From the NCBI RefSeq assembly GCF_024734665.1, contig NZ_CP102931.1:6384001-6448000 (forward strand): a stretch of DNA of 64,000 nucleotides, in the 5' to 3' direction. How positions within the stretch are numbered: position 1 is the first letter of the stretch; the number at the start of each line of letters is the position of its first letter. The stretch comes from Variovorax paradoxus (GTDB taxonomy: Bacteria > Pseudomonadota > Gammaproteobacteria > Burkholderiales > Burkholderiaceae_C). The notes under the pieces were generated by a model. It was not told the DNA's origin. It saw only the letters and a program-made list of their open reading frames with translations, and did not search any database. A program made the position numbers and the translations under genes. Of this stretch, positions 1 to 64,000 are shown piece after piece.

Positions 1-1
1 C

Positions 2-646
2 GTGTACTTCATCATGACCACGCTGGCCTTCGCGCAGATGCTGTACTTCGTGGTGGTGTCGCTGCGCCGCTATGGCGGCGACGACGGCTACACGCTGATG
101 TCGCGGCCCACGCTGCTGCCGGGACTGGACCTGGGCAATGAAGCCAACTTCTACTGGGTGGTGCTCGCGATCGTCGCGCTCGCGCTCTGGTGGCTGCACC
201 GCGCGACGCAATCGCGCTTCGGCCATGCGCTGATGGGCATTCGCGACAACGAGACGCGCATGCGGGCGCTGGGCTATCCGGTGTTCCGGCTGCAGCTGGT
301 AGCGTTCGCCATCGCGGGCGCCATCGCGGGGCTGGCCGGTGCATTGCTCGCAGGCGGCAACGGCTTCGTGAGCCCGGCGACGATGCACTGGACGCAGTCG
401 GCCACGCTGCTGGTGATGGTCGTCATCGGCGGGCTGGGGCGCAGCTGGGGCGGGCCTGTGGGCGCTGTTGTCTGGCTGGTGCTCGAAGAAGTGCTCAAGC
501 AGCACACCGAGCATTGGCACATGCCGCTGGGGTTGTTGTTGATTGCTGTGGCGCTGTGGGCGCCTAAAGGGCTTGCTGCCCTGTACAAGCGCCGCTTGCC
601 CCTCACCCCAACCCTCTCCCCAGAGGGGCGAGGGAGCAAATCATGA
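2..646 (+). CDS. livM: Branched-chain amino acid ABC transporter permease LivM, C-terminal part
   Basis: This is the 3' end of a LivM-type inner-membrane permease; the start lies before the window. It is read as LivM because hydrophobic membrane segments lie near residues 50-65, 98-118, 133-145 and 175-190 of the visible part, with the family motif VVIGGLGRSWGGPVGA between them, and because livG and livF follow directly. It would form the channel for leucine, isoleucine, valine or a related substrate with a partner LivH upstream. Its stop overlaps the livG start (ATGA), indicating translational coupling. The last 16 residues (LPLTPTLSPEGRG and the tail) are encoded by a palindromic repeat at 600-634, so the native C-terminus was probably replaced by repeat sequence. 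Confidence 0.93.
   Translation: MYFIMTTLAFAQMLYFVVVSLRRYGGDDGYTLMSRPTLLPGLDLGNEANFYWVVLAIVALALWWLHRATQSRFGHALMGIRDNETRMRALGYPVFRLQLVAFAIAGAIAGLAGALLAGGNGFVSPATMHWTQSATLLVMVVIGGLGRSWGGPVGAVVWLVLEEVLKQHTEHWHMPLGLLLIAVALWAPKGLAALYKRRLPLTPTLSPEGRGSKS
600..634. repeat. Palindromic element inside the livM 3' end
   Basis: Two arms, CCCTCACCCC (600-609) and GGGGCGAGGG (625-634), are complementary at 9 of 10 positions around a 15-nt centre. Read as protein it gives PLTPTLSPEGRG, a peptide I recognise as the frequent translation of a dispersed palindromic repeat in several proteobacteria. It lies in the last codons of livM, just before the livG ribosome-binding region, so the hairpin would form in the mRNA between the two genes. 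Confidence 0.7.
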
Positions 647-1394
647 GCCTTTTCAGAATCGAAGGGTTGGTCAAGCGCTTCGGCGGACTGCTTGCCACCG
701 ACCACGTGAACCTCACGGTGGAACGCGGCGAAGTGCATGCGCTCATCGGGCCTAACGGCGCGGGCAAGACCACGCTGGTGAACCTCATCACCGGGCTGCT
801 GAAGGCCGATGCCGGGCGCATCCTGCTCGACGAAACCGACATCACGAAGCTGAAAGACCACCAGCGCGTGGCCGCCGGCATGTCGCGCTGCTTCCAGGTG
901 ACGCGCGTGTTCCCCAAAGAAACCGTGCACGACAACCTCATGCTCGCAGCGCAGGCCCATGCGGGCACCAGCCTGCGTTTCATGGCGCCGCGCGCGAAGG
1001 AACGCGATCTCGTCGATCGCGCAGTGGCGCTTGCGGACCGCGTCGGCCTCGGCAGCGAACGCGAGCGCATCGCGGGCACGTTGCCGCACGGCGCGCAGCG
1101 CGCGCTCGACGTGGCGCTGGCGCTCGCGGCCGAACCCAAGCTGCTGCTGCTCGACGAGCCGATGGCTGGCATGGGCCCGGACGAATCGGCGCGCATGGTG
1201 GAGCTGATCGAATCGCTGCGCGCATCGATGGCCATCCTGCTGATCGAGCACGACATGGACGCGGTGTTCCGCCTGGCCAACCGGCTCACCGTGCTGGTGC
1301 AGGGCAGGGTGCTGATGAGCGGCACGGCCGACGAAGTGCGGGGCCACCCCGACGTACAAGCCGTCTACCTCGGCACGGAAGCAGAAGGCCATTC

Positions 1395-1398
<4 letters not shown>
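643..1398 (+). CDS. livG: Branched-chain amino acid ABC transporter ATP-binding protein LivG
   Basis: 251-residue ABC ATPase of the LivG type. Walker A is GPNGAGKT at residues 36-43. The signature region is LPHGAQR (147-153), a LivG-like departure from LSGGQ. Walker B with the catalytic glutamate is KLLLLDEP (166-173), and the switch histidine lies in LLIEHDMD. It hydrolyses ATP on the cytoplasmic face to drive LivH/LivM transport. It overlaps livM upstream and livF downstream by 4 bases each (ATGA), so the three form one translationally coupled operon. The particular substrate (amino acid, amide, urea or aromatic acid) cannot be told from the ATPase. Confidence 0.95.
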
Positions 1399-2126
<728 letters not shown>

Positions 2127-2181
2127 GGCCTGCGTTCGCTCCCTGGTTCGCGCGGCTTCACGGCGTTCACGGCGCAGCTTC

Positions 2182-2793
2182 TCATTGCGGACGAAGCGCC
2201 AGGAAGTAGACCCACGCTTCCTCGTTGCGGCCGATGCGCTCCATTTCCCAGTGCGTGCGCAAGCCGGCCTCTTCAAGCTGCGCGGCGAACAGGTTTTTCG
2301 CCCAGTACACGGTGTGACAGTCGCCATTCGTCTCGCCTTCGCCGACGCGCATGGAGACCAGGAAGGCACCGCCGGGCTCGAGTGCGTCGAAGACCTTGCG
2401 CAAGATCGGGCCGATCTGCGCGCGATCGACATGAATCAGCACGCACATCGCGAGGATCGCGTTGTAGGGCCCGCCCAGCGCATCCGTGATGACGTCGAGC
2501 AGTTCGCCCTTCTTGCCGCGCTCCGCCTGCAGGTCGAGAAATGCCTGTGCCGCATCGGTGCGCCTGACGACCCCGCCCAGGGACTCGATGAAGTCGGCGT
2601 CCCGCCCCGGACCGGAGCCGATCTCGAGCACGGTGCCGCCGGTGGGCACGAACTGCATCATCCGCCGCAGCGCGTCCGCGATTTCGGGCTGCAGCGGGTG
2701 TTCGGCCACGATCGCGTTGTACTCGCGGGCAGAACCTTCGTAGGACTGGACGGTGCGGTGCGATTTCTCCAGCGCCTGTGCGGAGATTTTCAT
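2182..2793 (-). CDS. Class I SAM-dependent methyltransferase
   Basis: About 203 residues with a Rossmann-type SAM-binding fold. Motif I is VLEIGSGPGRD, near residue 55 counting from this start, and an acidic residue follows in RRTDAAQ. The region around LAMCVLIHVD fits motif IV and the post-motif helices of small-molecule methyltransferases. The start MKISAQ is preferred because AAAGG lies six bases upstream; an in-frame ATG nine codons earlier (2820) lacks such a site. The gene stands alone, convergent with livF and followed upstream by an SDR gene on the same strand after 150 bases. The methyl acceptor is unknown. Confidence 0.85.
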   Translation of the reverse strand: MKISAQALEKSHRTVQSYEGSAREYNAIVAEHPLQPEIADALRRMMQFVPTGGTVLEIGSGPGRDADFIESLGGVVRRTDAAQAFLDLQAERGKKGELLDVITDALGGPYNAILAMCVLIHVDRAQIGPILRKVFDALEPGGAFLVSMRVGEGETNGDCHTVYWAKNLFAAQLEEAGLRTHWEMERIGRNEEAWVYFLALRPQ

Positions 2794-2943
2794 GAGCAGC
2801 CTTTCCGGACCATCGGACATCCGACGGAACCTGGAAAGGCTAGGCCCAAGACGCCACCCGGGCCATGGGGCAAATCACCTAGTGGACTGCCGATGAAGTC
2901 AATGAACTGGCTGGGTTGGCAATACCTGCCGCAGCAGGCAGCC

Positions 2944-3657
2944 TCACACAGAGCGCGTGATGCCGCCGTCCACGCGCAGGTTCTGCCCGGTGATGTAGCC
3001 CGCGCCTTCCGACGCGAGGAAGCCGATCACGGCCGCGATCTCGCTGCTCTTGCCGTAGCGGCCCATGGGAATGCGGCCACGGAATTCGGCCTTCTCTGGC
3101 AGGCTGTCGATGAAGCCGGGCAGCACGTTGTTCATGCGCACGTTGTCGGCCGCGTACTTGTCGGCGAAGAGCTTGGTGAAGGCTGCAAGGCCGGCGCGGA
3201 ACACGCCCGATGTGGGGAACACGGGGTCGGGCTCGAAGGCAGCGAAGGTGGAGATGTTGATGATGGAGCCGCCGCCCTGCTTCGCCATGAGCGGCGCGAC
3301 GAGGCGCGCAGGGCGCACTGCGCTCAGCAGATAGACGTCCATGCCGCGGTGCCAGTCTTCGTCGGTGATGTCGAGGATCGGCGCGCGCGGGCCATGACCT
3401 GCGCTATTGACCAGCACGTCGACGCGGCCCCATTCAGCTACGACCTTGTCGACGAGCCGCTTGAGGTCGTCGTTCGACTGGTTCGAGCCTGTCACGCCGA
3501 TGCCACTCAGCTCGGCGGCCAGTGCCTCGCCCTTGCCCGACGAGGAGAGGATGGCTACGCGAAAGCCGTCGTCTGCGAGCTTGCGGGCTGCCGCGGCACC
3601 CATGCCGCTGCCACCTGCGGTGACGATGGCTACTTTTTTCTGTTCTTCAGAAGACAT
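2944..3657 (-). CDS. SDR family oxidoreductase with non-standard catalytic residues
   Basis: 237-residue short-chain dehydrogenase/reductase. The N-terminal cofactor motif TAGGSGMG (residues 14-21) and a C-terminal VDGGI tail are clear, as is the Rossmann pattern RVDVLVNSAGHGP, where NNAG has become NSAG. The usual YxxxK is missing: the segment after INISTFAAFE reads FPTSGVFRAGLAAF. A conserved serine remains, but neither the tyrosine nor the lysine is in place. It may be an SDR with a different proton relay or a non-redox member. The gene is preceded on its own strand, about 70 bases upstream, by one copy of the hairpin repeat. The substrate is unknown. Confidence 0.85.
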   Translation of the reverse strand: MSSEEQKKVAIVTAGGSGMGAAAARKLADDGFRVAILSSSGKGEALAAELSGIGVTGSNQSNDDLKRLVDKVVAEWGRVDVLVNSAGHGPRAPILDITDEDWHRGMDVYLLSAVRPARLVAPLMAKQGGGSIINISTFAAFEPDPVFPTSGVFRAGLAAFTKLFADKYAADNVRMNNVLPGFIDSLPEKAEFRGRIPMGRYGKSSEIAAVIGFLASEGAGYITGQNLRVDGGITRSV

Positions 3658-3720
3658 CCAGGATTCCTTGGTTCATGCGAGACCTGCATTTAGCCAAGGA
3701 ATCAGGCTTCTTGCCATTCA

Positions 3721-3823
3721 GGGGTGCGTGCGAATGACACCGGGTACTCCCCTCCGCGAATGTCCCCCGGCCTGCGGCCTCCTCCTTTATTTCGCTGCGG
3801 GGAGCACCCGATGCCATTCGCAC
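3721..3823 (-). repeat. Hairpin repeat, copy A (minus sense)
   Basis: Inverted arms at 3728-3752 and 3799-3823 match at 22 of 25 positions. On the minus strand the three mismatches become G-U pairs, so an RNA of that strand could pair over all 25. Inside come a short GCA/GGA internal loop, a GCGAA/TTCGC stem, and a 30-nt loop beginning ATAAAGGAGGA and containing a small GGCC-GCA-GGCC hairpin. In its sense orientation it lies just after the LprI-like gene stop and before the SDR start. A GGGGTGC flank at 3721-3727 is also shared with copy B. Confidence 0.88.
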
Positions 3824-3856
3824 ATGGGCGCGGCCGTTGTGCAGGCATTCAAAGGC

Positions 3857-4309
3857 CTACTGCTTGCAGGTGCGCTGACGTTCAACCTGTTTCGTCATCT
3901 GGACGATCTCGTGCTCAACGCACATGGACTCCGCCGTCTGCTCCAGCGATCCACCGCCATAGTCCTTCGCCGCGTTGCGTTTGCATCCCTGGTCGCGCAC
4001 GACTTCCCAGCGGGCGATCCTGGCTTCGAGACGCTCCTTGCAGGCCGGCAACTGCTGCACCTTGCTGGCTAAGGCGTGCTTCAGTTTCAGGTCAGCCACA
4101 ACGACATCGCGATACGCGCAAATATTCATCGCTGATTGACTTGCCTCGCAACGAGACAGAAGGCCGCGCAATTCGTCCTCAGGTATCCCGGAGCGTTGCG
4201 CCAAGGCGGTCAATACCTCCTGAAAACCAGGCTCGTACTTCGCAGGAGATGCTGTGGATGCTCCCGAGACTGCGCAAGCAGTCAGCAGTGCAATCAACCC
4301 GCGTTTCAT
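3857..4309 (-). CDS. LprI/DUF1311-like exported protein
   Basis: 150 residues from the start MKRGLIALL, which gives a signal peptide (cleavage probably after SGASTASPA) and a mature domain of about 125 residues. Spaced cysteines (LLSRCEAS, MNICAYRD, LPACKERL, RDQGCKRN, ESMCVEHE, RQRTCKQ) and the W-x5-D-x2-C pattern in ARWEVVRDQGCKR followed by a GGS segment resemble the LprI/DUF1311 family, some members of which inhibit lysozyme. The frame stays open upstream to 4561, but that extension runs through copy C of the hairpin repeat and has no exported-protein character, so it was excluded. The protein is probably periplasmic; function in this organism is unproven. Confidence 0.7.
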   Translation of the reverse strand: MKRGLIALLTACAVSGASTASPAKYEPGFQEVLTALAQRSGIPEDELRGLLSRCEASQSAMNICAYRDVVVADLKLKHALASKVQQLPACKERLEARIARWEVVRDQGCKRNAAKDYGGGSLEQTAESMCVEHEIVQMTKQVERQRTCKQ

Positions 4310-4481
4310 CGCGCGGGCTGAAATAGGGATGCCTCTTCGCGTCGGCGGTTTGCCAGGCTCTGCAAACGAACAGTGCGAAGACGGTGGCCGCGAGGTTCTG
4401 CGCGCCCACTGACACTCATCACCGTGTTCTCGTTGGCCATTCAGGCTTTTGTTGTTCGGGGCGATCAACCACCGCTCTGAT

Positions 4482-4577
4482 CGATCACGTCGATGGGGTG
4501 CTCTGTTTCGCGAAATAAAGGAGGAGGCCGAAGGCCGGGGGACATTCGCGAAACAGAGCACCCCGTCGGCGGGATTG
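4482..4577 (+). repeat. Hairpin repeat, copy C with different arms
   Basis: A perfect 20-bp inverted repeat (4495-4514 with 4545-4564) extends outward to 4482-4494 with 4565-4577 with only one unpaired position if G-U pairs are allowed. The 30-nt loop (4515-4544) begins ATAAAGGAGGA, carries GGCC-GAA-GGCC and ends GGGGGACA, the same as copy A except for one base. The arms beyond GCGAA/TTCGC are unrelated in sequence to those of copies A and B, yet fully complementary to each other. It lies between the GST gene 3' end and the LprI-like gene start, antisense to both. Confidence 0.88.
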
Positions 4578-4597
4578 CGCCCCGAAACGAACGAAAC

Positions 4598-5206
4598 CTA
4601 AACCGGAGGCAAAGTAGCCCGCATCGACGCACGCTGGTTGAATGCTTCGAACCACTTCGCACTGTTCGGCGCCTCAGCGCGCCAGTCGACGGCAGGAAAC
4701 CGGAAGTCCATGTAGCCCAGCGCGCACCCGAAAGCGATGGTGCCGATGTCGACACGATCACCGAACGAAGGCGCAGCCGTCTCGAGCCATTCGAGGCCGG
4801 TGCGCACCTTGGCGAGTTGGCCATCGGTCCAGTCAGCCCAGCGCAGTTCCTCAGGGCGCAGCACGCTCTCGTAGCGGGCGAGCAATGCTGCGCCGGTCAT
4901 GCCGTCGGCCAGCGCGAGTTCGGTCAGGCGCGCCCAGCGCGCGGTTCCGTCTGCCGGAAACAGTTTGCCCGACTGCGTGGCGTTCAGGTACTCGCAGATC
5001 ACGCGGCTGTCGAACAGCACCTGGCCGTCGTCGGTGATGAAGGTCGGCACCTGGCCGAGCGGGTTCTTCGGGATGATGGTGGCGTCGCGCTTCACGGGGC
5101 CGGCCGCGCTCGGCAGCTTCTCGATGCGGTCTGCAATGCCGAGCTCGTGCGCCACGACCATGCACTTGCGCACGAAGGGGGAAGCGGGAGAGAAGAAGAT
5201 TTTCAT
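4598..5206 (-). CDS. Glutathione S-transferase family protein
   Basis: 202 residues. The N-terminal thioredoxin-like domain (about residues 1-78) shows the active-site region FSPASPFVRK, the cis-proline motif GQVPTF and the glutathione-contacting DSRVICEYL. The helical C-terminal domain follows, with the N-capping region FGDRVDIGTIAFGCALGY. It resembles the bacterial GST group that starts MKIFFSPASPFVRK, not the zeta-class maleylpyruvate isomerases, so it is not an obvious missing step of the gentisate pathway downstream. It is transcribed alone, between hairpin copy C and tesB. The substrate is unknown. Confidence 0.88.
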   Translation of the reverse strand: MKIFFSPASPFVRKCMVVAHELGIADRIEKLPSAAGPVKRDATIIPKNPLGQVPTFITDDGQVLFDSRVICEYLNATQSGKLFPADGTARWARLTELALADGMTGAALLARYESVLRPEELRWADWTDGQLAKVRTGLEWLETAAPSFGDRVDIGTIAFGCALGYMDFRFPAVDWRAEAPNSAKWFEAFNQRASMRATLPPV

Positions 5207-5242
5207 GGTGATGAGAGCTTGTGTTTCAGGCGTGCACTGTGA

Positions 5243-6133
5243 CTACGCCGGCTTCCTGATGCGCAGCATGCCCTCTTGCGCGGCCGAGGCCACGAGCCGG
5301 CCGTCGCGCGCATAGAGGCTGCCGCGGCACAGGCCGCGCGCGCCGCCCGCGCTGGGCGAATCGAGCACGTACAGCAGCCAGTCATCCATGCGGAAATCGC
5401 GGTGGAACCACATCGCGTGGTCGAGGCTCGCGGGGCGCACCTGGCCGCTCATGAAGCTCAGGCCGTGCGGCAGCATCGCGGCGCGCAGCAGGCCGTGGTC
5501 GGAGGCGTAGGCCAGCAGCGCGCGGTGCACCATCGGATCGTCGGGCAGCGGCGCGATGGCGCGCATCCAGATGGCGCTTTGCGACGCCGCCGGGCGCGGC
5601 AGCGGTGCCATCAGGTCTTCGGGGTCGACGCGGCGGTATTCGATGCCGTGCGGCTGGATCGCCTTGGAGCGCCAGGGCTCGGGCAGGCGGTCGCCGAGGG
5701 CGATGCGCTGGTCGAGTTCGCTGACGAGGCCTTCGGGGCCGGCCACCTCGGGCATGTCGAACTGGTGCTCGACGCCTTCGTCCACGGTCTGGAACGAGGC
5801 CGACATTTCAAAAATGATGCGCTCCTGCTGGCGCGCCACCACGTGGCGGGTGGTGAAGCTGCGGCCGTCGCGCACGCGGTCTACGCTGTACTCGATGGGT
5901 GCGTGCTCGCCCGGCAGCAGGAAGTAGGCGTGCATCGAATGCACCGGGCGCTCGGCGCCGACCGTGAGGCTGGCCGCCATCAGCGACTGGCCCAGCACCT
6001 GGCCGCCGAACACGGCGGGCGTGCCGATGTCCTCGCTCTGGGCCAGGAAGCGGTCGTTGCCCAGTGGCTCGAGCTGCATGAGCGCGACGAGTTCGTTGAC
6101 TATGCGGGAGGCGGTGGCGGAATCGGTGGTCAT
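5243..6133 (-). CDS. tesB: Acyl-CoA thioesterase II (TesB)
   Basis: 296 residues with a double hot-dog fold. The C-terminal half shows the family pattern LDHAMWFHRDF, then DDWLLYVLDSPSA, RGLCRGSLYARDG and VASAAQEGMLR; the aspartate of YASDHG and the glutamine of AAQEG correspond to the known TesB catalytic network. It hydrolyses medium and long acyl-CoAs to free acid and CoA in the cytoplasm. The start MTTDSATAS (6133) was chosen because the longer frame begins only at a TTG (6169) and adds a poorly conserved stretch. It is next to the GST gene on the same strand. Confidence 0.9.
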   Translation of the reverse strand: MTTDSATASRIVNELVALMQLEPLGNDRFLAQSEDIGTPAVFGGQVLGQSLMAASLTVGAERPVHSMHAYFLLPGEHAPIEYSVDRVRDGRSFTTRHVVARQQERIIFEMSASFQTVDEGVEHQFDMPEVAGPEGLVSELDQRIALGDRLPEPWRSKAIQPHGIEYRRVDPEDLMAPLPRPAASQSAIWMRAIAPLPDDPMVHRALLAYASDHGLLRAAMLPHGLSFMSGQVRPASLDHAMWFHRDFRMDDWLLYVLDSPSAGGARGLCRGSLYARDGRLVASAAQEGMLRIRKPA

Positions 6134-6225
6134 CGGGGGGAAAGCGGTCAAAAACCTGGCAGAAAGCAACCCTGGACCATAGCAAAGGCCGCGCCCGCAG
6201 GCTGTCGCGGGCCGGTCAGCGACTG

Positions 6226-6939
6226 CTATTTGAAGAAGCAGATATCCATGAAACGGGCCCGGCAGCTGTAGTCCGTTCCGCCCTGCACCACGGACAACGG
6301 CGCCCCACCCAGCACCAGCGAGCCATCGGCGGCTCGAGACAGCGGCGTCGGCGCGGCCTTGTCGGCGGGGCCGCTGGCCGTTTCCTGCTCCACGTACTTG
6401 AGGTACTGCGTCCGGGAGAAGTCGACCGCCTCGTCCTGCTTCAGCACGCCGGCCTCGTAGCGGCGGCCCTTGACGCTGCCGAAGTAGCGCAGCGCCGGCC
6501 CGGTGCGGTCGCCGTATTTCACTTCGGTCCTCGCGAAGCCGGTCTGGATCAGGAAGGCCTGGTCGTCAGGCGTCAGGTCGGTGTCGAAGACCATCAGCAC
6601 GTACTGGCCTTCGAGGCTCTGGTTGCGCGCCACCTTCAACTCGCCGACCAGGGCGGGCGAGATCTTGGTGCGACCTTCCCACCGCAGGATGGTGGCCACA
6701 CCCGGGTCGCCGTCGAATACGTAGTGGTACTTCTCGCCGGCAATGACGAGCTTGCGGCCGTCCTTGCTCGCGAGAAAGCTCACCATCGCGTCCTTGCCAT
6801 GAACGGGCTCGCCCTCGGGCGTACTGGCGCAGCCCCACTGCATCAGGCCGAGCGCGGCGCATGAAAGAGCCAGGAAGCCGCGGCGCGCGGTGATCGACAA
6901 CGAAAGAAGGTTCACGTTTCGTCCGGGGGTCGAGTTCAT
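6226..6939 (-). CDS. Hypothetical exported protein, possible lipoprotein
   Basis: 237 residues; I do not recognise the family. A twin-arginine-like stretch TARRGFLALS is followed by a hydrophobic segment ending LGLMQWGCAST, where the cysteine (about residue 37) could be lipidated, although QWG is a poor lipobox. The remainder looks soluble and beta-rich. The C-terminus ends CRARFMDICFFK with two cysteines. It reads away from tesB with a gap of about 90 bases, and the gentisate-associated FAD oxidoreductase stops 30 bases upstream, so it may be the last cistron of that operon. Confidence 0.6.
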   Translation of the reverse strand: MNSTPGRNVNLLSLSITARRGFLALSCAALGLMQWGCASTPEGEPVHGKDAMVSFLASKDGRKLVIAGEKYHYVFDGDPGVATILRWEGRTKISPALVGELKVARNQSLEGQYVLMVFDTDLTPDDQAFLIQTGFARTEVKYGDRTGPALRYFGSVKGRRYEAGVLKQDEAVDFSRTQYLKYVEQETASGPADKAAPTPLSRAADGSLVLGGAPLSVVQGGTDYSCRARFMDICFFK

Positions 6940-6969
6940 CTTGCCCCGGACTCTAGCGCGCCGCCGTGC

Positions 6970-8325
6970 TCAGCGGTCGAGGTCGGCGCCGTCGGCGGCC
7001 AGCTTTTTCTGCAGGGCCGGCACATCGACCTTCGCGCAGGCGCCGCCGCCCAGCGACGCTGCCGCCGTGCCCGCGGCCTGCCCCATGACAAAGCAGCCAC
7101 CGCTCGCGCGCGCGGCCGACTGGCCCTCGTGCGTCATCGATGCGCAGCGGCCGGCCACCAGCAGGTTGTCGAGCGTCTGCGGCACCAGCATGCGCCAAGG
7201 CAGGTGGTTGTAGGCGTTGGCTTCGTCGCGCGGAAAGGCCCATTCGATGCGGCCGTCGGCGTGCATTTCCATCGGCCAGGCATTCAGGCCAATGTTGTCG
7301 TCGAACTTCGCCGAGCCCAGGATGTCCTCGCGCCCGAGCGCATACAGACCCTGGATGCGCCGCGTCTCGCGGATGCCGACCTGCGGCGCGATCTCCACGA
7401 TGGACGACTGCGCGAAGCCCGGCACCTCGGCCTTCAGGAACTTGAAGTACTCGCTGATCTGGCGGCGGCCTTCGAGTTCGCCTTCGGTGAGTTCGCGCGC
7501 ATCGACGCCGTTCATCGCGCGGCCCTGGGCATTGCGGATCTGCGTGACGTTGGCACGCCATTCGCGCGGGTCCTTGTTGGGCCGCAGGATGGCGCCCTCG
7601 CGCGGAAACTTGTAGACGCCCGGCTTCTGCTGCTCGGTGCGCGCCATGTAGTCGTTGATGGCCTTGAACTCGCCCACCGCCTCCAGCGCGGCCGGTGCGT
7701 CGACCTGGCCGATGCGGAACATGGTGGTCGGAAAGAGCCCGCTGCCATGGCCGTCGCCCACTTCGAAGGGCACGCCGGCAAAGGCCGCCACGTCGGCATC
7801 GCCGCTGGCGTCGATGAAGGCGTTGGCGCGGATGGCCTGGCGGCCCGACTTGGTCTCGACCACCAGCGCCGCGATGCGGTTGCCGTCGCGGATTACCGCG
7901 GCCGCGTACGCATGGAACAGCAGCTTCACGCCCGCGGCGTCGAGCAACTGGTCGGCGGCCAGCTTGTAGGCCGAGGTGTCGTACGAGCGCACGCAGATGC
8001 GCCCGCCCATGCCGTTCTGCGGCTGGTTCATGCCGTTGAGCCCGGCGATGCGGTCGATCAATTCGTCGACCACGCCGCGCACCAGTTGCGTCATCTCGCC
8101 CTTGCGCTTGCCGTACAGGCCCGCGAAGTTGGTAACACCGCCTGCAGTGCCCATGCCACCGAGAAAGCCGTAGCGCTCCACCAGCAGCGTGTTGGCGCCG
8201 TGGCGTGCGGCGCTCACTGCAGCGGCAATGCCGGCGGGGCCGCCGCCGACCACCACCACGTCGTATTCGCCGAATACCGGCAACTCGCGCGCCGGTTCAT
8301 GCAATGTTGTGGGAGACGTAGTCAT
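6970..8325 (-). CDS. FAD-dependent oxidoreductase (FAD_oxidored family)
   Basis: About 451 residues from MTTSPTTLHE. An N-terminal dinucleotide-binding fold shows DVVVVGGGPAGIAAA (about residues 21-35) followed by the acidic end of strand 2 in LLVERYGFLGG. FIDASGDADVAAFAG and LLVAGRCASMTHEG are typical of the large FAD-dependent dehydrogenases that include tricarballylate-type and succinate-dehydrogenase-like members. Start and stop are tied to the upstream Bug gene by a one-base TAATG overlap, so the two are co-translated. Its place at the end of the gentisate cluster suggests a role on an aromatic or carboxylic acid taken up by that Bug protein; the substrate is unknown. Confidence 0.85.
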   Translation of the reverse strand: MTTSPTTLHEPARELPVFGEYDVVVVGGGPAGIAAAVSAARHGANTLLVERYGFLGGMGTAGGVTNFAGLYGKRKGEMTQLVRGVVDELIDRIAGLNGMNQPQNGMGGRICVRSYDTSAYKLAADQLLDAAGVKLLFHAYAAAVIRDGNRIAALVVETKSGRQAIRANAFIDASGDADVAAFAGVPFEVGDGHGSGLFPTTMFRIGQVDAPAALEAVGEFKAINDYMARTEQQKPGVYKFPREGAILRPNKDPREWRANVTQIRNAQGRAMNGVDARELTEGELEGRRQISEYFKFLKAEVPGFAQSSIVEIAPQVGIRETRRIQGLYALGREDILGSAKFDDNIGLNAWPMEMHADGRIEWAFPRDEANAYNHLPWRMLVPQTLDNLLVAGRCASMTHEGQSAARASGGCFVMGQAAGTAAASLGGGACAKVDVPALQKKLAADGADLDR

Positions 8326-9305
8326 TACTGCAGCTTGATTCCGCGGGCCGAGATGATCTTGCTCATGATCGCCGCCTCTTCGTTCACACGCGTGCGCATG
8401 CCGTCCGGCGAGGTGCCCACGGCCTGCCAGCCCTGCTCGAAGAGCTTGCGGCGCACGTCCGGGTTCTTCATGACCACTTCGAGTTCGCGGCTGATGCGCG
8501 CCTGCGCCGCCTTCGACAGGTTGGCCGGGCCCAGCAGCGCCACCCACACCTCGAGGTTGAAGTCCTTCACGCCGGCCTCCGACAGCGGCGGGATCTCGGG
8601 CACCAGCGCGCTGCGGCCGCCGGTGAGGCCGATGGCCTTGAGCTTGCCGGCCCTGATCTGCGGCATGGCCACGCCCGGCGGGATCAGGCCCATCTGCACC
8701 TGGTCGCCCAGCATCGCGGTGATGACCTGCGGGTTGCCCTGGTAGGGCACGTGCTCGGGCTTGAAGCCGGGCACGCGGGTCTTGAGCAGTTCCATGCCCA
8801 GGTGCCCGACCGAGCCGATGCCCACCGAGCCGTAGTTCCACTTGTCGCCGGCCTTGCGGCCCTCGTCGAAGAAGGCGGTGCCCGAGGGCAGGTTGTTCTG
8901 CGCCACCAGCACCAGCGGCGCGGTTGCGATCAGCGACAGGTAGGTGAAGTCTTTCACCGGGTCGTACGGCAGCCTGGCGTACAGCATCTTCGACGACGTG
9001 AGATTGCCGTTGATGACGATGCCCAGCGTGTGGTCGTCGGTGGCCTTGGCCACCTGGTCGGCCGCGATGTTGCCCGAGGCGCCGGCCTTGTTGTCGACCA
9101 CGATCGGCTGGCCCAGCGCCTTCGACAGCGGCTCGGCGATGGTGCGCGCCGCGATGTCGGGCGTGGAGCCGCCCGGGAAGCCCACGAGCAGGCGGATCGG
9201 CTTGGTAGGCCAGGCGGCGTTCTCTGCATTGGCGCTCAGTGGCAGCGCAACGGCGGCAGCAGCCAGGCCGCAGGCAATCAGGAGAGCTCTCTTGGTGGCT
9301 TGCAT
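8325..9305 (-). CDS. Bug/TctC-type substrate-binding protein (first of pair)
   Basis: About 326 residues. A signal peptide (MQATKRALLIACGLAAA, cleavage near SANA) precedes a two-lobed periplasmic binding protein. The Bug pattern is clear: WPTKPIRLLVGFPGGS, DIAARTIAEPLSKALGQ, VVDNKAGASGNIAADQVA. Such proteins bind carboxylates (citrate, benzoates, amino acids) for tripartite tricarboxylate transporters or as soluble sensors. The start at 9305 was preferred to an upstream ATG because the signal sequence begins there. It overlaps the FAD oxidoreductase by one base. No tctA or tctB lies in this cluster; the only ones in the window are at 55-57 kb. Confidence 0.9.
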   Translation of the reverse strand: MQATKRALLIACGLAAAAVALPLSANAENAAWPTKPIRLLVGFPGGSTPDIAARTIAEPLSKALGQPIVVDNKAGASGNIAADQVAKATDDHTLGIVINGNLTSSKMLYARLPYDPVKDFTYLSLIATAPLVLVAQNNLPSGTAFFDEGRKAGDKWNYGSVGIGSVGHLGMELLKTRVPGFKPEHVPYQGNPQVITAMLGDQVQMGLIPPGVAMPQIRAGKLKAIGLTGGRSALVPEIPPLSEAGVKDFNLEVWVALLGPANLSKAAQARISRELEVVMKNPDVRRKLFEQGWQAVGTSPDGMRTRVNEEAAIMSKIISARGIKLQ

Positions 9306-9388
9306 GAAAAGAAGTGTGAAAAAGTTGTCAAAAAACAAAGAGGGTCAGCTTAACTGTCGAGTGAGACAGCGGGCAAGCCACGCCCCCG

Positions 9389-10366
9389 TTAATCCAAGCT
9401 GATGTTGCCCCTGCGCACCAGCTCGCCATACACCTTCGACTTGGCCTCGGCGTTGCGCTCGATTTCCTCGGGCGACCAGGCCAGCGGCTCGAAGGCGAAG
9501 GTGTCGAAGCGGGCTCGGATTTCGGGGTCGGCGATGACCTTGGCCACGTCGGCATTGATCTTCGCCTTGACGGCCGCCGGCACGCCCTTGGGCGCGAGCA
9601 GCGACACGAACGAATTCACCTCCAGCGAGGCCGGGCCGCCGGCCTCGGCCATGGTCGGCACGTCGGGCATCTGCGGAATGCGCTTGGGCGCGGCAATGGC
9701 GAGGTAGCGCAGCTTGCCGGCCTTGTAGATGCCCTGGCTCGACGGAATGCTCGCGAAGCTCCAAGGCACCTCGCCGGCGCCCACGTTGGAGAACAGCTGC
9801 GACACCTCGCGGTACGGCGCGTGGCGCATGTGGATGCCGGTGAGCGCCTCGAGCTGCTGCGCGCCCAGGTGGCCCGGGCTGCCCACGCCCCACGAGCCGT
9901 AGACGATGCCGTCGGGGTTGGCCTTGGCGGCGGCGATCAGGTCGCTCATGTTCTTCCACTTCGAATCAGTGGCCACGGCCACGAAGAAGGGTGTGCGAAA
10001 GAGCGACGCCACCGGGTCGAAGTGCTGCAGCGTCACGAAGTTGCGCGACTTGTACAGGTGCGGCAGCGCGGCGATGTGCTCGCTGTCGAGCTGCAGCAGC
10101 GTGTAGCCGTCGGGCGCGGCGCGGCGGGCCTGGTCGATGGCGATGAAGCCGCCGCCGCCGGGCTTGTTGTCGATCAGCACGCGCTGGCCCCACAGGCGCG
10201 AGAGCTTGTCGGAGACCAGGCGCAGCACCGCGTCGGGGCCGCTGCCGGCCGCGAAGGGGGTGACCAGGGTCACCGGCTTGTTGGGGAAGTCGCCGGCTTG
10301 CGCCATGGCGCCTGTCGCCGCCGTCAGGGCAAGGACGCCTGTCAGCAATGCGCACGAAAAATTCAT
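9389..10366 (-). CDS. Bug/TctC-type substrate-binding protein (second of pair)
   Basis: 325 residues. A signal peptide ends ATGAMAQA, followed by the Bug sequence FPNKPVTLVTPFAAGSG, then DAVLRLVSDKLSRLWGQ and VLIDNKPGGGGFIAI. It is clearly diverged from its neighbour, so the two may recognise different carboxylates. It lies between the first Bug gene (83 bases downstream) and the FAD monooxygenase (62 bases upstream), all on one strand, which argues for delivery of 3-hydroxybenzoate, gentisate or a precursor. The ligand is an inference from position only. Confidence 0.9.
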   Translation of the reverse strand: MNFSCALLTGVLALTAATGAMAQAGDFPNKPVTLVTPFAAGSGPDAVLRLVSDKLSRLWGQRVLIDNKPGGGGFIAIDQARRAAPDGYTLLQLDSEHIAALPHLYKSRNFVTLQHFDPVASLFRTPFFVAVATDSKWKNMSDLIAAAKANPDGIVYGSWGVGSPGHLGAQQLEALTGIHMRHAPYREVSQLFSNVGAGEVPWSFASIPSSQGIYKAGKLRYLAIAAPKRIPQMPDVPTMAEAGGPASLEVNSFVSLLAPKGVPAAVKAKINADVAKVIADPEIRARFDTFAFEPLAWSPEEIERNAEAKSKVYGELVRRGNISLD

Positions 10367-10428
10367 GTCTTGTCTCCTGGGCCTTTTTGGCCTCGATGGT
10401 TAGTTATGAATGATGAAAGCAACGGGTG

Positions 10429-11694
10429 TCAGTGCGGCGAAAGCGCGGCAGCCGCTTCGTTCGCCGCCATGGTCGCGGGCCGCAGCGCCTCGGGCGCATC
10501 GTCCAGGCAATGCTCGGGCCGCCAGGCGTAGAGCCATTCGACCGCATCGTAGAAGCGCTCGGGCGAGCGGCCGACCCACAGGCTGTTGCGCACGAGGCGT
10601 TCCACGCCCTTGGCGTGATACAGCCGCCCCATCTCGCGCACCGACAGCACCACGCGCGCCGTGCGGGCGATGCGTGCCGCTTCATAGAGCTTGAACGCGG
10701 CAGCCATGTCAAAGCCGCTGGCCTTCACCGCCTCGCCGAGCGTCACCGCGTCTTCGAGCGCCATGCAGGCGCCCTGCGCGAGGTACTGCATCATGGGATG
10801 CGCCGCATCGCCCAGCAGCGTGGCCGGGCCCTCGCTCCAGCGCTCGACCGGATCGCGGTCGGCGGTGCTCCAGCGGCGCCACGAGGTCGGGCGGTCGAGC
10901 AGCTGGCGCGGGCGCGCATGCACGCCCTCGAAGTACGAGAGCACTTCTTCCTTGCTGCCGTCGGTCACGCCCCACTCTTCCTGCTCGCGGCTGTGGAAGG
11001 TGACGACCAGGTTGTATTGCTCGCCATGGCGCAGCGGGTAGTGCACCAGATGGCAGTTGGGGCCCGCCCAGACCACGGGCGCGTTCCAGCGCAAGTCGGC
11101 CGGCATGTCGGCCGCGGGCACCACGGCGCGGTAGACCACGTGGCCCGACACGCGCGGCGCATCGCCGATGAGTTTTCCGCGCACCACCGACTTCACGCCG
11201 TCGCAGCCGACGATGGCGTCGGCCTGAAAGCGACGGCCGTCGCTCGTGACGGCCGTGACGCCTTGCGCGCCCATATCGATAGCTTCAACCTGCGCCGAGG
11301 TATGGAAGCGGATCAGCGGATGCTGCTTCACGGCTTCGTGGATCGCGCCGTGCAGGTCGGCGCGGTGGCTCACCGCATAGGGATTTTTGAAGCGCGCTCG
11401 GAAGGCTTCGCCGACCGGCACCGAGGCCACTTCGCCGCAATCGACCGCGTCCATCATCACCAGCCTGTCGGTGAACACCGAGCCCCGGCGCACCGCCTCG
11501 CCCACGCCCAGCGCGTCGAGCGCGGCGAAGGCATTGGGGCCGAGCTGCAGGCCGGCGCCAATCTCGCCGATGGTGGCGCTCTGTTCGAGCAGGTCGATGG
11601 AAACGCCCAGGCGCGCAAGCGCCAGCGCCGCGGCCATGCCGCCGATGCCGCCGCCGACCAGCAGCACGGTGGGAGGGTTCTTCGATGGGGTCAT
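10429..11694 (-). CDS. FAD-dependent monooxygenase, probable 3-hydroxybenzoate 6-monooxygenase
   Basis: 421-residue class A flavoprotein hydroxylase. The FAD motif VGGGIGG is at residues 13-19, the DG motif is in AIVGCDGVKSVVR, and the GD motif GDAAHPMMQYLAQGACMALEDA starts near residue 295. The last motif is the form usual in salicylate and 3-hydroxybenzoate hydroxylases. The likely reaction is NAD(P)H- and O2-dependent hydroxylation of 3-hydroxybenzoate to gentisate. That choice, over salicylate 1- or 5-hydroxylation, rests on the gentisate dioxygenase and fumarylpyruvate hydrolase genes directly upstream on the same strand. Confidence 0.85.
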   Translation of the reverse strand: MTPSKNPPTVLLVGGGIGGMAAALALARLGVSIDLLEQSATIGEIGAGLQLGPNAFAALDALGVGEAVRRGSVFTDRLVMMDAVDCGEVASVPVGEAFRARFKNPYAVSHRADLHGAIHEAVKQHPLIRFHTSAQVEAIDMGAQGVTAVTSDGRRFQADAIVGCDGVKSVVRGKLIGDAPRVSGHVVYRAVVPAADMPADLRWNAPVVWAGPNCHLVHYPLRHGEQYNLVVTFHSREQEEWGVTDGSKEEVLSYFEGVHARPRQLLDRPTSWRRWSTADRDPVERWSEGPATLLGDAAHPMMQYLAQGACMALEDAVTLGEAVKASGFDMAAAFKLYEAARIARTARVVLSVREMGRLYHAKGVERLVRNSLWVGRSPERFYDAVEWLYAWRPEHCLDDAPEALRPATMAANEAAAALSPH

Positions 11695-11718
11695 GGCGGG
11701 CCTGTGCGGTGAAGAAGA

Positions 11719-12423
11719 TCAGTCGATTTGCACGGTCAGCGAAGGCAGGCGGTCGATGCTCACCTTGATCGTCTGGCCGGGCTTCACCGCGCCCACGCCT
11801 TCGGGCGTGCCGGTGAAGATCAGGTCGCCGGGCTGCAGCGTGAACAGCGTCGACAGGTTGGCGATGACTTCGTTCACCGACCAGATCAGGTGCGTGATGT
11901 CGCTGTTCTGGCGTACCTGGCCGTCGACTTCGAGCACGATGGCGCCGGCGTTGATCTCGCCCACGTCGGCCAGCGTGCGCAGCGGCGCGATGGGCGCGGA
12001 GAAGTCGAAGGCCTTGCCGATTTCCCACGGACGGCCCTGCTCGCGCATCTTCATCTGCAGGTCGCGGCGGGTCATGTCCAGGCCCACGGCGTAGCTGTGG
12101 ATGTGGCTGGCGGCCTGGTCGACGGGGATGTTCTTGCCGCTCTTGCCGATGGCGACCACCAGCTCGGCCTCGTAGTGGTAGTTGCTCGTGAGCGGCGGGT
12201 AGGGAATGGACGCGCCTTTGCCGTCGAACACCGGCACCACGGAAGCGTCGTCGTTCGGCTTGCAGAAGAAGAAAGGCGGTTCGCGGTCGGGGTCGAAGCC
12301 CATCTCGCGGGCATGGGCCGCGTAGTTGCGGCCGACGCAGTAGACGCGGCGCACGGGGAACTGCTGGTCGGAGCCCACGATGGGCAGGCCGACGATGGAG
12401 GGAGGCGTGAAGACGAAGGACAT
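11719..12423 (-). CDS. Fumarylacetoacetate hydrolase family protein, probable fumarylpyruvate hydrolase
   Basis: 234 residues from MSFVFTPPS. The FAH fold is shown by VYCVGRNYAAHAREMG, the metal-binding acidic residues in HYEAELVVAIGK and MTRRDLQ, and the C-terminal PGDLIFTGTPEGVG. In gentisate catabolism this family splits fumarylpyruvate (or sometimes maleylpyruvate directly) into fumarate or maleate and pyruvate. Its length and its place between the hydroxylase and gentisate dioxygenase genes support that role. The longer frame to 12462 adds a poor N-terminus and was not used. Confidence 0.88.
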   Translation of the reverse strand: MSFVFTPPSIVGLPIVGSDQQFPVRRVYCVGRNYAAHAREMGFDPDREPPFFFCKPNDDASVVPVFDGKGASIPYPPLTSNYHYEAELVVAIGKSGKNIPVDQAASHIHSYAVGLDMTRRDLQMKMREQGRPWEIGKAFDFSAPIAPLRTLADVGEINAGAIVLEVDGQVRQNSDITHLIWSVNEVIANLSTLFTLQPGDLIFTGTPEGVGAVKPGQTIKVSIDRLPSLTVQID

Positions 12424-12489
12424 GAAGGCTCCTGCCGCGCGTGGCGGCACACGGTCGAACAAAAAAAGAAAAGAAGGGTCGCCCGTGCT

Positions 12490-13551
12490 TCAGGCGTCTT
12501 CGAGAAAGGCTTCGCGCAGGATGCCCATGGCCTGCTGCACAGGGCGATCGGAGAAGCTGAAGAGCACGGTGTCTTCGCCCGGCGACGACAGCCGCAGCGG
12601 CGCCCACGAAGGCACCACGAAGGTGTCGCGTGGACCGAACGCGAAGCGCTGGCCGGCAATCTCGGCCGTGCCGTGGCCTTCGACCACGCTGTACACCGCG
12701 CCATCGGTCGCGCGGTGCGTCTTGCCCGCGAAGCCCTTTGGCAGCAGTTGCAGGTTGGTCGAGATGGTCGGCATCGGCGAGCCGCCCGTCAGCGGGTTGA
12801 TGTAGCGCAGCTTGTGGCCCAGCCAGGCATCGGGCGCTTCCTGCGTCTGCAGTTGCGCCAGCGCCTCGCGGCTGCGTGCGTGGGGGTAGTTGAAGATCGG
12901 CGAGGTGGCCGATGCGTGGTCGTGCCGCACCGGCACCATGTTGTGGCCGAAGCGCGCGAGGCTGTTGCCTTCGGGGCGCGACACGTGCTGCACCTTGGCG
13001 TCGTCGTTCTCGGCGAAGCCGGCGTCGAAGAAGCGCAGCATCGGAATGTCGAGTCCGTCGAGCCACACAACCGGCTCCACGCTGCCGCCGATGCCTTCGT
13101 TGCCATGGTCGTGCCAGGCCCACGAGGGCGTGATGATGAAGTCGCCGGGGTACATGGTGGTGCGTTCGCCGCCCACCGTGGTGTAGGCACCCTTGCCGTC
13201 GACGATGAAGCGCAGCGCCGACTGCACGTGGCGGTGCGAAGGCGCCACCTCGCCCGGCATGATGAGCTGCAGCCCGGCGTAGAGCGACTGCGTGATCGAC
13301 GAGTTGCCGGGCAGCGCCGGGTTCTCGAGCACCAGCACGCGGCGCACGGCCTCTTCGGCGGTGATGAGTTCGGCCGACTCCATCAGCAGCGGGCGGATCT
13401 CGTCGTAGCGCCACAGCGCGGGCACGCAGGGCGTCTGCGGTTCGCGCGGCACCAGCGCGTGCAGCGATTCCCACAGCGGCGTGAGGTTCAGCGGGCGGAT
13501 GCGGGCGTAGTAGTCGCGGCGTTCTGCCGCATTGGAAGGCGCGGGTTTCAT
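12490..13551 (-). CDS. Gentisate 1,2-dioxygenase
   Basis: 353 residues, a two-cupin ring-cleavage dioxygenase. The first cupin carries the Fe(II) ligands H106 and H108 in [13 protein letters not shown] and H147 in PSWAWHDHG. The opening segment [18 protein letters not shown] and the second cupin ([16 protein letters not shown], then VEGHGTAEI) match gentisate and 1-hydroxy-2-naphthoate dioxygenases. It opens gentisate between C1 and C2 to give maleylpyruvate, using O2 and iron. It is the first gene of the minus-strand cluster and is divergent from a LysR gene, the usual arrangement for an inducible aromatic operon. Confidence 0.92.
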
Positions 13552-13626
13552 TGCGTGGTTGTCTCCGTGGCGGCATTGTTGAGCCGGACCACTATTTCCT
13601 CAAGACCGGTAGCCAATACACGGAAT

Positions 13627-13638
13627 TCGAAATTTCGA
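13627..13638. promoter_or_regulatory. 12-bp palindrome in the divergent lysR/gentisate promoter region
   Basis: TCGAAATTTCGA is a perfect palindrome and lies in an AT-richer patch between the divergent gentisate dioxygenase start (13551) and lysR start (13673). A T-N11-A pattern (13626 and 13638), the LysR-family minimal box, is contained in it. It is a candidate recognition site for the neighbouring LysR protein. Confidence 0.5.
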
Positions 13639-13672
13639 TAATGGTGCCTTTCACCGTACGCAGGAGCCCCGG

Positions 13673-14569
13673 ATGTCCAAGCTCGATCTCGAATGGCTCG
13701 CCGTGTTCGACGAGGTCTACAAGACCGGCAACGTCTCGAAGGCGGCCGAGCGGCTGGGCATGGCGCAGGCGGCGGCCAGCACCGCGCTGAACAAGCTGCG
13801 CGCGCATTTCGACGACCGTCTGTTCACCCGCACCGCCCAGGGCATGCAGCCCACGCCGCATGCCGAGCGCATCTATCCGAACCTGCGCGAGGCGCTGGCC
13901 CAGCTGGCACAGGCCCAGGGCAACCGCAGCAGCTTCGAGCCCGCGCAGGCGCAGCGGCGCTTTCGCATCTGCATGACCGACATCAGCGAGGTGGTGCTGC
14001 TGCCTGGCCTGCTCGACCACCTGCGGCGCGCGGCGCCGGGGGTGCACATCGAGACCGAGATCATTTCGACGATCAGCGGGCGCCGGCTGCAGGACGGCGA
14101 GGTCGACCTGGCCGTGGGCTTCATGCCGCAGCTGGACGCGGGCTTCTACCAGCAGACGCTGTTCATGCAGAACTTCGTCTGCCTGGCGGCGCAGAACCAT
14201 CCGCGCATCGGCGCGAAGCTCACGCGCAAGCGCTTCGAGGCGGAGGCGCACGCGGTGGTGTCGACCTCGGGCACCGGGCACGCCATCGTCGACACGACCA
14301 TCGCGCGGCTGGGCCTGAAGCGCGACGTGGTGGTGCGGCTGTCGAGCTTCCTGAGCGTGGCGCGCATCGTGGCGCACACCGAGCTGATCGTGGTGGTGCC
14401 GCGCATCCTCGGCAAGGTGCTGGCCACGCAGGAGCCGGTGAAGCTGCTGGAGCCGCCCTTCACGCTGCCGGCCTATGCCGTGAAGCAGCACTGGCACGAG
14501 CGCTTTCATGCCGACCCGGGCAATGCCTGGCTGCGGCGCACCCTGGCGCAGTTGTTCAGCGGCAGCTAG
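13673..14569 (+). CDS. LysR family transcriptional regulator of the gentisate cluster
   Basis: 298 residues. The N-terminal winged helix-turn-helix spans about residues 4-62 (LEWLAVFDEVYKTGNVSKAAERLG, with recognition segment QAAASTALNKLR). The C-terminal periplasmic-binding-like effector domain includes RFRICMTDISEVVLLPGLL. The sequence is of the NagR/NahR/DntR kind, regulators that respond to salicylate, hydroxybenzoates or nitroaromatics. It is transcribed away from the gentisate dioxygenase gene with 121 bases between, where a 12-bp palindrome lies. Its likely effector is therefore a hydroxybenzoate; that is inference from synteny. Confidence 0.9.
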   Translation: MSKLDLEWLAVFDEVYKTGNVSKAAERLGMAQAAASTALNKLRAHFDDRLFTRTAQGMQPTPHAERIYPNLREALAQLAQAQGNRSSFEPAQAQRRFRICMTDISEVVLLPGLLDHLRRAAPGVHIETEIISTISGRRLQDGEVDLAVGFMPQLDAGFYQQTLFMQNFVCLAAQNHPRIGAKLTRKRFEAEAHAVVSTSGTGHAIVDTTIARLGLKRDVVVRLSSFLSVARIVAHTELIVVVPRILGKVLATQEPVKLLEPPFTLPAYAVKQHWHERFHADPGNAWLRRTLAQLFSGS

Positions 14570-14681
14570 CCGCCGACTGACTGAGCGTGCATGCCCGGAC
14601 GACGGGCGGCAGCCGCAAGCGTGCGCCCGCTCGCATAATCGCGGCTCCCCACCTCATAGCCATATTCGAAAAGGCGGCCCC

Positions 14682-15131
14682 ATGTCTTCGATCACCCTGC
14701 GTTTTCTTGCCGAGCCCAGCACCGTCAACTTCGGCGGCAAGGTCCACGGCGGCACGGTCATGAAGTGGATCGACGAGGCCGGCTACGCCTGCGCGACCAG
14801 CTGGGCCAAGCGGTATTGCGTCACCGCCTTCATCGGCAGCATCCGCTTTCACCGGCCGATCATGATCGGCGATCTCGTCGAGGTGGAGGCCCGCCTGGCC
14901 TACACCGGTAACACCAGCATGAACATCTCGGTCGAGGTGCGCAGCGGCGACATGAAGGGCGGCTCGATGGAAAAGACCACCGAATGCCTGATCGTGTTCG
15001 TCTCGGTCGACTCGCACGGGCGGCCGCTGCCGGTCGAAGCCTTTGTGCCCGGCACGCCTGGTGAAATGGCTCTGGCCGAGCGCGCCAAGGCGCATCTCGA
15101 CGCGAGCCGCGCGGCGGGCGCAACGCCCTGA
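14682..15131 (+). CDS. Acyl-CoA thioesterase, single hot-dog (YciA/BACH-like)
   Basis: 149 residues from MSSITLRFL. The hot-dog domain shows the active-site turn NFGGKVHGGTVMKWIDEAGYACA and IRFHRPIMIGDLVEVEARL, characteristic of acyl-CoA hydrolases of the YciA/cytosolic acyl-CoA hydrolase group. These hydrolyse short to long acyl-CoAs as hexamers in the cytoplasm. The longer frame overlaps lysR and lacks similarity in its front part, so the start at 14682 was used. The gene precedes the phasin gene on the same strand by 95 bases. Confidence 0.88.
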   Translation: MSSITLRFLAEPSTVNFGGKVHGGTVMKWIDEAGYACATSWAKRYCVTAFIGSIRFHRPIMIGDLVEVEARLAYTGNTSMNISVEVRSGDMKGGSMEKTTECLIVFVSVDSHGRPLPVEAFVPGTPGEMALAERAKAHLDASRAAGATP

Positions 15132-15226
15132 GCCTTTCCCAGGGCTTCGCCCCATAGACGCGAAGCTCTAATGCAAAGCACGTCGAACAGCTAGAGTCAG
15201 CCGCTTGTTTGCAAAGGAACATTCGC

Positions 15227-15706
15227 ATGGCTACCCAGGACGACGACAGCAACGGCAAGGCCGCAGACCGCATCAAGGATTCCGCCCAGCAGATCTGGCT
15301 TGCCGGGCTCGGCGCCTTCGCCAAGATGCAGCAGGAAGGCAGCAAGGCCTTCGAAGCGCTGGTCAAGGACGGCGCCGGCATGCAGAAGAAGACCCAGCAG
15401 GCCGCCGAGGAAACCCTGTCCCAGGCCCAGCAGCGCATGGCCGGCTTCGCCAGCGAGTTCGGCACCAAGGCAGCTGGCCAGTGGGGCAAGCTGGAGAACA
15501 TTTTTGAAGAACGCGTGGCGCGCGCGCTCGAAAAGCTCGGCATCCCCAGCGCCGCCGACATGGCCGCGCTGCAGGCGCGCGTCGAGGCGCTCGAAGCACA
15601 GCTGAAAAAATCGCAGGGCGCCACCGCCGCTCCCCGCAAGACCGCGGCCCGCAAGACGGCTGCGCCCGCCGCCAAGAAAACCTTGCGCCGCAGCAAAGCC
15701 GGCTGA
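15227..15706 (+). CDS. Phasin / PHA granule-associated protein with Ala/Lys-rich tail
   Basis: 159 residues from MATQDDDSN, with AAGGA about seven bases upstream. The N-terminal part (QQIWLAGLGAFAKMQQEGSKAFEALVKDG) is the amphipathic PhaF/PhaI-type phasin domain, followed by a helical coiled-coil region (AALQARVEALEAQLKKS). A basic tail rich in Ala, Lys and Arg (residues about 133-159) resembles histone H1 and is known from PhaF, where it contacts DNA. It should coat polyhydroxyalkanoate granules and possibly tie them to the nucleoid. A TetR gene with a palindrome before it follows. Confidence 0.88.
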   Translation: MATQDDDSNGKAADRIKDSAQQIWLAGLGAFAKMQQEGSKAFEALVKDGAGMQKKTQQAAEETLSQAQQRMAGFASEFGTKAAGQWGKLENIFEERVARALEKLGIPSAADMAALQARVEALEAQLKKSQGATAAPRKTAARKTAAPAAKKTLRRSKAG

Positions 15707-15724
15707 GCCAGCCCGCGCCGTCTG

Positions 15725-15736
15725 CCGACCGGTCGG
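15725..15736. promoter_or_regulatory. Palindromic operator candidate for the TetR regulator
   Basis: CCGACCGGTCGG is a perfect 12-bp palindrome between the phasin stop (15706) and the tetR start (15853). Dyads of the ACCGACCGGTCGGT type are common operators of TetR-family regulators. It lies 117 bases upstream of tetR, before a GC-poorer stretch and a second short inverted repeat (GCACC-N6-GGTGC, 15781-15796), so autoregulation is likely. Confidence 0.6.
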
Positions 15737-15852
15737 TATTGCGGCACTGCACAAAAATTCAGCGCCGCAAAACATGTCCCGCACCGTTCATGGTGCGGTG
15801 CACATGCGCTAGAGTGCCCCCAAGAGACCACGAGACAACCGGGGGCACCGAC

Positions 15853-16575
15853 ATGGCAAAGAAGGCGCCACGCCGCACAGCGCAACGCATCCTCGAAGCC
15901 GCATTGGATCTGTTCAACCGCTTCGGGGAGCCGAACGTCTCGACCACCCTGGTGGCGGGCGAACTCAACATCAGTCCGGGCAACCTGTACTACCACTACC
16001 CGGCCAAGGAAGAGCTGATCAACAAGCTCTACGAAGCCTACGAGATCGAGCTCAACGAGCTGCTGCACGCCAGCGAAGGCGTGCACGACGTGGAGGACGC
16101 GTGGTTCTTCATGCACAGCCTGTTCGAGCTGATCTGGCGCTACCGCTTCCTCTACCGCGACCTCAACGACCTGCTCAGCAAGAACCGGCGGCTGGAAACC
16201 CAGTTCCAGCTGGTGCTGAAAAACAAGGCACGCGCCATCCGCCAGCTGATCGCCGGCCTGAGCCGCGCCGGCCACCTCGAGATCGACGCGCACGAGGTCG
16301 ACACGCTCGCGCAGAGCATGGTCGTGGTGCTGACCTACTGGCTCAGCTATGAATATGTGCGCAACCCGCGCGAGGCGCTGGAGCCCGCGCATGCGGCGGG
16401 AGCGCTGATGCGCGGCGGCCACCACACCCTGCACCTGCTCGCGCCCTACCTCGGGCGGGAACAACGGCGGCATCTGCTGACACTCAGCAATGCCTACAAC
16501 GGCGAAGATTCCAGCAACAGCGGTGCCGGCAGCAGCGCCGGCGCCGTGGCTTCCCCGGTCGATATGGCGGTCTAG
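15853..16575 (+). CDS. TetR/AcrR family transcriptional regulator
   Basis: 240 residues from MAKKAPRRTAQRILEAA. The N-terminal helix-turn-helix (about residues 10-56) reads ALDLFNRFGEPNVSTTLVAGELNISPGNLYYHYPAKEELINKLYEAY, split here only by its helices. The helical C-terminal ligand domain is of the kind found in regulators next to PHA and fatty-acid genes. The upstream frame to 15739 passes through the operator region and is not coding. A palindrome at 15725 suggests autoregulation and perhaps control of the flanking phasin gene. The TPR-like gene follows after 5 bases, probably in the same transcript. Confidence 0.9.
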   Translation: MAKKAPRRTAQRILEAALDLFNRFGEPNVSTTLVAGELNISPGNLYYHYPAKEELINKLYEAYEIELNELLHASEGVHDVEDAWFFMHSLFELIWRYRFLYRDLNDLLSKNRRLETQFQLVLKNKARAIRQLIAGLSRAGHLEIDAHEVDTLAQSMVVVLTYWLSYEYVRNPREALEPAHAAGALMRGGHHTLHLLAPYLGREQRRHLLTLSNAYNGEDSSNSGAGSSAGAVASPVDMAV

Positions 16576-16580
16576 CAACC

Positions 16581-17420
16581 ATGCCCCACCCCGATTTCAA
16601 ACCGCTCTCGCTGATGTCTGCCAGCCCGATTGCCACCGCCGACGCGGCCCCCTGGACGCCCCTGCCCTGGGCCGACGTGCCTCGCTTCGATGCCCGCAGC
16701 GTGCTGCTCCACTGGCCGCGCCTGCATGCCGGCCACGAGTTGCCGCTGCCGGCCGAAAGCTCTGCGCTCGCCGAAGGCTGGGCGCTGTACCACAGCGGCG
16801 AATTCGAACGCGCCGCCGCCGTCGGCCTGCTGCAGGGCGCCGAAGGGATGGCGCTGGCCAACCAGGCGACCGCGATCTACGCCAACTACGTCGAGCCGCG
16901 CGAGGCCGTGCGGCTCGCGATGTTCCGCCAGGTGATCGAGCGCGCGAGCGCGCAGGCCGCTGCCGAGCCCGAGAACTGCCAGGCGCTCTACTGGCAGTCC
17001 TACGCACTGGGCCGCTACAGCCAGGGCATCAGCGTGGCGCGTGCGCTGGCGCAGGGACTGGGCAGCAAGCTCAAGGGAGCGCTGGAGCGCGTGATCGAGC
17101 TGCAGCCGCGGCACGCGGACGCGCACCTCGCGCTGGCTTCGTTCCACGCCGAGGTGATCGACAAGGTCGGTGCGCTGGTCGGGCGCATGACCTACGGCGT
17201 GCGTGCCGAGACCTCGCTCGAATTGTTCGAACGCGGCCTCGAGCTGCACCCCCATTCGGCCGCCGGAATGATGGAATACGCCCGCGCGCAACTGATGCTG
17301 CACGGCGAATCGCGCATGGGCGAGGCAACGCGGCTCTATGAAAGGGCTGCAGGGCTGAAGCCGGCCGATGCGCGGGAGCGGCTCGATGTGGAGCTGGCGC
17401 GGGCGGGGCTGAAGGACTGA
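16581..17420 (+). CDS. TPR-like hypothetical protein
   Basis: 279 residues. Helical pairs typical of tetratricopeptide or Sel1 solenoids are visible: SALAEGWALYHSGEFERAAAV, then QALYWQSYALGRYSQG, HADAHLALASFHAEVID and ATRLYERAAGLKPADARERL. There is no signal peptide or membrane segment, so it is probably cytoplasmic. Its ATG lies 5 bases after tetR, which suggests co-transcription. I do not recognise a named family. A role in protein assembly connected with lipid or PHA metabolism would be a guess from position alone. Confidence 0.75.
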   Translation: MPHPDFKPLSLMSASPIATADAAPWTPLPWADVPRFDARSVLLHWPRLHAGHELPLPAESSALAEGWALYHSGEFERAAAVGLLQGAEGMALANQATAIYANYVEPREAVRLAMFRQVIERASAQAAAEPENCQALYWQSYALGRYSQGISVARALAQGLGSKLKGALERVIELQPRHADAHLALASFHAEVIDKVGALVGRMTYGVRAETSLELFERGLELHPHSAAGMMEYARAQLMLHGESRMGEATRLYERAAGLKPADARERLDVELARAGLKD

Positions 17421-17486
17421 ATCTGGTACCACCGGGTACCGTGCAATTTAAGATGCACAGTTTCCGCTTTCTTCAATTCGACCGCC

Positions 17487-17744
17487 ATGTCTGATCTCAA
17501 CGCCCAATTCGAAGCCGCCCAGGCCAACTCCAAGCTGCTCGCCGAGCGCCCCGACAACCCGACGCTGCTGAAGATCTACGGCCTCTTCAAGCAGGCGACC
17601 GAAGGCGACAACACCGCCAAGAAGCCCGGCTTCAGCGACATCGTCGCGCGCGCCAAGTGGGACGCGTGGACCGCCCAGAAGGGTGCGAGCGCCGACGAGG
17701 CCAAGCAGAAGTACATCGACCTGATCGAATCCCTGCGCGGCTGA
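17487..17744 (+). CDS. Acyl-CoA-binding protein (ACBP)
   Basis: 85 residues, the usual size of a stand-alone ACBP four-helix domain. Diagnostic segments are YGLFKQATEGD, where the tyrosine and lysine contact the CoA and acyl chain, and KWDAWTAQKG, followed by KQKYIDLIESL. It binds long-chain acyl-CoA esters in the cytoplasm, buffering or carrying them. It follows the TPR-like gene by 66 bases. ACBP is much rarer in bacteria than in eukaryotes and here sits close to thioesterase and phasin genes, consistent with a lipid-handling neighbourhood. Confidence 0.93.
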   Translation: MSDLNAQFEAAQANSKLLAERPDNPTLLKIYGLFKQATEGDNTAKKPGFSDIVARAKWDAWTAQKGASADEAKQKYIDLIESLRG

Positions 17745-17765
17745 TCGACCGCGCCTTCGCTCCAG

Positions 17766-18680
17766 TCAGGCCGGAAGCTTCGTATCGGCGTAGCGCCGGA
17801 TGGGCTGGACGAACGCGATGTCAACGCCATCGAGCACGTCACGCCCTTCGAGGCTTTCGAACTTGAGCCCGGTCTCCGCCTCGATGAACGCGAGCGGACG
17901 CTGCGATGTGTCGAAGTCTTCAAGGTCGCGCGCCACCCCCGAATCGAGATAGGTGCCCTGGCTCATCAGGTAGGCGATGGCGCTCAGCTCGCCCGTCGCC
18001 TCGCTGATGAAGGCAACCACCTTCCAGAAGTCCCGCGGGATCTGTATGCCGAATCTCTCCGGGTCGCCCGACCGGAGGATGGGGCCCGTGAAGACGCTGA
18101 TGCGCTTGTCGTCGCCCTGGGCATTGCCGAGGATGTAGTCCTCGAGGTCGCCCCACAGCCCATCGTTGAAAGGCTGCCATTGCGGGCAGGCGTTGGTGGC
18201 GAAGAATGTGTCGATGTTGGCCCGTTGCGCCGTCGCCAGCGAGCCCCAGTTCGGGTCCTGCCTGCGCGTCATGTGGCCGCGGGAGAATTTCTTGTCCTGC
18301 TCGGGGCCGTAGGCCTCCCGCAGCATCTGGTATTCCTTCCTGATGCGGCCGTCGTAGTTCCAGGTGTCATGGCGCGGAACGTTCTTCGACTTCGACCCGT
18401 CGATGTTGCACGCCGAGTAAAGCGGCACGCGCCGGGAAATGCATTGCACCGTGCTGAAGTGCTGGTACTTGAGCTCGAAGGAGCCGTCTTCGAGCTTTGC
18501 GATGTCGTCCATGGAGATGGCGTCGCCCATCGACGGCAGTTCCACACGATTGGTGTCCCCGAAGAACTCGGGTACGTAGCCTTCGCGGCCCCTGAAGAAC
18601 TCAGGCGGCTTCGGCGTTGCGGCAACACGCTGGATGCCAGCCCATGAATTGCTCACGACCTGGATGTCTGTATCGGACAT
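17766..18680 (-). CDS. DNA/RNA non-specific endonuclease (NUC1/EndoG-like)
   Basis: 304 residues from MSDTDIQVV, with AGGGAG upstream. The beta-beta-alpha-metal nuclease core reads FSRGHMTRR (R134, G135, H136), with H136 the expected general base, then ATNACPQWQPFNDGLWGDLE, with N163, N172 and E180 in positions of the family's metal-binding asparagine region. The usual DRGH has become SRGH. An N-terminal part of about 85 residues has no recognised domain and no signal peptide, so the enzyme is probably intracellular. It is the last gene of a three-gene unit after an S8 protease and a small protein. A nuclease kept in the cytoplasm implies restraint until activation. Confidence 0.88.
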   Translation of the reverse strand: MSDTDIQVVSNSWAGIQRVAATPKPPEFFRGREGYVPEFFGDTNRVELPSMGDAISMDDIAKLEDGSFELKYQHFSTVQCISRRVPLYSACNIDGSKSKNVPRHDTWNYDGRIRKEYQMLREAYGPEQDKKFSRGHMTRRQDPNWGSLATAQRANIDTFFATNACPQWQPFNDGLWGDLEDYILGNAQGDDKRISVFTGPILRSGDPERFGIQIPRDFWKVVAFISEATGELSAIAYLMSQGTYLDSGVARDLEDFDTSQRPLAFIEAETGLKFESLEGRDVLDGVDIAFVQPIRRYADTKLPA

Positions 18681-18735
18681 GAAGCTCCCTATCCAAAAAA
18701 CTCCATGACCACCAGCGGCCATGGGCGCCTTGCGG

Positions 18736-18987
18736 CTATTTCGCGAGCTTGGCGCGTGCGTTTTTCAGATTGAAGACAGGTTTGCGGATTTCCGCGAAGG
18801 TAGGCTGGGACACGGCCCATTCCGGGTTCTGTTCGAGCACCGCCAGTTGCTCCTCGTCGAGCTGGGCTTCCACCAGGGTGCTCGTCTTCGGCGTGAGCAC
18901 CGCGCCCGGCACGCTGCGACGCAGCCGTGCTTGCGCCGACAATTTCTTGCCGGGGCTGCCTGTGTAGGTCAACACGACGCTTGTCAC
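18736..18987 (-). CDS. Small protein between protease and nuclease genes, possible propeptide/inhibitor-like
   Basis: 83 residues with a GTG start that overlaps the protease stop (GTGA), so it is translationally coupled to the protease. The C-terminal half (VEAQLDEEQLAVLEQNPEWAV) has the alternating pattern of subtilase propeptide (I9) domains, where a short helix precedes a strand ending at the cleft; this likeness is weak and mine. A basic N-terminal part (GKKLSAQARLRRSVPG) precedes it. If the likeness holds, it would be a stand-alone inhibitor or substrate of the protease. The gene ends 55 bases before the nuclease start. No named family is recognised. Confidence 0.6.
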   Translation of the reverse strand: MTSVVLTYTGSPGKKLSAQARLRRSVPGAVLTPKTSTLVEAQLDEEQLAVLEQNPEWAVSQPTFAEIRKPVFNLKNARAKLAK

Positions 18988-20633
18988 TTCAGAACTCCAA
19001 AACCTTCATATTCGGCTGGCCAACCCACCTTTTGCGCTGTCTGAGACAGCATCTTGACGATGGCGTCGGCCTTTTCAGGACCGTCAGGCATGTTAAGCAG
19101 CTTCGAATTCCCTGACAACAGACGGGCCGCCATGCCCGAGGAGTACGGCGTGGCCATCGAGGTGCCGGACATCATTGCGTACTTTTCACCCGGAAACGTC
19201 GACAGCACCGCCACGCCGGGGCCGATGAAATCGGTCGAAAGCCCGTAGTTCGAGAACTCGGCGACAAACTCCTTCTTGCGGCGGATCTCGCTCTCCTGAA
19301 AGCTCTCGGGGCAGTCGGCCGGAAATGTTCCGTCGCGCCCCAGCGCGCCAACGGCCAGGGTGTGGCTGTAGCGGGCCGGATAGCGCAGCAGGGGCTGGCC
19401 GTCGTTGCCGGTGGCCGCGAACACCACGACGCCGGCATCGCGCGCCTTCTGGAGGATGTCCGGCATCTCCGGCATCGGCTCCAGGCTGCCCATGCTGATG
19501 TTCACGATGTTGCAGCCGTCGCTGATGGCGCGTTCGAGCGCGCTGGCAATGTCGGTCGATTTCGCGCGTCCACGCTCGCCGGTCTTCGGGCAGACGCGAT
19601 AGGCCAGCAGGCGGCAGGCCGGCGCCAGGCCATAGATGCCGGTGGCGGACGCCTTCTTGCCCGCGATGATGCCGGCGACGTGGGTCCCGTGCCCGATGCC
19701 GTTGTCGAGAAAATCCGCGGCATTCTCGCCAGTGACGAAACAGCCGCCGCCCGCCACGGCGATGTCCGCATGCGGCCCGACGCCGCTGTCGATCACGCCG
19801 ACCGTCACGCCCGCTCCGGCCTGGGGGTCGTATGGCGCGTAGTTCGCCAGCAGCTGGAAGCTGTCGGGCACCAGCGGCGTGGCTTGCACGTTCAATCGCT
19901 TCGGTGCCGCGACCCGGTCGAACCCCTTGATGAAGACCGACCAGTGCGTGTGTTCCGGCTCGACCAGGATCATTTCCACCCGCGGATAGAGCACCGGAAT
20001 TCCCAGGCTCGCGATTCCCTTGCTGTCGGTCACCGCGGGCACGTGCGCGCCGTCCCAATCCACGAGCGCCTTGACCCGGACGCCCGGCACGGGCTTGCCC
20101 TGCGGGTCCGCAAGATGCAGCTCGAAGCTCTTGACCTTGGCCCCCGGCGCAACCTGGATCGCGCTGGAATCCATCTCATCGCCCAGCGGCCGGATGTACT
20201 GGAGGTAAGCCCATGCGGCGGGTGCCACCCGCAGCCCCGGCGTGTTGCGGCGCATCGCCAGCAGGGCGGACGAGTTGGCCTGCATCACGGACACGTCGTC
20301 GAGCTGCTTGATGAGCTTCATCCGGGGAATGCCACGACCTTCCACTCTTTGGCCGAGCGCCTCCGCCGCGTTGCCGAGATTGATTGCGCTCAGCGTCGCC
20401 ATCTCTGCGCCGCCAGCCACGGCGCTCCTGGAGGGCCACACGATGACGTCGTCGGAGAACTTGGGCTCAGCAGCCATGCGGCGCAGACGCAGCTGCTGCA
20501 GCAGGTGCTCCACCTTCTCGCAGTCCAATTTCGACAAGTCCCATTTCGCAGTCCCGTAGACGCGTTCGGTTTCACGCGCAGGGGTGCTGCTGTTCCGCCT
20601 CGGGGCTTCCTGTCGCCTGTTCGCTGCTGCCAT
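18984..20633 (-). CDS. S8 family serine peptidase (subtilase) without signal peptide
   Basis: 549 residues. The catalytic triad is visible: D282 in VGVIDSGVG, H315 in GIGHGTHVAG and S492 in MSGTSMATP, with the oxyanion N410 in AATGNDG. Before the catalytic domain (about 270-549) lie a region of about 80 residues with propeptide-like character (IKQLDDVSVMQANSSALL) and a beta-sandwich-like segment (about 168-250, ELHLADPQGKPVPGVRVKAL) resembling carboxypeptidase regulatory or CNA-B domains. No signal peptide is seen, so it is likely cytoplasmic. The ATG has AGGAGAG upstream. It is the first gene of the S8-small protein-NUC1 unit. Confidence 0.9.
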   Translation of the reverse strand: MAAANRRQEAPRRNSSTPARETERVYGTAKWDLSKLDCEKVEHLLQQLRLRRMAAEPKFSDDVIVWPSRSAVAGGAEMATLSAINLGNAAEALGQRVEGRGIPRMKLIKQLDDVSVMQANSSALLAMRRNTPGLRVAPAAWAYLQYIRPLGDEMDSSAIQVAPGAKVKSFELHLADPQGKPVPGVRVKALVDWDGAHVPAVTDSKGIASLGIPVLYPRVEMILVEPEHTHWSVFIKGFDRVAAPKRLNVQATPLVPDSFQLLANYAPYDPQAGAGVTVGVIDSGVGPHADIAVAGGGCFVTGENAADFLDNGIGHGTHVAGIIAGKKASATGIYGLAPACRLLAYRVCPKTGERGRAKSTDIASALERAISDGCNIVNISMGSLEPMPEMPDILQKARDAGVVVFAATGNDGQPLLRYPARYSHTLAVGALGRDGTFPADCPESFQESEIRRKKEFVAEFSNYGLSTDFIGPGVAVLSTFPGEKYAMMSGTSMATPYSSGMAARLLSGNSKLLNMPDGPEKADAIVKMLSQTAQKVGWPAEYEGFGVLK

Positions 20634-20699
20634 GGACTCTCCTTGTTGCCCGGTTTATCGCACGGGGGCCATTGCAGGCCCATGAATGGCCCGTATCGG

Positions 20700-21938
20700 C
20701 TAGCCCACTATTCCGCGCTCGTGCAGCGCGGCGATCTGCTCGGCGCTCAGGCCGATTTCCTTCAGCACCGCATCGGTGTCCGCGCCCAGCGCCGGCGCGT
20801 TGTGCCGGTGGCTGGCCGGCGTGAGCGACAGCTTGGGCACGAAACCAGGCACCGCGAGCGCGCTGCCGTCAGCCATCTGCACCTGCTGCAGCATGCCGCG
20901 CGCGGCGTAGTGCGGATCGGCCGCGATGTCGGCGATGGTGTAGATCCGGCCGCCTGGCACATGCGCCGCGTCGAGCGCGGCCAGTACTTCGTCGACCGTG
21001 CGTTGCGCGGTCCAGTCGCCGATGGCGGCGTCAAGCATTTCGACCTGCGCCACGCGGCCCGTGTTGCCGGCCAATGAAGGATTCGCCGCGAGGTCGGGCC
21101 GGCCGATGCACGCCATGAGCCGGCGAAAGATGCTGTCGCCGTTGCCCGCGACGATCGCGTAGCCACCGTCCGAACATCGGTACGCATTGGTCGGCGCAAT
21201 GCCCGGCAGCGCGCTGCCGGCCGCCTCGCGCACCGCGCCGAATTCGCCGTACTCGGGCAGCAGGCTTTCCATGCAGTTGAAAACGGCCTCGTAGAGCGCC
21301 ACGTCGATCACCTGTCCGCGGCCCTTCGGATATTCGGCGCTCACCGTCGCATGCCGGTGCTGCATCGCCATCAGCACGCCGATCACGCCGTGCAGCGAGG
21401 CCAGCGTGTCGCCGATCGACACGCCCACGCGCACCGGCACGCGGCCCGGCTCGCCCGTAAGGTGGCGCAGCCCGCCCATGGCCTCGGCCACCACGCCGAA
21501 GCCGGGGCGGTCGCGGTACGGCCCGGTCTGGCCGTAGCCGCTGATGCGCAGCATCACGAGCGCGGGGTTGGCGGCCAGCAGCTCGTCGGGGCCGAGGCCC
21601 CAGCCTTCCATCGCGCCGGGGCGGAAGTTCTCGATCAGCACGTCGGCCTCGGCCGCGAGCTTGCGCACGACGGCCTGCGCCTCGGGTTCGCGCAGGTCCA
21701 GCGCCAGCGAGCGCTTGTTGCGCGACTGCACCTGCCACCAGACGGAGGTGCCGTCTTTCAGCAGCCGCCAGGTGCGCAGCGGATCGCCTCCGCCGGGCGG
21801 CTCGATCTTGATGACCTCGGCGCCGAAGTCGCCCAGCGTGCGCGCAGCAAAGGGCCCGGCGATGAGCTGCCCGAGCTCGATGACCTTGAGGCCGGCCAGC
21901 GGGCCCGCTGCCGGAGGGGAGGAGCTTGTTGTCGTCAT
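20700..21938 (-). CDS. CaiB/BaiF family CoA transferase (class III)
   Basis: 412 residues from MTTTSSSPP. Family features are LKVIELGQLIAGPFAARTLGDFGAEVIKIEPP, NKRSLALDLREPE, DVLIENFRPGAMEGWGLG, and the catalytic aspartate in VGVSIGDTLAS. Class III CoA transferases move CoA between carboxylic acids through an aspartyl-CoA anhydride in the cytoplasm. The donor and acceptor cannot be read from the sequence. The longer frame begins upstream without a good site and was rejected. The gene is divergent from the AraC regulator gene, 252 bases away, and convergent with nothing close, so AraC may also influence it. Confidence 0.9.
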   Translation of the reverse strand: MTTTSSSPPAAGPLAGLKVIELGQLIAGPFAARTLGDFGAEVIKIEPPGGGDPLRTWRLLKDGTSVWWQVQSRNKRSLALDLREPEAQAVVRKLAAEADVLIENFRPGAMEGWGLGPDELLAANPALVMLRISGYGQTGPYRDRPGFGVVAEAMGGLRHLTGEPGRVPVRVGVSIGDTLASLHGVIGVLMAMQHRHATVSAEYPKGRGQVIDVALYEAVFNCMESLLPEYGEFGAVREAAGSALPGIAPTNAYRCSDGGYAIVAGNGDSIFRRLMACIGRPDLAANPSLAGNTGRVAQVEMLDAAIGDWTAQRTVDEVLAALDAAHVPGGRIYTIADIAADPHYAARGMLQQVQMADGSALAVPGFVPKLSLTPASHRHNAPALGADTDAVLKEIGLSAEQIAALHERGIVG

Positions 21939-22020
21939 GACGCCAGAGTGTGCCCGGGCCTGACGGGGCGGGAAAACACCTATGAATTCTTGACTTCGCA
22001 AATCCGGCGCCTGCCGCGGT

Positions 22021-22074
22021 GCAGCAAATACCGCCCGCGGCCCTGCTCTCCCCGAGGAGAAAGGGGTTTGCTGC
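22021..22074. repeat. Inverted repeat between CoA transferase and araC genes
   Basis: GCAGCAAA (22021-22028) and TTTGCTGC (22067-22074) are perfect complements flanking a GC-rich centre that contains CTCTCCCC and AGAAAGGGG. It may be a degraded palindromic repeat or a regulatory dyad in the divergent promoter region. No gene was found in this 252-base interval. Confidence 0.45.
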
Positions 22075-22190
22075 GGCGCAATGCAAGTCGCCGCATCGGT
22101 CGTTCAGGCCTCCCCGGAAGTCAAAAAAGTATCGATCCGGGACGCCTTCTCTGGTTGTTGGCATCGGGAGCGGTTCGTACAGTCCGCCCC

Positions 22191-23081
22191 ATGCAACCCG
22201 ACCTGGAAATCGTTGAAGTCCGCGGTGACGAATCGTTCACCTGCTGGGCGCACGGCTACCCGTACCGCACGGTGCGCTGGCACTTCCATCCCGAGTACGA
22301 GATCCAGCTGATCGTCGAGACCCAGGGCGTGTATTTCGTGGGCGACCACGTCGGCCACTTCGAGCCGGGCAACCTCGTGATGATGGGCCCCGATCTGCCG
22401 CACAACTGGATCAGCGACGTGCCCGCAGGCCAGAGCGTCGAGCGGCGCGGCATCGTGATCCAGTTTCCGGCCGGGCTGGTGCAGAACATGGCCGGCACTT
22501 TTCCGGAGTTCGAGCGCATCGCGCCGCTGCTGGCCGAATCGGGCTCGGGTCTGCTGTTTTCGGTGGAGACCGCCGCCGCGGCCAAGCCGATCATGGAATC
22601 GCTGCTGGAGGCGCGCGGCCTGCGCCGCGTGATCCTGCTGCTGTCGCTGCTCGAACTGCTGGCCGACGGCCACGACCGCCAGCGCCTGGCCAGCCCCGCG
22701 TTCAAGCCCGACCCCAAGGCCTTCATGTCGCACGCGATCAACAACGTGCTGGCCCACATCGCGGCCAACCTCGGCGACGACCTGCGCGAGCCGATGCTGG
22801 CCGAGCTGGTGGGCCAGAGCCCGAGCGCGTTCTCGCGATCCTTCCGCAAGCACACGGGCCAATCGTTCGTGCGCTACGTGAACCGGCTGCGCATCAGCCG
22901 CGCCTGCGAGCTTCTCACCAACAGCGAGAAGCCGGTGCTCGACGTCTGCATGGACGTGGGCTTCAACAACGTGTCGAACTTCAACCGGCAATTCCTGCTG
23001 CACAAGCGCATGCCGCCGACCAAGTTCCGCAATTTCCATCGCATGCAGGCCGCGGCCTCGCGTGCCGCCAACCCGCCGTAG
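22191..23081 (+). CDS. AraC family transcriptional regulator
   Basis: 296 residues from MQPDLEIVEV. The N-terminal cupin-type sensor domain shows VRWHFHPEYEIQLIVETQGVYFVGDHVG and DLPHNWISDVP. The C-terminal pair of helix-turn-helix motifs reads MLAELVGQSPSAFSRSFRKHTGQSFVRYVNRLRI (split across two helices) and DVCMDVGFNNVSNFNRQFLLHKRMPP. It lies directly before the RbsBAC-type transporter genes on the same strand, with a strong hairpin in between, so it most likely activates the polyol operon in response to its sugar. The open frame extends far upstream as antisense of the CoA transferase; that part is not coding. Confidence 0.92.
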   Translation: MQPDLEIVEVRGDESFTCWAHGYPYRTVRWHFHPEYEIQLIVETQGVYFVGDHVGHFEPGNLVMMGPDLPHNWISDVPAGQSVERRGIVIQFPAGLVQNMAGTFPEFERIAPLLAESGSGLLFSVETAAAAKPIMESLLEARGLRRVILLLSLLELLADGHDRQRLASPAFKPDPKAFMSHAINNVLAHIAANLGDDLREPMLAELVGQSPSAFSRSFRKHTGQSFVRYVNRLRISRACELLTNSEKPVLDVCMDVGFNNVSNFNRQFLLHKRMPPTKFRNFHRMQAAASRAANPP

Positions 23082-23112
23082 CCGGGCTTCCGTGTTCCCC
23101 GTGTCGTCACCG

Positions 23113-23135
23113 ACGCGGCCCTTCGGGCGCCGCGT
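23113..23135 (+). promoter_or_regulatory. Strong hairpin before the sugar-binding protein gene
   Basis: ACGCGGC (23113-23119) pairs with GCCGCGT (23129-23135), with CC/GG and a TTCG loop inside. There is no U-tract, so it may be a rho-dependent or processing structure separating araC from the transporter mRNA, or part of the 5' leader. It lies 57 bases before the binding-protein start. Confidence 0.4.
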
Positions 23136-23191
23136 GGGGCGAGCCTTTGTCCGCGTTTTTCGACAGTCACAAACCCAAGGAGACAGCCACC

Positions 23192-24112
23192 ATGAAGAAC
23201 ATCCTCAAAGCCACCGCCCTTACCGCCGCGCTGATCTGCGGCGCATCCGCCGCACAGGCGCAAGCCTCGAAGCAGCCGCTGCGCATCGGCATGACCTTCC
23301 AGGAGCTCAACAACCCCTACTTCGTGACGATGAAGCAGGCGCTCGAAGAGGCCGCCGCCAGCATCGGCGCCACCGTGGTCACCACCGACGCGCGGCACGA
23401 CGTGGCCAAGCAGATCGGCGACGTGGAAGACATGATCCAGAAGAAAGTCGACATCCTGCTGCTGAACCCGACCGACTCCACCGGCGTGCAGTCGGCCGTG
23501 CGCTCGGCCAAGAAAGCGGGCCTCGTGGTGGTGGCGGTCGACGCCAACGCGCAAGGCCCGGTCGATTCCTTCGTCGGCTCGAAGAACACCGACGCCGGCC
23601 GCCTGGCCTGCGAGTACCTGGCAAAGAGCATCGGCGAGAAAGGCGACGTGGCCATCCTCGACGGCATTCCGGTCGTGCCTATCCTGGAGCGCGTGAAGGG
23701 CTGCCGCGAGGCGCTCGCCAAATACCCCGGCATCAAGGTCGTGAGCACGCAGAACGGCAAGCAGGAACGCGCCACCGCGCTCACCGTGACCGAGAACATC
23801 CTGCAGGCCAACGGCAACCTCAAGGGCATCTTCAGCGTGAACGACGGCGGCTCGATGGGCGCGCTCGCCGCCATCGAAGCCAGCGGCAAGGACGTGAAGC
23901 TCACCAGCGTGGACGGCGCCCCCGAGGCCATCAAGGCCATGCAGAAGCCCGGCTCGAAGTTCATCGCCACCACCGCGCAGTACCCGCGCGACCAGATCCG
24001 CCTGGCCATCGGCATCGCGCTGGCGAAGAAGTGGGGTGCCAACGTGCCCGCTGCGGTGCCGGTCGACGTGAAGCTGATCGACGCCGACGGCGCGAAGACC
24101 TTCACCTGGTAA
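23192..24112 (+). CDS. Sugar/polyol ABC transporter substrate-binding protein (RbsB-like)
   Basis: 306 residues, with AAGGAGA upstream of ATG. A signal peptide ends near SAAQAQA, followed by a periplasmic-binding-protein type I fold (Peripla_BP_4): [41 protein letters not shown], and [14 protein letters not shown] [14 protein letters not shown] near residue 215. It would capture a monosaccharide or polyol in the periplasm and deliver it to the permease encoded two genes later. The downstream dehydrogenase and kinase suggest a C4 or C5 polyol. It is the first structural gene after the AraC regulator. Confidence 0.93.
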
Positions 24113-24137
24113 CCGACGCCAGAAGCAGCGCACGGCC

Positions 24138-25649
24138 ATGAACGACACCGCCGAAATGCTGAGGCTCGAAGGCGTCTCGAAGAGCTTTCCGGGCGTGAAG
24201 GCTCTCGCGGGCATCGACCTCTCGATCCGCAAGGGCGAAGTGCACGCGCTGCTCGGCGAGAACGGCGCGGGCAAGTCGACGCTGATGAAGATCCTCGGCG
24301 GCATCTACCAGGCCGACGAGGGGCGCATCTTCATCGAAGGCAGCGAGCGGAAGTTCGCGGGCTACAACGATGCGATTGCTGCCGGCATTGGCATCATCTT
24401 CCAGGAGTTCAGCCTCATCCCGTACCTGAACGCGGTGGAGAACATCTTCCTCGGACGCTACCTGAAGAACCGTTTCGGGCTGATGGACAAGGCGGCGATG
24501 AAGCGATCCGCGCAGGCCTTGTTCGACGAGCTGGGTGTGCAGATCGACCTCGGCGTGCCGATCTGCCGGCTCTCGGTGGCGCAGCAGCAGTTCGTTGAAA
24601 TCGGCAAGGCGCTGTCGCTGAAGGCGCGCCTGCTGGTGCTCGACGAACCGACTGCCACGCTCACGCCGAACGAGGCCGGGCACCTGTTCAAGATCATGAG
24701 GGAGCTGCGCGCCAGGGGTGTGGCGATGATCTTCATCTCGCATCACCTCGACGAGATCTTCGAGGTGTGCGACCGCATCAGCGTGCTGCGCGATGGTGCC
24801 AACGCAGGGCATGCCGAGGTGGGCGCGACCGATGTGAATGCGCTGGTCGAAATGATGGTGGGCCGCCGCATCGAACACAACTTTCCGCCGAAGCCGGTGC
24901 CTGCGCCGCGCGGGCGCAAGGTGCTCGAAGTGCCGCACATCCAGCTAGCGAAGGGCGGGCCCATCAACGCCTTCGAACTGCATGAAGGCGAGATCCTCGG
25001 CTTTGCAGGGCTGGTCGGCTCGGGCCGCACCGAACTGGCGCTGGGCATGATGGGTGCCGACCGCGTGCATCGCAAGACGGTGCTGCGCAACGGCAAGCCC
25101 GTGCGACTGAACGACCCGACGCAGGCGCTGGAGAACGGTATCGGCCTGCTGCCCGAAAGCCGCAAGGTCGAAGGGCTGATCACCGATTTCACGATCCGCT
25201 TCAACATCTCGCTGAACAACCTCGGCAGGCACCGCAGCGCGGGGCTGGTCAGCCAGGCGTCTGAGAAGCAGGCGGCCGGCGAACTCTCGCGCCGCGTAGG
25301 TGTGAAGGCGCCGAACATCGAGACGCGCGTGGCGACGCTGTCGGGTGGCAACCAGCAGAAGGTGGTGATCGCGCGCTGGCTCGGCCACGCCTCTGAAGTG
25401 CTGATCTTCGACGAACCCACGCGCGGTATCGACGTGGGCGCCAAGGCCGAGATCTACGGCCTGATGCGCGAGCTCACTCGGCAGGGCAAATCGATCGTGA
25501 TGATCTCCAGCGAGCTGCCTGAGATCGTCGGCATGTGTGACCGTGTTGCCGTGTTCTCGGGCGGGGCCATCGTGGCGACGCTCGAAGGCGACGCAATCAA
25601 CTCGGGCGACATCATGCGCTACGCCACTTCGTCGGGAGGCGCTCAATGA
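24138..25649 (+). CDS. Sugar/polyol ABC transporter ATP-binding protein (RbsA-like)
   Basis: 503 residues, the usual size of a tandem-ATPase sugar importer subunit. The first ATPase domain has Walker [10 protein letters not shown] (residues 40-48), the signature-like LSVAQQQ, and Walker [12 protein letters not shown]. The second has a degenerate P-loop region ([14 protein letters not shown]) but a canonical LSGGNQQK signature and [13 protein letters not shown], the typical RbsA/MglA arrangement. It supplies energy for uptake at the membrane. The stop overlaps the ATG of a 32-codon frame that bridges to the permease gene. Confidence 0.95.
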
Positions 25650-25744
25650 CTACGACAGAGATTTTTTCGAGGCGCGATCACGCCGACGGCGCCCACTGTG
25701 CACAGGGCATCCCGTCTTCGCGCAATACCCAGTGGAGCACATGA
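25646..25744 (+). CDS. Possible 32-residue bridging ORF between ATPase and permease genes
   Basis: An ATG overlapping the ATPase stop (ATGA) opens a 32-codon frame, [10 protein letters not shown] to the end, whose TGA lies one base before the permease ATG (TGAAATGA). It has no recognisable domain. Part of its sequence (25671-25700) resembles the flank of hairpin repeat copy B. It may be only a coupling device, or a relic of a repeat insertion that happens to keep translation continuous. Whether a peptide is made is uncertain. Confidence 0.3.
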
Positions 25745-25745
25745 A

Positions 25746-26738
25746 ATGAACGCAACCGCAACCGCAACCGCAACCCACCCCACACCACCGGCACCTGCAG
25801 GCGGCTTCTTCACCCAGCTGCGCCGCTCCACAGCCTTCCTCCCACTGGTAGGCCTGGTCGCGATCTCGGTCTTCATGATCGTCGCGACCGACAACTTTCT
25901 CTCCTGGGGCAACCTGCAGAACATCGCGCTGCAGTCGTCGATCAACGCGATCATCGCGGTGGGCATGACGGCCGCGATCCTCACCGGTGGCATCGACCTT
26001 TCGGTGGGCGCGGTGGTGGCACTGTCGGGCACGCTGGCCTCGGGAATGATGGTGCAGTTCGGCCTGCCGCCGATGCTGGCCGTGCCGCTCGGCCTGGCCG
26101 TTGGCGTGGTGATCGGCCTGTTCAACGGCTACTGCGTGGCCTACCTGCGCATGCCGCCGATCATCGTGACGCTGGCCACCATGGGCATTGCACGCGGCAT
26201 TGCGCTGATCTACACGGGCGGCTATCCCATCGACGGGCTACCCGATTCTTTCGCCTTTCTCGGCGGCGGCGTGCTGGCTGGCATCAAGGTACCGATCCTC
26301 ATCATGCTGGCGACGTACCTCGTGGCCTACGTGCTGCTGAACATGGCGCCGTTCGGCCGCTACGTGTATGCCATCGGCGGCAATGAGGAAGCCACTCGAC
26401 TCTCGGGCGTGCGCGTGTCGCGCTACAAGCTGCTCGTGTATGCGCTGAGCGGGATGACCGCCGCCATCGCCGGCATCGTGCAGGCAGCGCGCGTGACCAG
26501 CGGACAGCCCGGCGTGGGCGTGGGCTTCGAGCTCGACGCCATCGCAGCCGTGGTGATGGGCGGCACATCGATCGCCGGCGGGCGCGGCGCCATCGTCGGC
26601 ACGCTGGTCGGTGCACTGCTGCTGGGCGTGCTGAACAACGGCCTCAACATGATCGGCGTGTCGCCGTACCTGCAATTGATCATCAAGGGCGGGATCGTCC
26701 TGCTCGCCATCTTCATCAGCCGCGAAGCCAAGCGCTGA
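25746..26738 (+). CDS. Sugar/polyol ABC transporter permease (RbsC-like)
   Basis: 330 residues. About ten membrane segments are visible, beginning LPLVGLVAISVFMIVATDNF and including NAIIAVGMTAAILTGGIDLSVGAVVAL, which carries the family's GGIDLSVG motif. The cytoplasmic EAA-like loop ALSGMTAAIAGIVQAARV and the C-terminal GKLVGALLLGV-type repeats (TLVGALLLGVLNNGLNMIG) complete the pattern. It forms the channel of the polyol importer as a homodimer. The start at 25746 is preferred over an earlier in-frame ATG because the N-terminal Ala/Thr-rich segment begins here and couples to the bridging frame. Confidence 0.93.
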   Translation: MNATATATATHPTPPAPAGGFFTQLRRSTAFLPLVGLVAISVFMIVATDNFLSWGNLQNIALQSSINAIIAVGMTAAILTGGIDLSVGAVVALSGTLASGMMVQFGLPPMLAVPLGLAVGVVIGLFNGYCVAYLRMPPIIVTLATMGIARGIALIYTGGYPIDGLPDSFAFLGGGVLAGIKVPILIMLATYLVAYVLLNMAPFGRYVYAIGGNEEATRLSGVRVSRYKLLVYALSGMTAAIAGIVQAARVTSGQPGVGVGFELDAIAAVVMGGTSIAGGRGAIVGTLVGALLLGVLNNGLNMIGVSPYLQLIIKGGIVLLAIFISREAKR

Positions 26739-26777
26739 CTTCGCAGCCGACACCTTCCCCCCAAACTCCCCAACCTC

Positions 26778-27905
26778 ATGTCTTATCAAAAGCTCCAACC
26801 CGGCACATCGGGCGCCATCGCCCAGCTCGCCATGCAGGCCGTCGTCTGCCACGGCCCCAAGGACTACCGCCTCGAAACCGTCGACATGCCGGCCATCGGC
26901 CCGAACGAGTTGCTGATCTCCATCGCCGCCTGCGGCATCTGCGCCTCCGACTGCAAGTGCCACTCGGGCGCGAAGATGTTCTGGGGTGGCGACGGCCAGC
27001 CCTCATGGGTCAAGGCGCCGGTCATCCCCGGCCATGAATTCTTCGGGTATGTCGAAGCCCTCGGCGAAGGCGCGGCCGAGCACTTCGGTGTGGAGAAAGG
27101 CGACCGCGTGATCGCCGAGCAGATCGTGCCCTGCGGCAAGTGCCGCTTCTGCACTTCGGGCAAATACTGGATGTGCGAAGTGCACAACATCTTCGGCTTC
27201 CAGCGCATCGTGGCCGATGGCGGCATGGCCGACTACATGCGCCTGCCGTCAACCTCGCGCGTGCACAAGATCCCCGACGGCATCTCGCTGGAAGACGCGG
27301 CCATCATCGAGCCGCTGTCTTGCGCGATCCACACGGTGAACCGCGGCGACATCCAGCTCGACGACGTGGTGGTGATCGCCGGTGCCGGCCCGCTGGGGCT
27401 GATGATGGTGCAGGTCGCCGCGCTGAAGACGCCGAAGAAACTCATCGTGATCGACCTCGTGCCGGAACGCCTGGCGCTCGCGAAGCAATACGGCGCCGAC
27501 GTCGTCATCAACCCGAAGACCGAGAACGCAGACGCCATCGTCAAGGGCCTGACCGAAGGCTACGGCTGCGACGTGTACATCGAGACCACGGGCGCGCCCA
27601 TCGGCGTGACGCAGGGGCTGGAGATGATTCGCAAGCTCGGCCGCTTCGTCGAGTTCAGCGTGTTCGGCTCGGAAACCAGCGCCGACTGGTCGATCATCGG
27701 CGACCGCAAGGAGCTCGACGTGCGCGGCGCGCACCTGGGTCCGTACTGCTACCCCGTTGCCATCGACCTGCTGGCGCGCGGCCTCGTCACCTCGCAGGGC
27801 ATCGTGACGCACGACTTTCCGTTGACCGAATGGGAGCGCGCCTTCGCGCTGGCAAACTCGCTGGATTCCATCAAGGTGCTGCTCAAGCCGCAGCCCCGAT
27901 CCTGA
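26778..27905 (+). CDS. Zinc-dependent alcohol dehydrogenase, probable erythritol/L-threitol-type polyol dehydrogenase
   Basis: 375-residue medium-chain dehydrogenase. The catalytic zinc ligands are in AACGICASD and IPGHEFFG; the structural zinc site is CGKCRFCTSGKYWMC; and the Rossmann motif is VIAGAGPLGLMM, followed by an acidic IDLVPERL, which favours NAD. The opening QAVVCHGPKDYRLE and CKCHSGAKMFWG resemble enzymes described as erythritol/L-threitol dehydrogenases. It should oxidise a polyol imported by the neighbouring transporter to a ketose. The substrate assignment is from family likeness and context, not proof. The kinase gene follows after 13 bases. Confidence 0.87.
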   Translation: MSYQKLQPGTSGAIAQLAMQAVVCHGPKDYRLETVDMPAIGPNELLISIAACGICASDCKCHSGAKMFWGGDGQPSWVKAPVIPGHEFFGYVEALGEGAAEHFGVEKGDRVIAEQIVPCGKCRFCTSGKYWMCEVHNIFGFQRIVADGGMADYMRLPSTSRVHKIPDGISLEDAAIIEPLSCAIHTVNRGDIQLDDVVVIAGAGPLGLMMVQVAALKTPKKLIVIDLVPERLALAKQYGADVVINPKTENADAIVKGLTEGYGCDVYIETTGAPIGVTQGLEMIRKLGRFVEFSVFGSETSADWSIIGDRKELDVRGAHLGPYCYPVAIDLLARGLVTSQGIVTHDFPLTEWERAFALANSLDSIKVLLKPQPRS

Positions 27906-27918
27906 GAGACAACACATC

Positions 27919-29445
27919 ATGAAATACGTGATCGGCGTCGACATCGGCACGCAAAGCACCAAGTGCCTGCTGGTCGGCATCGACGGCAAGGTGCATGCGC
28001 AAGCGAGCGTGGCCTACCAGCCCGAGACGCCGAAGCCGCTGTGGGCGCAGCAGGACTGCGCCGTGTGGTTCGACGCGGTGCGCGAGAGCGTGCGCGCCTG
28101 CGTGGCCGGCAGCGGCGTCGCTCCGTCGGACATCGCGGCGATGTGCGTGAGCAGCCTCTACGGCGGCGCGGGCATTCCGGTCGATGAAGAGATGCAGCCG
28201 CTGCACCCCTGCCTGATCTGGATGGACCGCCGCGCCACGGCCGAGGTTGCATGGGTGAACGCGAACGTGGACGTACCACGCCTCGAAGCCATCACCGGCA
28301 ACGGCGTGGACAGCTACTACGGCTTCACCAAGATCCTGTGGGTGCGCGAGCACCTGCCCGAGGTATGGGCGAAGACGCGCCATTTCCTGCCGCCCAACAG
28401 CTATATCAACTGGCGGCTCACGGGCGAGCTGGCGGTCGATCACAGCTCGGCCGGCAACATCGGCGGCGTGTACGACGCGGCGCGCCGACAGTGGTCCGAA
28501 GAGGCGATGCAGATGCTCGGCATTCCGTCGCGCATGATGCCGCCGCGCCTGACCGAGTCGAGCGAGGTGGTCGGCGGGCTGAGCACCGAATGGGCCGCGA
28601 AGCTCGGCCTTGCCGAGGGCATGCCGCTGATGGCGGGCGGTGTCGATGCGGCGGTGGCCACCTTCTGCGCGGGCGTTACAGGCAGCGGCGACCATGTGGC
28701 GATGATCGGCACCAGCATGTGCTGGGGCTTCGTGAGCCCCACGGTCGATGCACGGCACAAGCTCATCACCATGCCGCACGTGTATCGCGGTGCGGACCGC
28801 AGCTATGTGTTCGGCGGCGCAATCACGGCGGGTGCGGCCATCACGTGGTTCCGCGAAGCCTTCTGCCAGGCCGAAGTGGCCGAGGCGGCGCGCACCGGCG
28901 AAGACGCGCACGCGCTGATCGAACGCAAGGCCGTCGACGTGCCACCCGGCGCGGAAGGCCTCGTGTTCCTGCCCTACCTCATGGGCGAGCGCAGCCCGAT
29001 CTGGGACGCGCGGGCCAAGGGCGCCTTCATCGGCCTCTCGCTCGCGCACAGCCGGGCGCACCTGTACCGCGCGGTGCTCGAAGGCGTGAGCTTCGCGCTG
29101 CAGCACAACATCGAGGCGGGACGCCAAAGCGGGCAACCGCTGGACGACCGGCTGATCGTGGTCGGCGGCGCGGCACACTCGGACCTGTGGATGCAGATCG
29201 TGGCGGACATCACAGGCTATCCGGTGTTCACCATCGAGCAAGAAGTCGAGGCGGCGCTCGGGGCGGCGATGCTCGCGGCACTCGGTGCTGGGCTGGTCGA
29301 TGCTGCAACGGCTGAGCGCGGCTGGGTCACGCTGGTGGAGCGGGCGCGGCCTGAGCCTGCGGCGCAGGCTGTGTATCGAGAGCGCTTCGAGATCTACAAA
29401 TCCCTTTATCCCGCGTTGCGTGATGCGATGCATCGGCTGATGTGA
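27919..29445 (+). CDS. FGGY family carbohydrate kinase
   Basis: 508 residues, a two-domain ASKHA kinase. The N-terminal phosphate loop is IGVDIGTQSTKC, the substrate region is LIWMDRRA, and the C-terminal domain carries PYLMGERSPIWDARAKGAF and VVGGAAHSDLWMQIVADITG, the FGGY signatures. It would phosphorylate a ketose such as erythrulose, xylulose or ribulose produced by the dehydrogenase encoded just upstream. It is last-but-one in the polyol operon. Hairpin repeat copy B lies 45 bases after its stop, in sense orientation. Confidence 0.92.
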   Translation: MKYVIGVDIGTQSTKCLLVGIDGKVHAQASVAYQPETPKPLWAQQDCAVWFDAVRESVRACVAGSGVAPSDIAAMCVSSLYGGAGIPVDEEMQPLHPCLIWMDRRATAEVAWVNANVDVPRLEAITGNGVDSYYGFTKILWVREHLPEVWAKTRHFLPPNSYINWRLTGELAVDHSSAGNIGGVYDAARRQWSEEAMQMLGIPSRMMPPRLTESSEVVGGLSTEWAAKLGLAEGMPLMAGGVDAAVATFCAGVTGSGDHVAMIGTSMCWGFVSPTVDARHKLITMPHVYRGADRSYVFGGAITAGAAITWFREAFCQAEVAEAARTGEDAHALIERKAVDVPPGAEGLVFLPYLMGERSPIWDARAKGAFIGLSLAHSRAHLYRAVLEGVSFALQHNIEAGRQSGQPLDDRLIVVGGAAHSDLWMQIVADITGYPVFTIEQEVEAALGAAMLAALGAGLVDAATAERGWVTLVERARPEPAAQAVYRERFEIYKSLYPALRDAMHRLM

Positions 29446-29489
29446 CTATTCGATGCGATCGGGGGCGCGATCACGACAGCGGCGTCCAT

Positions 29490-29590
29490 GTGCGAATGGC
29501 ACCGGGTGCTCCCCGCAGCGAAATAAAGGAGGAGCCGAAGGCGGGGGACATTCGCGGAGGGGAGCACCCGGTGTCATTCGCACGCACCCC
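29490..29590 (+). repeat. Hairpin repeat, copy B (plus sense)
   Basis: Arms 29490-29514 and 29559-29583 are complementary at 24 of 25 positions, the exception being a G-U pair in plus-strand RNA. Inside lie GCA/GGA, a GCGAA/TTCGC stem and a 28-nt loop with ATAAAGGAGGA. The small inner hairpin is GCC-GAA-GGC, shorter than the GGCC-GNA-GGCC of copies A and C by one base on each side. A GCACCCC flank (29584-29590) is shared with copy A. It lies between the kinase and SDR genes, 30 bases before the SDR ATG. Confidence 0.88.
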
Positions 29591-29613
29591 GACCGAACAC
29601 TGAAGCAACTGAC

Positions 29614-30351
29614 ATGACAACCTCCTTCAACTTCTCCGGCCAACGCGCACTGGTGACCGGCGCGAGCAGCGGCATCGGCCGCGCAGTGGCGATGCGACTC
29701 GCGCAGTCCGGCGCAAAAGTCACAGCCGTGGGACGCAACGCCGCAGCACTGGAGACGCTGCACGCCGAGGCCGGCTGCACGCCACTGGTACTCGACGTGG
29801 CCGACGCTCCCGCACTGGAGCACGCGCTCGCGCAGTTGCCCGCATTCAACCTCGTCGTGAACTGCGCCGGCATCGCGTTGCTCGAATCTGCCGCCGAAAT
29901 GAAGGCCGAAAGCTTCGACACCGTCATGGCCGTCAACGCACGTGCCGCAGCACTCGTAGCCTCACGCTGCGGCAAGGCCATGATCGCGGCCGGCATACGC
30001 GGCAGCATCGTCAACGTGTCGAGCCAGGCCTCACTGGTCGCACTCGACGCGCACCTCTGCTACTGCGCCTCGAAGGCTGCGATGGACGCCATCACGCGCT
30101 CACTGTGCCTGGAGTTCGGGCCGCACGGCATCCGCGTGAACAGCGTGAACCCGACCGTCACGCTCACGCCGATGGCCGAACAGGCCTGGGCCGACGCGGA
30201 CAAGAGCGCTGCTGCCCTCAGGAACATTCCGCTGGGCCGCTTCGCGCAGGTGGAAGAAGTGGTGGCGCCGATCCTCTTTCTGCTGAGCGATGGCGCGTCA
30301 ATGGTGAGCGGCGTGGCGCTGCCGGTGGACGGCGGCTACACCATCGCCTGA
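29614..30351 (+). CDS. SDR oxidoreductase, L-xylulose-reductase-like
   Basis: 245 residues, a classical SDR: cofactor motif GASSGIG at the N-terminus, NCAG in place of NNAG, catalytic serine in VNVSSQAS, and the YxxxK motif intact in CYCASKAAMDAI. The segments GPHGIRVNSVNPTVTLTPMA and IPLGRFAQVEEVV match the dicarbonyl/L-xylulose reductase branch. It would interconvert a ketopentose or ketotetrose and a polyol with NADPH or NADH, complementing the zinc dehydrogenase upstream. It probably belongs to the polyol operon, although hairpin copy B separates it from the kinase gene. Confidence 0.88.
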   Translation: MTTSFNFSGQRALVTGASSGIGRAVAMRLAQSGAKVTAVGRNAAALETLHAEAGCTPLVLDVADAPALEHALAQLPAFNLVVNCAGIALLESAAEMKAESFDTVMAVNARAAALVASRCGKAMIAAGIRGSIVNVSSQASLVALDAHLCYCASKAAMDAITRSLCLEFGPHGIRVNSVNPTVTLTPMAEQAWADADKSAAALRNIPLGRFAQVEEVVAPILFLLSDGASMVSGVALPVDGGYTIA

Positions 30352-30363
30352 AGCCGAAGGCTC

Positions 30364-30681
30364 TCAGGCGAGACGGGTGCCGCTACCCCGGGGGGATTCG
30401 AGCAACGCGTCGAGGTTGCGCGTGATCTTCTGCTCGATCATTTCGCTGAAGCTGCTGAACAGGAAACCCAGCGTCGCATCGAGCGTGAAGGTGCTGGCCG
30501 TGACCTCGACGGTGCCGTCGATGCCAGCGCGCGTGAAGGTTGCCACGTCGCGGTCTTCGCCCTTGGTGTAGACGCATTCGAGGCCGAACTCCTGTTCGGC
30601 CTGCTTGATCCACTGGCGTGCGGCGACGCGCGCCCCGGCGATGCCCAGCGTGTGGTTGCGTTCGATATGGATGTCAGGCAC
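30364..30681 (-). CDS. Polyhydroxyalkanoic acid system family protein
   Basis: 105 residues from a GTG start (MPDIHIERN when read as Met), with GGAG six bases upstream; there is no ATG nearby. The pattern IERNHTLGIAGARVAARQWI, then SFTLDATLGFLF-like TFTLDATLGFLFSSFSEMIEQKI, matches the small family found near PHA synthase loci (PHA_gran_rgn). A biochemical role is not established. It converges with the SDR gene and lies directly after the aminopeptidase gene on the same strand, overlapping it by eight bases. Confidence 0.85.
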   Translation of the reverse strand: MPDIHIERNHTLGIAGARVAARQWIKQAEQEFGLECVYTKGEDRDVATFTRAGIDGTVEVTASTFTLDATLGFLFSSFSEMIEQKITRNLDALLESPRGSGTRLA

Positions 30682-31798
30682 CGTGATCTCCGTTTTTTTG
30701 TTCCGGGCTGGAATGGGTTTGCATGATGCCGGTCGCCGCCTGCAAGGCACTGCGGCGTTCTTCCGTGGTCGGCAGCGCGGCGATGCGCCGGACCTCAGTG
30801 TAAAAGCGCGGCCAGTCGTGGCCTTCGCGCTCGAAGAGTTTCTCGAAGCTGGGCACGAGATCGTCGTAGGCGCCCTGCGCGCCGAAGGCCGCGTTGTTGG
30901 CGCGCGCCACCCAGGCGTCGTAGGCGTTGCGGCGGGGGCCGGACCAGCCCTCCTTCAGCTTCGCGTAGCGCTCGCGGAAATCGGTCATGGCCGCCTGCTT
31001 CATGACCTCGACCTTGGCCCAGTCCTTGGCCTTGGCTTCGGGCGATTCGTAGACCTGCGTCAGCGCGCGGCGGGTGTTGAGCGCCAACGCCCGGAAGTCC
31101 TGGCGCTGCCCATCGAACTGGGCGTACTCGCGGCGGGCCTGCTCGCCGGCTTCGCGCTGCAGCCACATCGCCCCGCCGATGCGCTCGACGGCCGTGGCGT
31201 ACGACTCGTTGAACACCGTGTCGCCGGCCACGTAGAGCACCTGGTGCGCCAATTCGTGGAACACGATGCGCGCGAGCTCGCCCTCGGGGTAGCCGATGAA
31301 GGTGGACAGCAGCGGGTCGCCGCCGGCCCAGTTCATCCAGCCCAGCGTGGAGTACGCGGGCACGGGGTACACGGCAACTTCCAGGTCTTGTTTCTTCTGC
31401 GCCTCGGCTTCGGCCTTGGCCGCGTCCTCGCTGTAGTAGCCGCGGTAGCCCACGCAGCCGGCCACCGGGAAGCACCAGCTCTTGAGCGTCAGCGAGTACG
31501 GCGGCGCGGCCACCACATTCCACACGGCGGCGGGGCGGTGCAGGTCGGCGTACGACTTGTAGCTGGCGTTGTCGGGCAGGCCGAGTTCGGCGGATGCGAA
31601 GCGGCGGATGCGCTGCGTGAGTTCGAGCTTGGCCTTCAGCGGCGCGGACACGGCCGGGTCGGCCAGCCACTCGGGCACGGGCTTGGCGGCCCGCATGATG
31701 CCGATGTGGCCGCTGGCGGACTGCCAGTAGTAGCCGAGGTCGGCGCAGCCGGTGAGCAACAGCGCGCCGGCCAGCGCAAGCGCGGGAAGAGGCCTCAC
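30674..31798 (-). CDS. Predicted secreted/lipid-anchored aminopeptidase (COG4324-like)
   Basis: 374 residues from a GTG start. A signal sequence ends in the lipobox LLLTGCAD, so the protein is probably a lipoprotein. The zinc-binding motif HELAHQ is followed at the expected distance by FNESYATAVE, a gluzincin arrangement; CFPVAGCVGYRGYY and YPVPAYSTLGWMNWAGGDPLLST are conserved features of this predicted aminopeptidase family. The GTG overlaps the stop of the molybdopterin oxidoreductase by four bases (GTGA), so the two are coupled. The upstream open frame to 31912 is within that gene and was rejected. Confidence 0.87.
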   Translation of the reverse strand: MRPLPALALAGALLLTGCADLGYYWQSASGHIGIMRAAKPVPEWLADPAVSAPLKAKLELTQRIRRFASAELGLPDNASYKSYADLHRPAAVWNVVAAPPYSLTLKSWCFPVAGCVGYRGYYSEDAAKAEAEAQKKQDLEVAVYPVPAYSTLGWMNWAGGDPLLSTFIGYPEGELARIVFHELAHQVLYVAGDTVFNESYATAVERIGGAMWLQREAGEQARREYAQFDGQRQDFRALALNTRRALTQVYESPEAKAKDWAKVEVMKQAAMTDFRERYAKLKEGWSGPRRNAYDAWVARANNAAFGAQGAYDDLVPSFEKLFEREGHDWPRFYTEVRRIAALPTTEERRSALQAATGIMQTHSSPEQKNGDHGA

Positions 31799-33858
31799 GC
31801 CTTTTCGACCTCGACGAGGCAGTCGTAGAACGTAGGGCCGCGGCCGATGTCGGTCAGGCGCTGGCTGGTCAGCTCGTTGACATTGGTGCCGTCCATGCCG
31901 AGCTTGCGCCACCAGATGCCCATGCCGTGCACCACGCCCTGCCGCGCGCGGCGCGAGACCTCGGCGCGGCAGCGGTGCTCACCGCGCTTGTTGAACACGC
32001 GCACCATCGCGCCGTCCTCGATGCCGCGCGCGGCGGCGTCGGCCTCGTGGATCTCGAGCAGCGGCTCGACCTCGATGGCGCGCAGGCTCGTCACGTTGAC
32101 GAAGGTCGAGTTGAGGAAATTGCGCGCCGGCGGCGAGATCATGGCCAGCGGAAATTCGGTCGAACTGCCGGCCGGCTCCCAGTTGGGCACGTGGTCGGGC
32201 AGGCCGCCGATGCCCATGGCTTCGAGGCGCGCGCTGAAGAATTCGCAGCGGCCCGAAGGCGTGGGGAAGCTGCCTTCGGCAAACGGCGCCTCGGGCAACT
32301 TCACGCTGGTGAAGCCCTGCGCCAGCAGTTCGGGGAAGTCGATGGCGTTGTCGGCAAAGGCGGTGCGGCACAGCGTTTCGTCGGAATCCGAGAAGCAGGG
32401 CTCGCCAAAGCCCATGCGGCGCGCCAACTCGCGGAACACCCAGGCATTGCTGCGGGCCTCGCCGCGCGGCGCCACGGCCGGGCGGTTCAGCAGCACGTCG
32501 GTGTGGCCGTAGCTGCAGTGGATGTCCCAGTGCTCCAGCTGCGTGGTGGCGGGCAGCAGGTAGTCGGCGTAGTCGGCGGTGTCGGTGCGGAACTGCTCCA
32601 GCACCACGGTGAACAGGTCTTCGCGCGCGAAGCCGGCCGCCACCTTGGCCGACTCGGGCGCCACCGCCACCGGGTTGCTGTTGTAGACCACGATGGCCTC
32701 CACCGGATTGGCGGTGTCCAGCAGCGCGTCGCCGATGGTGCTCATGTTGACGATGCGCGGCTTGCGCCCGGCCAGCAGGTCGGGGCGCTGAAGCGCGGCG
32801 CGGTCGACCGGGTAATGACCCGAGCTGCTCAGCAGCAGGCCGCCCGCGCGGTCGCGCCAGGCGCCAACCAGCGCCGGCAGGCAGGCGATGGCGCGGGCCG
32901 CGTTGCCGCCGCCGCGCACGCGCTGCATGCCGTAGTTCAGGCGGATCGCAGCCGGCTTCGTGGTGCCGTAGGCCCTGGCCAGCGAGACGATCTGTTCTTC
33001 AGGGATGCCGCAGACTTCGGCCGCGCGCGACGGCGGCCATTGGAGCGCGCGCTCTCGCAGCTGCTCCCAGCCCAGCGTGTGGTTGGCGATGTAGTCGTGG
33101 TCGAGCCAGTCGTGCACGATCAGCTCGTGCATCAGGGCCAGCGCCAGCGCGGCGTCGGTGCCGGGCAGCAGCGCGATGTGCTCGTCGCACTTGTCGGCGG
33201 TTTCGGTCTTGCGCGGGTCGATGCACACCAGCCGTGCGCCGGCGCGCTTGGCGGCCTGGGCATGGCGCCAGAAATGGAGGTTGCTGGCGATGGAATTGCT
33301 GCCCCAGATGAGGATCAGCCTGGCCTCGGCGAAGAACTCGATGCGCATCCCGACCTTGGCGCCCAGCGTGTAGACCATGGCTTCGCCGCCGGCCATGGAG
33401 CAGATGGTGCGGTCCAGCAGGGTGGCGCCCAGCTTGTGGAAGAAGCGCCGATCCATCGACTCGCCCTGCACCAGCCCCATGGTGCCCGCATAGCTGTAGG
33501 GGACAATAGCTTCGGGTTTTCCCTGTAATACTCGAAGATGCGCGGCAATGTCGTCCAGCGCGGCGTCCCACGACACGGGCTCGAACTGGCCACTGCCCTT
33601 GGGGCCGACACGTTTCAGGGGCTGTACCAGCCGTTCGGTGTGGTCGTTGCGTTCGATGTAGCGTGACACCTTGGTGCACAGCACGCCACCGGTGTGCGAG
33701 TGGGCGGCATTGCCCTGCAGCTTGACGGCCACGCCATCCTTGACGGTTGTAACAAGCGCGCAAGTGTCCGGGCAGTCGTGGGGACAGGCGCCCAGCACGG
33801 TGGTCGTTACGGGCTGGGGAGGCGCTTCTTCGAGCAAGGTATCCGGTGCGTGGGCCAT
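31795..33858 (-). CDS. Molybdopterin-dependent oxidoreductase with N-terminal [4Fe-4S] site
   Basis: 687 residues. The N-terminal cluster site is C25, C29, C33 and C61 (ACPHDCPDTCA, then GGVLCTKV). The molybdopterin domains follow, with LILIWGSNSIASNLHFWRH and CIDPRKTETADKCDEHI typical of the DMSO reductase/formate dehydrogenase superfamily, and a C-terminal dinucleotide-binding barrel (ARGIEDGAMVRVFNKRGEHRC). No twin-arginine signal is visible, so it is probably cytoplasmic. The electron acceptor and substrate are unknown. It is divergent from the binding-protein gene at 33910 and coupled to the aminopeptidase gene. Confidence 0.9.
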   Translation of the reverse strand: MAHAPDTLLEEAPPQPVTTTVLGACPHDCPDTCALVTTVKDGVAVKLQGNAAHSHTGGVLCTKVSRYIERNDHTERLVQPLKRVGPKGSGQFEPVSWDAALDDIAAHLRVLQGKPEAIVPYSYAGTMGLVQGESMDRRFFHKLGATLLDRTICSMAGGEAMVYTLGAKVGMRIEFFAEARLILIWGSNSIASNLHFWRHAQAAKRAGARLVCIDPRKTETADKCDEHIALLPGTDAALALALMHELIVHDWLDHDYIANHTLGWEQLRERALQWPPSRAAEVCGIPEEQIVSLARAYGTTKPAAIRLNYGMQRVRGGGNAARAIACLPALVGAWRDRAGGLLLSSSGHYPVDRAALQRPDLLAGRKPRIVNMSTIGDALLDTANPVEAIVVYNSNPVAVAPESAKVAAGFAREDLFTVVLEQFRTDTADYADYLLPATTQLEHWDIHCSYGHTDVLLNRPAVAPRGEARSNAWVFRELARRMGFGEPCFSDSDETLCRTAFADNAIDFPELLAQGFTSVKLPEAPFAEGSFPTPSGRCEFFSARLEAMGIGGLPDHVPNWEPAGSSTEFPLAMISPPARNFLNSTFVNVTSLRAIEVEPLLEIHEADAAARGIEDGAMVRVFNKRGEHRCRAEVSRRARQGVVHGMGIWWRKLGMDGTNVNELTSQRLTDIGRGPTFYDCLVEVEKA

Positions 33859-33909
33859 CGGGCGAGTCTAATTTGTGCGCGAGTCAGAGCGCGGGAGTGG
33901 GTTTTCATC

Positions 33910-35037
33910 ATGTTGAATCGACGTCATTTTTCTTTGGCCGCAGGCGCGGCCGCCACGCTGGGGGGTTTCGGCATCGCGCGGGCACAGGGCGACACGCCGC
34001 TGGTGCTGGGCCAGTCGGCAGCGTTCACCGGTCCGGCGGCGCAGCTGGGCATCCAGTTTCACCAGGGCGCCAAGCTGTTCCTGGACCAGTACAACGCCCA
34101 GTCGGGGCACCGCGACGTGGTCATCAAGAACCTCGACGACGGCTACGAGCCCGACCGCTGCGCGGCCAACACGCAGAAGCTGATCTCGGAAGACGTGTTC
34201 GCACTCTTCGGCTACATAGGCACGCCGACCAGCCTGGCGGCGCTGCCGCTGGCGGTGAAGGACAAGGTGCCGTTCGTGGCCCCCTTCACCGGCGCGATGT
34301 CGCTGCGCGAGCCCTTCCAGAAAAATGTGTTTCACGTGCGCGCCTCGTACAACGACGAGACGGCGCTGATGGTGAAGCAGCTCACCCACCTGGGCCTGAA
34401 GAAGATCGCGGTCTTCTATCAGAACGACGCCTACGGCAAGGCCGGGCTCGACGGGGTGACGCTGGCGCTCGGCGAGCAGCAGCTCAAGCCCGTGGCGCTG
34501 GCCACGGTGGAGCGCAATTCGGCCGACGTGGCGCAGGCGGTGAAGTCCATCGTGGCGGCGAAGCCCGACGCGGTGGTGCAGGTGGGCGCGTACAAGGCCT
34601 GCGCGGCCTTCATCCGCGAGGCGCGCAAGGCGGGCTACGGCGGCACTTTCTTCAATATGTCTTTCGTCGGCACGCAGGCGCTGGCGGACGAGCTGGGCAA
34701 GGACGCGGCCGGCGTGATGGTGACGCAGGTGGTGCCCTCGCCCTACAACCAGGCCAATGCGCTGGCGCGCGAATTCACCGAGGCGGTGCGCAAGGCCGGC
34801 GGCGGCGCGAGCGCCAATTTTTCGAGCATGGAAGGCTACCTGGCCGCGAAGGTGCTGACCGAGGGCCTGCGCAAGGCACCGGGCAAGCCCACGCGCGAGA
34901 GCCTGATCGCAGGGCTGGAAAGCATCGACCGCCAGCAGTTCGGCGGGTTCGAGGTGTCGTTCTCTGCCAAGAACCACGTGGGCTCGAAGTTTGTCGAGCT
35001 GTCGATGTTGACCGGCGACGGCCGCGTCAGGACCTGA
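33910..35037 (+). CDS. ABC transporter substrate-binding protein (Leu/Ile/Val family)
   Basis: 375 residues from MLNRRHFSL. The opening NRRHFSLAAGAAATLGG looks like a twin-arginine signal with cleavage near ARAQG. The mature part is a type I periplasmic binding protein: LVLGQSAAFTGPAAQLG, GYIGTPTSLAALPLA, VPFVAPFTGAM and KKIAVFYQNDAYGKAG. No permease or ATPase gene is adjacent, so it either works with a transporter encoded elsewhere or acts as a sensor. It is divergent from the molybdopterin enzyme gene with a 51-base gap. The longer open frame upstream overlaps that gene in antisense. Confidence 0.9.
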   Translation: MLNRRHFSLAAGAAATLGGFGIARAQGDTPLVLGQSAAFTGPAAQLGIQFHQGAKLFLDQYNAQSGHRDVVIKNLDDGYEPDRCAANTQKLISEDVFALFGYIGTPTSLAALPLAVKDKVPFVAPFTGAMSLREPFQKNVFHVRASYNDETALMVKQLTHLGLKKIAVFYQNDAYGKAGLDGVTLALGEQQLKPVALATVERNSADVAQAVKSIVAAKPDAVVQVGAYKACAAFIREARKAGYGGTFFNMSFVGTQALADELGKDAAGVMVTQVVPSPYNQANALAREFTEAVRKAGGGASANFSSMEGYLAAKVLTEGLRKAPGKPTRESLIAGLESIDRQQFGGFEVSFSAKNHVGSKFVELSMLTGDGRVRT

Positions 35038-36141
35038 TCAGGCCGCCTTGCCGCTGAGACCGCCCACGGCCTGGAACATCGCCTGCCGCGCCTGGCTGAC
35101 GATCTGTCCACGCCAGGCATCGGTGTCCGTATAGAACGCTTCCAGCATCCGTGCCCGGATACCGTCGGCCAGGTCAGCCGGCGCCTCAGGGTGCTTGTGC
35201 AGCCAGTGGTCGGCACGCAGCGCGCCGGTCACTTCGAGGATCGGCAGCGTGCCGTATTCGAGCGCGATGCCGGTGTACTCGGCCTGCGGGCACTCCTCGT
35301 AGACGGAGTCCCACATCAGCCCGCGCAGCAGCGCTGAAGTCGAGGAGCCGTCGTAGATCGAAGTGACGGGCGCGGCGGGCGTGCCCCACCACGCATTGGC
35401 GCGCGCATAGGCGACCTTGTCGTCGCGGCAGGCAAAGATGCGTTCACCCAGACCGTTCGGGCCGAGCCCCGTATGCAGGTCGATCCAGGCCAGGCGCTTG
35501 GCGTTGCCCGCGTGGCGCTTGAGCACGCTGCGGATGGTCTTGTTGCTCCAAGTCGGCGCCTTGCCGCCGAAGAACAGGCCATCGTCGAACTGGTATTGCC
35601 CGCTTGTCACGGCCGCCTGGTAGGCAGTGGCGCCGTGCTTTCCGATCCACTTGTCCACGGCCGCCTGGTTCTCGGGCGTGGGCGGCCAGGTGGCGGGCAG
35701 CAGCAGGTCGTGCAGCTTGGCATACGGCTCGTTGACCGGCACCGGCTTGGAGAAGTCGATGAAGTTGCGGTTCAGGTCGACGTTCTCGTGCGTCACGCGC
35801 CGGCCGTAGGAAAAACCGTGCGGGTTGAGCGCATGCACGTACAGCACCGCCACGCCCTGCGCCTTGGCCTTCTCGCGCCATTCAGAGTCGTGCAGCGCGA
35901 ACACCTGCACGCCGCTGCCGCAGTGGCCTTCGGCGCCATGGCAGGCGCTGCTGACGATCAGCAGGTTCTGCGCATTCGCGTCGCCGTCGAGCGCGACGTC
36001 CATCGACAGGTCTTCGCCGTCGCGCCCCTTGAGCGGGTGCGCATGCGGCTCGACCGTGAGGCCGGCGCTCACGCAGCCTTGCAGGAACTTCTGGCGCGCC
36101 TGGGCGTAGCGCGGCGAAAAGGCCTCTGCGATGCCGATCAT
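35038..36141 (-). CDS. M14-like (DUF2817) zinc peptidase/amidohydrolase
   Basis: 367 residues from MIGIAEAFS. Zinc ligands fit SACHGAEG (His and Glu) near residue 74 and the later IDLHTGLGPNGLGE; NPHGFSYGRRVTHENVDLNRNF is the carboxypeptidase-like substrate arginine/asparagine region. DUF2817 proteins belong to the M14 metallopeptidase clan. It overlaps the stop of the upstream M20 gene by four bases (ATGA), so the two hydrolases are co-translated and probably work on related amide or peptide substrates. There is no signal peptide, so it is probably cytoplasmic. Confidence 0.88.
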   Translation of the reverse strand: MIGIAEAFSPRYAQARQKFLQGCVSAGLTVEPHAHPLKGRDGEDLSMDVALDGDANAQNLLIVSSACHGAEGHCGSGVQVFALHDSEWREKAKAQGVAVLYVHALNPHGFSYGRRVTHENVDLNRNFIDFSKPVPVNEPYAKLHDLLLPATWPPTPENQAAVDKWIGKHGATAYQAAVTSGQYQFDDGLFFGGKAPTWSNKTIRSVLKRHAGNAKRLAWIDLHTGLGPNGLGERIFACRDDKVAYARANAWWGTPAAPVTSIYDGSSTSALLRGLMWDSVYEECPQAEYTGIALEYGTLPILEVTGALRADHWLHKHPEAPADLADGIRARMLEAFYTDTDAWRGQIVSQARQAMFQAVGGLSGKAA

Positions 36142-37340
36142 GTCGCTGCGCCGCCGGGCTTGAGGAACTGCTCGGCGATCTGCACCCAGCAGGTGGCGCC
36201 CAGCGGGATGAGGTCGTCGTTGAAGTCGTAGCTCGCGTTGTGCAGCGTGCACGGGCCTTCGCCGTGGTGCACGTCGCGGTGCGTGCCGTCGCCGTTGCCG
36301 ATGAAGGCATAGGCGCCGGGCTTGGCCTGCAGCATGAAGGCGAAGTCTTCGGAAGTCATGGCGGCCTCCTGCTTCAGCACGTTCTCGGGGCCGACGATGC
36401 CGCCCATCACACGGCGCGCGAAGTCGGCCTCGGCCTCGGTGTTGATGGTGGGCGGGTAGTAGCGCTCGAAGCGGAAGTCGCAGGTGGCGTCGTGCGCCGC
36501 GCAGATGTGGTCGGCGACCTGCTTCATCTTCGCCTCGATCAGGTCGAGCACCTCCAGCGAGAAGGTGCGCACCGTGCCCGACAGCTCGCAGTTGTCGGGA
36601 ATCACGTTGTTGGTTTCGCCGGCATGGATGGTGGTGACCGAGATCACGGCCGAATCGGTCGGCTTCATCTTGCGGGTGAGGATGGTCTGGAAGGCCTGCA
36701 CGATCTCGCAGGCGATAGGCACCGGGTCGATGCCCGTATGCGGCAGCGCGGCGTGGCCGCCCTTGCCGATCACGTTGATGTGGAACTTGTTGCCCGAGGC
36801 CATCACCGGGCCGGGGCTCACGGCGAACTGACCCGCCTTCATGCCGGGCCAGTTGTGCATGCCGAACACGGCGTCCATGGGGAACTGCTCGAACAGTCCT
36901 TCCTTGATCATCTCGCGGGCGCCGCCGCCGCCCTCTTCCGCCGGCTGGAAGATCAGGTAGACGGTGCCGTCGAAGTTGCGGTTCTTCGCCAGGTGCTGAG
37001 CGGCCGCGAGCAGCATGGCCGTGTGGCCGTCGTGGCCGCAGGCGTGCATCTTGCCGTGGTGCTTACTGGCGTGGGCGAAGGTGTTGAGTTCGGTGACGGG
37101 CAGCGCGTCCATGTCGGCGCGAAGGCCGACTGCGCGGCTGCTGGAGCCATTCTTGACGATGCCCACCACGCCGGTGGTGCCCAGGCCGCGGTGAATGGGA
37201 ATGCCCCATTCGGTGAGCTTGCCTGCCACCACGTCGGCGGTGCGGACTTCCTGGAAACAGAGTTCGGGGTGGGCATGAAGGTCACGTCGGACGGCGGCGA
37301 TGCCAGCCGCCTGCGTGACGAGCGAGTCGATGAGTTTCAT
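36138..37340 (-). CDS. M20 family amidohydrolase (hippurate hydrolase/aminoacylase type)
   Basis: 400 residues. Metal-binding and catalytic segments are GLRADMDALPV, HACGHDGHTAML, IFQPAEEGGGGAREM and MHNWPG, followed by a dimerisation domain with GKGGHAALPHTGIDP; the C-terminal HHGEGPCTLHNASYDFND carries the last metal histidine. This is the pattern of the M20D group (hippuricase, N-acyl-amino acid amidohydrolases). It would release an amino acid from an N-acyl conjugate in the cytoplasm. It is coupled to the M14-like gene and is preceded by an 87-base gap to the deaminase gene. Confidence 0.92.
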   Translation of the reverse strand: MKLIDSLVTQAAGIAAVRRDLHAHPELCFQEVRTADVVAGKLTEWGIPIHRGLGTTGVVGIVKNGSSSRAVGLRADMDALPVTELNTFAHASKHHGKMHACGHDGHTAMLLAAAQHLAKNRNFDGTVYLIFQPAEEGGGGAREMIKEGLFEQFPMDAVFGMHNWPGMKAGQFAVSPGPVMASGNKFHINVIGKGGHAALPHTGIDPVPIACEIVQAFQTILTRKMKPTDSAVISVTTIHAGETNNVIPDNCELSGTVRTFSLEVLDLIEAKMKQVADHICAAHDATCDFRFERYYPPTINTEAEADFARRVMGGIVGPENVLKQEAAMTSEDFAFMLQAKPGAYAFIGNGDGTHRDVHHGEGPCTLHNASYDFNDDLIPLGATCWVQIAEQFLKPGGAAT

Positions 37341-37427
37341 GGCGTGGACGTCTCAAAATGCCAGTCTATCCACTCTGGCGTTTCGAGGCACCACCAAAAA
37401 TACGCACCCCGGGTGCGCACCCGGGGT

Positions 37428-37928
37428 TCAGTGCCCGGCGGTCCAGAAGCCGACGTGCGGCGCAGAGGCTTCCTCTTCGAGCAGCGGCCCCACCACCTCG
37501 ACGCGTCGCTGCCCGCGCGCGAAAACCTCGCGGCAGGGAAGCGAAAAGGTCGGGTTTTCGGGGTGGTCGCCGGTCAGGCCGAGCAGAGCGTGCTCGGACA
37601 GCGCGTAGACCACGCGGCCGATGTTCGTCCAGTAGATGGCGCCCGCGCACATGCAGCAGGGTTCGGCGCTGGTGTACAGCGTGCAGCGCGCGAGCTGCTC
37701 GGGCGTGAGCAGGCGCGCGGCCTGCGCGGCGGCCACCAGTTCGGCATGCTGCGTAGGGTCGCCCTCGGGCGGCATCGAGTTGTTGCCCGCGGTGACGACG
37801 ACCTCGCCATGCTCGTTCGCCACCAGCGCAGCGAAGGGATGGCGCCCGCGCGCCTTCGACTCATCCGACAGCCGGATGGCCATGCGCAGAAGTTCGAGGT
37901 CGCGTGGCGACAAGTTGTCGGTGGTCAT
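37428..37928 (-). CDS. Nucleoside/nucleobase deaminase (CDA fold, guanine deaminase-like)
   Basis: 166 residues. The zinc site of the cytidine/deoxycytidylate deaminase fold is complete: H61-A62-E63 in QHAELV and the PCxxC at 90-94 (PCCMC). GNNSMPPEGDPTQHAE and AIYWTNIGRVVYAL resemble guanine deaminases and broad nucleoside deaminases more than tRNA adenosine deaminase TadA, which usually has an arginine-rich C-terminus. It hydrolytically removes an amino group from a purine or related base. It stands between the M20 and glycerophosphodiesterase genes; the base specificity is not certain. Confidence 0.88.
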   Translation of the reverse strand: MTTDNLSPRDLELLRMAIRLSDESKARGRHPFAALVANEHGEVVVTAGNNSMPPEGDPTQHAELVAAAQAARLLTPEQLARCTLYTSAEPCCMCAGAIYWTNIGRVVYALSEHALLGLTGDHPENPTFSLPCREVFARGQRRVEVVGPLLEEEASAPHVGFWTAGH

Positions 37929-37946
37929 TTGCGGACAACGCCCCGA

Positions 37947-39137
37947 TCAGCGGCCGATGCTCTTCAGGTAGTCGGCGCGCGCAGCCAGCGCGGTGTCGGT
38001 GAAGTCGGTGAACACGCCGTCCACGCCGAGCTTGTAGTACACGCCGTATTCGCTCTTGCCGTCCTTGTTGTAGTCGGACGCCAGGCGGCGCGACTCGTTG
38101 CGGAAGGTGAAGGGGTGCACGAACAGGCCGGCCTTGTGCGCGTCGGCGATCAGCGAGGTGGGCGCGGTGGAGGTGGCGTCGGCGTCGTTGATCTTGCCGT
38201 CCTTGTTGACGTCCACCGGCTTGCCGTCGGCGCCGATGGTGCCCTTGATGCTCACGATGTAGCGCTTCCACGGGCCGATGCCGTCGGCGTAGGTCTTGAT
38301 CTCGGCCAGGCCTGCGGGCGTGACCATGGCGTCGAAGTTGCGCTTGTCACCGGCCTTGGTCCAGTCGTAGGGGCGGTCGCTGGGCACGGCGAAGGTCACG
38401 GCGCCGGTCTTCAGGTCGACGCTGTCGCCGTCGATCAGCTGGATGAGCCGGGTGTTCAGGCCCTTGCTCTTCATGTACTTCAGGCTGCCGGGCTCGAAGG
38501 ACTGCACGTAGATGGGCGCGGTCTTGCTGTTCCAGCCGGCTGCGTTGATGGCGGCGATGACCTTGTCTTCCATCGGCAGGCCGAGCTCGCGGAAGTAGGT
38601 CGGGTTCTTGGTCTCGGGGTAGATGGCGATGGTGCGGCCGGTTTCCTTCGACTTGGCCTTGGCGAAATCGATGATCTCCTGGAACGTGACGATCTTGAAC
38701 TTGCCGTTGAATTCCTGCGGACGCTCGGCGTCGGTGGAGATGCCGCCCAGCGTCTTGATCTCGGCCAACGTGAAGTCGTTGCTGAACCAGCCGGTCTGGG
38801 TTTCGCCGTCGACCTTGATGGTCTTCTTGCGCGAGGCGAAGCGGGGGTGCTTGGCCACGTCGGTGTTGAGGGCGAGGTTGGGGTCGTGACGGGCGATGAG
38901 CACGCCGTCCTTGGTGGAGATCAGGTCCATCTCGATCACGTCGGCGCCGAGTTCGATGGCGCGCGCATAGGCTTCGAGCGTTTCTTCCGGCAGGTAGCCG
39001 GATGCACCGCGGTGGGCGATGACCAGCGGCGGGTTGCCGTCGAGCGTCAGCAGCTTGTTGCTGGAAGGTCCGGTGGTGCTGCAGGCGGCCACGCAGAGGG
39101 CGGCGGTGGCGGTCAAGGCGATCTGAAGGGTGCGCAT
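37947..39137 (-). CDS. Glycerophosphodiester phosphodiesterase, exported lipoprotein with EF-hand-like loops
   Basis: 396 residues. A signal peptide ends in the lipobox CVAACSTT. The GDPD domain starts at LVIAHRGASGYLPEETLEAYARA, where the histidine and the acidic pair in VIEMDLI are catalytic, and continues through IYPETKNP and YVQSFEPGSL. It cleaves glycerophosphodiesters to sn-glycerol-3-phosphate and an alcohol in the periplasm. The C-terminal region holds DVNKDGKINDAD and DYNKDGKSEYG, calcium-loop-like sequences not seen in the short cytoplasmic GDPDs. The gene stands alone on the minus strand, 105 bases before argE on the other strand. Confidence 0.92.
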   Translation of the reverse strand: MRTLQIALTATAALCVAACSTTGPSSNKLLTLDGNPPLVIAHRGASGYLPEETLEAYARAIELGADVIEMDLISTKDGVLIARHDPNLALNTDVAKHPRFASRKKTIKVDGETQTGWFSNDFTLAEIKTLGGISTDAERPQEFNGKFKIVTFQEIIDFAKAKSKETGRTIAIYPETKNPTYFRELGLPMEDKVIAAINAAGWNSKTAPIYVQSFEPGSLKYMKSKGLNTRLIQLIDGDSVDLKTGAVTFAVPSDRPYDWTKAGDKRNFDAMVTPAGLAEIKTYADGIGPWKRYIVSIKGTIGADGKPVDVNKDGKINDADATSTAPTSLIADAHKAGLFVHPFTFRNESRRLASDYNKDGKSEYGVYYKLGVDGVFTDFTDTALAARADYLKSIGR

Positions 39138-39242
39138 GGTGCTGGTTTCTCCGTCCAAAAGAAGAGGGGCAGCGTACCCGCTTCGCGTGACGGCTACGAC
39201 ATCCACGCACGCGCCGCGCCGACTTCCGGGAGAATGTGTTGC

Positions 39243-40409
39243 ATGCTCCACACGCTTTCCCCCCAAAGCCTGCTGCTGGCCCAGACCCTGGTGCGCATGA
39301 ACACCGTCAGCGCCAACAGCAACCTCGAACTGATCGACTTCGCGCAGAGCCACCTCGCGGCCCTGGGCGTCAAAAGCCGCATCACCTACAACGCCGAACG
39401 CACCAAAGCGAACCTGTTCGCCACGCTGGGCGAAGGCAAGCCAGCCGGCGTGATCGTCTCCGGCCACACCGATACGGTGCCCTGGGACGGGCAGGACTGG
39501 AGCGTCGACCCGCTCTCCGCTGTGGTGCAGAACGAGCGCCTCTACGGGCGCGGCTCGGCCGACATGAAGAGCTTCATTGCCATCGCGCTGTCGAATGCCA
39601 AGCGCTTCCTCGAGAGCAACTCGCCCTTCGCGGTGCACTTCGCCTTCAGCTACGAAGAAGAAATCGGCTGCTTCGGCGTGAAGGAACTGATCGCCGACAT
39701 GCGCGATGCCAACATCAAGCCGCTGGCCTGCATCGTGGGCGAGCCCACCAGCATGGTGCCCGCCATCGCGCACAAGGGCGTGTACCGCTACAAGTGCTGC
39801 GTGCGCGGCAAGGAGGCGCATTCCTCGCTCACGCCGAAGTCGGTCAACGCCATCGAGATGGCGGCCCGAGTGATCGGCAAGGTGCGCGACATGGCGGAAG
39901 ACTTCGAGCGCAACGAGCCGCGCTACGAAGGCTTCGACGTGCCCTTCAGCACCGCGAGCGTGGGCCAGTTCCACGGCGGCATCGCCGACAACGTGGTGCC
40001 GCGCGATGCCGAGTTCCGCTATGAATTCCGCGACCTGCCGACCGCCGACGCCAAGCGCATGCAGGCCGACGTGGTGGCCTACGCGGGCAGCATCGAACCG
40101 GCGATGAAGAAGGTTGCGCCCGACGCGGGCTTCAGCTTCGAGACCATCTGCGAGATTCCGAGCTTCCTTGGCGCGGCCGACAACCCGATCACCAAACTGG
40201 CGCAGCGCCTGGCGGGCGAAGAACGCACCACGCTGGTGGCCTTCGGCACCGAAGCGGGTCTGTTCAAGAACGCTGGCATCCCCACCGTGGTGTGCGGCCC
40301 CGGCAGCATCGAGCAGGCGCACCAGCCCGACGAATTCGTGAGCCTCGAACAACTGGCGCGCTGCGAATTGTTCATGGAACGCCTTGCTTCCACCCCCAGC
40401 ATTGGCTGA
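39243..40409 (+). CDS. argE: Acetylornithine deacetylase ArgE
   Basis: 388 residues, an M20A metallohydrolase. Key segments are VIVSGHTDTVPWDGQDW, LYGRGSADMKSFIA, SYEEEIGCFGVKEL and CIVGEPTSMVP, with the C-terminal histidine in IEQAHQPDEFVSL. It removes the acetyl group from N-acetylornithine in arginine biosynthesis. The frame stays open for 3 kb upstream as antisense to three minus-strand genes, but similarity starts only at MLHTLSPQS. The next gene overlaps its 3' end or begins shortly after it, on the same strand. Confidence 0.93.
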   Translation: MLHTLSPQSLLLAQTLVRMNTVSANSNLELIDFAQSHLAALGVKSRITYNAERTKANLFATLGEGKPAGVIVSGHTDTVPWDGQDWSVDPLSAVVQNERLYGRGSADMKSFIAIALSNAKRFLESNSPFAVHFAFSYEEEIGCFGVKELIADMRDANIKPLACIVGEPTSMVPAIAHKGVYRYKCCVRGKEAHSSLTPKSVNAIEMAARVIGKVRDMAEDFERNEPRYEGFDVPFSTASVGQFHGGIADNVVPRDAEFRYEFRDLPTADAKRMQADVVAYAGSIEPAMKKVAPDAGFSFETICEIPSFLGAADNPITKLAQRLAGEERTTLVAFGTEAGLFKNAGIPTVVCGPGSIEQAHQPDEFVSLEQLARCELFMERLASTPSIG

Positions 40410-41655
40410 CAGCGGCGATGCGCTGGGGCGCATGAAGCGCGTCGCGCTCGGTCTGCTGTGCGGCGCGGCGTTGCTCTATGTACTGGCGAGCGCGCTGCAT
40501 GCGCAGCACCCGGCCTGGGGCTACGTGGCGGCCTTCTCGGAGGCCGCGATGGTCGGCGCCATTGCCGACTGGTTCGCGGTGGTGGCGCTGTTTCGCCACC
40601 CGTTGGGCCTGCCGATTCCGCACACCGCGATCATCCCGAGCAACAAGGACCGCATCGGCGCCAAGCTCGCGGGCTTCATCTGCGACAACTTCCTGAGCAC
40701 CGAACAGGTGCTCGGCAAGCTGCGGCAATTCGATGCAGCCGGGCGCATCGCAGACTGGCTGGCGCGCCCCGCCAGCGGCGAGAAGCTCGGCGAGTGGGGC
40801 GTGGCCGCCACGCGCTACGGGCTCTCGGCCTTCGACGACGAACGGGTGCGCGACTTCATGGGGCGCGCCGCCGCGGCCGGCCTCGAAAAAATTGACCTCT
40901 CGCGCCTGACCGGCCAGGCGCTCGATGCACTCACCGCCGGCGGGCGCCACCAGGCCCTGCTCGACGACGTGCTGCAGCAGGTGGCCGGTCTGCTCGAAGG
41001 CGACGAGGTGCAGGCGCACATCACCGAGGCCATCGCGCGCGAGATCAAGACGCTGCGCTACGTGGGCCTCGACCAGGTGGCGGCCAAGCTGGCCACGCGC
41101 AAGATCGTCGCGGCCGTGGCGCGCACCATCGGCGAGCTGGCGGCCGAGCCCGACCATCCGATGCGCAAGCGTTTCGATCACTTCGTCGACGACTTCGTGG
41201 TGCGCCTGAAGCTCGACCCCGAGTTCCAGCAGCGCGGCGAACAGATTCGCGCCGAACTCATCGCGCACCCCGCCCTCGGCGACTACCTGCACGGGCTGTG
41301 GGGTGAGCTGCTGGCGTGGCTGCACGACGACCTGGGCCGCGACGACTCGGCGATTGGCCAGCGCATTGCCTCGATGGCCGGCTCGCTGGGCGCACGGCTG
41401 CAGGGCGACGAGGCCATCCGCCGCTGGATCAACGAGCAGATCGAGGCCGCCGCGCCGCTGGCCATCGAGCGCTACCGCGAAGACATCCGCCGCTACATCG
41501 AGGAACGCGTCGGCGAGTGGAACGCACAGGAAATGACGCTCGAGCTGGAACGCCACATCGGGCGCGACCTGCAGTTCATCCGCATCAACGGCACGCTTGT
41601 AGGTGGGCTGGTGGGGTTGCTGATCCACACGGTGACGCAGTTGCTGCGCGGCTGA
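40384..41655 (+). CDS. DUF445 family membrane protein (YjiN-like)
   Basis: About 423 residues. The family core is clear: GRMKRVALGLLCGAALLYVLA (a membrane segment), then YVAAFSEAAMVGAIADWFAVVALFRHPLGLPIPHTAIIP, with a long helical middle and a C-terminal membrane segment GGLVGLLIHTVTQL. The start is uncertain. A TTG at 40384 overlaps argE and keeps conserved residues before MKR; the first ATG is 40432 and gives a 407-residue product. The protein would sit in the inner membrane with its helical part in the cytoplasm or periplasm. Function is unknown for the family. Confidence 0.85.
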   Translation: MLPPPALADSGDALGRMKRVALGLLCGAALLYVLASALHAQHPAWGYVAAFSEAAMVGAIADWFAVVALFRHPLGLPIPHTAIIPSNKDRIGAKLAGFICDNFLSTEQVLGKLRQFDAAGRIADWLARPASGEKLGEWGVAATRYGLSAFDDERVRDFMGRAAAAGLEKIDLSRLTGQALDALTAGGRHQALLDDVLQQVAGLLEGDEVQAHITEAIAREIKTLRYVGLDQVAAKLATRKIVAAVARTIGELAAEPDHPMRKRFDHFVDDFVVRLKLDPEFQQRGEQIRAELIAHPALGDYLHGLWGELLAWLHDDLGRDDSAIGQRIASMAGSLGARLQGDEAIRRWINEQIEAAAPLAIERYREDIRRYIEERVGEWNAQEMTLELERHIGRDLQFIRINGTLVGGLVGLLIHTVTQLLRG

Positions 41656-41769
41656 ACGAACGGGCTCGGGTAATCCACAGCGGACGAAAGTCCGCATCGT
41701 GTCTCCGGAGAGACTCCACCGCCTCTTCCTCCTCCTAGACTGCTTCGCGCACCCACAAGAGGAGACACC

Positions 41770-43416
41770 ATGCCCCGTAGAAGCAGCCTCGGCGCGATCG
41801 CGCTGACCGCCACCCTCGCCCTGCTGGGCGCCTGCAGCAGCCTTGCGCCGCCACCCACCCGGCCCGCCTCGTGGGGCCCGCCCGAGGCGCTGGTCGCGCC
41901 CTCGTCCTTCTCGGGCGTGCACGGGCTGGCCATCGACGCGAAGGGCCGGCTGCTCGCGGGCTCGGTCGTCGGCAACACGCTGTGGGAGGTCGACCGCAAC
42001 ACCGGCGCGGCCAAGGTGCTCATCGATGCACCCGAAGGCCAGGCCGACGACATCGCCGTGGGCCCGAAGGGCGAGCTGGCCTGGACCAACTACCTCATGG
42101 GCATGCTGCGCTACCGCGAGAGCGACACCGCCCCGCTGCGCGTGCTGGCCAAGGACCTGCTCGGCCTCAACTCGCTCGACTTCGACCGCCGCAACGGCAA
42201 GCTCTACGCATCGCAAGTGTTCCTGGGCGACGCGCTGTGGGAGATCGACCGCGAAGGCCAGAAGCCGCCGCGGCTCATCAAGAAGGACATGGGCGGCTTC
42301 AACGGCTTCGAAGCCGGCCCCGACGGCATGCTCTACGGGCCGCTGTGGTTCAAGGGGCAGGTCGTGAAGATCGACCCGGCGAACGGCAACATGACCGTGA
42401 TCGCCGATGGCTTCAAGATCCCGGCCGCCGCCAACCTCGACGGCAAGGGCAACCTCTGGGTGGTCGATGCGCGCAGCGGCGAGCTGGTGAAAGTAGACCT
42501 CGCCACCGGGCGCAAGACGGTCGCGAAGCAGTTGCGGCCTTCGCTCGACAACCTGGCCATCGCGCCCGACGGCACGATCTATGTGTCGAACATGGCCAAC
42601 AACGAGGTGCAGGCCTTCAACCCCGCCACTGGCGAACTGCGCACGCTCACCAGCGGCAAGCTGGCGGTGCCGGCCGGCATGAAGATCGATGGCAACGACC
42701 TCTGGGTGGCCGACGTCTTCGGCTTCCGCCAGGTCGACGTGCGCACGGGCGAGGTGCGCGACGTGTTCCGCATGCAGCGCGATCCGGAGCTCGACTACCC
42801 CTTCGCGGTGGGGCTGTCGCCAAAACTCTTCGCGCTGAGCTCGTGGTTCACGGGCACGGTGCAGCTGGTCGACCGGCAGACGCTGAAGACCGTCGAAACC
42901 ATCCACGGCCTGAAGGCGCCGTTCGACGCCATCCCCATGCCGGACGGCAGCGTGATCTACGCCGAAATAGCTACCGGCAGCATCACCCGCGCCAGCGGGC
43001 CGAAGTTCACTGAAAAGTCAGTGCTTGCTAGCGGCCTGAACGGCCCGGTGCAGATGATCGTCGGCCAGGACGGCGCGCTCTACGTGACCGAGGCCGCCGG
43101 CAAGCTGCTGCGCATTCCGCTGGACGCCAGCGCGCCGCTGCGCACCGTGGCCGACGGGCTGGCGCTGCCCGAAGGCGTGGCGCAAACGCCGTGGGGCAGC
43201 TTCATCGTGGCCGAGAGCGCGGCGCGGCGGCTGGTGGAAATTGCCCCCGACGGCACACGCCGCACGGTCGCCGAGAACCTGCCGATCGGCCTCGCGCCTG
43301 GGCCCGGCCTGCCCCCGCCCTACGTGGTCACGGGCGTCGCTGTGGGGCGCGACGGCACGATCTACATGGCGGCCGACCGCAACAATTCGATATATCGAAT
43401 CCATCCCGTAAGGTAG
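41770..43416 (+). CDS. Beta-propeller lipoprotein (SMP-30/NHL-like)
   Basis: 548 residues. A lipobox LLGACSSL follows a hydrophobic signal (about residues 8-22). The mature protein has repeating blades: GVHGLAIDAKGRLLAGS, ADDIAVGPKGELAWTN, AAANLDGKGNLWVVD, LDNLAIAPDGTIYVSNM, QMIVGQDGALYVTEAAG and GVAQTPWGSFIVAES, the pattern of SMP-30/gluconolactonase and NHL propellers. Length suggests two six-bladed propellers or one with long loops. It is probably anchored in the outer membrane, facing the periplasm. No catalytic residues could be assigned. A TAGACT hexamer lies 26-31 bases upstream, a possible -10 element. Confidence 0.82.
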   Translation: MPRRSSLGAIALTATLALLGACSSLAPPPTRPASWGPPEALVAPSSFSGVHGLAIDAKGRLLAGSVVGNTLWEVDRNTGAAKVLIDAPEGQADDIAVGPKGELAWTNYLMGMLRYRESDTAPLRVLAKDLLGLNSLDFDRRNGKLYASQVFLGDALWEIDREGQKPPRLIKKDMGGFNGFEAGPDGMLYGPLWFKGQVVKIDPANGNMTVIADGFKIPAAANLDGKGNLWVVDARSGELVKVDLATGRKTVAKQLRPSLDNLAIAPDGTIYVSNMANNEVQAFNPATGELRTLTSGKLAVPAGMKIDGNDLWVADVFGFRQVDVRTGEVRDVFRMQRDPELDYPFAVGLSPKLFALSSWFTGTVQLVDRQTLKTVETIHGLKAPFDAIPMPDGSVIYAEIATGSITRASGPKFTEKSVLASGLNGPVQMIVGQDGALYVTEAAGKLLRIPLDASAPLRTVADGLALPEGVAQTPWGSFIVAESAARRLVEIAPDGTRRTVAENLPIGLAPGPGLPPPYVVTGVAVGRDGTIYMAADRNNSIYRIHPVR

Positions 43417-43472
43417 GGTAACAATAAGTGTAAATTGGAGTTTACTTTTAAAAACAAATATTACAGACTGCG

Positions 43473-43494
43473 CGGGACGTCTTGTGGCGTCCCG
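43473..43494 (+). promoter_or_regulatory. AT-rich promoter region and hairpin before the MHYT gene
   Basis: The 140 bases before the MHYT gene include an AT-rich stretch (43417-43470), unlike the surrounding sequence, with a GTAAA/TTTAC dyad (43430-43445). It is followed by a hairpin with a 7-bp stem (CGGGACG 43473-43479 with CGTCCCG 43488-43494) and an 8-nt loop. The hairpin has no U-tract, so a leader or operator role is more likely than termination. Confidence 0.4.
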
Positions 43495-43556
43495 ATTGCA
43501 TCCGGTGGTCGGGAGGTCTGCGAGGCGCTCTTTTCCTGAACTTGAAAGGACATCGC

Positions 43557-44330
43557 ATGACTCCGCTCGTCGTAGGCCAACTCCTGTCCCCCGAGTACTC
43601 CCTGGGCATGGTGGCGCTCTCCTTCCTGATCTCATTCGCGGGCTCGCTGGTGGCCCTCATCTGCGCCAGCCGCATGGTCGGCGCGGACGGCAAGCCCAAC
43701 CTCGCCGTCGTGGCCTGCGCCGCGGTGGCGCTGGGCGGCATCGGCATCTGGTCGATGCACTTCATCGGCATGCTGGCGTACCGCCTGCCGGTGGCCATTT
43801 CGTACAACATGCCGCTCACGGTGGTGTCGCTGGTTGCGGCCATCCTGATCTCCGGCATTGCGCTGTACATGGCCGGCGGACGGCGCAAGTTCAGCAAATC
43901 GGGCTGGCTCGCCGGCAGCCTGCTGGCCGGCATCGGCGTCTGCGTGATGCACTACATGGGCATGTTCGCGATGAGCATGCGCGCCTCGATGAACTTCGAC
44001 CTGGCGGTGGTCGGGCTGTCGGTGCTCATCGCCGTCACCGCCGCCGCGGCGGCCCTGTGGCTGGCGTTCAACCTGCGCAAGTTCTCGCACAAGGTCGCGG
44101 CCGCTGCCGTGATGGGCGTGGCGGTCTGCACCATGCACTATGTGGGCATGAGCGCGGCCAGCATGGTCTGCATCGCAGCCGCGCCCGCCGACGCGCTGGC
44201 CATCGGCGGCAGCTACATGGGTCTCACGGTGTTCGGCACGGCCGGCGCGGTGCTGATCTTCATCTACTGGGTGGTCACGGGCAGCAGCCTCGATGCCCCC
44301 GTTGCCGCGCCACGCGCGCGCGCCGGCTGA
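43557..44330 (+). CDS. Stand-alone MHYT-domain membrane sensor
   Basis: 257 residues from MTPLVVGQL, with GAAAGGA upstream. About seven membrane segments carry three MHYT motifs (WSMHFIGM, CVMHYMGM and CTMHYVGM), each at the cytoplasm-facing end of a helix and proposed to bind a metal such as copper. MHYT proteins usually carry GGDEF/EAL or histidine-kinase domains; here nothing follows the seventh segment except a short tail. It may sense O2, CO or NO and act through a partner. It is monocistronic, with the carboxylase operon beginning about 100 bases later. Confidence 0.9.
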   Translation: MTPLVVGQLLSPEYSLGMVALSFLISFAGSLVALICASRMVGADGKPNLAVVACAAVALGGIGIWSMHFIGMLAYRLPVAISYNMPLTVVSLVAAILISGIALYMAGGRRKFSKSGWLAGSLLAGIGVCVMHYMGMFAMSMRASMNFDLAVVGLSVLIAVTAAAAALWLAFNLRKFSHKVAAAAVMGVAVCTMHYVGMSAASMVCIAAAPADALAIGGSYMGLTVFGTAGAVLIFIYWVVTGSSLDAPVAAPRARAG

Positions 44331-44429
44331 TGCCCGGTTGACGACCAGCTAGTAGGCGCAAGCGGGCGCGGCGCCCGCCCCCTAGAGTCTGTGCAGAGCG
44401 AAAACAAGCGACCTGTACAGACTCTTCCC

Positions 44430-46040
44430 ATGCCCGTCATCGAATCCCGGCTGCAAGCGGCCAGCGACACCTTCCAGGCCAACCGCACCGGCATGCTCGC
44501 GCTACTCGACCAGGTGCGCGCACACGAGGCCCGCGCCGTAGCGGCCTCCGGCGCTTCGGCCGAGCGTTTTGCCAAGCGCGGGCAGCTGCTGCCGCGCGAG
44601 CGCATAGCGCTGCTGCTCGACACCGGCGCGCCCTTTCTGCCGCTGGCCTCGCTCGCGGGGCTGGGGCAGGACAACCCCGACCTGGCCAAGAGCGTGCCCG
44701 GCGGCGGCCTGATCTCCGGCATCGGCCAGGTGTCGGGCGTGCGCTGCATGGTCAACGCATCCGACTCGGGCATCGACGCCGGCGCGCTGCAGCCCATGGG
44801 CCTCGACAAGCAGCTGCGCGTGCAGGAGATCGCGCTCGAAAACAAGCTGCCCTACGTGCAGCTGGTGGAAAGCGCCGGCGCCAACCTCATGCACTACCGC
44901 GTGCAGGACTTCGTGCGCGGTGGCAACATCTTCCGCAACCTCGCGCGGCTGTCGGCTGCGGGCCTGCCGGTGGTGACGGTGACGCACGGCTCCTCGACCG
45001 CGGGCGGCGCCTACCAGACGGGCCTGTCCGACTACATCGTGATGGTGCGCGACCGCACGCGGGCCTTTCTCGCGGGACCGCCGCTGCTGAAGGCAGCCAC
45101 CGGCGAGATCGCGACCGAAGAAGAACTGGGCGGCGCGGTGATGCACACGCACATCTCGGGCCTCGGCGACTACCTGGCGGAAGACGACCGCGACGCCATC
45201 CGCATCGCGCGCTCGATCCTCGGCGGCATCGACTGGGCGCGCAACGAAGCGCCGCGCCAGTTCATTCCGCCGCGCTACGACGCCGAAGACCTGCTCGGCA
45301 TCATGCCGAGCGACGGACGGAGGCCGGTCGATATGCGCGAGGTCGTCGCGCGCATCGCCGACGGCTCCGAGTTCCTTGAGTTCAGCGAGCACTACGGTAG
45401 CGCCACCGTCTGCGGCCACATCCGGCTCGAAGGCCACGCCGTGGGCATCGTCACCAACAACGGCCCCATCGATTCCGACGGCGCGACCAAGGCCACGCAC
45501 TTCATCCAGGCCTGCTGCCAGACGCGCACGCCCATCGTCTACCTGCAGAACATCACGGGGTACATGGTGGGCCGGGCGCACGAGGAGGCCGGCATCATCA
45601 AGCACGGAGCGAAGATGATCCAGGCCGTGACCAACGCCACCGTGCCGCAGATCACGCTGCACTGCGGCGCTTCGTACGGCGCGGGCAACTACGGCATGTG
45701 CGGCCGGGGCTTCGCGCCGCGCTTCTGCTTCTCGTGGCCCAATGCGCGCACAGCCGTCATGGGCGGCGAGCAGGCTGCGAAGACCATGGCCATCGTCATG
45801 GAGGCGGGCATGGCGCGCAAGGGCGCGATCGACCACGCGAAGATCGATGCGATGCAGCAGCAGATCGTCGAACGCTTCGATCGGCAGATGAGCGTGTTCA
45901 CCACCAGCGCGCTGCTGCTCGACGACGGCGTGATCGACCCACGCGACACACGTGCGGTGTTGGCTGAAGTGCTCTCCATCTGCCGCGATGCCGATGCGCG
46001 CGGGCCGCAGCCGATGCAGTTTTCGGTGGCGCGGCCATGA
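44430..46040 (+). CDS. Acyl-CoA carboxylase carboxyltransferase (beta) subunit, AtuC-like
   Basis: 536 residues from MPVIESRLQ, matching the usual length of methylcrotonyl- and geranyl-CoA carboxylase beta subunits. Crotonase-fold segments include GGGLISGIGQVSG, VQLVESAGANLMHYR, THGSSTAGGAYQTGLSDY, ITGYMVGRAHEEAGIIKHGAKMI and CGASYGAGNYGMCGRGF-type oxyanion glycines. A GTG start at 44391 is possible but less supported. With the alpha subunit it carboxylates a beta-methyl unsaturated acyl-CoA. The neighbouring SDR and acyl-CoA dehydrogenases favour an atu-like terpenoid or branched-chain acid route, but methylcrotonyl-CoA cannot be ruled out. Confidence 0.87.
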   Translation: MPVIESRLQAASDTFQANRTGMLALLDQVRAHEARAVAASGASAERFAKRGQLLPRERIALLLDTGAPFLPLASLAGLGQDNPDLAKSVPGGGLISGIGQVSGVRCMVNASDSGIDAGALQPMGLDKQLRVQEIALENKLPYVQLVESAGANLMHYRVQDFVRGGNIFRNLARLSAAGLPVVTVTHGSSTAGGAYQTGLSDYIVMVRDRTRAFLAGPPLLKAATGEIATEEELGGAVMHTHISGLGDYLAEDDRDAIRIARSILGGIDWARNEAPRQFIPPRYDAEDLLGIMPSDGRRPVDMREVVARIADGSEFLEFSEHYGSATVCGHIRLEGHAVGIVTNNGPIDSDGATKATHFIQACCQTRTPIVYLQNITGYMVGRAHEEAGIIKHGAKMIQAVTNATVPQITLHCGASYGAGNYGMCGRGFAPRFCFSWPNARTAVMGGEQAAKTMAIVMEAGMARKGAIDHAKIDAMQQQIVERFDRQMSVFTTSALLLDDGVIDPRDTRAVLAEVLSICRDADARGPQPMQFSVARP

Positions 46041-47983
46041 GTGCATTCCACAAGATCCTGATCGCGAACCGCGGCGAGATCGCAGTTCGCGTGATGCGCA
46101 CTGCGCGCGCGATGGGCTACCGCACGGTGGCCGTGTACTCCAGCGCCGATGCGGAGGCCGAACATGTGCGGCAGGCCGACCAGGCAGTGTGGATCGGCGA
46201 ATCTCTGCCCGCGCAGAGCTACCTGAACATCGCTGCGATCATCGAGGCCGCGCGCGCCAGCGGCGCCGATGCGGTGCATCCGGGCTACGGCTTTCTCGCG
46301 GAGAACGCAGCGTTCGCGCAGGCCTGCCGAGACGCGGGACTGGTCTTCATCGGACCATCACCGGAGGCCATTCGCGCGATGGGCGACAAGGCCGGCGCCA
46401 AGCGGCTGATGCAGGCAGCGGGCGTGCCGTGCATTCCGGGCTACCAGGGCGAAGGCCAAGGCGCGGAGAAGCTGGCCGCCGAGGCCGCGCGCATCGGCTG
46501 GCCCGTGATGATCAAGGCGACTGCGGGCGGCGGCGGGCGCGGCATGCGGCTCGTGACATCGGCCGCTGACTTCGCCGCGCAGCTGCACAGCGCGCAGTCC
46601 GAAGCGCTCAACGCATTCGGCGACGCCACCGTGATCCTGGAGCGCGCCATCGTCGCGCCGCGCCATGTCGAGGTACAGATATTCGCGGACCGGCACGGCA
46701 ACGCCATCCACCTCGGCGAGCGCGACTGTTCGGTTCAGCGGCGGCACCAGAAGGTCGTCGAAGAAGCGCCCTCTCCGGCAGTGTCCGACGCACTGCGCGA
46801 ACGCATGGGTGCCACCGCCGTCGCTGCGGCGAAAGCCATCGCCTACGAAGGCGCGGGCACGCTCGAATTCCTGCTCGACGCCGAAGGCCAGTACTGGTTC
46901 ATGGAAATGAACACGCGCCTGCAGGTGGAGCACCCGGTGACCGAAGCGGTGACGGGCCTCGACCTCGTCGAACTGCAACTGCGCGTCGCGGCCGGCGAAC
47001 CTTTGCCGCTCGCGCAGCAGGACGTGCGCATCACAGGCCATGCGATCGAAGTGCGTCTGTGCGCCGAAGATCCGCGGCAGAGCTTCATGCCGCAAAGCGG
47101 CACCCTCACGGCGTGGCGGCCCTCTGCCGCGCTGCGCGCCGAGCACGCCTTGCGCGACGGGGCCGCCGTGCCGCCCTTCTACGACTCGATGATCGCCAAG
47201 CTCGTGGCGCATGGCCAAACGCGCGAGGAAGCCCGGCACCGGCTGATCGCAGGTTTGCAGGACACGGTAGCGCTCGGCATCTCGACCAACCAGCAGCTTC
47301 TGCGACGCGTGTTGTCGCATGACGTGTTCGCAAGCGGTGCTGCTACGACCGCCTTCATCGGCGATCACCTCGACGCCCTGCTCGCCGCCGACGCGGCGAA
47401 CGACACCCGCGCCGCATTGCTCGCCGCTCTGCTGCTCCAGTTGGGCGAGCGCGGCTGGCCCTCGCCGCTCGCGCACACGCTCCCCAACGCCCTGCGCTTC
47501 GCGCTCGACGGCACGGTGCACGCGGCCCGCGTGACACCATGCGGCGCCGGTCGGTTCGACATTGCACTGGGCGACAAAGCACCTGTGCAACTCGCCTTGC
47601 TCGCTCTACCCGGCAACGGCAGCCTCCGCTTCTCGTGCGACGGCCTGTCCGAACAAGCCTTCGTCGTGCGGCAGCCCGACCGCGTGGATTTCCACTTCCG
47701 CGGCCAGTCATTCCAGCTGGAAAACCTCACGCACGTCGCGGTTGCACGCACCGACGACACCGCCGGCGACGGCCTGCTGCGCGCATCCATGAACGGCCGC
47801 GTGATCGCCCTGCTGGTGGCCGAGGGCGATGCGGTCGCCGCAGGCCAGCCGCTCGTCACGCTCGAAGCGATGAAGATGGAGCACGTGCACTGCGCGCCGC
47901 GTTCCGGCCGTGTCGCACTGCATGTCGCGGTGGGCACGCAGGTGGCCGCGCGCCATGTGGTGGCCGAGGTCGCCGACGCGTGA
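46037..47983 (+). CDS. Biotin-dependent acyl-CoA carboxylase alpha subunit, AtuF/MCC-like
   Basis: 648 residues with an N-terminal biotin carboxylase and C-terminal biotin carrier in one chain. Seen are KILIANRGEIAVRVMRTAR, the glycine-rich ATP lid KATAGGGGRGMRLV, FLAENAAFAQ, EMNTRLQVEHPVTE, and the biotin site VTLEAMKMEHVH near residue 615. It carboxylates biotin with bicarbonate and ATP and passes the carboxyl to the beta subunit. ATGA overlap with the beta gene indicates coupling. Substrate identity depends on the beta subunit. Confidence 0.92.
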   Translation: MSAFHKILIANRGEIAVRVMRTARAMGYRTVAVYSSADAEAEHVRQADQAVWIGESLPAQSYLNIAAIIEAARASGADAVHPGYGFLAENAAFAQACRDAGLVFIGPSPEAIRAMGDKAGAKRLMQAAGVPCIPGYQGEGQGAEKLAAEAARIGWPVMIKATAGGGGRGMRLVTSAADFAAQLHSAQSEALNAFGDATVILERAIVAPRHVEVQIFADRHGNAIHLGERDCSVQRRHQKVVEEAPSPAVSDALRERMGATAVAAAKAIAYEGAGTLEFLLDAEGQYWFMEMNTRLQVEHPVTEAVTGLDLVELQLRVAAGEPLPLAQQDVRITGHAIEVRLCAEDPRQSFMPQSGTLTAWRPSAALRAEHALRDGAAVPPFYDSMIAKLVAHGQTREEARHRLIAGLQDTVALGISTNQQLLRRVLSHDVFASGAATTAFIGDHLDALLAADAANDTRAALLAALLLQLGERGWPSPLAHTLPNALRFALDGTVHAARVTPCGAGRFDIALGDKAPVQLALLALPGNGSLRFSCDGLSEQAFVVRQPDRVDFHFRGQSFQLENLTHVAVARTDDTAGDGLLRASMNGRVIALLVAEGDAVAAGQPLVTLEAMKMEHVHCAPRSGRVALHVAVGTQVAARHVVAEVADA

Positions 47984-48017
47984 CGCTCTTCAAGACAAGT
48001 TTCCGAAAGTCTTCCGC

Positions 48018-48917
48018 ATGAATGCATCCTCCCGCTACCGCTCCGTCTTCGCACCCGGCCTGTTCGGCGGACAGGTCATCGTCGTCACCGGCGGCGGCTC
48101 CGGCATTGGCCGCTGCACAGCGCACGAACTCGCGGCGCTCGGCGCGCAGGTGGTGCTGGTCGGCCGCAAGCCCGAGAAGCTCGACAAGGTGCGCGCCGAG
48201 ATCGAAGCCAGCGGCGGCAAGGCCAGCACGCAGGCCTTCGACATCCGCCAGGAAGAAGCGGTGCGCGCAGCCATAGCCGCCGTCGTCGCCGCGCATGGCC
48301 GCATCGACGGGCTCGTGAACAACGCAGGCGGCCAGTACATCACGCCGCTCGCCGCCATCTCGGCCAAGGGCTGGGAGGCGGTGATCCACACCAACCTGAC
48401 GGGCGGCTTCCTGGTCGCGCGCGAGTGCTACGTGCAAAGCATGCAGGCCAACGGCGGCGCCATCGTCAACATCGTGGCCGACATCTGGGGCTCGATGCCC
48501 AACATGGGCCACAGCGGCGCGGCGCGCGCCGGCATGGTGAGCTTCACCGAGACGGCCGCCGCTGAATGGGCCGTGAGCGGCGTGCGCGTGAACGCGGTGG
48601 CGCCGGGCTACATCGCATCGAGCGGCATGGACCACTACCCGCCCGAAGCCGGCGACATGCTGCGCGCCATGCGCAACACCGTGCCCGCCGGGCGCTTCGG
48701 CAACGAGGCCGAGACCTCAGCCGCCATTGCCTTCCTGCTGAGCCCCGCGGCCAGCTTCATCAGCGGCAGCGTGCTGCGCGTGGACGGCGCACGGCCACAG
48801 GTGCGCATGGGCTGGCCGATGGAGATTCCCGATGCGCAGACGCAGCAGCGCGCGGCGGTGCGGCCTTTCGATGGCTTCCATCTCGCGCAGACGCCGCGCG
48901 TGTTCCAGGACAAGTAA
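48018..48917 (+). CDS. SDR oxidoreductase, AtuG-like, lacking YxxxK
   Basis: 299 residues from MNASSRYRS. The cofactor motif GGGSGIG is followed by VVLVGRKPEKL, and NNAGGQYITPLAAIS is intact. The catalytic region reads MPNMGHSGAARAGMVSF: the tyrosine is absent and the lysine is arginine, as in the 2,4-dienoyl-CoA-reductase-like SDRs, which also lack the tyrosine. In the Pseudomonas atu cluster a related SDR is found beside the geranyl-CoA carboxylase. It lies directly after the alpha subunit gene. It may act on a CoA ester or on a terpenoid alcohol; this is undecided. Confidence 0.82.
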   Translation: MNASSRYRSVFAPGLFGGQVIVVTGGGSGIGRCTAHELAALGAQVVLVGRKPEKLDKVRAEIEASGGKASTQAFDIRQEEAVRAAIAAVVAAHGRIDGLVNNAGGQYITPLAAISAKGWEAVIHTNLTGGFLVARECYVQSMQANGGAIVNIVADIWGSMPNMGHSGAARAGMVSFTETAAAEWAVSGVRVNAVAPGYIASSGMDHYPPEAGDMLRAMRNTVPAGRFGNEAETSAAIAFLLSPAASFISGSVLRVDGARPQVRMGWPMEIPDAQTQQRAAVRPFDGFHLAQTPRVFQDK

Positions 48918-48944
48918 AGAACGAACGACCGGAGACAAGACACC

Positions 48945-50105
48945 ATGCAGTACACCCACGAACACCTCGAAATCCAGAAGACCCTGCGCCGCTTCATCGA
49001 CGACGAGATCAACCCGCATGTGGACGAATGGGAGGCGGCCGAGATCTTCCCTGCGCACGAGGTGTTCAAGAAGCTCGGCAATCTCGGCATGCTGGGCCTG
49101 AACAAGCCAGAGGCCTTCGGCGGCGCCGGGCTCGACTACTCGTACGCGATGGCGATGGCCGAGGCGCTGGGCCACATCAGCTGCGGCGGCGTGCCGATGG
49201 CGATCGGCGTGCAGACCGACATGTGCACGCCCGCGCTCGCACGCTTCGGCAGCGACGAACTGCGCCGCGAGTTCCTGGCGCCCGCCATCGCCGGCGACAT
49301 GGTCGGCTGCATCGGCGTGAGCGAGCCCGATGCGGGCAGCGACGTGGCGGGCCTGAAGAGCCACGCGCGCAAGGACGGCGACGACTACCTCATCAGCGGC
49401 CAGAAGATGTGGATCACCAACAGCCTGCAGGCCGACTGGATGTGCATGCTGGTCAACACCAGCGACGGCCCGGTGCACCGCAACAAGTCGCTCGTGATGG
49501 TGCCGATGGACAGCCCCGGCATCGAGAAGGCGAAGAAGATCCGCAAGATCGGCATGAATTCGAGCGACACCGGGCTCATCTACTTCGACAACGTGCGCGT
49601 GCCGCAGCGCTACCGCGTCGGCGAGGAAGGCCAGGGCTTCGTCTACCAGATGCAGCAGTTCCAGGAAGAGCGCCTGTGGGCCGCCGCAAGTTCGCTCGAA
49701 CCGATGGAAGACTGCATCGCGCAGACCATCGAATGGGCGCAGCAGCGGCAGATGTTCGGCGCCACGCTGGCCGACCAGCAATGGGTGCAGTTCAAGCTGG
49801 CCGAGCTGAAGACCGAAGTGGAGGCGCTGCGCGCGCTCACGTATCGCGCCTGCGACCTGCATGTGCAGGGCGAAGACGTGCTCGAACTCGCATCGATGGC
49901 CAAGCTCAAGACCGGTCGCCTCACGCGGCAGGTGTCCGATACCTGCCTGCAGTTCTGGGGCGGCATGGGCTTCACGCTGGAAAACCGCGTTTCGCGGCTG
50001 TACCGTGACGGCAGGCTGGGCTCCATCGGCGGCGGTGCCGACGAAGTGATGCTCGGCATCCTCGCGAAGACCATGGGCATCGCCAAGCGGCCGCCGCGCG
50101 GTTGA
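48945..50105 (+). CDS. Acyl-CoA dehydrogenase, AtuD-like (citronellyl-CoA type)
   Basis: 386 residues. FAD-binding segments are VGCIGVSEPDAGSDVAGLKS and DYLISGQKMWITNS; the C-terminal part includes LQFWGGMGFTLENRVSRLYRD. The usual C-terminal catalytic glutamate position reads SIGGGADEVM, lacking Glu, while QEERLWAAASSLE supplies a glutamate where isovaleryl-CoA dehydrogenases have theirs. That fits a branched, beta-methyl acyl-CoA. The N-terminus TLRRFIDDEINPHVDEWE resembles AtuD, citronellyl-CoA dehydrogenase. The gene follows the SDR after 27 bases. Confidence 0.87.
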   Translation: MQYTHEHLEIQKTLRRFIDDEINPHVDEWEAAEIFPAHEVFKKLGNLGMLGLNKPEAFGGAGLDYSYAMAMAEALGHISCGGVPMAIGVQTDMCTPALARFGSDELRREFLAPAIAGDMVGCIGVSEPDAGSDVAGLKSHARKDGDDYLISGQKMWITNSLQADWMCMLVNTSDGPVHRNKSLVMVPMDSPGIEKAKKIRKIGMNSSDTGLIYFDNVRVPQRYRVGEEGQGFVYQMQQFQEERLWAAASSLEPMEDCIAQTIEWAQQRQMFGATLADQQWVQFKLAELKTEVEALRALTYRACDLHVQGEDVLELASMAKLKTGRLTRQVSDTCLQFWGGMGFTLENRVSRLYRDGRLGSIGGGADEVMLGILAKTMGIAKRPPRG

Positions 50106-50115
50106 ACAGCACCCC

Positions 50116-51291
50116 ATGAATGCCGAACTGCAAGCCGACCGCACCGCGCTCGCCGATACGGTGCGGCGCTTTGCCGAAAGCGAGATCGCGCCGCATGTGC
50201 AGGCGTGGGATGACGCGGGCGAGTTTCCGCGCGCGCTCTACGCGCGTGCCGCCGAACTCGGCCTGCTGGGCCTGGGCTATCCGGAAGAACTCGGCGGCAC
50301 GCCCGCCTCGTATTCGCTGAAGCTGCCTGCGTGGGTCGCGCTCGCGCGCCATGGCAAGAGCGGCGGCGTGCTCGCGAGCCTGTTCTCGCACAACATCGGC
50401 CTGCCGCCCGTGGTGCTGCATGCAAGCGACGCGGTGCGCCAAGAGGTCGTACCGCAGGTGCTGCGCGGCGAGAAGATCGCGGCGCTCGCCATCACCGAGC
50501 CCGGTGGCGGCTCCGACGTGGCTGCGCTGCGCACCACAGCAAAGCGGGAAACAGACGGCGACGGCGATCACTACGTGGTCAACGGCGAGAAGACTTTCAT
50601 CACCTCCGGCATGCGCGCCGACTGGATCACGGTAGCCGTGCGCACCGGCGAAGGGCGCGGCGCGGGCGGCATCTCGATGCTGATGGTGCCAGGCGACACG
50701 CCGGGCCTTTCGCGCACGCGCTTGTCGAAGATGGGCTGGCTGTGCTCCGACACCGCGACGCTGCACTTCGACAACGTGCGCGTGCCGGCGCGCTACCTTC
50801 TCGGGAACGAGGGCGAAGGCTTCCGCATGGTCATGGGCAACTTCAACGGCGAGCGCATCGGCCTTGCTGCGGGCGCCCTGGGCTTCTCGCAGGCCTGCCT
50901 CGATGAGGCCCTGACTTGGGCGCGCGAGCGCAAGACCTTCGGCTCGGCGCTCATCGAGCACCAGGCGGTACGCCACAAGCTGGTCGACATGCAGATGCGC
51001 ATCGCCTCCACCGAGGCCTGGATCGAGGCGGTGTCGGTCGAGGGCGACGCGCTCGAAGCAGCCGGGCGCTTCAACGCACCCGAATGGGTCGCGCAGATCT
51101 GCATGCTGAAGAACCACGCGACGCAGACCATGCAGTTCTGCGCCGACCAGGCGGTGCAGATCCTCGGCGGCATGGGCTTCATGCGCGGCACCGTAAGCGA
51201 GCGCATCTACCGCGAGGTGAAGGTGATGATGATCGGCGGCGGGGCCGAAGAGATCATGAAAGAGTTGGCGGCCAAGCAGATGGGCTGGTAG
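50116..51291 (+). CDS. Acyl-CoA dehydrogenase, second of the cluster
   Basis: 391 residues. Motifs are ALAITEPGGGSDVAALRT, YVVNGEKTFITSG, QILGGMGFMRGTVSERIYREVKV and MMIGGGAEEIMKEL. As in its neighbour, the canonical Glu before the GT motif is replaced by Gly, and NGERIGLAAGALG offers the alternative base. It starts 10 bases after the upstream stop, so it is in the same transcript. It would carry out an alpha,beta-dehydrogenation at another step or chain length of the same branched acyl-CoA route. No enoyl-CoA hydratase gene follows. Confidence 0.88.
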   Translation: MNAELQADRTALADTVRRFAESEIAPHVQAWDDAGEFPRALYARAAELGLLGLGYPEELGGTPASYSLKLPAWVALARHGKSGGVLASLFSHNIGLPPVVLHASDAVRQEVVPQVLRGEKIAALAITEPGGGSDVAALRTTAKRETDGDGDHYVVNGEKTFITSGMRADWITVAVRTGEGRGAGGISMLMVPGDTPGLSRTRLSKMGWLCSDTATLHFDNVRVPARYLLGNEGEGFRMVMGNFNGERIGLAAGALGFSQACLDEALTWARERKTFGSALIEHQAVRHKLVDMQMRIASTEAWIEAVSVEGDALEAAGRFNAPEWVAQICMLKNHATQTMQFCADQAVQILGGMGFMRGTVSERIYREVKVMMIGGGAEEIMKELAAKQMGW

Positions 51292-51384
51292 CCGCCGGCC
51301 TCTCTTTCTTCGTGCTGCGAGGAACGCCGCCGCGCACCGGGTGTCCAACCATCCAGCGCTTTCGCTGGGTCGCAGGAGACCGAC

Positions 51385-52143
51385 ATGCTCTCTCTCACCT
51401 CAGGCATCGGCGCCGTCATCATTGTTCTGCTGGCGGTGCTGCTGTTTTCAGCGGTATGGATCTTCCGGGAGTACGAACGCGGCATCGTGTTCACCCTCGG
51501 GCGCTTCTCGAAGGTTTCGGGGCCGGGCCTGGTGCTCGTGATACCGGCCATCCAGCAGGTGGTGCGCGTCGATCTGCGCACCGTAGTGCTCGAAGTGCCG
51601 ACGCAGGACGTGATCTCGCGCGACAACGTGTCGGTGAAGGTCAGCGCGGTCGTCTACTTCCGCATCGTCGATGCCGAGAAGGCCATCATCCAGGTGAAGG
51701 ACTTCTTCAACGCCACCAGCCAGCTGGCCCAGACCACCCTGCGCTCGGTGCTCGGCAAGCACCAGCTCGACGACATGCTGGCCGAGCGCGAGAAGCTCAA
51801 CCTCGACGTGCGCGAGTCGCTGGACGTGCAGACGGCTTCATGGGGCATCAAGGTGTCGAACGTGGAGATCAAGCAGATCGACCTGACCGAATCGATGGTG
51901 CGCGCCATCGCGCGGCAGGCCGAGGCGGAACGCGAGCGGCGCGCCAAGGTGATCCACGCGGAAGGCGAGCTGCAGGCCTCAGAGAAGCTGTTCCAGGCCG
52001 CGCGCGTGCTGGCGCAGGAGCCGCAGGCCATCCAGCTGCGCTACCTGGAAACGCTCACGGTGATCGGTGCGGACAAGAACACGACCATCGTGTTTCCGCT
52101 GCCGGTGGATCTGATATCCAGCTTCCTCGGCAAGCACGCATAG
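51385..52143 (+). CDS. Slipin (stomatin/SPFH family)
   Basis: 252 residues. One N-terminal membrane segment (GAVIIVLLAVLLFSAVW) is followed by the SPFH domain: FREYERGIVFTLGRFSKVSGPGLVLVIP, VLEVPTQDVISRDNVSVKVSAVVYFRI, and QTTLRSVLGKHQLDDMLAEREKL. The C-terminal region is a coiled coil rich in AEAERERRAKVIHAEGELQA. Slipins form membrane scaffolds and often pair with an NfeD-type protease partner. No such gene is adjacent here; the acyl-CoA dehydrogenase gene is upstream and the Dabb gene downstream. The protein is expected in the inner membrane. Confidence 0.93.
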   Translation: MLSLTSGIGAVIIVLLAVLLFSAVWIFREYERGIVFTLGRFSKVSGPGLVLVIPAIQQVVRVDLRTVVLEVPTQDVISRDNVSVKVSAVVYFRIVDAEKAIIQVKDFFNATSQLAQTTLRSVLGKHQLDDMLAEREKLNLDVRESLDVQTASWGIKVSNVEIKQIDLTESMVRAIARQAEAERERRAKVIHAEGELQASEKLFQAARVLAQEPQAIQLRYLETLTVIGADKNTTIVFPLPVDLISSFLGKHA

Positions 52144-52226
52144 CGCACGGAAACGGAAAACTGTTCTTCACGCGCGGGGCGCGCGGCGCATAGCCTTTCG
52201 CAAGGCACGTGCTTACCATCGTCCGC

Positions 52227-52529
52227 ATGTTCAAGCACATCGTGATGTGGGACCTGCGTGGCGACACGCCGGAAGAAAAGACGCAGGCCCGCCAACTGCT
52301 CAAGCGCAAGTTCGAATCGCTGCGCGGCCAGATCCCGGGCCTGCTGCACATCGAAGTGGGCGTCGATTCGAGCCGCGCAAGCTATGCCTGCGACGTGGTG
52401 CTCTACAGCGAGTTCGACAGCCAGGCCTCGCTCGACGGCTACGCTACGCACCCTGCACACCTGCGCGTGCGCGAAGAACTGGGCGACCTTCGCGTCGCAC
52501 GGCACCAGGTCGATTACGCGGCAGACTGA
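52227..52529 (+). CDS. Dabb family (stress-responsive A/B barrel) protein
   Basis: 100 residues from MFKHIVMWDL. The dimeric alpha/beta-barrel pattern shows HIVMWDLRG at the N-terminus, GLLHIEVGVDSSRASYACDVVLYSEFDSQASL (two strands around a turn), then DGYATHPAHLRVRE, the family's HP-x-H segment. Members form homodimers and some are cyclases or degradative enzymes, but the family's general role is unsettled. The start at 52227 is used; a GTG at 52209 would add six residues. The gene converges with the DEAD-box helicase gene 10 bases away. Confidence 0.87.
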   Translation: MFKHIVMWDLRGDTPEEKTQARQLLKRKFESLRGQIPGLLHIEVGVDSSRASYACDVVLYSEFDSQASLDGYATHPAHLRVREELGDLRVARHQVDYAAD

Positions 52530-52539
52530 TCGGCGCTGG

Positions 52540-53817
52540 TCAATCGTTCTTCTCGGGAGCATCCCCCCGGGCCGCGGCAAGCGCAGCAGCCGTACGCAAC
52601 TTGTCTTTCTTGCTCGGCCGCTTGCCCTTGATGCCGCCCGTGCCCGACGCATCGACCACTGGCACCGCCACTTCCGTCGGCTCGAAGCCTTCGACACGCT
52701 CACGTGGCAGGCTCAGCCCCTGGCGCTTCTCGATCAGCCGGAAATGCGCCTCGGTCGATGCACTCACGAAGCTGATCGCCAGGCCGCTCTCTCCCGCGCG
52801 CCCGGTTCTGCCGATGCGGTGGATGTAGTCGGTGGGCGAGCGCGGCAGGTCGTAGTTGATGACCACGGGCAGCTGCGCGATGTCGATGCCGCGCGCCGCG
52901 AGGTCGGTGGCAATCACCACGTCCCATCGGCTCTGCTTGAACTGCGAAAGGATGTCGGTGCGCGTGCCCTGCGCGATGTCGCCGTGGAAGGGCACTGCGT
53001 AGATGCCGTTCTTGTAGAGCTTCTCGGCCACGATCTGCGCGGCGTGCTGCGTGGCGACGAAGACCAGCACACGGTCCCATTCGTTCTCGTGCTGCTTCAG
53101 CAGATGGCGCAGCAGCTGCGTGCGGCGGGCGGCGTCGACTTCGATCACGCGCTGCACGATGTTCGGCTCGGTGCCGGGCTCGCCCTGCACGTCGACGACG
53201 GCCGGGTCGTGCAGCATGCCATCTGCCAATGCCTGAATGGCGCTCGGAAAGGTGGCGGAAAACAGCAGGTTCTGGCGCTGCTTGGGCAGCAGCGCGAGGA
53301 TGCGGCCGAGTTCTTCGGCAAAGCCGAGGTCGAACAGGCGGTCGGCTTCATCGAGCACGAGCATCGACACGGCATCGAGCTTCAGCGCGTTGTGCTCGAC
53401 CAGGTCGAGCAGACGGCCCGGTGTGGCAACGACGATGTCGGCACCGCCGCGCAGGCCCATCATCTGCGGGTTGATCGACACGCCGCCGAATGCGACGACG
53501 ATCTTCAGGCGCTCGGGCAGGTGCTGCGCCAGGCTGCGCATGGTCTCGCCGACCTGGGCCGCGAGTTCGCGTGTGGGCACGAGGACCAGCGCACGCACAC
53601 GGCGCGGCGACTGCGCAGCTTCGGCGACTAAGCGCTGCAACAGGGGCAAGGAAAATGCGGCGGTCTTGCCGGAGCCGGTCTGCGCCGAGCCCCGCACGTC
53701 GCGACCTTGCAGAATCGCGGGGATGGCCGCGGCCTGGATGGCGGTCGGCGCGGCATAGCCGCTTTGGGCGGCAGCCTGCACGAGCGCGGGGATCAGGCCC
53801 AGTGAGTCGAATGGCAT
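52540..53817 (-). CDS. DEAD-box RNA helicase (RhlE-like)
   Basis: 425 residues, a complete DEAD-box core: Q motif region (GYAAPTAIQAAAIP), motif I AQTGSGKTA, Ia PTRELAAQV, II DEAD in LVLDEADRLF, III SATF, IV-V LVFVATQHA and TDLAARGIDI, VI HRIGRTGRAG. A short basic C-terminus (GKRPSKKDKLRTAAA) follows. It unwinds short RNA duplexes in ribosome assembly or mRNA turnover. The gene is divergent from the SUI1 gene with 32 bases between starts, so the two share a promoter region. Confidence 0.93.
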   Translation of the reverse strand: MPFDSLGLIPALVQAAAQSGYAAPTAIQAAAIPAILQGRDVRGSAQTGSGKTAAFSLPLLQRLVAEAAQSPRRVRALVLVPTRELAAQVGETMRSLAQHLPERLKIVVAFGGVSINPQMMGLRGGADIVVATPGRLLDLVEHNALKLDAVSMLVLDEADRLFDLGFAEELGRILALLPKQRQNLLFSATFPSAIQALADGMLHDPAVVDVQGEPGTEPNIVQRVIEVDAARRTQLLRHLLKQHENEWDRVLVFVATQHAAQIVAEKLYKNGIYAVPFHGDIAQGTRTDILSQFKQSRWDVVIATDLAARGIDIAQLPVVINYDLPRSPTDYIHRIGRTGRAGESGLAISFVSASTEAHFRLIEKRQGLSLPRERVEGFEPTEVAVPVVDASGTGGIKGKRPSKKDKLRTAAALAAARGDAPEKND

Positions 53818-53849
53818 GTAAGCAGACAGAGAGAGAAGAGACGAATCGA

Positions 53850-54233
53850 ATGTCGACGATGAAACAGCAGCGCAATCAGTCCGGCAGCGCCCTGGTGTAC
53901 TCCACCGAGGCGGGCGGGCGCATGTGCCCCGACTGCGGGGAGCCGGTGGCCCAGTGCCGCTGCAAGGAACTCAAGGCGCGCGTTCCGGCCACCGACGGCA
54001 TTGTGCGTGTATCGCACGAGACCAAGGGGCGCAAAGGCAAGGGCGTGACGGTGGTCAAGGGCGTTGCGCTCGATGCGGCGGCGCTCACGGCACTCGGCAA
54101 GCAGCTGAAAACGGCCTGCGGCTCGGGCGGCACGGTGAAGGACGGCGTGATCGAAATCCAGGGCGACCACCGCGAAACGGTGATCGCCGCGCTCGTGAAG
54201 CAGGGCCACACGGTCAAGCGGGCGGGAGGCTGA
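53850..54233 (+). CDS. SUI1/eIF1-family translation factor homologue (YciH-like)
   Basis: 127 residues from MSTMKQQRN. The N-terminal segment contains a zinc-ribbon-like set of four cysteines (MCPDCGEPVAQCRCK), followed by the SUI1 fold: VRVSHETKGRKGKGVTVVKG, KTACGSGGTVKDGVIEIQGDHRETVIAALVKQGH, which is the full family pattern. In E. coli YciH can discriminate against aberrant initiation. Here it may affect stringency or stress translation. It is followed after 7 bases by the DUF3820 gene. Confidence 0.9.
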   Translation: MSTMKQQRNQSGSALVYSTEAGGRMCPDCGEPVAQCRCKELKARVPATDGIVRVSHETKGRKGKGVTVVKGVALDAAALTALGKQLKTACGSGGTVKDGVIEIQGDHRETVIAALVKQGHTVKRAGG

Positions 54234-54240
54234 GCGCGCG

Positions 54241-54477
54241 ATGAAACCCGAAGACCTGCAGCGCCTGGTGACGCTCGAAATGCCTTTTGGCAAGCACAAA
54301 GGCACGCTGATTGCCGATTTACCCGGAAATTACCTGACGTGGTTTGCACGCGAGGGTTTTCCCTCGGGAGAAATAGGCCGGCTACTCCATTTGATGCATG
54401 AAATAGACCACAACGGGCTCTCGGACCTGCTGAAACCGTTGCGAAACCGCCCGTCGCGCCGGGATGTTTCTCAATAA
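54241..54477 (+). CDS. DUF3820 family small protein
   Basis: 78 residues. The family core is TLEMPFGKHKGTLIADLPGNYLTWFAREGFPSGEIGRLL, with the conserved PFGKHKG and YL-x-WF signatures. Members are sometimes described as putative quorum-sensing-regulated virulence factors, but no biochemical role is proven. It lies 7 bases after the SUI1 gene, so it is probably co-transcribed with it. It is small, soluble and likely cytoplasmic. Confidence 0.88.
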   Translation: MKPEDLQRLVTLEMPFGKHKGTLIADLPGNYLTWFAREGFPSGEIGRLLHLMHEIDHNGLSDLLKPLRNRPSRRDVSQ

Positions 54478-54658
54478 CACACGATTTCGCCACGTTTTTT
54501 GCAATTAGGGCTGGATAATCCGGCCTACGTGTCTGTGAGCTTTGTCTCCCGTGCACGTAATTCGGTGATCGGTCAGTTTCGCGCCACAGCGCATTTTGTT
54601 TGTTGTGATTCTGGGACTCCATCGCTTTGTCTTGTTGGTTTGAATTAGGAGTCCCTCA

Positions 54659-55072
54659 ATGGGCAAGAAACTCTACGTAGGCAACCTCGCCTACTCCGTG
54701 CGTGACAACGACCTGGAACAAGCCTTTGGCGAGTTCGGCGCAATCGTCAGCGCCAAGGTCATGATGGAACGTGACACCGGCCGTTCGAAGGGCTTCGGCT
54801 TTGTCGAAATGGGTTCGGATGCTGAAGCACTCGCAGCCATCGAAGCCATGAACGGCCACTCGCTGCAGGGCCGCGCCCTGACGGTGAATGAAGCCCGTCC
54901 GATGGAAGCTCGTCCCCCCCGTACCGGTGGTGGCGGCGGCTACGGCGGCGGTGGTGGTGGCGGCGGCTACGGTGGTGGTGGCGGCGGCGGCGGTTACGGC
55001 GGCGGCGGCGGTGGCCGCAGCGGTGGTGGCGGCGGTTACGGCGGCGGCGGCGGTGGTCGCGGCGGCTACTAA
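54659..55072 (+). CDS. Glycine-rich RNA-binding protein with one RRM
   Basis: 137 residues. The RRM holds RNP2 LYVGNL (residues 5-10) and RNP1 KGFGFVEM (44-51). The tail from about residue 90 consists of tyrosine-spaced glycine runs (GGYGGGG units), the low-complexity tail of bacterial and plant cold-induced glycine-rich RNA-binding proteins. It should bind single-stranded RNA and chaperone folding at low temperature. The 181-base leader before it is AT-richer than its surroundings and ends in TAGGAG. Two TTCG-loop hairpins follow the stop, the second a terminator. Confidence 0.93.
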   Translation: MGKKLYVGNLAYSVRDNDLEQAFGEFGAIVSAKVMMERDTGRSKGFGFVEMGSDAEALAAIEAMNGHSLQGRALTVNEARPMEARPPRTGGGGGYGGGGGGGGYGGGGGGGGYGGGGGGRSGGGGGYGGGGGGRGGY

Positions 55073-55106
55073 GCCCTTCCCTCCAGAGCCTTCGGGCTTC
55101 TGAATA

Positions 55107-55130
55107 AAAAGCTCCTTCGGGAGCTTTTTT
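55107..55130 (+). terminator. Rho-independent terminator after the RRM gene
   Basis: AAAAGCTCC (55107-55115) pairs with GGAGCTTTT (55120-55128) around a TTCG loop, followed by T residues to 55130. A similar TTCG-loop hairpin lies just before it (about 55086-55102), so the two form a tandem at the 3' end of the RRM mRNA. Confidence 0.85.
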
Positions 55131-55272
55131 CGTTTGTGGCCCTCTGTGGCGCAGGGGGCGCCGAGGGAGAACCCTCGCCCTGCGGTAAGCATTTGTCCGT
55201 ACCGGGCAGGTCAGCCAACGGTCAGGCCCGCAGAACGACCCTCACTCCTCCATACAAGAGGGGCGAGACGAC

Positions 55273-55761
55273 ATGCGCATCAAGAGTCAGGCTGACTTCT
55301 TTTCAGGAGTCATGTTCACCACCGTGGGGGGCGCCTTTGCGATAGGCGCGACCACCTACACCATCGGCGACGGCGCCCGCATGGGGCCGGGCTACTTCCC
55401 GCTCATGCTGGGCATCCTGCTGGCCATCCTCGGGGCCATCATCATGTTCCAGGCGCTGGTGGTCGAAACCACCGACGGCCACCCGATCGGCAAGTGGGCC
55501 TGGAAGCCGCTGGCCTTCGTGCTCGGCGCCAACCTGGCCTTCGGCGTGCTGCTGGGCGGCCTGCCCAGCATCGGGCTGCCGGCCATGGGGATGATCATCG
55601 CGATCTACGCGCTCACGATCATCTCGAGCATGGCGGGCGAGCACTTCAAGCTGCGCGACGTGCTGATCCTCTCGACCATCCTGGCGGCTGGCAGCTACGT
55701 GGCCTTCATCTGGGCGCTGAAGCTCCAGATCCAGGTCTGGCCCACTTTCATTTCGGGCTGA
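55273..55761 (+). CDS. tctB: Tripartite tricarboxylate transporter small permease TctB
   Basis: 162 residues with four membrane segments: about 13-30 (SGVMFTTVGGAFAIGATTY), 43-62 (GYFPLMLGILLAILGAIIMF), 77-100 and 108-155. The motif RMGPGYFPLMLG is the TctB signature. It is the small membrane subunit of a TctABC carboxylate importer. tctA follows after 12 bases. The binding protein TctC is not encoded here, but two Bug/TctC genes lie at 8.3-10.4 kb, and either could serve. Confidence 0.92.
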   Translation: MRIKSQADFFSGVMFTTVGGAFAIGATTYTIGDGARMGPGYFPLMLGILLAILGAIIMFQALVVETTDGHPIGKWAWKPLAFVLGANLAFGVLLGGLPSIGLPAMGMIIAIYALTIISSMAGEHFKLRDVLILSTILAAGSYVAFIWALKLQIQVWPTFISG

Positions 55762-55773
55762 GGAGCGCACACC

Positions 55774-57285
55774 ATGGACCTGATCCACAACCTTTCCATC
55801 GGTTTCGGCGTTGCCTTCACCTTCACCAACCTGCTGTATTGCCTGCTGGGCTGCATCCTGGGCACGCTGATCGGCGTGCTCCCGGGCATCGGCCCGGTCG
55901 CGACCATCGCGATGCTGCTGCCCGCCACGTACGCGCTGCCGCCCGTGTCGGCGCTGATCATGCTGGCCGGCATCTACTACGGCGCGCAGTACGGCGGCTC
56001 GACCACGGCCATTCTGGTGAACCTGCCCGGGGAGTCGTCCTCGGTGGTCACCTGTATCGACGGCTACCAGATGGCAAGGCAGGGCCGCGCGGGCCCGGCG
56101 CTCGCCGCGGCCGGCCTGGGCTCGTTCTTCGCGGGTTGCGTGGGCACGCTGATCCTGGCCGCCTTCGCGCCGCCGCTGACAGAGCTGGCTTTCAAGTTCG
56201 GCCCGGCCGAGTACTTCTCGCTGATGACGCTGGGCCTGATCGGCGCCGTGGTGCTGGCTTCGGGCTCGCTGCTGAAGGCGGTGGCGATGATCGTGCTGGG
56301 CCTGCTACTGGGCATCGTCGGCACCGACGTCAACTCGGGTGTCGCGCGCTACAGCTTCGACATTCCGGAACTCACCGACGGCATTGGCTTCGTGGTGATC
56401 GCCATGGGCGTGTTCGGCTACGGCGAAATCATCGGCAACCTCTCGCAGCCCGACGACGAGCGCGAGGTGTTCACGCACAAGGTCAAGGGCCTGTGGCCCA
56501 CCAAGGACGACTTCAAGCGCATGCTGCCCGCGGTGCTGCGCGGCACGGCGCTGGGCTCGGCATTGGGCATCCTGCCCGGCGGCGGCGCGCTGCTGGCCTC
56601 GTTCGCCTCGTATGCGCTGGAGAAGAAGATCCGCATGCGCCCGGGCGAAGTGCCCTTCGGCAAGGGCAACATCCGCGGCGTGGCATCGCCCGAGTCGGCA
56701 AACAACGCTGGTGCGCAGACCTCCTTCATCCCGCTGCTGACGCTGGGCATTCCGCCCAACGCGGTGATGGCGCTGATGGTGGGCGCAATGACGATCCACA
56801 ACATCCAGCCCGGCCCGCAGGTCATGACCAGCAACCCCGAACTGTTCTGGGGCTTGATCGCCTCGATGTGGATCGGCAACGCGATGCTGATCATCCTGAA
56901 CCTGCCGCTGATCGGCATGTGGATCAAGCTGCTGACGGTGCCCTACAAGTTCCTGTTCCCTGCCATCGTGCTGTTCTGCGCAATCGGCGTGTACTCGACC
57001 AACAACAACACCTTCGACGTGTGGATGGTGGCGGCCTTCGGCTTCATCGGCTACCTGTTCATCAAGCTGCGGACGGAGCCTGCACCGTTGCTGCTGGGCT
57101 TCATCCTGGGGCCGATGATGGAAGAGAACCTGCGGCGTGCGCTGCTGCTGTCGCGCGGTGCCTGGAGCGTGTTCGTCACCCGGCCGCTGTCGGCGGGGCT
57201 GCTGGTGGCGGCGGCTCTGCTGCTGGGCATCGTGCTACTGCCTGCAATCAAGGCCAAGCGCGAGGAAGCCTTCGTCGAGGAGTGA
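55774..57285 (+). CDS. tctA: Tripartite tricarboxylate transporter large permease TctA
   Basis: 503 residues, with about twelve membrane segments. Family hallmarks are LIGVLPGIGPVATIAMLLP near the N-terminus, YYGAQYGGSTTAILVNLPGESSS, and the repeat-like second half SALGILPGGGALLASFASYALEK and RGVASPESANNAGAQTSFIPLLTLGIPPN. It is the main channel-forming permease for citrate or other carboxylates, powered by an ion gradient. It is co-transcribed with tctB. A rho-independent terminator lies 20 bases after the stop. Confidence 0.94.
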   Translation: MDLIHNLSIGFGVAFTFTNLLYCLLGCILGTLIGVLPGIGPVATIAMLLPATYALPPVSALIMLAGIYYGAQYGGSTTAILVNLPGESSSVVTCIDGYQMARQGRAGPALAAAGLGSFFAGCVGTLILAAFAPPLTELAFKFGPAEYFSLMTLGLIGAVVLASGSLLKAVAMIVLGLLLGIVGTDVNSGVARYSFDIPELTDGIGFVVIAMGVFGYGEIIGNLSQPDDEREVFTHKVKGLWPTKDDFKRMLPAVLRGTALGSALGILPGGGALLASFASYALEKKIRMRPGEVPFGKGNIRGVASPESANNAGAQTSFIPLLTLGIPPNAVMALMVGAMTIHNIQPGPQVMTSNPELFWGLIASMWIGNAMLIILNLPLIGMWIKLLTVPYKFLFPAIVLFCAIGVYSTNNNTFDVWMVAAFGFIGYLFIKLRTEPAPLLLGFILGPMMEENLRRALLLSRGAWSVFVTRPLSAGLLVAAALLLGIVLLPAIKAKREEAFVEE

Positions 57286-57304
57286 GCGCTCCGGTCCTCA
57301 CAAG

Positions 57305-57329
57305 AAGCCCCCACTCCGGGGGCTTTTTT
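57305..57329 (+). terminator. Rho-independent terminator after tctA
   Basis: AAGCCCCC (57305-57312) pairs with GGGGGCTT (57318-57325) across a 5-nt loop, then TTTTTT. It is 20 bases downstream of the tctA stop and should end the tctBA transcript. Confidence 0.88.
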
Positions 57330-57504
57330 CATTTGGGGCCTTTGTTCGGGGTGCGTGCCCCAAATGGACGCGCTCTTGTTGGTGCCCAGCAGGGTCGCCG
57401 ACGGTGCCCGGAAACACGGCGAACAACGAGGCGCCCGTTACCACCAGCATTTTCATAAGGGGAGGATTGCCCCACCCGTGGCGCTATCAAAAAGGGAGCT
57501 GAAG

Positions 57505-57534
57505 ATGCAGGTGTGTCAAGTCATGCAGGCATAA
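57505..57534 (+). CDS. Nine-codon mini-ORF before a strong hairpin
   Basis: ATG at 57505 opens MQVCQVMQA and stops at TAA 57532-57534. AAGGGAG lies about ten bases upstream, a good ribosome site. A 10-bp hairpin begins directly after the stop. The set-up resembles a leader peptide with a terminator, but no gene follows in the same direction for 270 bases until the ammonium transporter, which has its own promoter. Translation is unproven. Confidence 0.35.
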   Translation: MQVCQVMQA

Positions 57535-57535
57535 A

Positions 57536-57560
57536 AAAGGCGCCGACCAGCGGCGCCTTT
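57536..57560. terminator. Strong bidirectional hairpin after the mini-ORF
   Basis: AAAGGCGCCG (57536-57545) pairs perfectly with CGGCGCCTTT (57551-57560) around a 5-nt loop. On the plus strand only three T residues follow. On the minus strand the stem is followed by a run of T (complement of the A-run at 57533-57538), so termination would be stronger in that direction. Confidence 0.7.
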
Positions 57561-57685
57561 CAAAGTCAAACACGGCATCTCGTACGGAGCCTTTGAAGCA
57601 TTTTTATTGTTGCTTGGGGATTGTCTCCTCGGACCCTCGGCAGCACGAGCAGGGCCCGTTCGCGAGTGGGCAGACTTTAGGGTGC

Positions 57686-57700
57686 GCACCGCCTCAGTGC
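57686..57700 (+). promoter_or_regulatory. NtrC-type activator site
   Basis: GCAC-N7-GTGC at 57686-57700 has the spacing of NtrC sites (the GCAC and GTGC half-sites of TGCACC-N5-GGTGCA). It lies about 90 bases upstream of the sigma-54 promoter, a usual enhancer distance. Confidence 0.6.
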
Positions 57701-57774
57701 ATTGGGAATTACCCGCTTTGCCTTAACGAGAAAGCCCGATTTGCGAACCAAAGTGTTTCTGATAGTTAACGGGG

Positions 57775-57790
57775 TGGCACGACTTGTGCA
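57775..57790 (+). promoter_or_regulatory. Sigma-54 promoter of the ammonium transporter gene
   Basis: TGGCACGACTTGTGCA gives the invariant GG (57776-57777) and GC (57788-57789) with the exact spacing of -24/-12 promoters; TGGCACG is a perfect -24 box. The ATG of the transporter is 42 bases downstream. Confidence 0.75.
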
Positions 57791-57831
57791 GGCAGCACCA
57801 AGGTCCATCACTTCAAGAAGAAGAAACGGTC

Positions 57832-59070
57832 ATGGCCCTGGCTCCGCACGCCTCCATCAACGCGGCAGACACCGCATGGATGATGACTTCGACCGCGCTG
57901 GTGCTGCTGATGACGCTGCCCGGCATCGCACTCTTCTATGCGGGCATGGTGCGCCGCAAGAACGTGCTGGCCACCATGGCGGGGGTGGTGGCGATTGCCG
58001 CGGCGGTCTCGCTGACCTGGTTCGCGGTGGGCTATTCGCTGGCCTTTACCGAGGGCTGGCCCTGGCTGGGCGGCACCGGGCGCTTCTGGTTCTCGGGCTT
58101 CGAGTATCTGAAGGAGGCCGGGCAGGTGGCGGTAAGCCACGTCGCGCCGAACGTGCCCGAGTCGGTCTACGCGATGTTCCAGCTGACCTTCGCGATCATC
58201 ACCACCGCACTGGTGCTGGGCGCTTTTGTCGAGCGCATGCGCTTCTCGGCGATCCTGTGGTTCGCGCTGCTCTGGAGCGTGCTGGTGTATGCACCTGTCG
58301 CGCACTGGGTGTGGGAGCCGGGCGGCTGGCTCGCGCAGATGGGCGCGCTCGACTTTGCCGGTGGCTCGGTGGTGCACGTCAACGCGGGCATCGCGGGGCT
58401 GGTGTGCGCCTATGCGCTCGGGCCGCGCAAGGGCTACGGGCGCGAGGCCTTCGAGCCCTACAGCCTGGCGATGACGATGACGGGCGCGGGCCTGCTGTGG
58501 GTGGGCTGGTTCGGCTTCAATGCGGGCTCGGCGGTGGCGGCCGACGGGCGCGCGGGCCTGGCGATGCTGGTGACGCACATCGCGGCGGCGGCCGGCGCCA
58601 TGAGCTGGATGCTCGGCGAATGGATCGTGCGGCGCAGGCCTTCGCTGCTGGGCCTGTGCTCGGGCCTGGTGGCCGGGCTGGTGGCCATCACGCCGGCGGC
58701 CGGCTTCGTCACGCCGCTGTCCGCGCTGGCCATCGGCGCCATCGCGGGGCTGGCCTGCTACTGGGGCGCCACCGGGCTCAAGCACCTGCTTGGCGCGGAC
58801 GACTCGCTCGACGTGTTCGGCGTGCACGGCATCGGTGGCATCGTGGGCGCGCTGCTGACGGGCGTGTTCGCCGATGCACGCATCTCGGGCGCCACGGGCG
58901 ACGTGCTGACGCAGGCGATCGCCGTGGGCAGCGTGGCTATCTACAGCGCAACGGGGACGGCGGTGGTGCTGTTTCTGGTGCACATCATGGTCGGGTTGCG
59001 CGTCGATGCCGACAGCGAGGTGCTGGGCCTCGATCTTGCACAGCACAGAGAACATCTCGGGAGTAGTTGA
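57832..59070 (+). CDS. amt: Ammonium transporter Amt
   Basis: 412 residues from MALAPHASI, with eleven membrane segments. Amt signatures are ALFYAGMVRRKNVL, FVERMRFSAILWFALLWSVLVYAPVAHWVW (two segments), DFAGGSVVHVNAGIAGLV, with the pore histidine in VVHVNAG, and the twin-histidine partner in DVFGVHGIGG. It carries NH4+/NH3 into the cell. The ATG at 57832 is supported because an upstream GTG/ATG lies within the sigma-54 promoter. Control by NtrC and sigma-54 under nitrogen limitation is indicated by the upstream sites. No glnK gene is adjacent. Confidence 0.94.
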   Translation: MALAPHASINAADTAWMMTSTALVLLMTLPGIALFYAGMVRRKNVLATMAGVVAIAAAVSLTWFAVGYSLAFTEGWPWLGGTGRFWFSGFEYLKEAGQVAVSHVAPNVPESVYAMFQLTFAIITTALVLGAFVERMRFSAILWFALLWSVLVYAPVAHWVWEPGGWLAQMGALDFAGGSVVHVNAGIAGLVCAYALGPRKGYGREAFEPYSLAMTMTGAGLLWVGWFGFNAGSAVAADGRAGLAMLVTHIAAAAGAMSWMLGEWIVRRRPSLLGLCSGLVAGLVAITPAAGFVTPLSALAIGAIAGLACYWGATGLKHLLGADDSLDVFGVHGIGGIVGALLTGVFADARISGATGDVLTQAIAVGSVAIYSATGTAVVLFLVHIMVGLRVDADSEVLGLDLAQHREHLGSS

Positions 59071-59088
59071 CCCACCGACGGAGGAACC

Positions 59089-59391
59089 ATGCCATCCATG
59101 TCCGAAAGCGAACGCATCGCCCTTGCTGCCCGCCTTCACGTGGCGCTGCGGCGAAAGCATGGGCGCGTGACCGACACCGAGTGGATGGCGACCAACGCCG
59201 AGTACGCCGCCGAGATCGTGCGCATGACGCGCGCGCACGCTGCTGATACCAAGGACGAGGAGCTTTACCAACTGGCGATGCGGCTGGAGCAGGCGATGGA
59301 GCCGCTGGCGCGCGCTGCGCGGTTGGCGGCGCGGCAGCCTGATGGGACGCCGCCTACGCCGCCGCCTCGCTATGTGGGTGGGTTGCGCTAG
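59089..59391 (+). CDS. Hypothetical small protein after amt
   Basis: 100 residues. The first 82 residues are mainly helical (ALAARLHVALRRKHGRVTDTEWMATNAEYAAEIVRMTRAHAA, in helices), and the C-terminus is proline-rich (GTPPTPPPRYVGG). There is no signal or membrane segment. No named family is recognised. It starts 18 bases after amt on the same strand and GGAGG lies shortly before the ATG, so it is probably co-transcribed. A role in nitrogen control would be guesswork from position. Confidence 0.7.
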   Translation: MPSMSESERIALAARLHVALRRKHGRVTDTEWMATNAEYAAEIVRMTRAHAADTKDEELYQLAMRLEQAMEPLARAARLAARQPDGTPPTPPPRYVGGLR

Positions 59392-59399
59392 GTCTTTTC

Positions 59400-59428
59400 G
59401 GGGTGCGTGCGAATGACACCGGGTGCTC
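59400..59428 (-). repeat. Solo arm of the hairpin repeat
   Basis: The 29 bases match one arm and its flank in copies A and B: GGGGTGC followed by the GTGCGAATGACACCGGGTGC core. No second arm, loop or Shine-Dalgarno core follows; the sequence goes directly into the ThDP enzyme stop codon. It is a remnant or a half element. Confidence 0.8.
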
Positions 59429-61100
59429 AGCTTGCAGCCAGCGCTGCCTTGCGAATCGACTGCAGCGTGCTTCCCGGGGTGATCGCTTCCGGATCGAGCA
59501 GGCAATGCAGGATGGCCGGCTTGCCGCTGGCACGCGCACGAGCCAGTGCGGGGCCGAATTCTTCGGTGCTGGTCACGCGCTCGCCGTGGCCGCCGAACAC
59601 TTCGGCATAGCCACGGAAGTCCGGGTTCTTCAACTGCGTGGCGCTGATGCGGCCGGGGTAGTGCTTTTCCTGGTGCATGCGGATCGTGCCGTACATGGCG
59701 TTGTCGAGCAGCACCACGATGATGGGCAGGCCGTACTGCACGGCCGTCGCGAACTCCTGGCCGTGCATCATGAAATCGCCATCGCCCGCGAACACGACCA
59801 CTTCGCGCTGCGGCCACAGCCGCTTGGCACCGACGCCGGCCGGCAGGCCGTAGCCCATCGAGCCGCTGGTGGGGGCGAGCTGGCTGGCGTAGGCACGAAA
59901 CGGCCAGAAGCGGTGCACCCAGGTGGCGAAGTTGCCTGCGCCGTTGCAGAAGATGGTGTCAGCCGGCAGCACTTCGCGCAGGTGCTGCATGACCTCGCCC
60001 ATCTGCAGCGGGCCGGGAATGCGGATGGGAGCCGGGTCGCTCCAGCGCAGGAAGTCTTCGCGGGCGGTCTTCGTTTCTGCCTGCCAGGCCGGCGTCTGCG
60101 CGGGGCGCAGCGTGGACACGGCCTCGGCAAAAGCCTGCGGCGTGGCGTGAATGCCCTGCGCCGGGCGGTAGAGCTTGCCGAGCTCGTCGGCGTCGGCGTG
60201 CACATGCACCAACGCCTGCTTCGGCTGCGGAATGGCCAGCAACTCGTAGCCCTGCGACGGCACTTCCGACAAACGCCCGCCGACCAGCAGCACGAGGTCA
60301 GCGTTGCGGATGCGCTCCAGCATGCGCGGGTTGGCGCCCAGGCCCAGGTCACCTGCGTAGCAGGGGTGCTCGGCCGACATCAGCATCTGGCGGCGGAACG
60401 AGCAGTACACGGGCAGCGAGAACGCGGCCGCGAAATCCGCGAACTGCTGCGTGGCCTTCTCCGACCAGCGGCTGCCGCCCAGGATGACGACGGGGCGCTG
60501 CGCTTGCGACAGCCGCTGCTGCAGCTCTGCGAGTTGCGCTGCACCGGGATGGGTTTCCGTCACCGCGTAGGGCTGCGCGTCGGCCACTGTCGCGGCCTCG
60601 GTCAGCATGTCTTCGGGCAGCGCGATAACCACAGGACCGGGCCGACCCGAGGTTGCGACATGGAAGGCGCGCGATACCAGCTCGGGCACGCGCGCCGGCT
60701 CGTCGATCTGCACCACCCACTTGGCCATGGTGCCGAACACCGCGCCGTAGTCGAGCTCCTGGAAGGCTTCGCGGCCCAGCGCATCGCGCGCGACCTGGCC
60801 GACGAACAGCAGCAGCGGCGTCGAATCCTGGTGCGCGATGTGCACGCCGGCCGCCGCGTTGGTGGCGCCCGGTCCGCGCGTGACGAAGCACACGCCGGGC
60901 TTGCCGGTGAGCTTGCCCTGCGCCTCGGCCATCATCGTCGCGCCGCCTTCCTGGCGGCACACGGTCACGTCGATGGATGCGTCATGCAGCGCGTCGAGCA
61001 CGGCAAGAAAGCTTTCGCCGGGAACGCAGAACAGCTGCTTGACGCCGTGGGTGATGAGCTGGTCGACCAGGATCTGGCCGCCGGTGCGGGGTGAGGTCAT
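59427..61100 (-). CDS. Thiamine-diphosphate-dependent enzyme, acetolactate-synthase-like
   Basis: 557 residues from MTSPRTGGQ. The N-terminal domain has the catalytic glutamate in CRQEGGATMMAEAQGKL, GPGATNAAAGVHIA and VGQVARD. The middle domain includes VILGGSRWSE. The C-terminal ThDP site reads VVVFAGDGDFMMHGQEFATAVQYGLPIIVVLLDNAMYG, split here by its motifs GDG and NA-x-YG. Being within an amino-acid cluster and lacking a small subunit, it may decarboxylate or condense a 2-oxo acid and not make branched-chain amino acids. The stop overlaps the solo repeat arm. The gene for the aminotransferase is 25 bases upstream. Confidence 0.88.
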   Translation of the reverse strand: MTSPRTGGQILVDQLITHGVKQLFCVPGESFLAVLDALHDASIDVTVCRQEGGATMMAEAQGKLTGKPGVCFVTRGPGATNAAAGVHIAHQDSTPLLLFVGQVARDALGREAFQELDYGAVFGTMAKWVVQIDEPARVPELVSRAFHVATSGRPGPVVIALPEDMLTEAATVADAQPYAVTETHPGAAQLAELQQRLSQAQRPVVILGGSRWSEKATQQFADFAAAFSLPVYCSFRRQMLMSAEHPCYAGDLGLGANPRMLERIRNADLVLLVGGRLSEVPSQGYELLAIPQPKQALVHVHADADELGKLYRPAQGIHATPQAFAEAVSTLRPAQTPAWQAETKTAREDFLRWSDPAPIRIPGPLQMGEVMQHLREVLPADTIFCNGAGNFATWVHRFWPFRAYASQLAPTSGSMGYGLPAGVGAKRLWPQREVVVFAGDGDFMMHGQEFATAVQYGLPIIVVLLDNAMYGTIRMHQEKHYPGRISATQLKNPDFRGYAEVFGGHGERVTSTEEFGPALARARASGKPAILHCLLDPEAITPGSTLQSIRKAALAAS

Positions 61101-61125
61101 GCGTTTTCCAATGAAATGAAGGAGG

Positions 61126-62355
61126 TCATTCGAGCGCGGCGCAGGCAGCGATGATGCGCGCGCACGCCTCTTCCAGCTGCGCCATCGACGTCGCATACGA
61201 AATGCGGAAGTACGGCGCCAGCCCGAACACGCTGCCCGGCACCACCGCCACCTCGAAGTCCTGCAGCAGGTAGCGGCAGAAGTCGCTGTCGGTCTGCAAC
61301 AGCGCGCCGCCTCGGGTGCGCTTGCCGAGCACGCCGGCGCAGCTCGCGAAGGTATAGAACGCGCCTTCCGGCACGCGGCAGTGCAGCCCCGGCGCTCGGT
61401 TCAGCGCGGCGACCACGAAGTCGCGCCGCGCCTGGAAGTCGGCGCAGCGCTCGGCCACGATGTCCTGCGGCCCGGTCAGCGCCTCGATGGCCGCGGCCTG
61501 GCTGATCGACGAGGGGCAGGAAGTCGTCTGACTCTGCACCACGGCCATGGCCGCGATCAGCGCGCGCGGCCCGGCGCCGTAGCCCACGCGCCAGCCAGTC
61601 ATTGCGTAGGCCTTCGACACGCCGTTGATGGTCAGCGTGCGTTCGCGCAGGCGCGGCTCCACGGCCACCGGTGTCGCGAACGCCAGCCCGTCGTAGAGGA
61701 TGTGTTCGTAGATGTCGTCCGCCAGCACCCAGACTTGCGGATGCCGCAGCAGCACCTCGCACAGCGGCTTCAGCTGCGCTGCGCTGTAGGCCGCGCCGCT
61801 CGGGTTCGACGGCGAGTTGATGAACAGCCATCGCGTGCGCGGCGTGATGGCCGCTTCGAGTTGCGCGGCATCGAGCCGGAAACCGTTCTCCCCGGTGCAC
61901 GCCACGGCCACGGGCACGCCGCAGCAGATCTGCACGATGTCGGCGTACGAGGTCCAGTACGGCGCGGGCAGGATCACCTCGTCGCCGGGGTTCAGGCTGG
62001 CCATCAGCGCGTTGAAGATCACCTGCTTGGCGCCTGCGCTCACGCTGATTTCGTCAAGAGCAAAGTCGAGCGCGTTGTCGCGCTTGAACTTGAGCTGCAC
62101 CGCCGCCTTCATCGCCGGGCTGCCGTCGAGCACCGTGTAGCGTGTGTCGCCGCGCCCTATGGCGCGCACTGCGGCCTCGCGCACGTTCTGCGGCGTGTCG
62201 AAGTCAGGCTCGCCCGCGCCCAGCACGATCACCGGACGGCCCGCGCGCTTAAGGGCGTTGGCGTGGTCGGTGATGCGCAGGATCTCCGAGACGCCGATGG
62301 CGCGCACGCGCTGCGCTGGCTGAAAAGCGAGAGGGGCAACGGTATCTGCTGTCAC
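61126..62355 (-). CDS. Class I/II pyridoxal-phosphate aminotransferase
   Basis: 409 residues from a GTG start that overlaps the upstream binding-protein stop (GTGA). The PLP lysine is in INGVSKAYAMTGWRVG; other fold-type I hallmarks are LGAGEPDFDTP, SAGAKQVIFNALMA, PAPYWTSYADI, FINSPSNPSGAAYS and WVLADDIYEHILY. Family members include aspartate/tyrosine aminotransferases. It probably transfers the amino group of an amino acid taken up by the adjacent transporter to 2-oxoglutarate. The specific amino donor is not clear. Confidence 0.9.
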   Translation of the reverse strand: MTADTVAPLAFQPAQRVRAIGVSEILRITDHANALKRAGRPVIVLGAGEPDFDTPQNVREAAVRAIGRGDTRYTVLDGSPAMKAAVQLKFKRDNALDFALDEISVSAGAKQVIFNALMASLNPGDEVILPAPYWTSYADIVQICCGVPVAVACTGENGFRLDAAQLEAAITPRTRWLFINSPSNPSGAAYSAAQLKPLCEVLLRHPQVWVLADDIYEHILYDGLAFATPVAVEPRLRERTLTINGVSKAYAMTGWRVGYGAGPRALIAAMAVVQSQTTSCPSSISQAAAIEALTGPQDIVAERCADFQARRDFVVAALNRAPGLHCRVPEGAFYTFASCAGVLGKRTRGGALLQTDSDFCRYLLQDFEVAVVPGSVFGLAPYFRISYATSMAQLEEACARIIAACAALE

Positions 62356-63251
62356 TTGGCGTAGGCCTCCAGTGGCTTGTCGTTGGGTTCGAGCATCAGC
62401 TGCTTCAGCGCCGGGCTCATCGGCAGGTTCAGGCTCGTGTTCTTCGGCGGAATGGCCGCCACGAACCACTTGGTGTAGATCTTTTCGAGGTCGCCGCTCT
62501 TCATCATGCGACGCAGCGAATCGTCCACCGCGGTCTTGAAGGCCGGGTCGTCCTTGCGGAACAGCAGCGCGATCGGCTCCGAGCCCAGCGCGTCGCCCAC
62601 GATGCGGTAGCCCGCGGGGTTCTTCGAGTTCGCGATGATCCCGGCCAGCAGGTTGTCGTCGAGCACGAAGGCATCGGCGCGGCCCGACTCCATCAGCAGG
62701 AAGCTTTCGAGGTGGTCCTTGCCGAGCATGGTGTTGTACGAGACGTTCTGCGCGCGCTCGCGCTTGCGCAGCAGCTGCACCGCAGTGGTGCCGGTCGATG
62801 CCGACACGTTGCGGCCCGCGAGCTGGTCGAGCGTGGTGATGCCCGAATCGACCTTGGTGGCCATGCGCACTTCGCTCACGTAGGTGGTGAGCGCGAAGGC
62901 CACCTGCTGCTGGCGCGCGGTGTTGTTGGTGGTGGGGCCGCAGCCGATGTCGAGCGTGCCGTTCTGCACCAGCGAGATGGTGTTCTGCGCGGTCACGGCC
63001 ATGTATTCGAGCCTGGCCGTGGGCGCGATGTCTTTCAGCACGCGCTCGCACAGCTCGACGTGGTAGCCCACGTACTTGTCGCCCGCGCCGAGCATGTAGG
63101 CCATGGGCGGCGAGGCTTCGCGCACGCCGAGCACGACCTTTCCGCTGGTCTTGATCTTGTCGAGGGTGCCGGTGGCGGGGGTCTGCGCGATGGCACCGAA
63201 TGCGAATGCGAGCAGCGTGGCGGCCGCGACTGTCTTGAAGGGAATGCTCAT
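62352..63251 (-). CDS. Amino acid ABC transporter substrate-binding protein (GltI-like)
   Basis: 299 residues from MSIPFKTVA. A signal peptide ends near FGAIAQ. The mature protein is an SBP_bac_3 fold: KTSGKVVLGVREASPPMAYML, YVGYHVELCERVLKDI, GTLDIGCGPTTNNTAR, LLMESGRADAFVLDDNLLAG and IALLFRKDDPAF. It resembles the glutamate/aspartate-binding group. No permease or ATPase gene is adjacent in the window. The stop overlaps the aminotransferase start, so uptake and transamination are coupled. The gene is preceded by a 102-base gap to the aldehyde dehydrogenase 3' end. Confidence 0.9.
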   Translation of the reverse strand: MSIPFKTVAAATLLAFAFGAIAQTPATGTLDKIKTSGKVVLGVREASPPMAYMLGAGDKYVGYHVELCERVLKDIAPTARLEYMAVTAQNTISLVQNGTLDIGCGPTTNNTARQQQVAFALTTYVSEVRMATKVDSGITTLDQLAGRNVSASTGTTAVQLLRKRERAQNVSYNTMLGKDHLESFLLMESGRADAFVLDDNLLAGIIANSKNPAGYRIVGDALGSEPIALLFRKDDPAFKTAVDDSLRRMMKSGDLEKIYTKWFVAAIPPKNTSLNLPMSPALKQLMLEPNDKPLEAYAK

Positions 63252-63353
63252 GTTCTCTGTCTCCTGGTTATGGTTTTTTGGTGAATGCATGCAGCCGCCC
63301 GCCTGCCGCCGCAGCCAAACGCTGCGCGGCAAGCTCGAACGAACCGGGGGCGA

Positions 63354-64000
63354 TCAGTCGCCGATGTCGAAGGTCACGCCTTGCGCGAGCGGCAAGGCAG
63401 TGGAGTAGTTGATGGTGTTGGTGGCACGGCGCATGTACGCCTTCCAGCTGTCGGAGCCGGCTTCGCGGCCGCCGCCCGTTTCCTTCTCGCCACCGAAGGC
63501 GCCACCGATCTCCGCGCCGCTCGGACCGATGTTGACGTTGGCGATGCCGCAGTCCGAACCCGCGCTCGACATGAAGCGCTCGGCCTCGCGCATGTTCAGC
63601 GTGAAGATCGACGACGACAGGCCCGCGCCCACTGCGTTGTGCAGCTCGATGGCTTCGTCGAGCGTGCTGTAGCGCACCACGTACAGGATGGGCGCGAAGG
63701 TCTCGCGCAGCACCGGGCCTTCATGCGACTTCAGCTCGACCAGCGCGGGGCGCACGTAGTAGGCGTCCTTCGTGCCGATGCCTTCGACGCGCTGGCCGCC
63801 GTGCACCTTGGCGCCGATCTCGCGGCACTCACCGAGTGCCTTCTGCATGCCATCGAAGGCCGCGCGGTCGATCAGCGGACCGACCAGCGTGCCGGCCTCG
63901 CGCGGGTCGCCGACCTGCACGTTGCCGTAGACCTTGGCGAGCTTGGGCACCAGCTGGTCGTACACGCTCTCGTGCACGAACAGGCGACGCAGCGTGGTGC
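63354..64000 (-). CDS. Aldehyde dehydrogenase, ALDH7-type (alpha-aminoadipic semialdehyde dehydrogenase), C-terminal part
   Basis: About 215 residues of the C-terminal domain are visible; the gene continues beyond the window. Segments near the end read GGAFGGEKETGGGREAGSDSWKAYMRR (in parts), TNTINYSTALPLAQGV and FDIGD, a pattern I recognise from ALDH7/AmaB-type dehydrogenases that oxidise alpha-aminoadipic semialdehyde in lysine breakdown. The catalytic cysteine would lie just upstream of the visible end (TTLRRLFVHESV follows it in the family). With the upstream aminotransferase and binding protein it suggests lysine or pipecolate catabolism. Confidence 0.87.
   Translation of the reverse strand, partial: TTLRRLFVHESVYDQLVPKLAKVYGNVQVGDPREAGTLVGPLIDRAAFDGMQKALGECREIGAKVHGGQRVEGIGTKDAYYVRPALVELKSHEGPVLRETFAPILYVVRYSTLDEAIELHNAVGAGLSSSIFTLNMREAERFMSSAGSDCGIANVNIGPSGAEIGGAFGGEKETGGGREAGSDSWKAYMRRATNTINYSTALPLAQGVTFDIGD

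Follow-up and report, generated by a model that had tools for sequence, protein, structure and literature searches.

A subtilase, a propeptide-like small protein and a NucA-type nuclease form a recurrent gene trio in Variovorax and other proteobacteria that looks like a putative minimal self-destruct or anti-virus switch

Protease-licensed nucleases are an emerging theme in bacterial immunity and programmed death. Licensing has so far been shown for metallo-beta-lactamase (MBL) nucleases with trypsin or caspase and has been proposed for NucA with trypsin. In Kaur et al. (2020, eLife, PMC7159879) NucA is coupled to trypsin and in some cases to S8 peptidase domains; for "System 3", found mostly in alphaproteobacteria, a proteolytic cascade is proposed to deploy the nuclease. 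According to Tuck et al. (2025, Science, PMC12799240), a protease of the Canu system (canABC) activates a co-encoded nuclease: canA contains an Ig-like fold, CanB forms complexes with the protease and CanC is a pro-nuclease.

We analyzed a window of 64,000 nucleotides from Variovorax paradoxus containing genes for a subtilase, a small protein and a nuclease (Table 1). All three were found at the coordinates given and on one strand, as the first-pass annotation had described; this is the minus strand. The GTG start of the 83-residue protein indeed overlaps the stop of the protease gene by 4 nt (AAG TGA with GTG ACA). In the best reading the trio is related to the published NucA-peptidase conflict systems, with the S8 protease and the small protein replacing trypsin. 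It shares the NucA-type Endonuclease_NS domain with System 3, and fused Trypsin_2-Endonuclease_NS relatives of its nuclease have the System 3 architecture. The trio itself does not: it lacks trypsin, EAD and STAND and instead has a separate S8 gene and a propeptide-like gene of ~80 aa, whereas the accessible account of NucA-peptidase systems (PMC7159879) mentions no small protein. The earlier remark, aware of no description of this exact module, has to be qualified: coupling of NucA to an S8 peptidase is on record in that text. Among the open PMC matches listed, taken by title and beginning of the abstract, none treated S8, small protein and Endonuclease_NS as a unit of three genes.

Compared by gene plan, Canu (PMC12799240, accessible text) parallels the trio gene by gene, with a protease carrying a beta domain, a small protein and a nuclease. 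However, Canu and the related nuclease-protease pairs use an MBL-fold nuclease with trypsin or caspase instead of Endonuclease_NS with S8. The trypsin-endonuclease LypC of the CARD-NLR-like system LypABC (PMC13236601, accessible part) has a layout similar to the fused nuclease relatives, but its partners are a CARD-trypsin-ATPase and an NLR-like protein; its endonuclease residues are reported there to be dispensable for lysis. For the small protein the nearest parallel is SUB1-ProM (PMC6993865), a stand-alone propeptide-like protein next to subtilase genes that inhibits a subtilase. This protein belongs to the malaria parasite and the abstract names no nuclease; its bacterial counterpart has no sequence match to any propeptide family. 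S8 and small protein offer a natural bacterial pair for studying a propeptide-like protein encoded by a separate gene.

Table 1. Features of the three-gene module and its flanks (window coordinates).
Feature	Position	Strand	Remarks
S8 (subtilase) serine protease, 549 aa	18984..20633	-	Pfam PF00082
Small protein, 83 aa, propeptide-like model	18736..18987	-	GTG start overlaps protease stop
Endonuclease_NS (NUC1/NucA) nuclease, 304 aa	17766..18680	-	PF01223; ORF extends to 18722
Predicted beta-alpha-beta-beta-alpha-beta domain, protease residues 61-139, probable built-in propeptide	20217..20453	-	AlphaFold2
All-beta domain, protease residues 167-250	19884..20135	-	Weak Big_1/carboxypeptidase-regulatory-like; strands only in model
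Protease catalytic domain, residues 273-540	19014..19817	-	
Protease catalytic residues	D282 19788-19790, H315 19689-19691, S492 19158-19160	-	
Nuclease core domain	17853..18479	-	PF01223 positions 17-218
Maximal insert, missing from empty site of related Variovorax	17756..20696	.	Flanks joined in 20/30 genomes
Flanking ACBP gene, outside module	17487..17744	+	PF00887 E 1.2e-27
Flanking CoA-transferase family III gene, outside module	20700..22001	-	PF02515 E 4.3e-123

The protease belongs to the peptidase S8 family (PF00082, E 9.6e-39, 133.8 bits against a curated cut-off of 21.8). Its triad had been annotated as complete, and D282, H315 and S492 as well as N410 are invariant in all 36 aligned proteases; in this family the former three form the Asp-His-Ser triad and N410 is the oxyanion Asn. 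At its N-terminus the AlphaFold2 model contains a strand (62-66), a helix (76-85), two strands (105-111 and 114-119), a helix (121-130) and a final strand (135-138). Judged from this model the protease seems to carry a built-in propeptide already, so that a second propeptide-like protein needs explaining. Foldseek aligned the protease with pro-subtilisin E (3whi) over 500 columns at an rmsd of 13.9, hence the domain arrangement differs. For the beta domain Pfam gave matches below cut-off (Big_1 0.0018, CarboxypepD_reg 0.019). Among PADLOC models the protease matched only "subtilase" (PDLC03014) and, weakly, IetS models; no defined anti-phage system was matched, and nuclease and small protein were without any model at 0.1. 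IetS of the catalogued anti-phage system IetAS likewise has an S8 protease domain (PDLC02197, 1.5e-8), but length and architecture are different and the NCBIfam model scored 27.8 against a cut-off of 900 bits. The partner of IetS is an ATPase, which is not found among the genes of the trio.

The nuclease is a member of Endonuclease_NS (PF01223, E 6.8e-41, 140.8 bits against a cut-off of 23). The intact RGH core of a NUC1-type nuclease noted previously is present in all 19 aligned nucleases: R134-G135-H136, N172, W176 and E180 (304-aa numbering) are invariant, and N172 and E180 correspond to the metal-site N/E of the family. The most likely start is position 18680 and not the upstream ATG used by the 318-aa ORF: 24 of the 25 first-listed homologues have 304 aa, and GGATAGGGAG lies ahead of the ATG at 18680. 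Ahead of the core lies an N-terminal extension of up to 67 residues (PF01223 match, alignment A1).

A nuclease-based scan of the genome collection yielded 52 relatives from alpha- and betaproteobacteria. In 34 of them S8, an ORF of ~80 aa and the nuclease are located on one strand, 14 are Trypsin_2-Endonuclease_NS fusions and four show neither arrangement. At 48 of the 52 loci the nuclease family is therefore linked with a serine protease. Absence of the gene order outside this strain had been named as evidence against a module; it is kept in the 34 loci. Since the 7.29-Mb Variovorax genome contains a single S8 gene and two Endonuclease_NS genes and the order recurs in 34/52 loci, the trio is more than a chance arrangement. 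A trypsin-nuclease fusion in this genome forms a separate locus at 2.92 Mb. When the small protein was used as the starting point, S8 was located upstream in all 36 loci and the nuclease downstream in 30; 24 of these 36 loci were already part of the nuclease scan, and in the 12 new ones S8 was always upstream (12/12) and the nuclease present in only six. The six loci (of 36) with S8 and small protein lacking an adjacent nuclease all belong to Paracoccus, and show that the link between protease and nuclease is not obligatory. Four of these six genomes have no relative of the nuclease at all. One further match, L005 (E 3.8e-4, 49% identity over 39 residues), lacked hits to both S8 and the nuclease and was dropped before counting as a chance match. 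Beyond the module and genus-level synteny, ORF clustering revealed no fourth gene common to the 52 loci, a rough result because greedy ORF choice in high-GC DNA took many antisense frames.

In a tree computed without the fragment L057, a single clade (98/98) next to the trypsin fusions unites 35 S8-linked nucleases with four orphan ones; the S8-linked nucleases are thus placed among those fusions. The label "trypsin" rests on a Pfam scan for the 14 collection loci, L002 and L102, and on protein length (598-685 aa) for the plasmid loci L100, L101, L103, L104 and L106. Four of the eight plasmid relatives inspected adjoin CHAT, EAD5-trypsin, SIR2-pYEATS or AAA ATPase genes; the other four have no conflict-type annotated partner. 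Plasmid locus L102 contains the small protein in the order S8, small protein, trypsin/nuclease.

The vague resemblance of the small protein to a subtilase propeptide, remarked on earlier, is borne out by its AlphaFold2 model (pLDDT 77), which is propeptide-like with a beta-alpha-beta-beta-alpha-beta fold. Among the 50 structural matches listed by Foldseek the best TM belongs to prosubtilisin 3cnq_P (TM 0.63/0.71, probability 1.00), and no match reached E 0.001. With VIA, unrelated proteins ranked equal to or above subtilase propeptides (Mesd 7.8 versus 7.2–7.3). The predicted fold is a common one and its match to propeptides is not exclusive. For the small protein Pfam returned a sole match below cut-off (E 0.12), and with E up to 1 the matches listed for it and for 18 relatives include no propeptide or I9 family. 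Sequence profiles found no propeptide in the PDB, with two chance-level P450 rows for A4 and none for A5. The two groups of small proteins match each other by profile over 70 columns (prob 79, E 1.6e-5 in a single comparison). Homology to the N-terminal domain of the protease itself was not detected in eight comparisons of group against protease segment (E 0.032–0.71). An apparent fusion of small protein and protease at locus L113 proved to be an alternative frame under the protease.

Most likely the small protein binds and restrains, or chaperones, the subtilase in trans. For the trio as a whole we see about even chances that it is a mobile cassette in which an intracellular subtilase is paired with a propeptide-like brake acting in trans, the downstream effector usually being a NUC1 nuclease. 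The small protein would hold the protease silent until an unspecified stress, perhaps entry of a phage or plasmid, removes or consumes it. The freed protease might then license the nuclease, e.g. by clipping its N-terminal extension, and the licensed nuclease would destroy the nucleic acid of the cell. Protease inhibition, nuclease activation, trigger and defence role are what we infer from the computed features. A more daring version, which we rate as rather improbable, is a death switch of three genes without a separate sensor: the propeptide-like protein would be sensor and lock at once, lost for instance upon shut-off of translation by a phage if it is short-lived, the subtilase would unlock the nuclease, and in one lineage this circuit would have taken the place of the trypsin-fused version. 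The trio suggests that the protease-nuclease logic has been rebuilt with a subtilase and a propeptide-like brake in trans, and the cassette is compact enough to be tested as a whole unit in E. coli.

The genes flanking the trio are directly joined in 20 of the 30 Variovorax genomes examined, which identifies it as a clean insertion; at the empty site of L083 window position 17755 is joined to 20697. Three of 13 Variovorax carriers contain the trio at other sites. Its occurrence is patchy (13/101 Variovorax and 18/125 Paracoccus; 5/250 and 1/295 genomes drawn from two families), and in the best reading it is an autonomous, horizontally moving cassette scattered among soil and plant-associated bacteria. 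The patchiness, the cassette-like insertion and the conflict-type partners beside four of the eight plasmid relatives inspected argue against a unit serving general turnover or stress inside the cell, in which subtilase, folding helper and nuclease recycle protein and nucleic acid with no role in conflict. We consider such a unit unlikely, although the neighbours are housekeeping-like with no conserved sensor in the rough clustering, S8 and small protein can occur alone, and the known intracellular subtilisins 7y6m and 2xrm are among the structural matches of the protease. Defence islands, proximity to which had been suggested as a check, were not seen around the module: at 1e-10 five PADLOC models had one match apiece among 71 neighbouring proteins from 18 loci. 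The 25 of 72 Pfam families listed for these neighbours are mainly metabolic or transport-related. Searching 50,697 phage records gave one weak match.

The small protein could also act as an immunity-type protein that inhibits the nuclease, in the way NuiA inhibits NucA, and that the protease would degrade to free the nuclease. Where all three genes are present, its own is flanked by those of the protease and the nuclease, and the solved relatives closest by sequence are the "Nuclease" chains in 2o3b and 1zm8, the former being the NucA-NuiA inhibitor complex. However, the small protein is present in 34/34 S8-adjacent loci and in 0/18 nuclease loci without S8 (E up to 1), a count in which many positives sit in the search profile by construction and which a very divergent homologue could escape, and six loci combine S8 and small protein without the nuclease. 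The small protein thus tracks the protease and not the nuclease, and inhibition of the nuclease appears doubtful next to the brake on the subtilase. A class-wide search with profile A5 found it in 0/369 genomes, which proves little because the window's own Variovorax genome is among them and the profile does not reach this group.

Export of protease and nuclease into rivals, e.g. by type VI secretion, where the small protein would confer immunity, is very improbable: the small partner does adjoin the protease, and there are nuclease and protease effectors that lack signal peptides, but a Pfam scan of the three proteins detected no delivery domain and the 25 of 72 Pfam families listed for the 71 neighbours include no VgrG, PAAR, Rhs or T6SS adaptor. 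None of the three proteins had been credited with a signal peptide, and a crude hydrophobicity scan agrees, with no signal-peptide-like stretch and values of 0.48, 0.75 and -0.15 compared with 1.86 for a periplasmic control. In the same scan one protease row among the relatives (L019) scored 1.8.

All three open reading frames of the first-pass annotation were found at the positions given there and on the same strand. For the nuclease the extent of the frame was retained, while a shorter version of the gene has the better start codon.

Genes of the S8-small protein-nuclease module in the window
Gene	Position	Strand	Evidence
S8 protease	18984-20633	-	ORF; Pfam Peptidase_S8 well above cut-off
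Small protein	18736-18987	-	ORF; no Pfam family above cut-off
Endonuclease_NS nuclease	17766-18722 (better start 18680)	-	ORF; Pfam well above cut-off

NCBIfam gave matches for the protease only, all below cut-off, and PADLOC gave its "subtilase" model and weak IetS models but nothing else for the three proteins. The nearest named relatives are from Variovorax. S8 is represented in the window's genome by a single gene and Endonuclease_NS by two. Besides the nuclease of the trio there is L002 (G000:C1:2919484-2920143), which lies at a separate locus and encodes a 751-aa Trypsin_2-Endonuclease_NS fusion with the same architecture as the published NucA-trypsin system.

When the nuclease alignment A1 was run against 84,980 species genomes, 70 stretches matched, and 52 of these encode a relative. 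In 34 of these 52 the nuclease gene is preceded at short distance by a codirectional S8 gene belonging to the same protease family, and in all 34 a frame of some 80 codons separates the two (established by translation for L028 and L029), so that the three-gene order noted in the first-pass annotation is kept outside the source strain. Ten of these loci are from Variovorax and one Burkholderiales MAG, eight from Bordetella, Achromobacter, Schauerella, Leptothrix, a Vitreoscilla MAG and Paracidovorax, and 16 from Paracoccus, Cereibacter, Rhodobacter, Ensifer, a Caulobacterales MAG and a Rhodobacteraceae bacterium. The L028 protease is shorter than the others (452 aa); in the Schauerella locus L020 (5979-7503) the protease is split over two frames and looks broken. 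A further 14 of the 52 nucleases are fused to Trypsin_2, which brings the number physically linked to a serine protease to 48 of 52. Of the remaining four, two are on short Glomeribacter contigs (3-4 kb), one is an orphan Skermanella nuclease and one is a fragment.

Profile searches detected the small protein in all 34 S8-adjacent loci and also in L102, a plasmid locus; at E values up to 1 they gave no match in the remaining 18 loci of the collection. Since many of the positive loci were already included in the profiles, its absence from these 18 is the informative part. Searching with the small protein first, we found it in 13 of 101 Variovorax genomes, in 5 of 250 from the family to which the Achromobacter locus L021 belongs and in 18 of 125 from Paracoccus, the genus of L039. 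All of these 36 loci have S8 upstream, and 30 have the nuclease downstream. While 24 loci are the same DNA as in the nuclease scan, 12 are new, with S8 in 12 and the nuclease in six. The six loci with S8 and small protein but no adjacent nuclease (L130, L132-L136) all belong to the Paracoccus set and apparently represent four different neighborhoods. tblastn did not find the nuclease in the wider stretches of 8-11.5 kb around them; four of the genomes have no nuclease relative anywhere, and in the other two the only copies are distant ones, located in long frames at other places. These loci are the main evidence against an obligatory link between protease and nuclease, and they point to the small protein as a partner of the protease.

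In a tree of 61 nucleases one clade (98/98) comprises 35 S8-linked and four orphan proteins. Its neighbor is a clade of trypsin fusions including L102 (972-4894) from an Agrobacterium Ti plasmid, where S8, small protein and a trypsin-nuclease fusion are consecutive beside a divergent CHAT-domain gene. The S8 label by itself changes three times on the tree, as expected if S8 was lost within the clade. With a midpoint root and some long branches, a change from trypsin to S8 is a reading of the tree rather than a result.

Kaur et al. 2020 (PMC7159879) propose that NucA-type nucleases are deployed via a proteolytic cascade involving trypsin and in some cases S8. Tuck et al. 2025 (PMC12799240) demonstrate pro-nucleases that a protease activates, as well as a caspase system of three genes, which follows the same plan as the trio but with other enzyme families. 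SUB1-ProM is a proven case of a stand-alone propeptide-like subtilase inhibitor (PMC6993865). LypABC includes a trypsin-endonuclease whose endonuclease residues are dispensable (PMC13236601), which calls for caution. Among the matches listed from the open PMC literature we found no description of the S8, small protein and Endonuclease_NS trio. The observation made from the single sequence was correct and reaches wider than that sequence could reveal; its interpretation as a possible protease-controlled nuclease system is plausible, still hypothetical in its key steps, and was anticipated in part by Kaur et al.

Proximity to defense islands, which the first-pass annotation had proposed as a check, was not borne out: the 71 neighboring proteins scanned (from 18 loci, out of 160 listed from 20) are mostly metabolic-looking, and five PADLOC models, two of them MADS components, matched one protein each at 1e-10. 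A neighbor of the Ensifer copy (L036, 1812-2942) matches the PADLOC candidate PDC-S68 (9.6e-11). The stand-alone trio differs in this from plasmid loci. The nuclease matched 84 plasmid records, and eight of these were inspected, with neighbors named by Pfam and CHAT by annotation; four adjoin an EAD5-trypsin protein, a CHAT protein, a SIR2-pYEATS protein or AAA ATPases, and the other four have no such conflict-type neighbor. On a Polaromonas conjugative plasmid (L105, 1-4789) an AAA-domain gene annotated "serine protease", an AAA_16/NPHP3 ATPase and Endonuclease_NS stand in one row.

The CoA-transferase flank was detected in all 101 Variovorax genomes. Among the best 30 of these 101 loci, the module is present at the window's site in nine, absent in 20 and not judgeable in one. 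In the 20 empty sites ACBP is joined to the CoA-transferase gene, the aligned ends lying -1 to 209 bp apart; the cleanest of these sites joins window position 17755 to 20697. By contig position, three of the 13 Variovorax carriers have the module at another place: in G301 (L008) the empty site is seen too, in G365 the module lies 2.4 Mb from the usual site on one contig, and in the draft genome G285 (L007) it is on another contig. Alignment of L007 and L008 with the window is limited to the module except for one short 69% match. Two of the 13 carriers have broken-looking copies; the nuclease frame of L058 (1766-3167) and the protease frame of L067 (3-1504), both from Variovorax, look broken.
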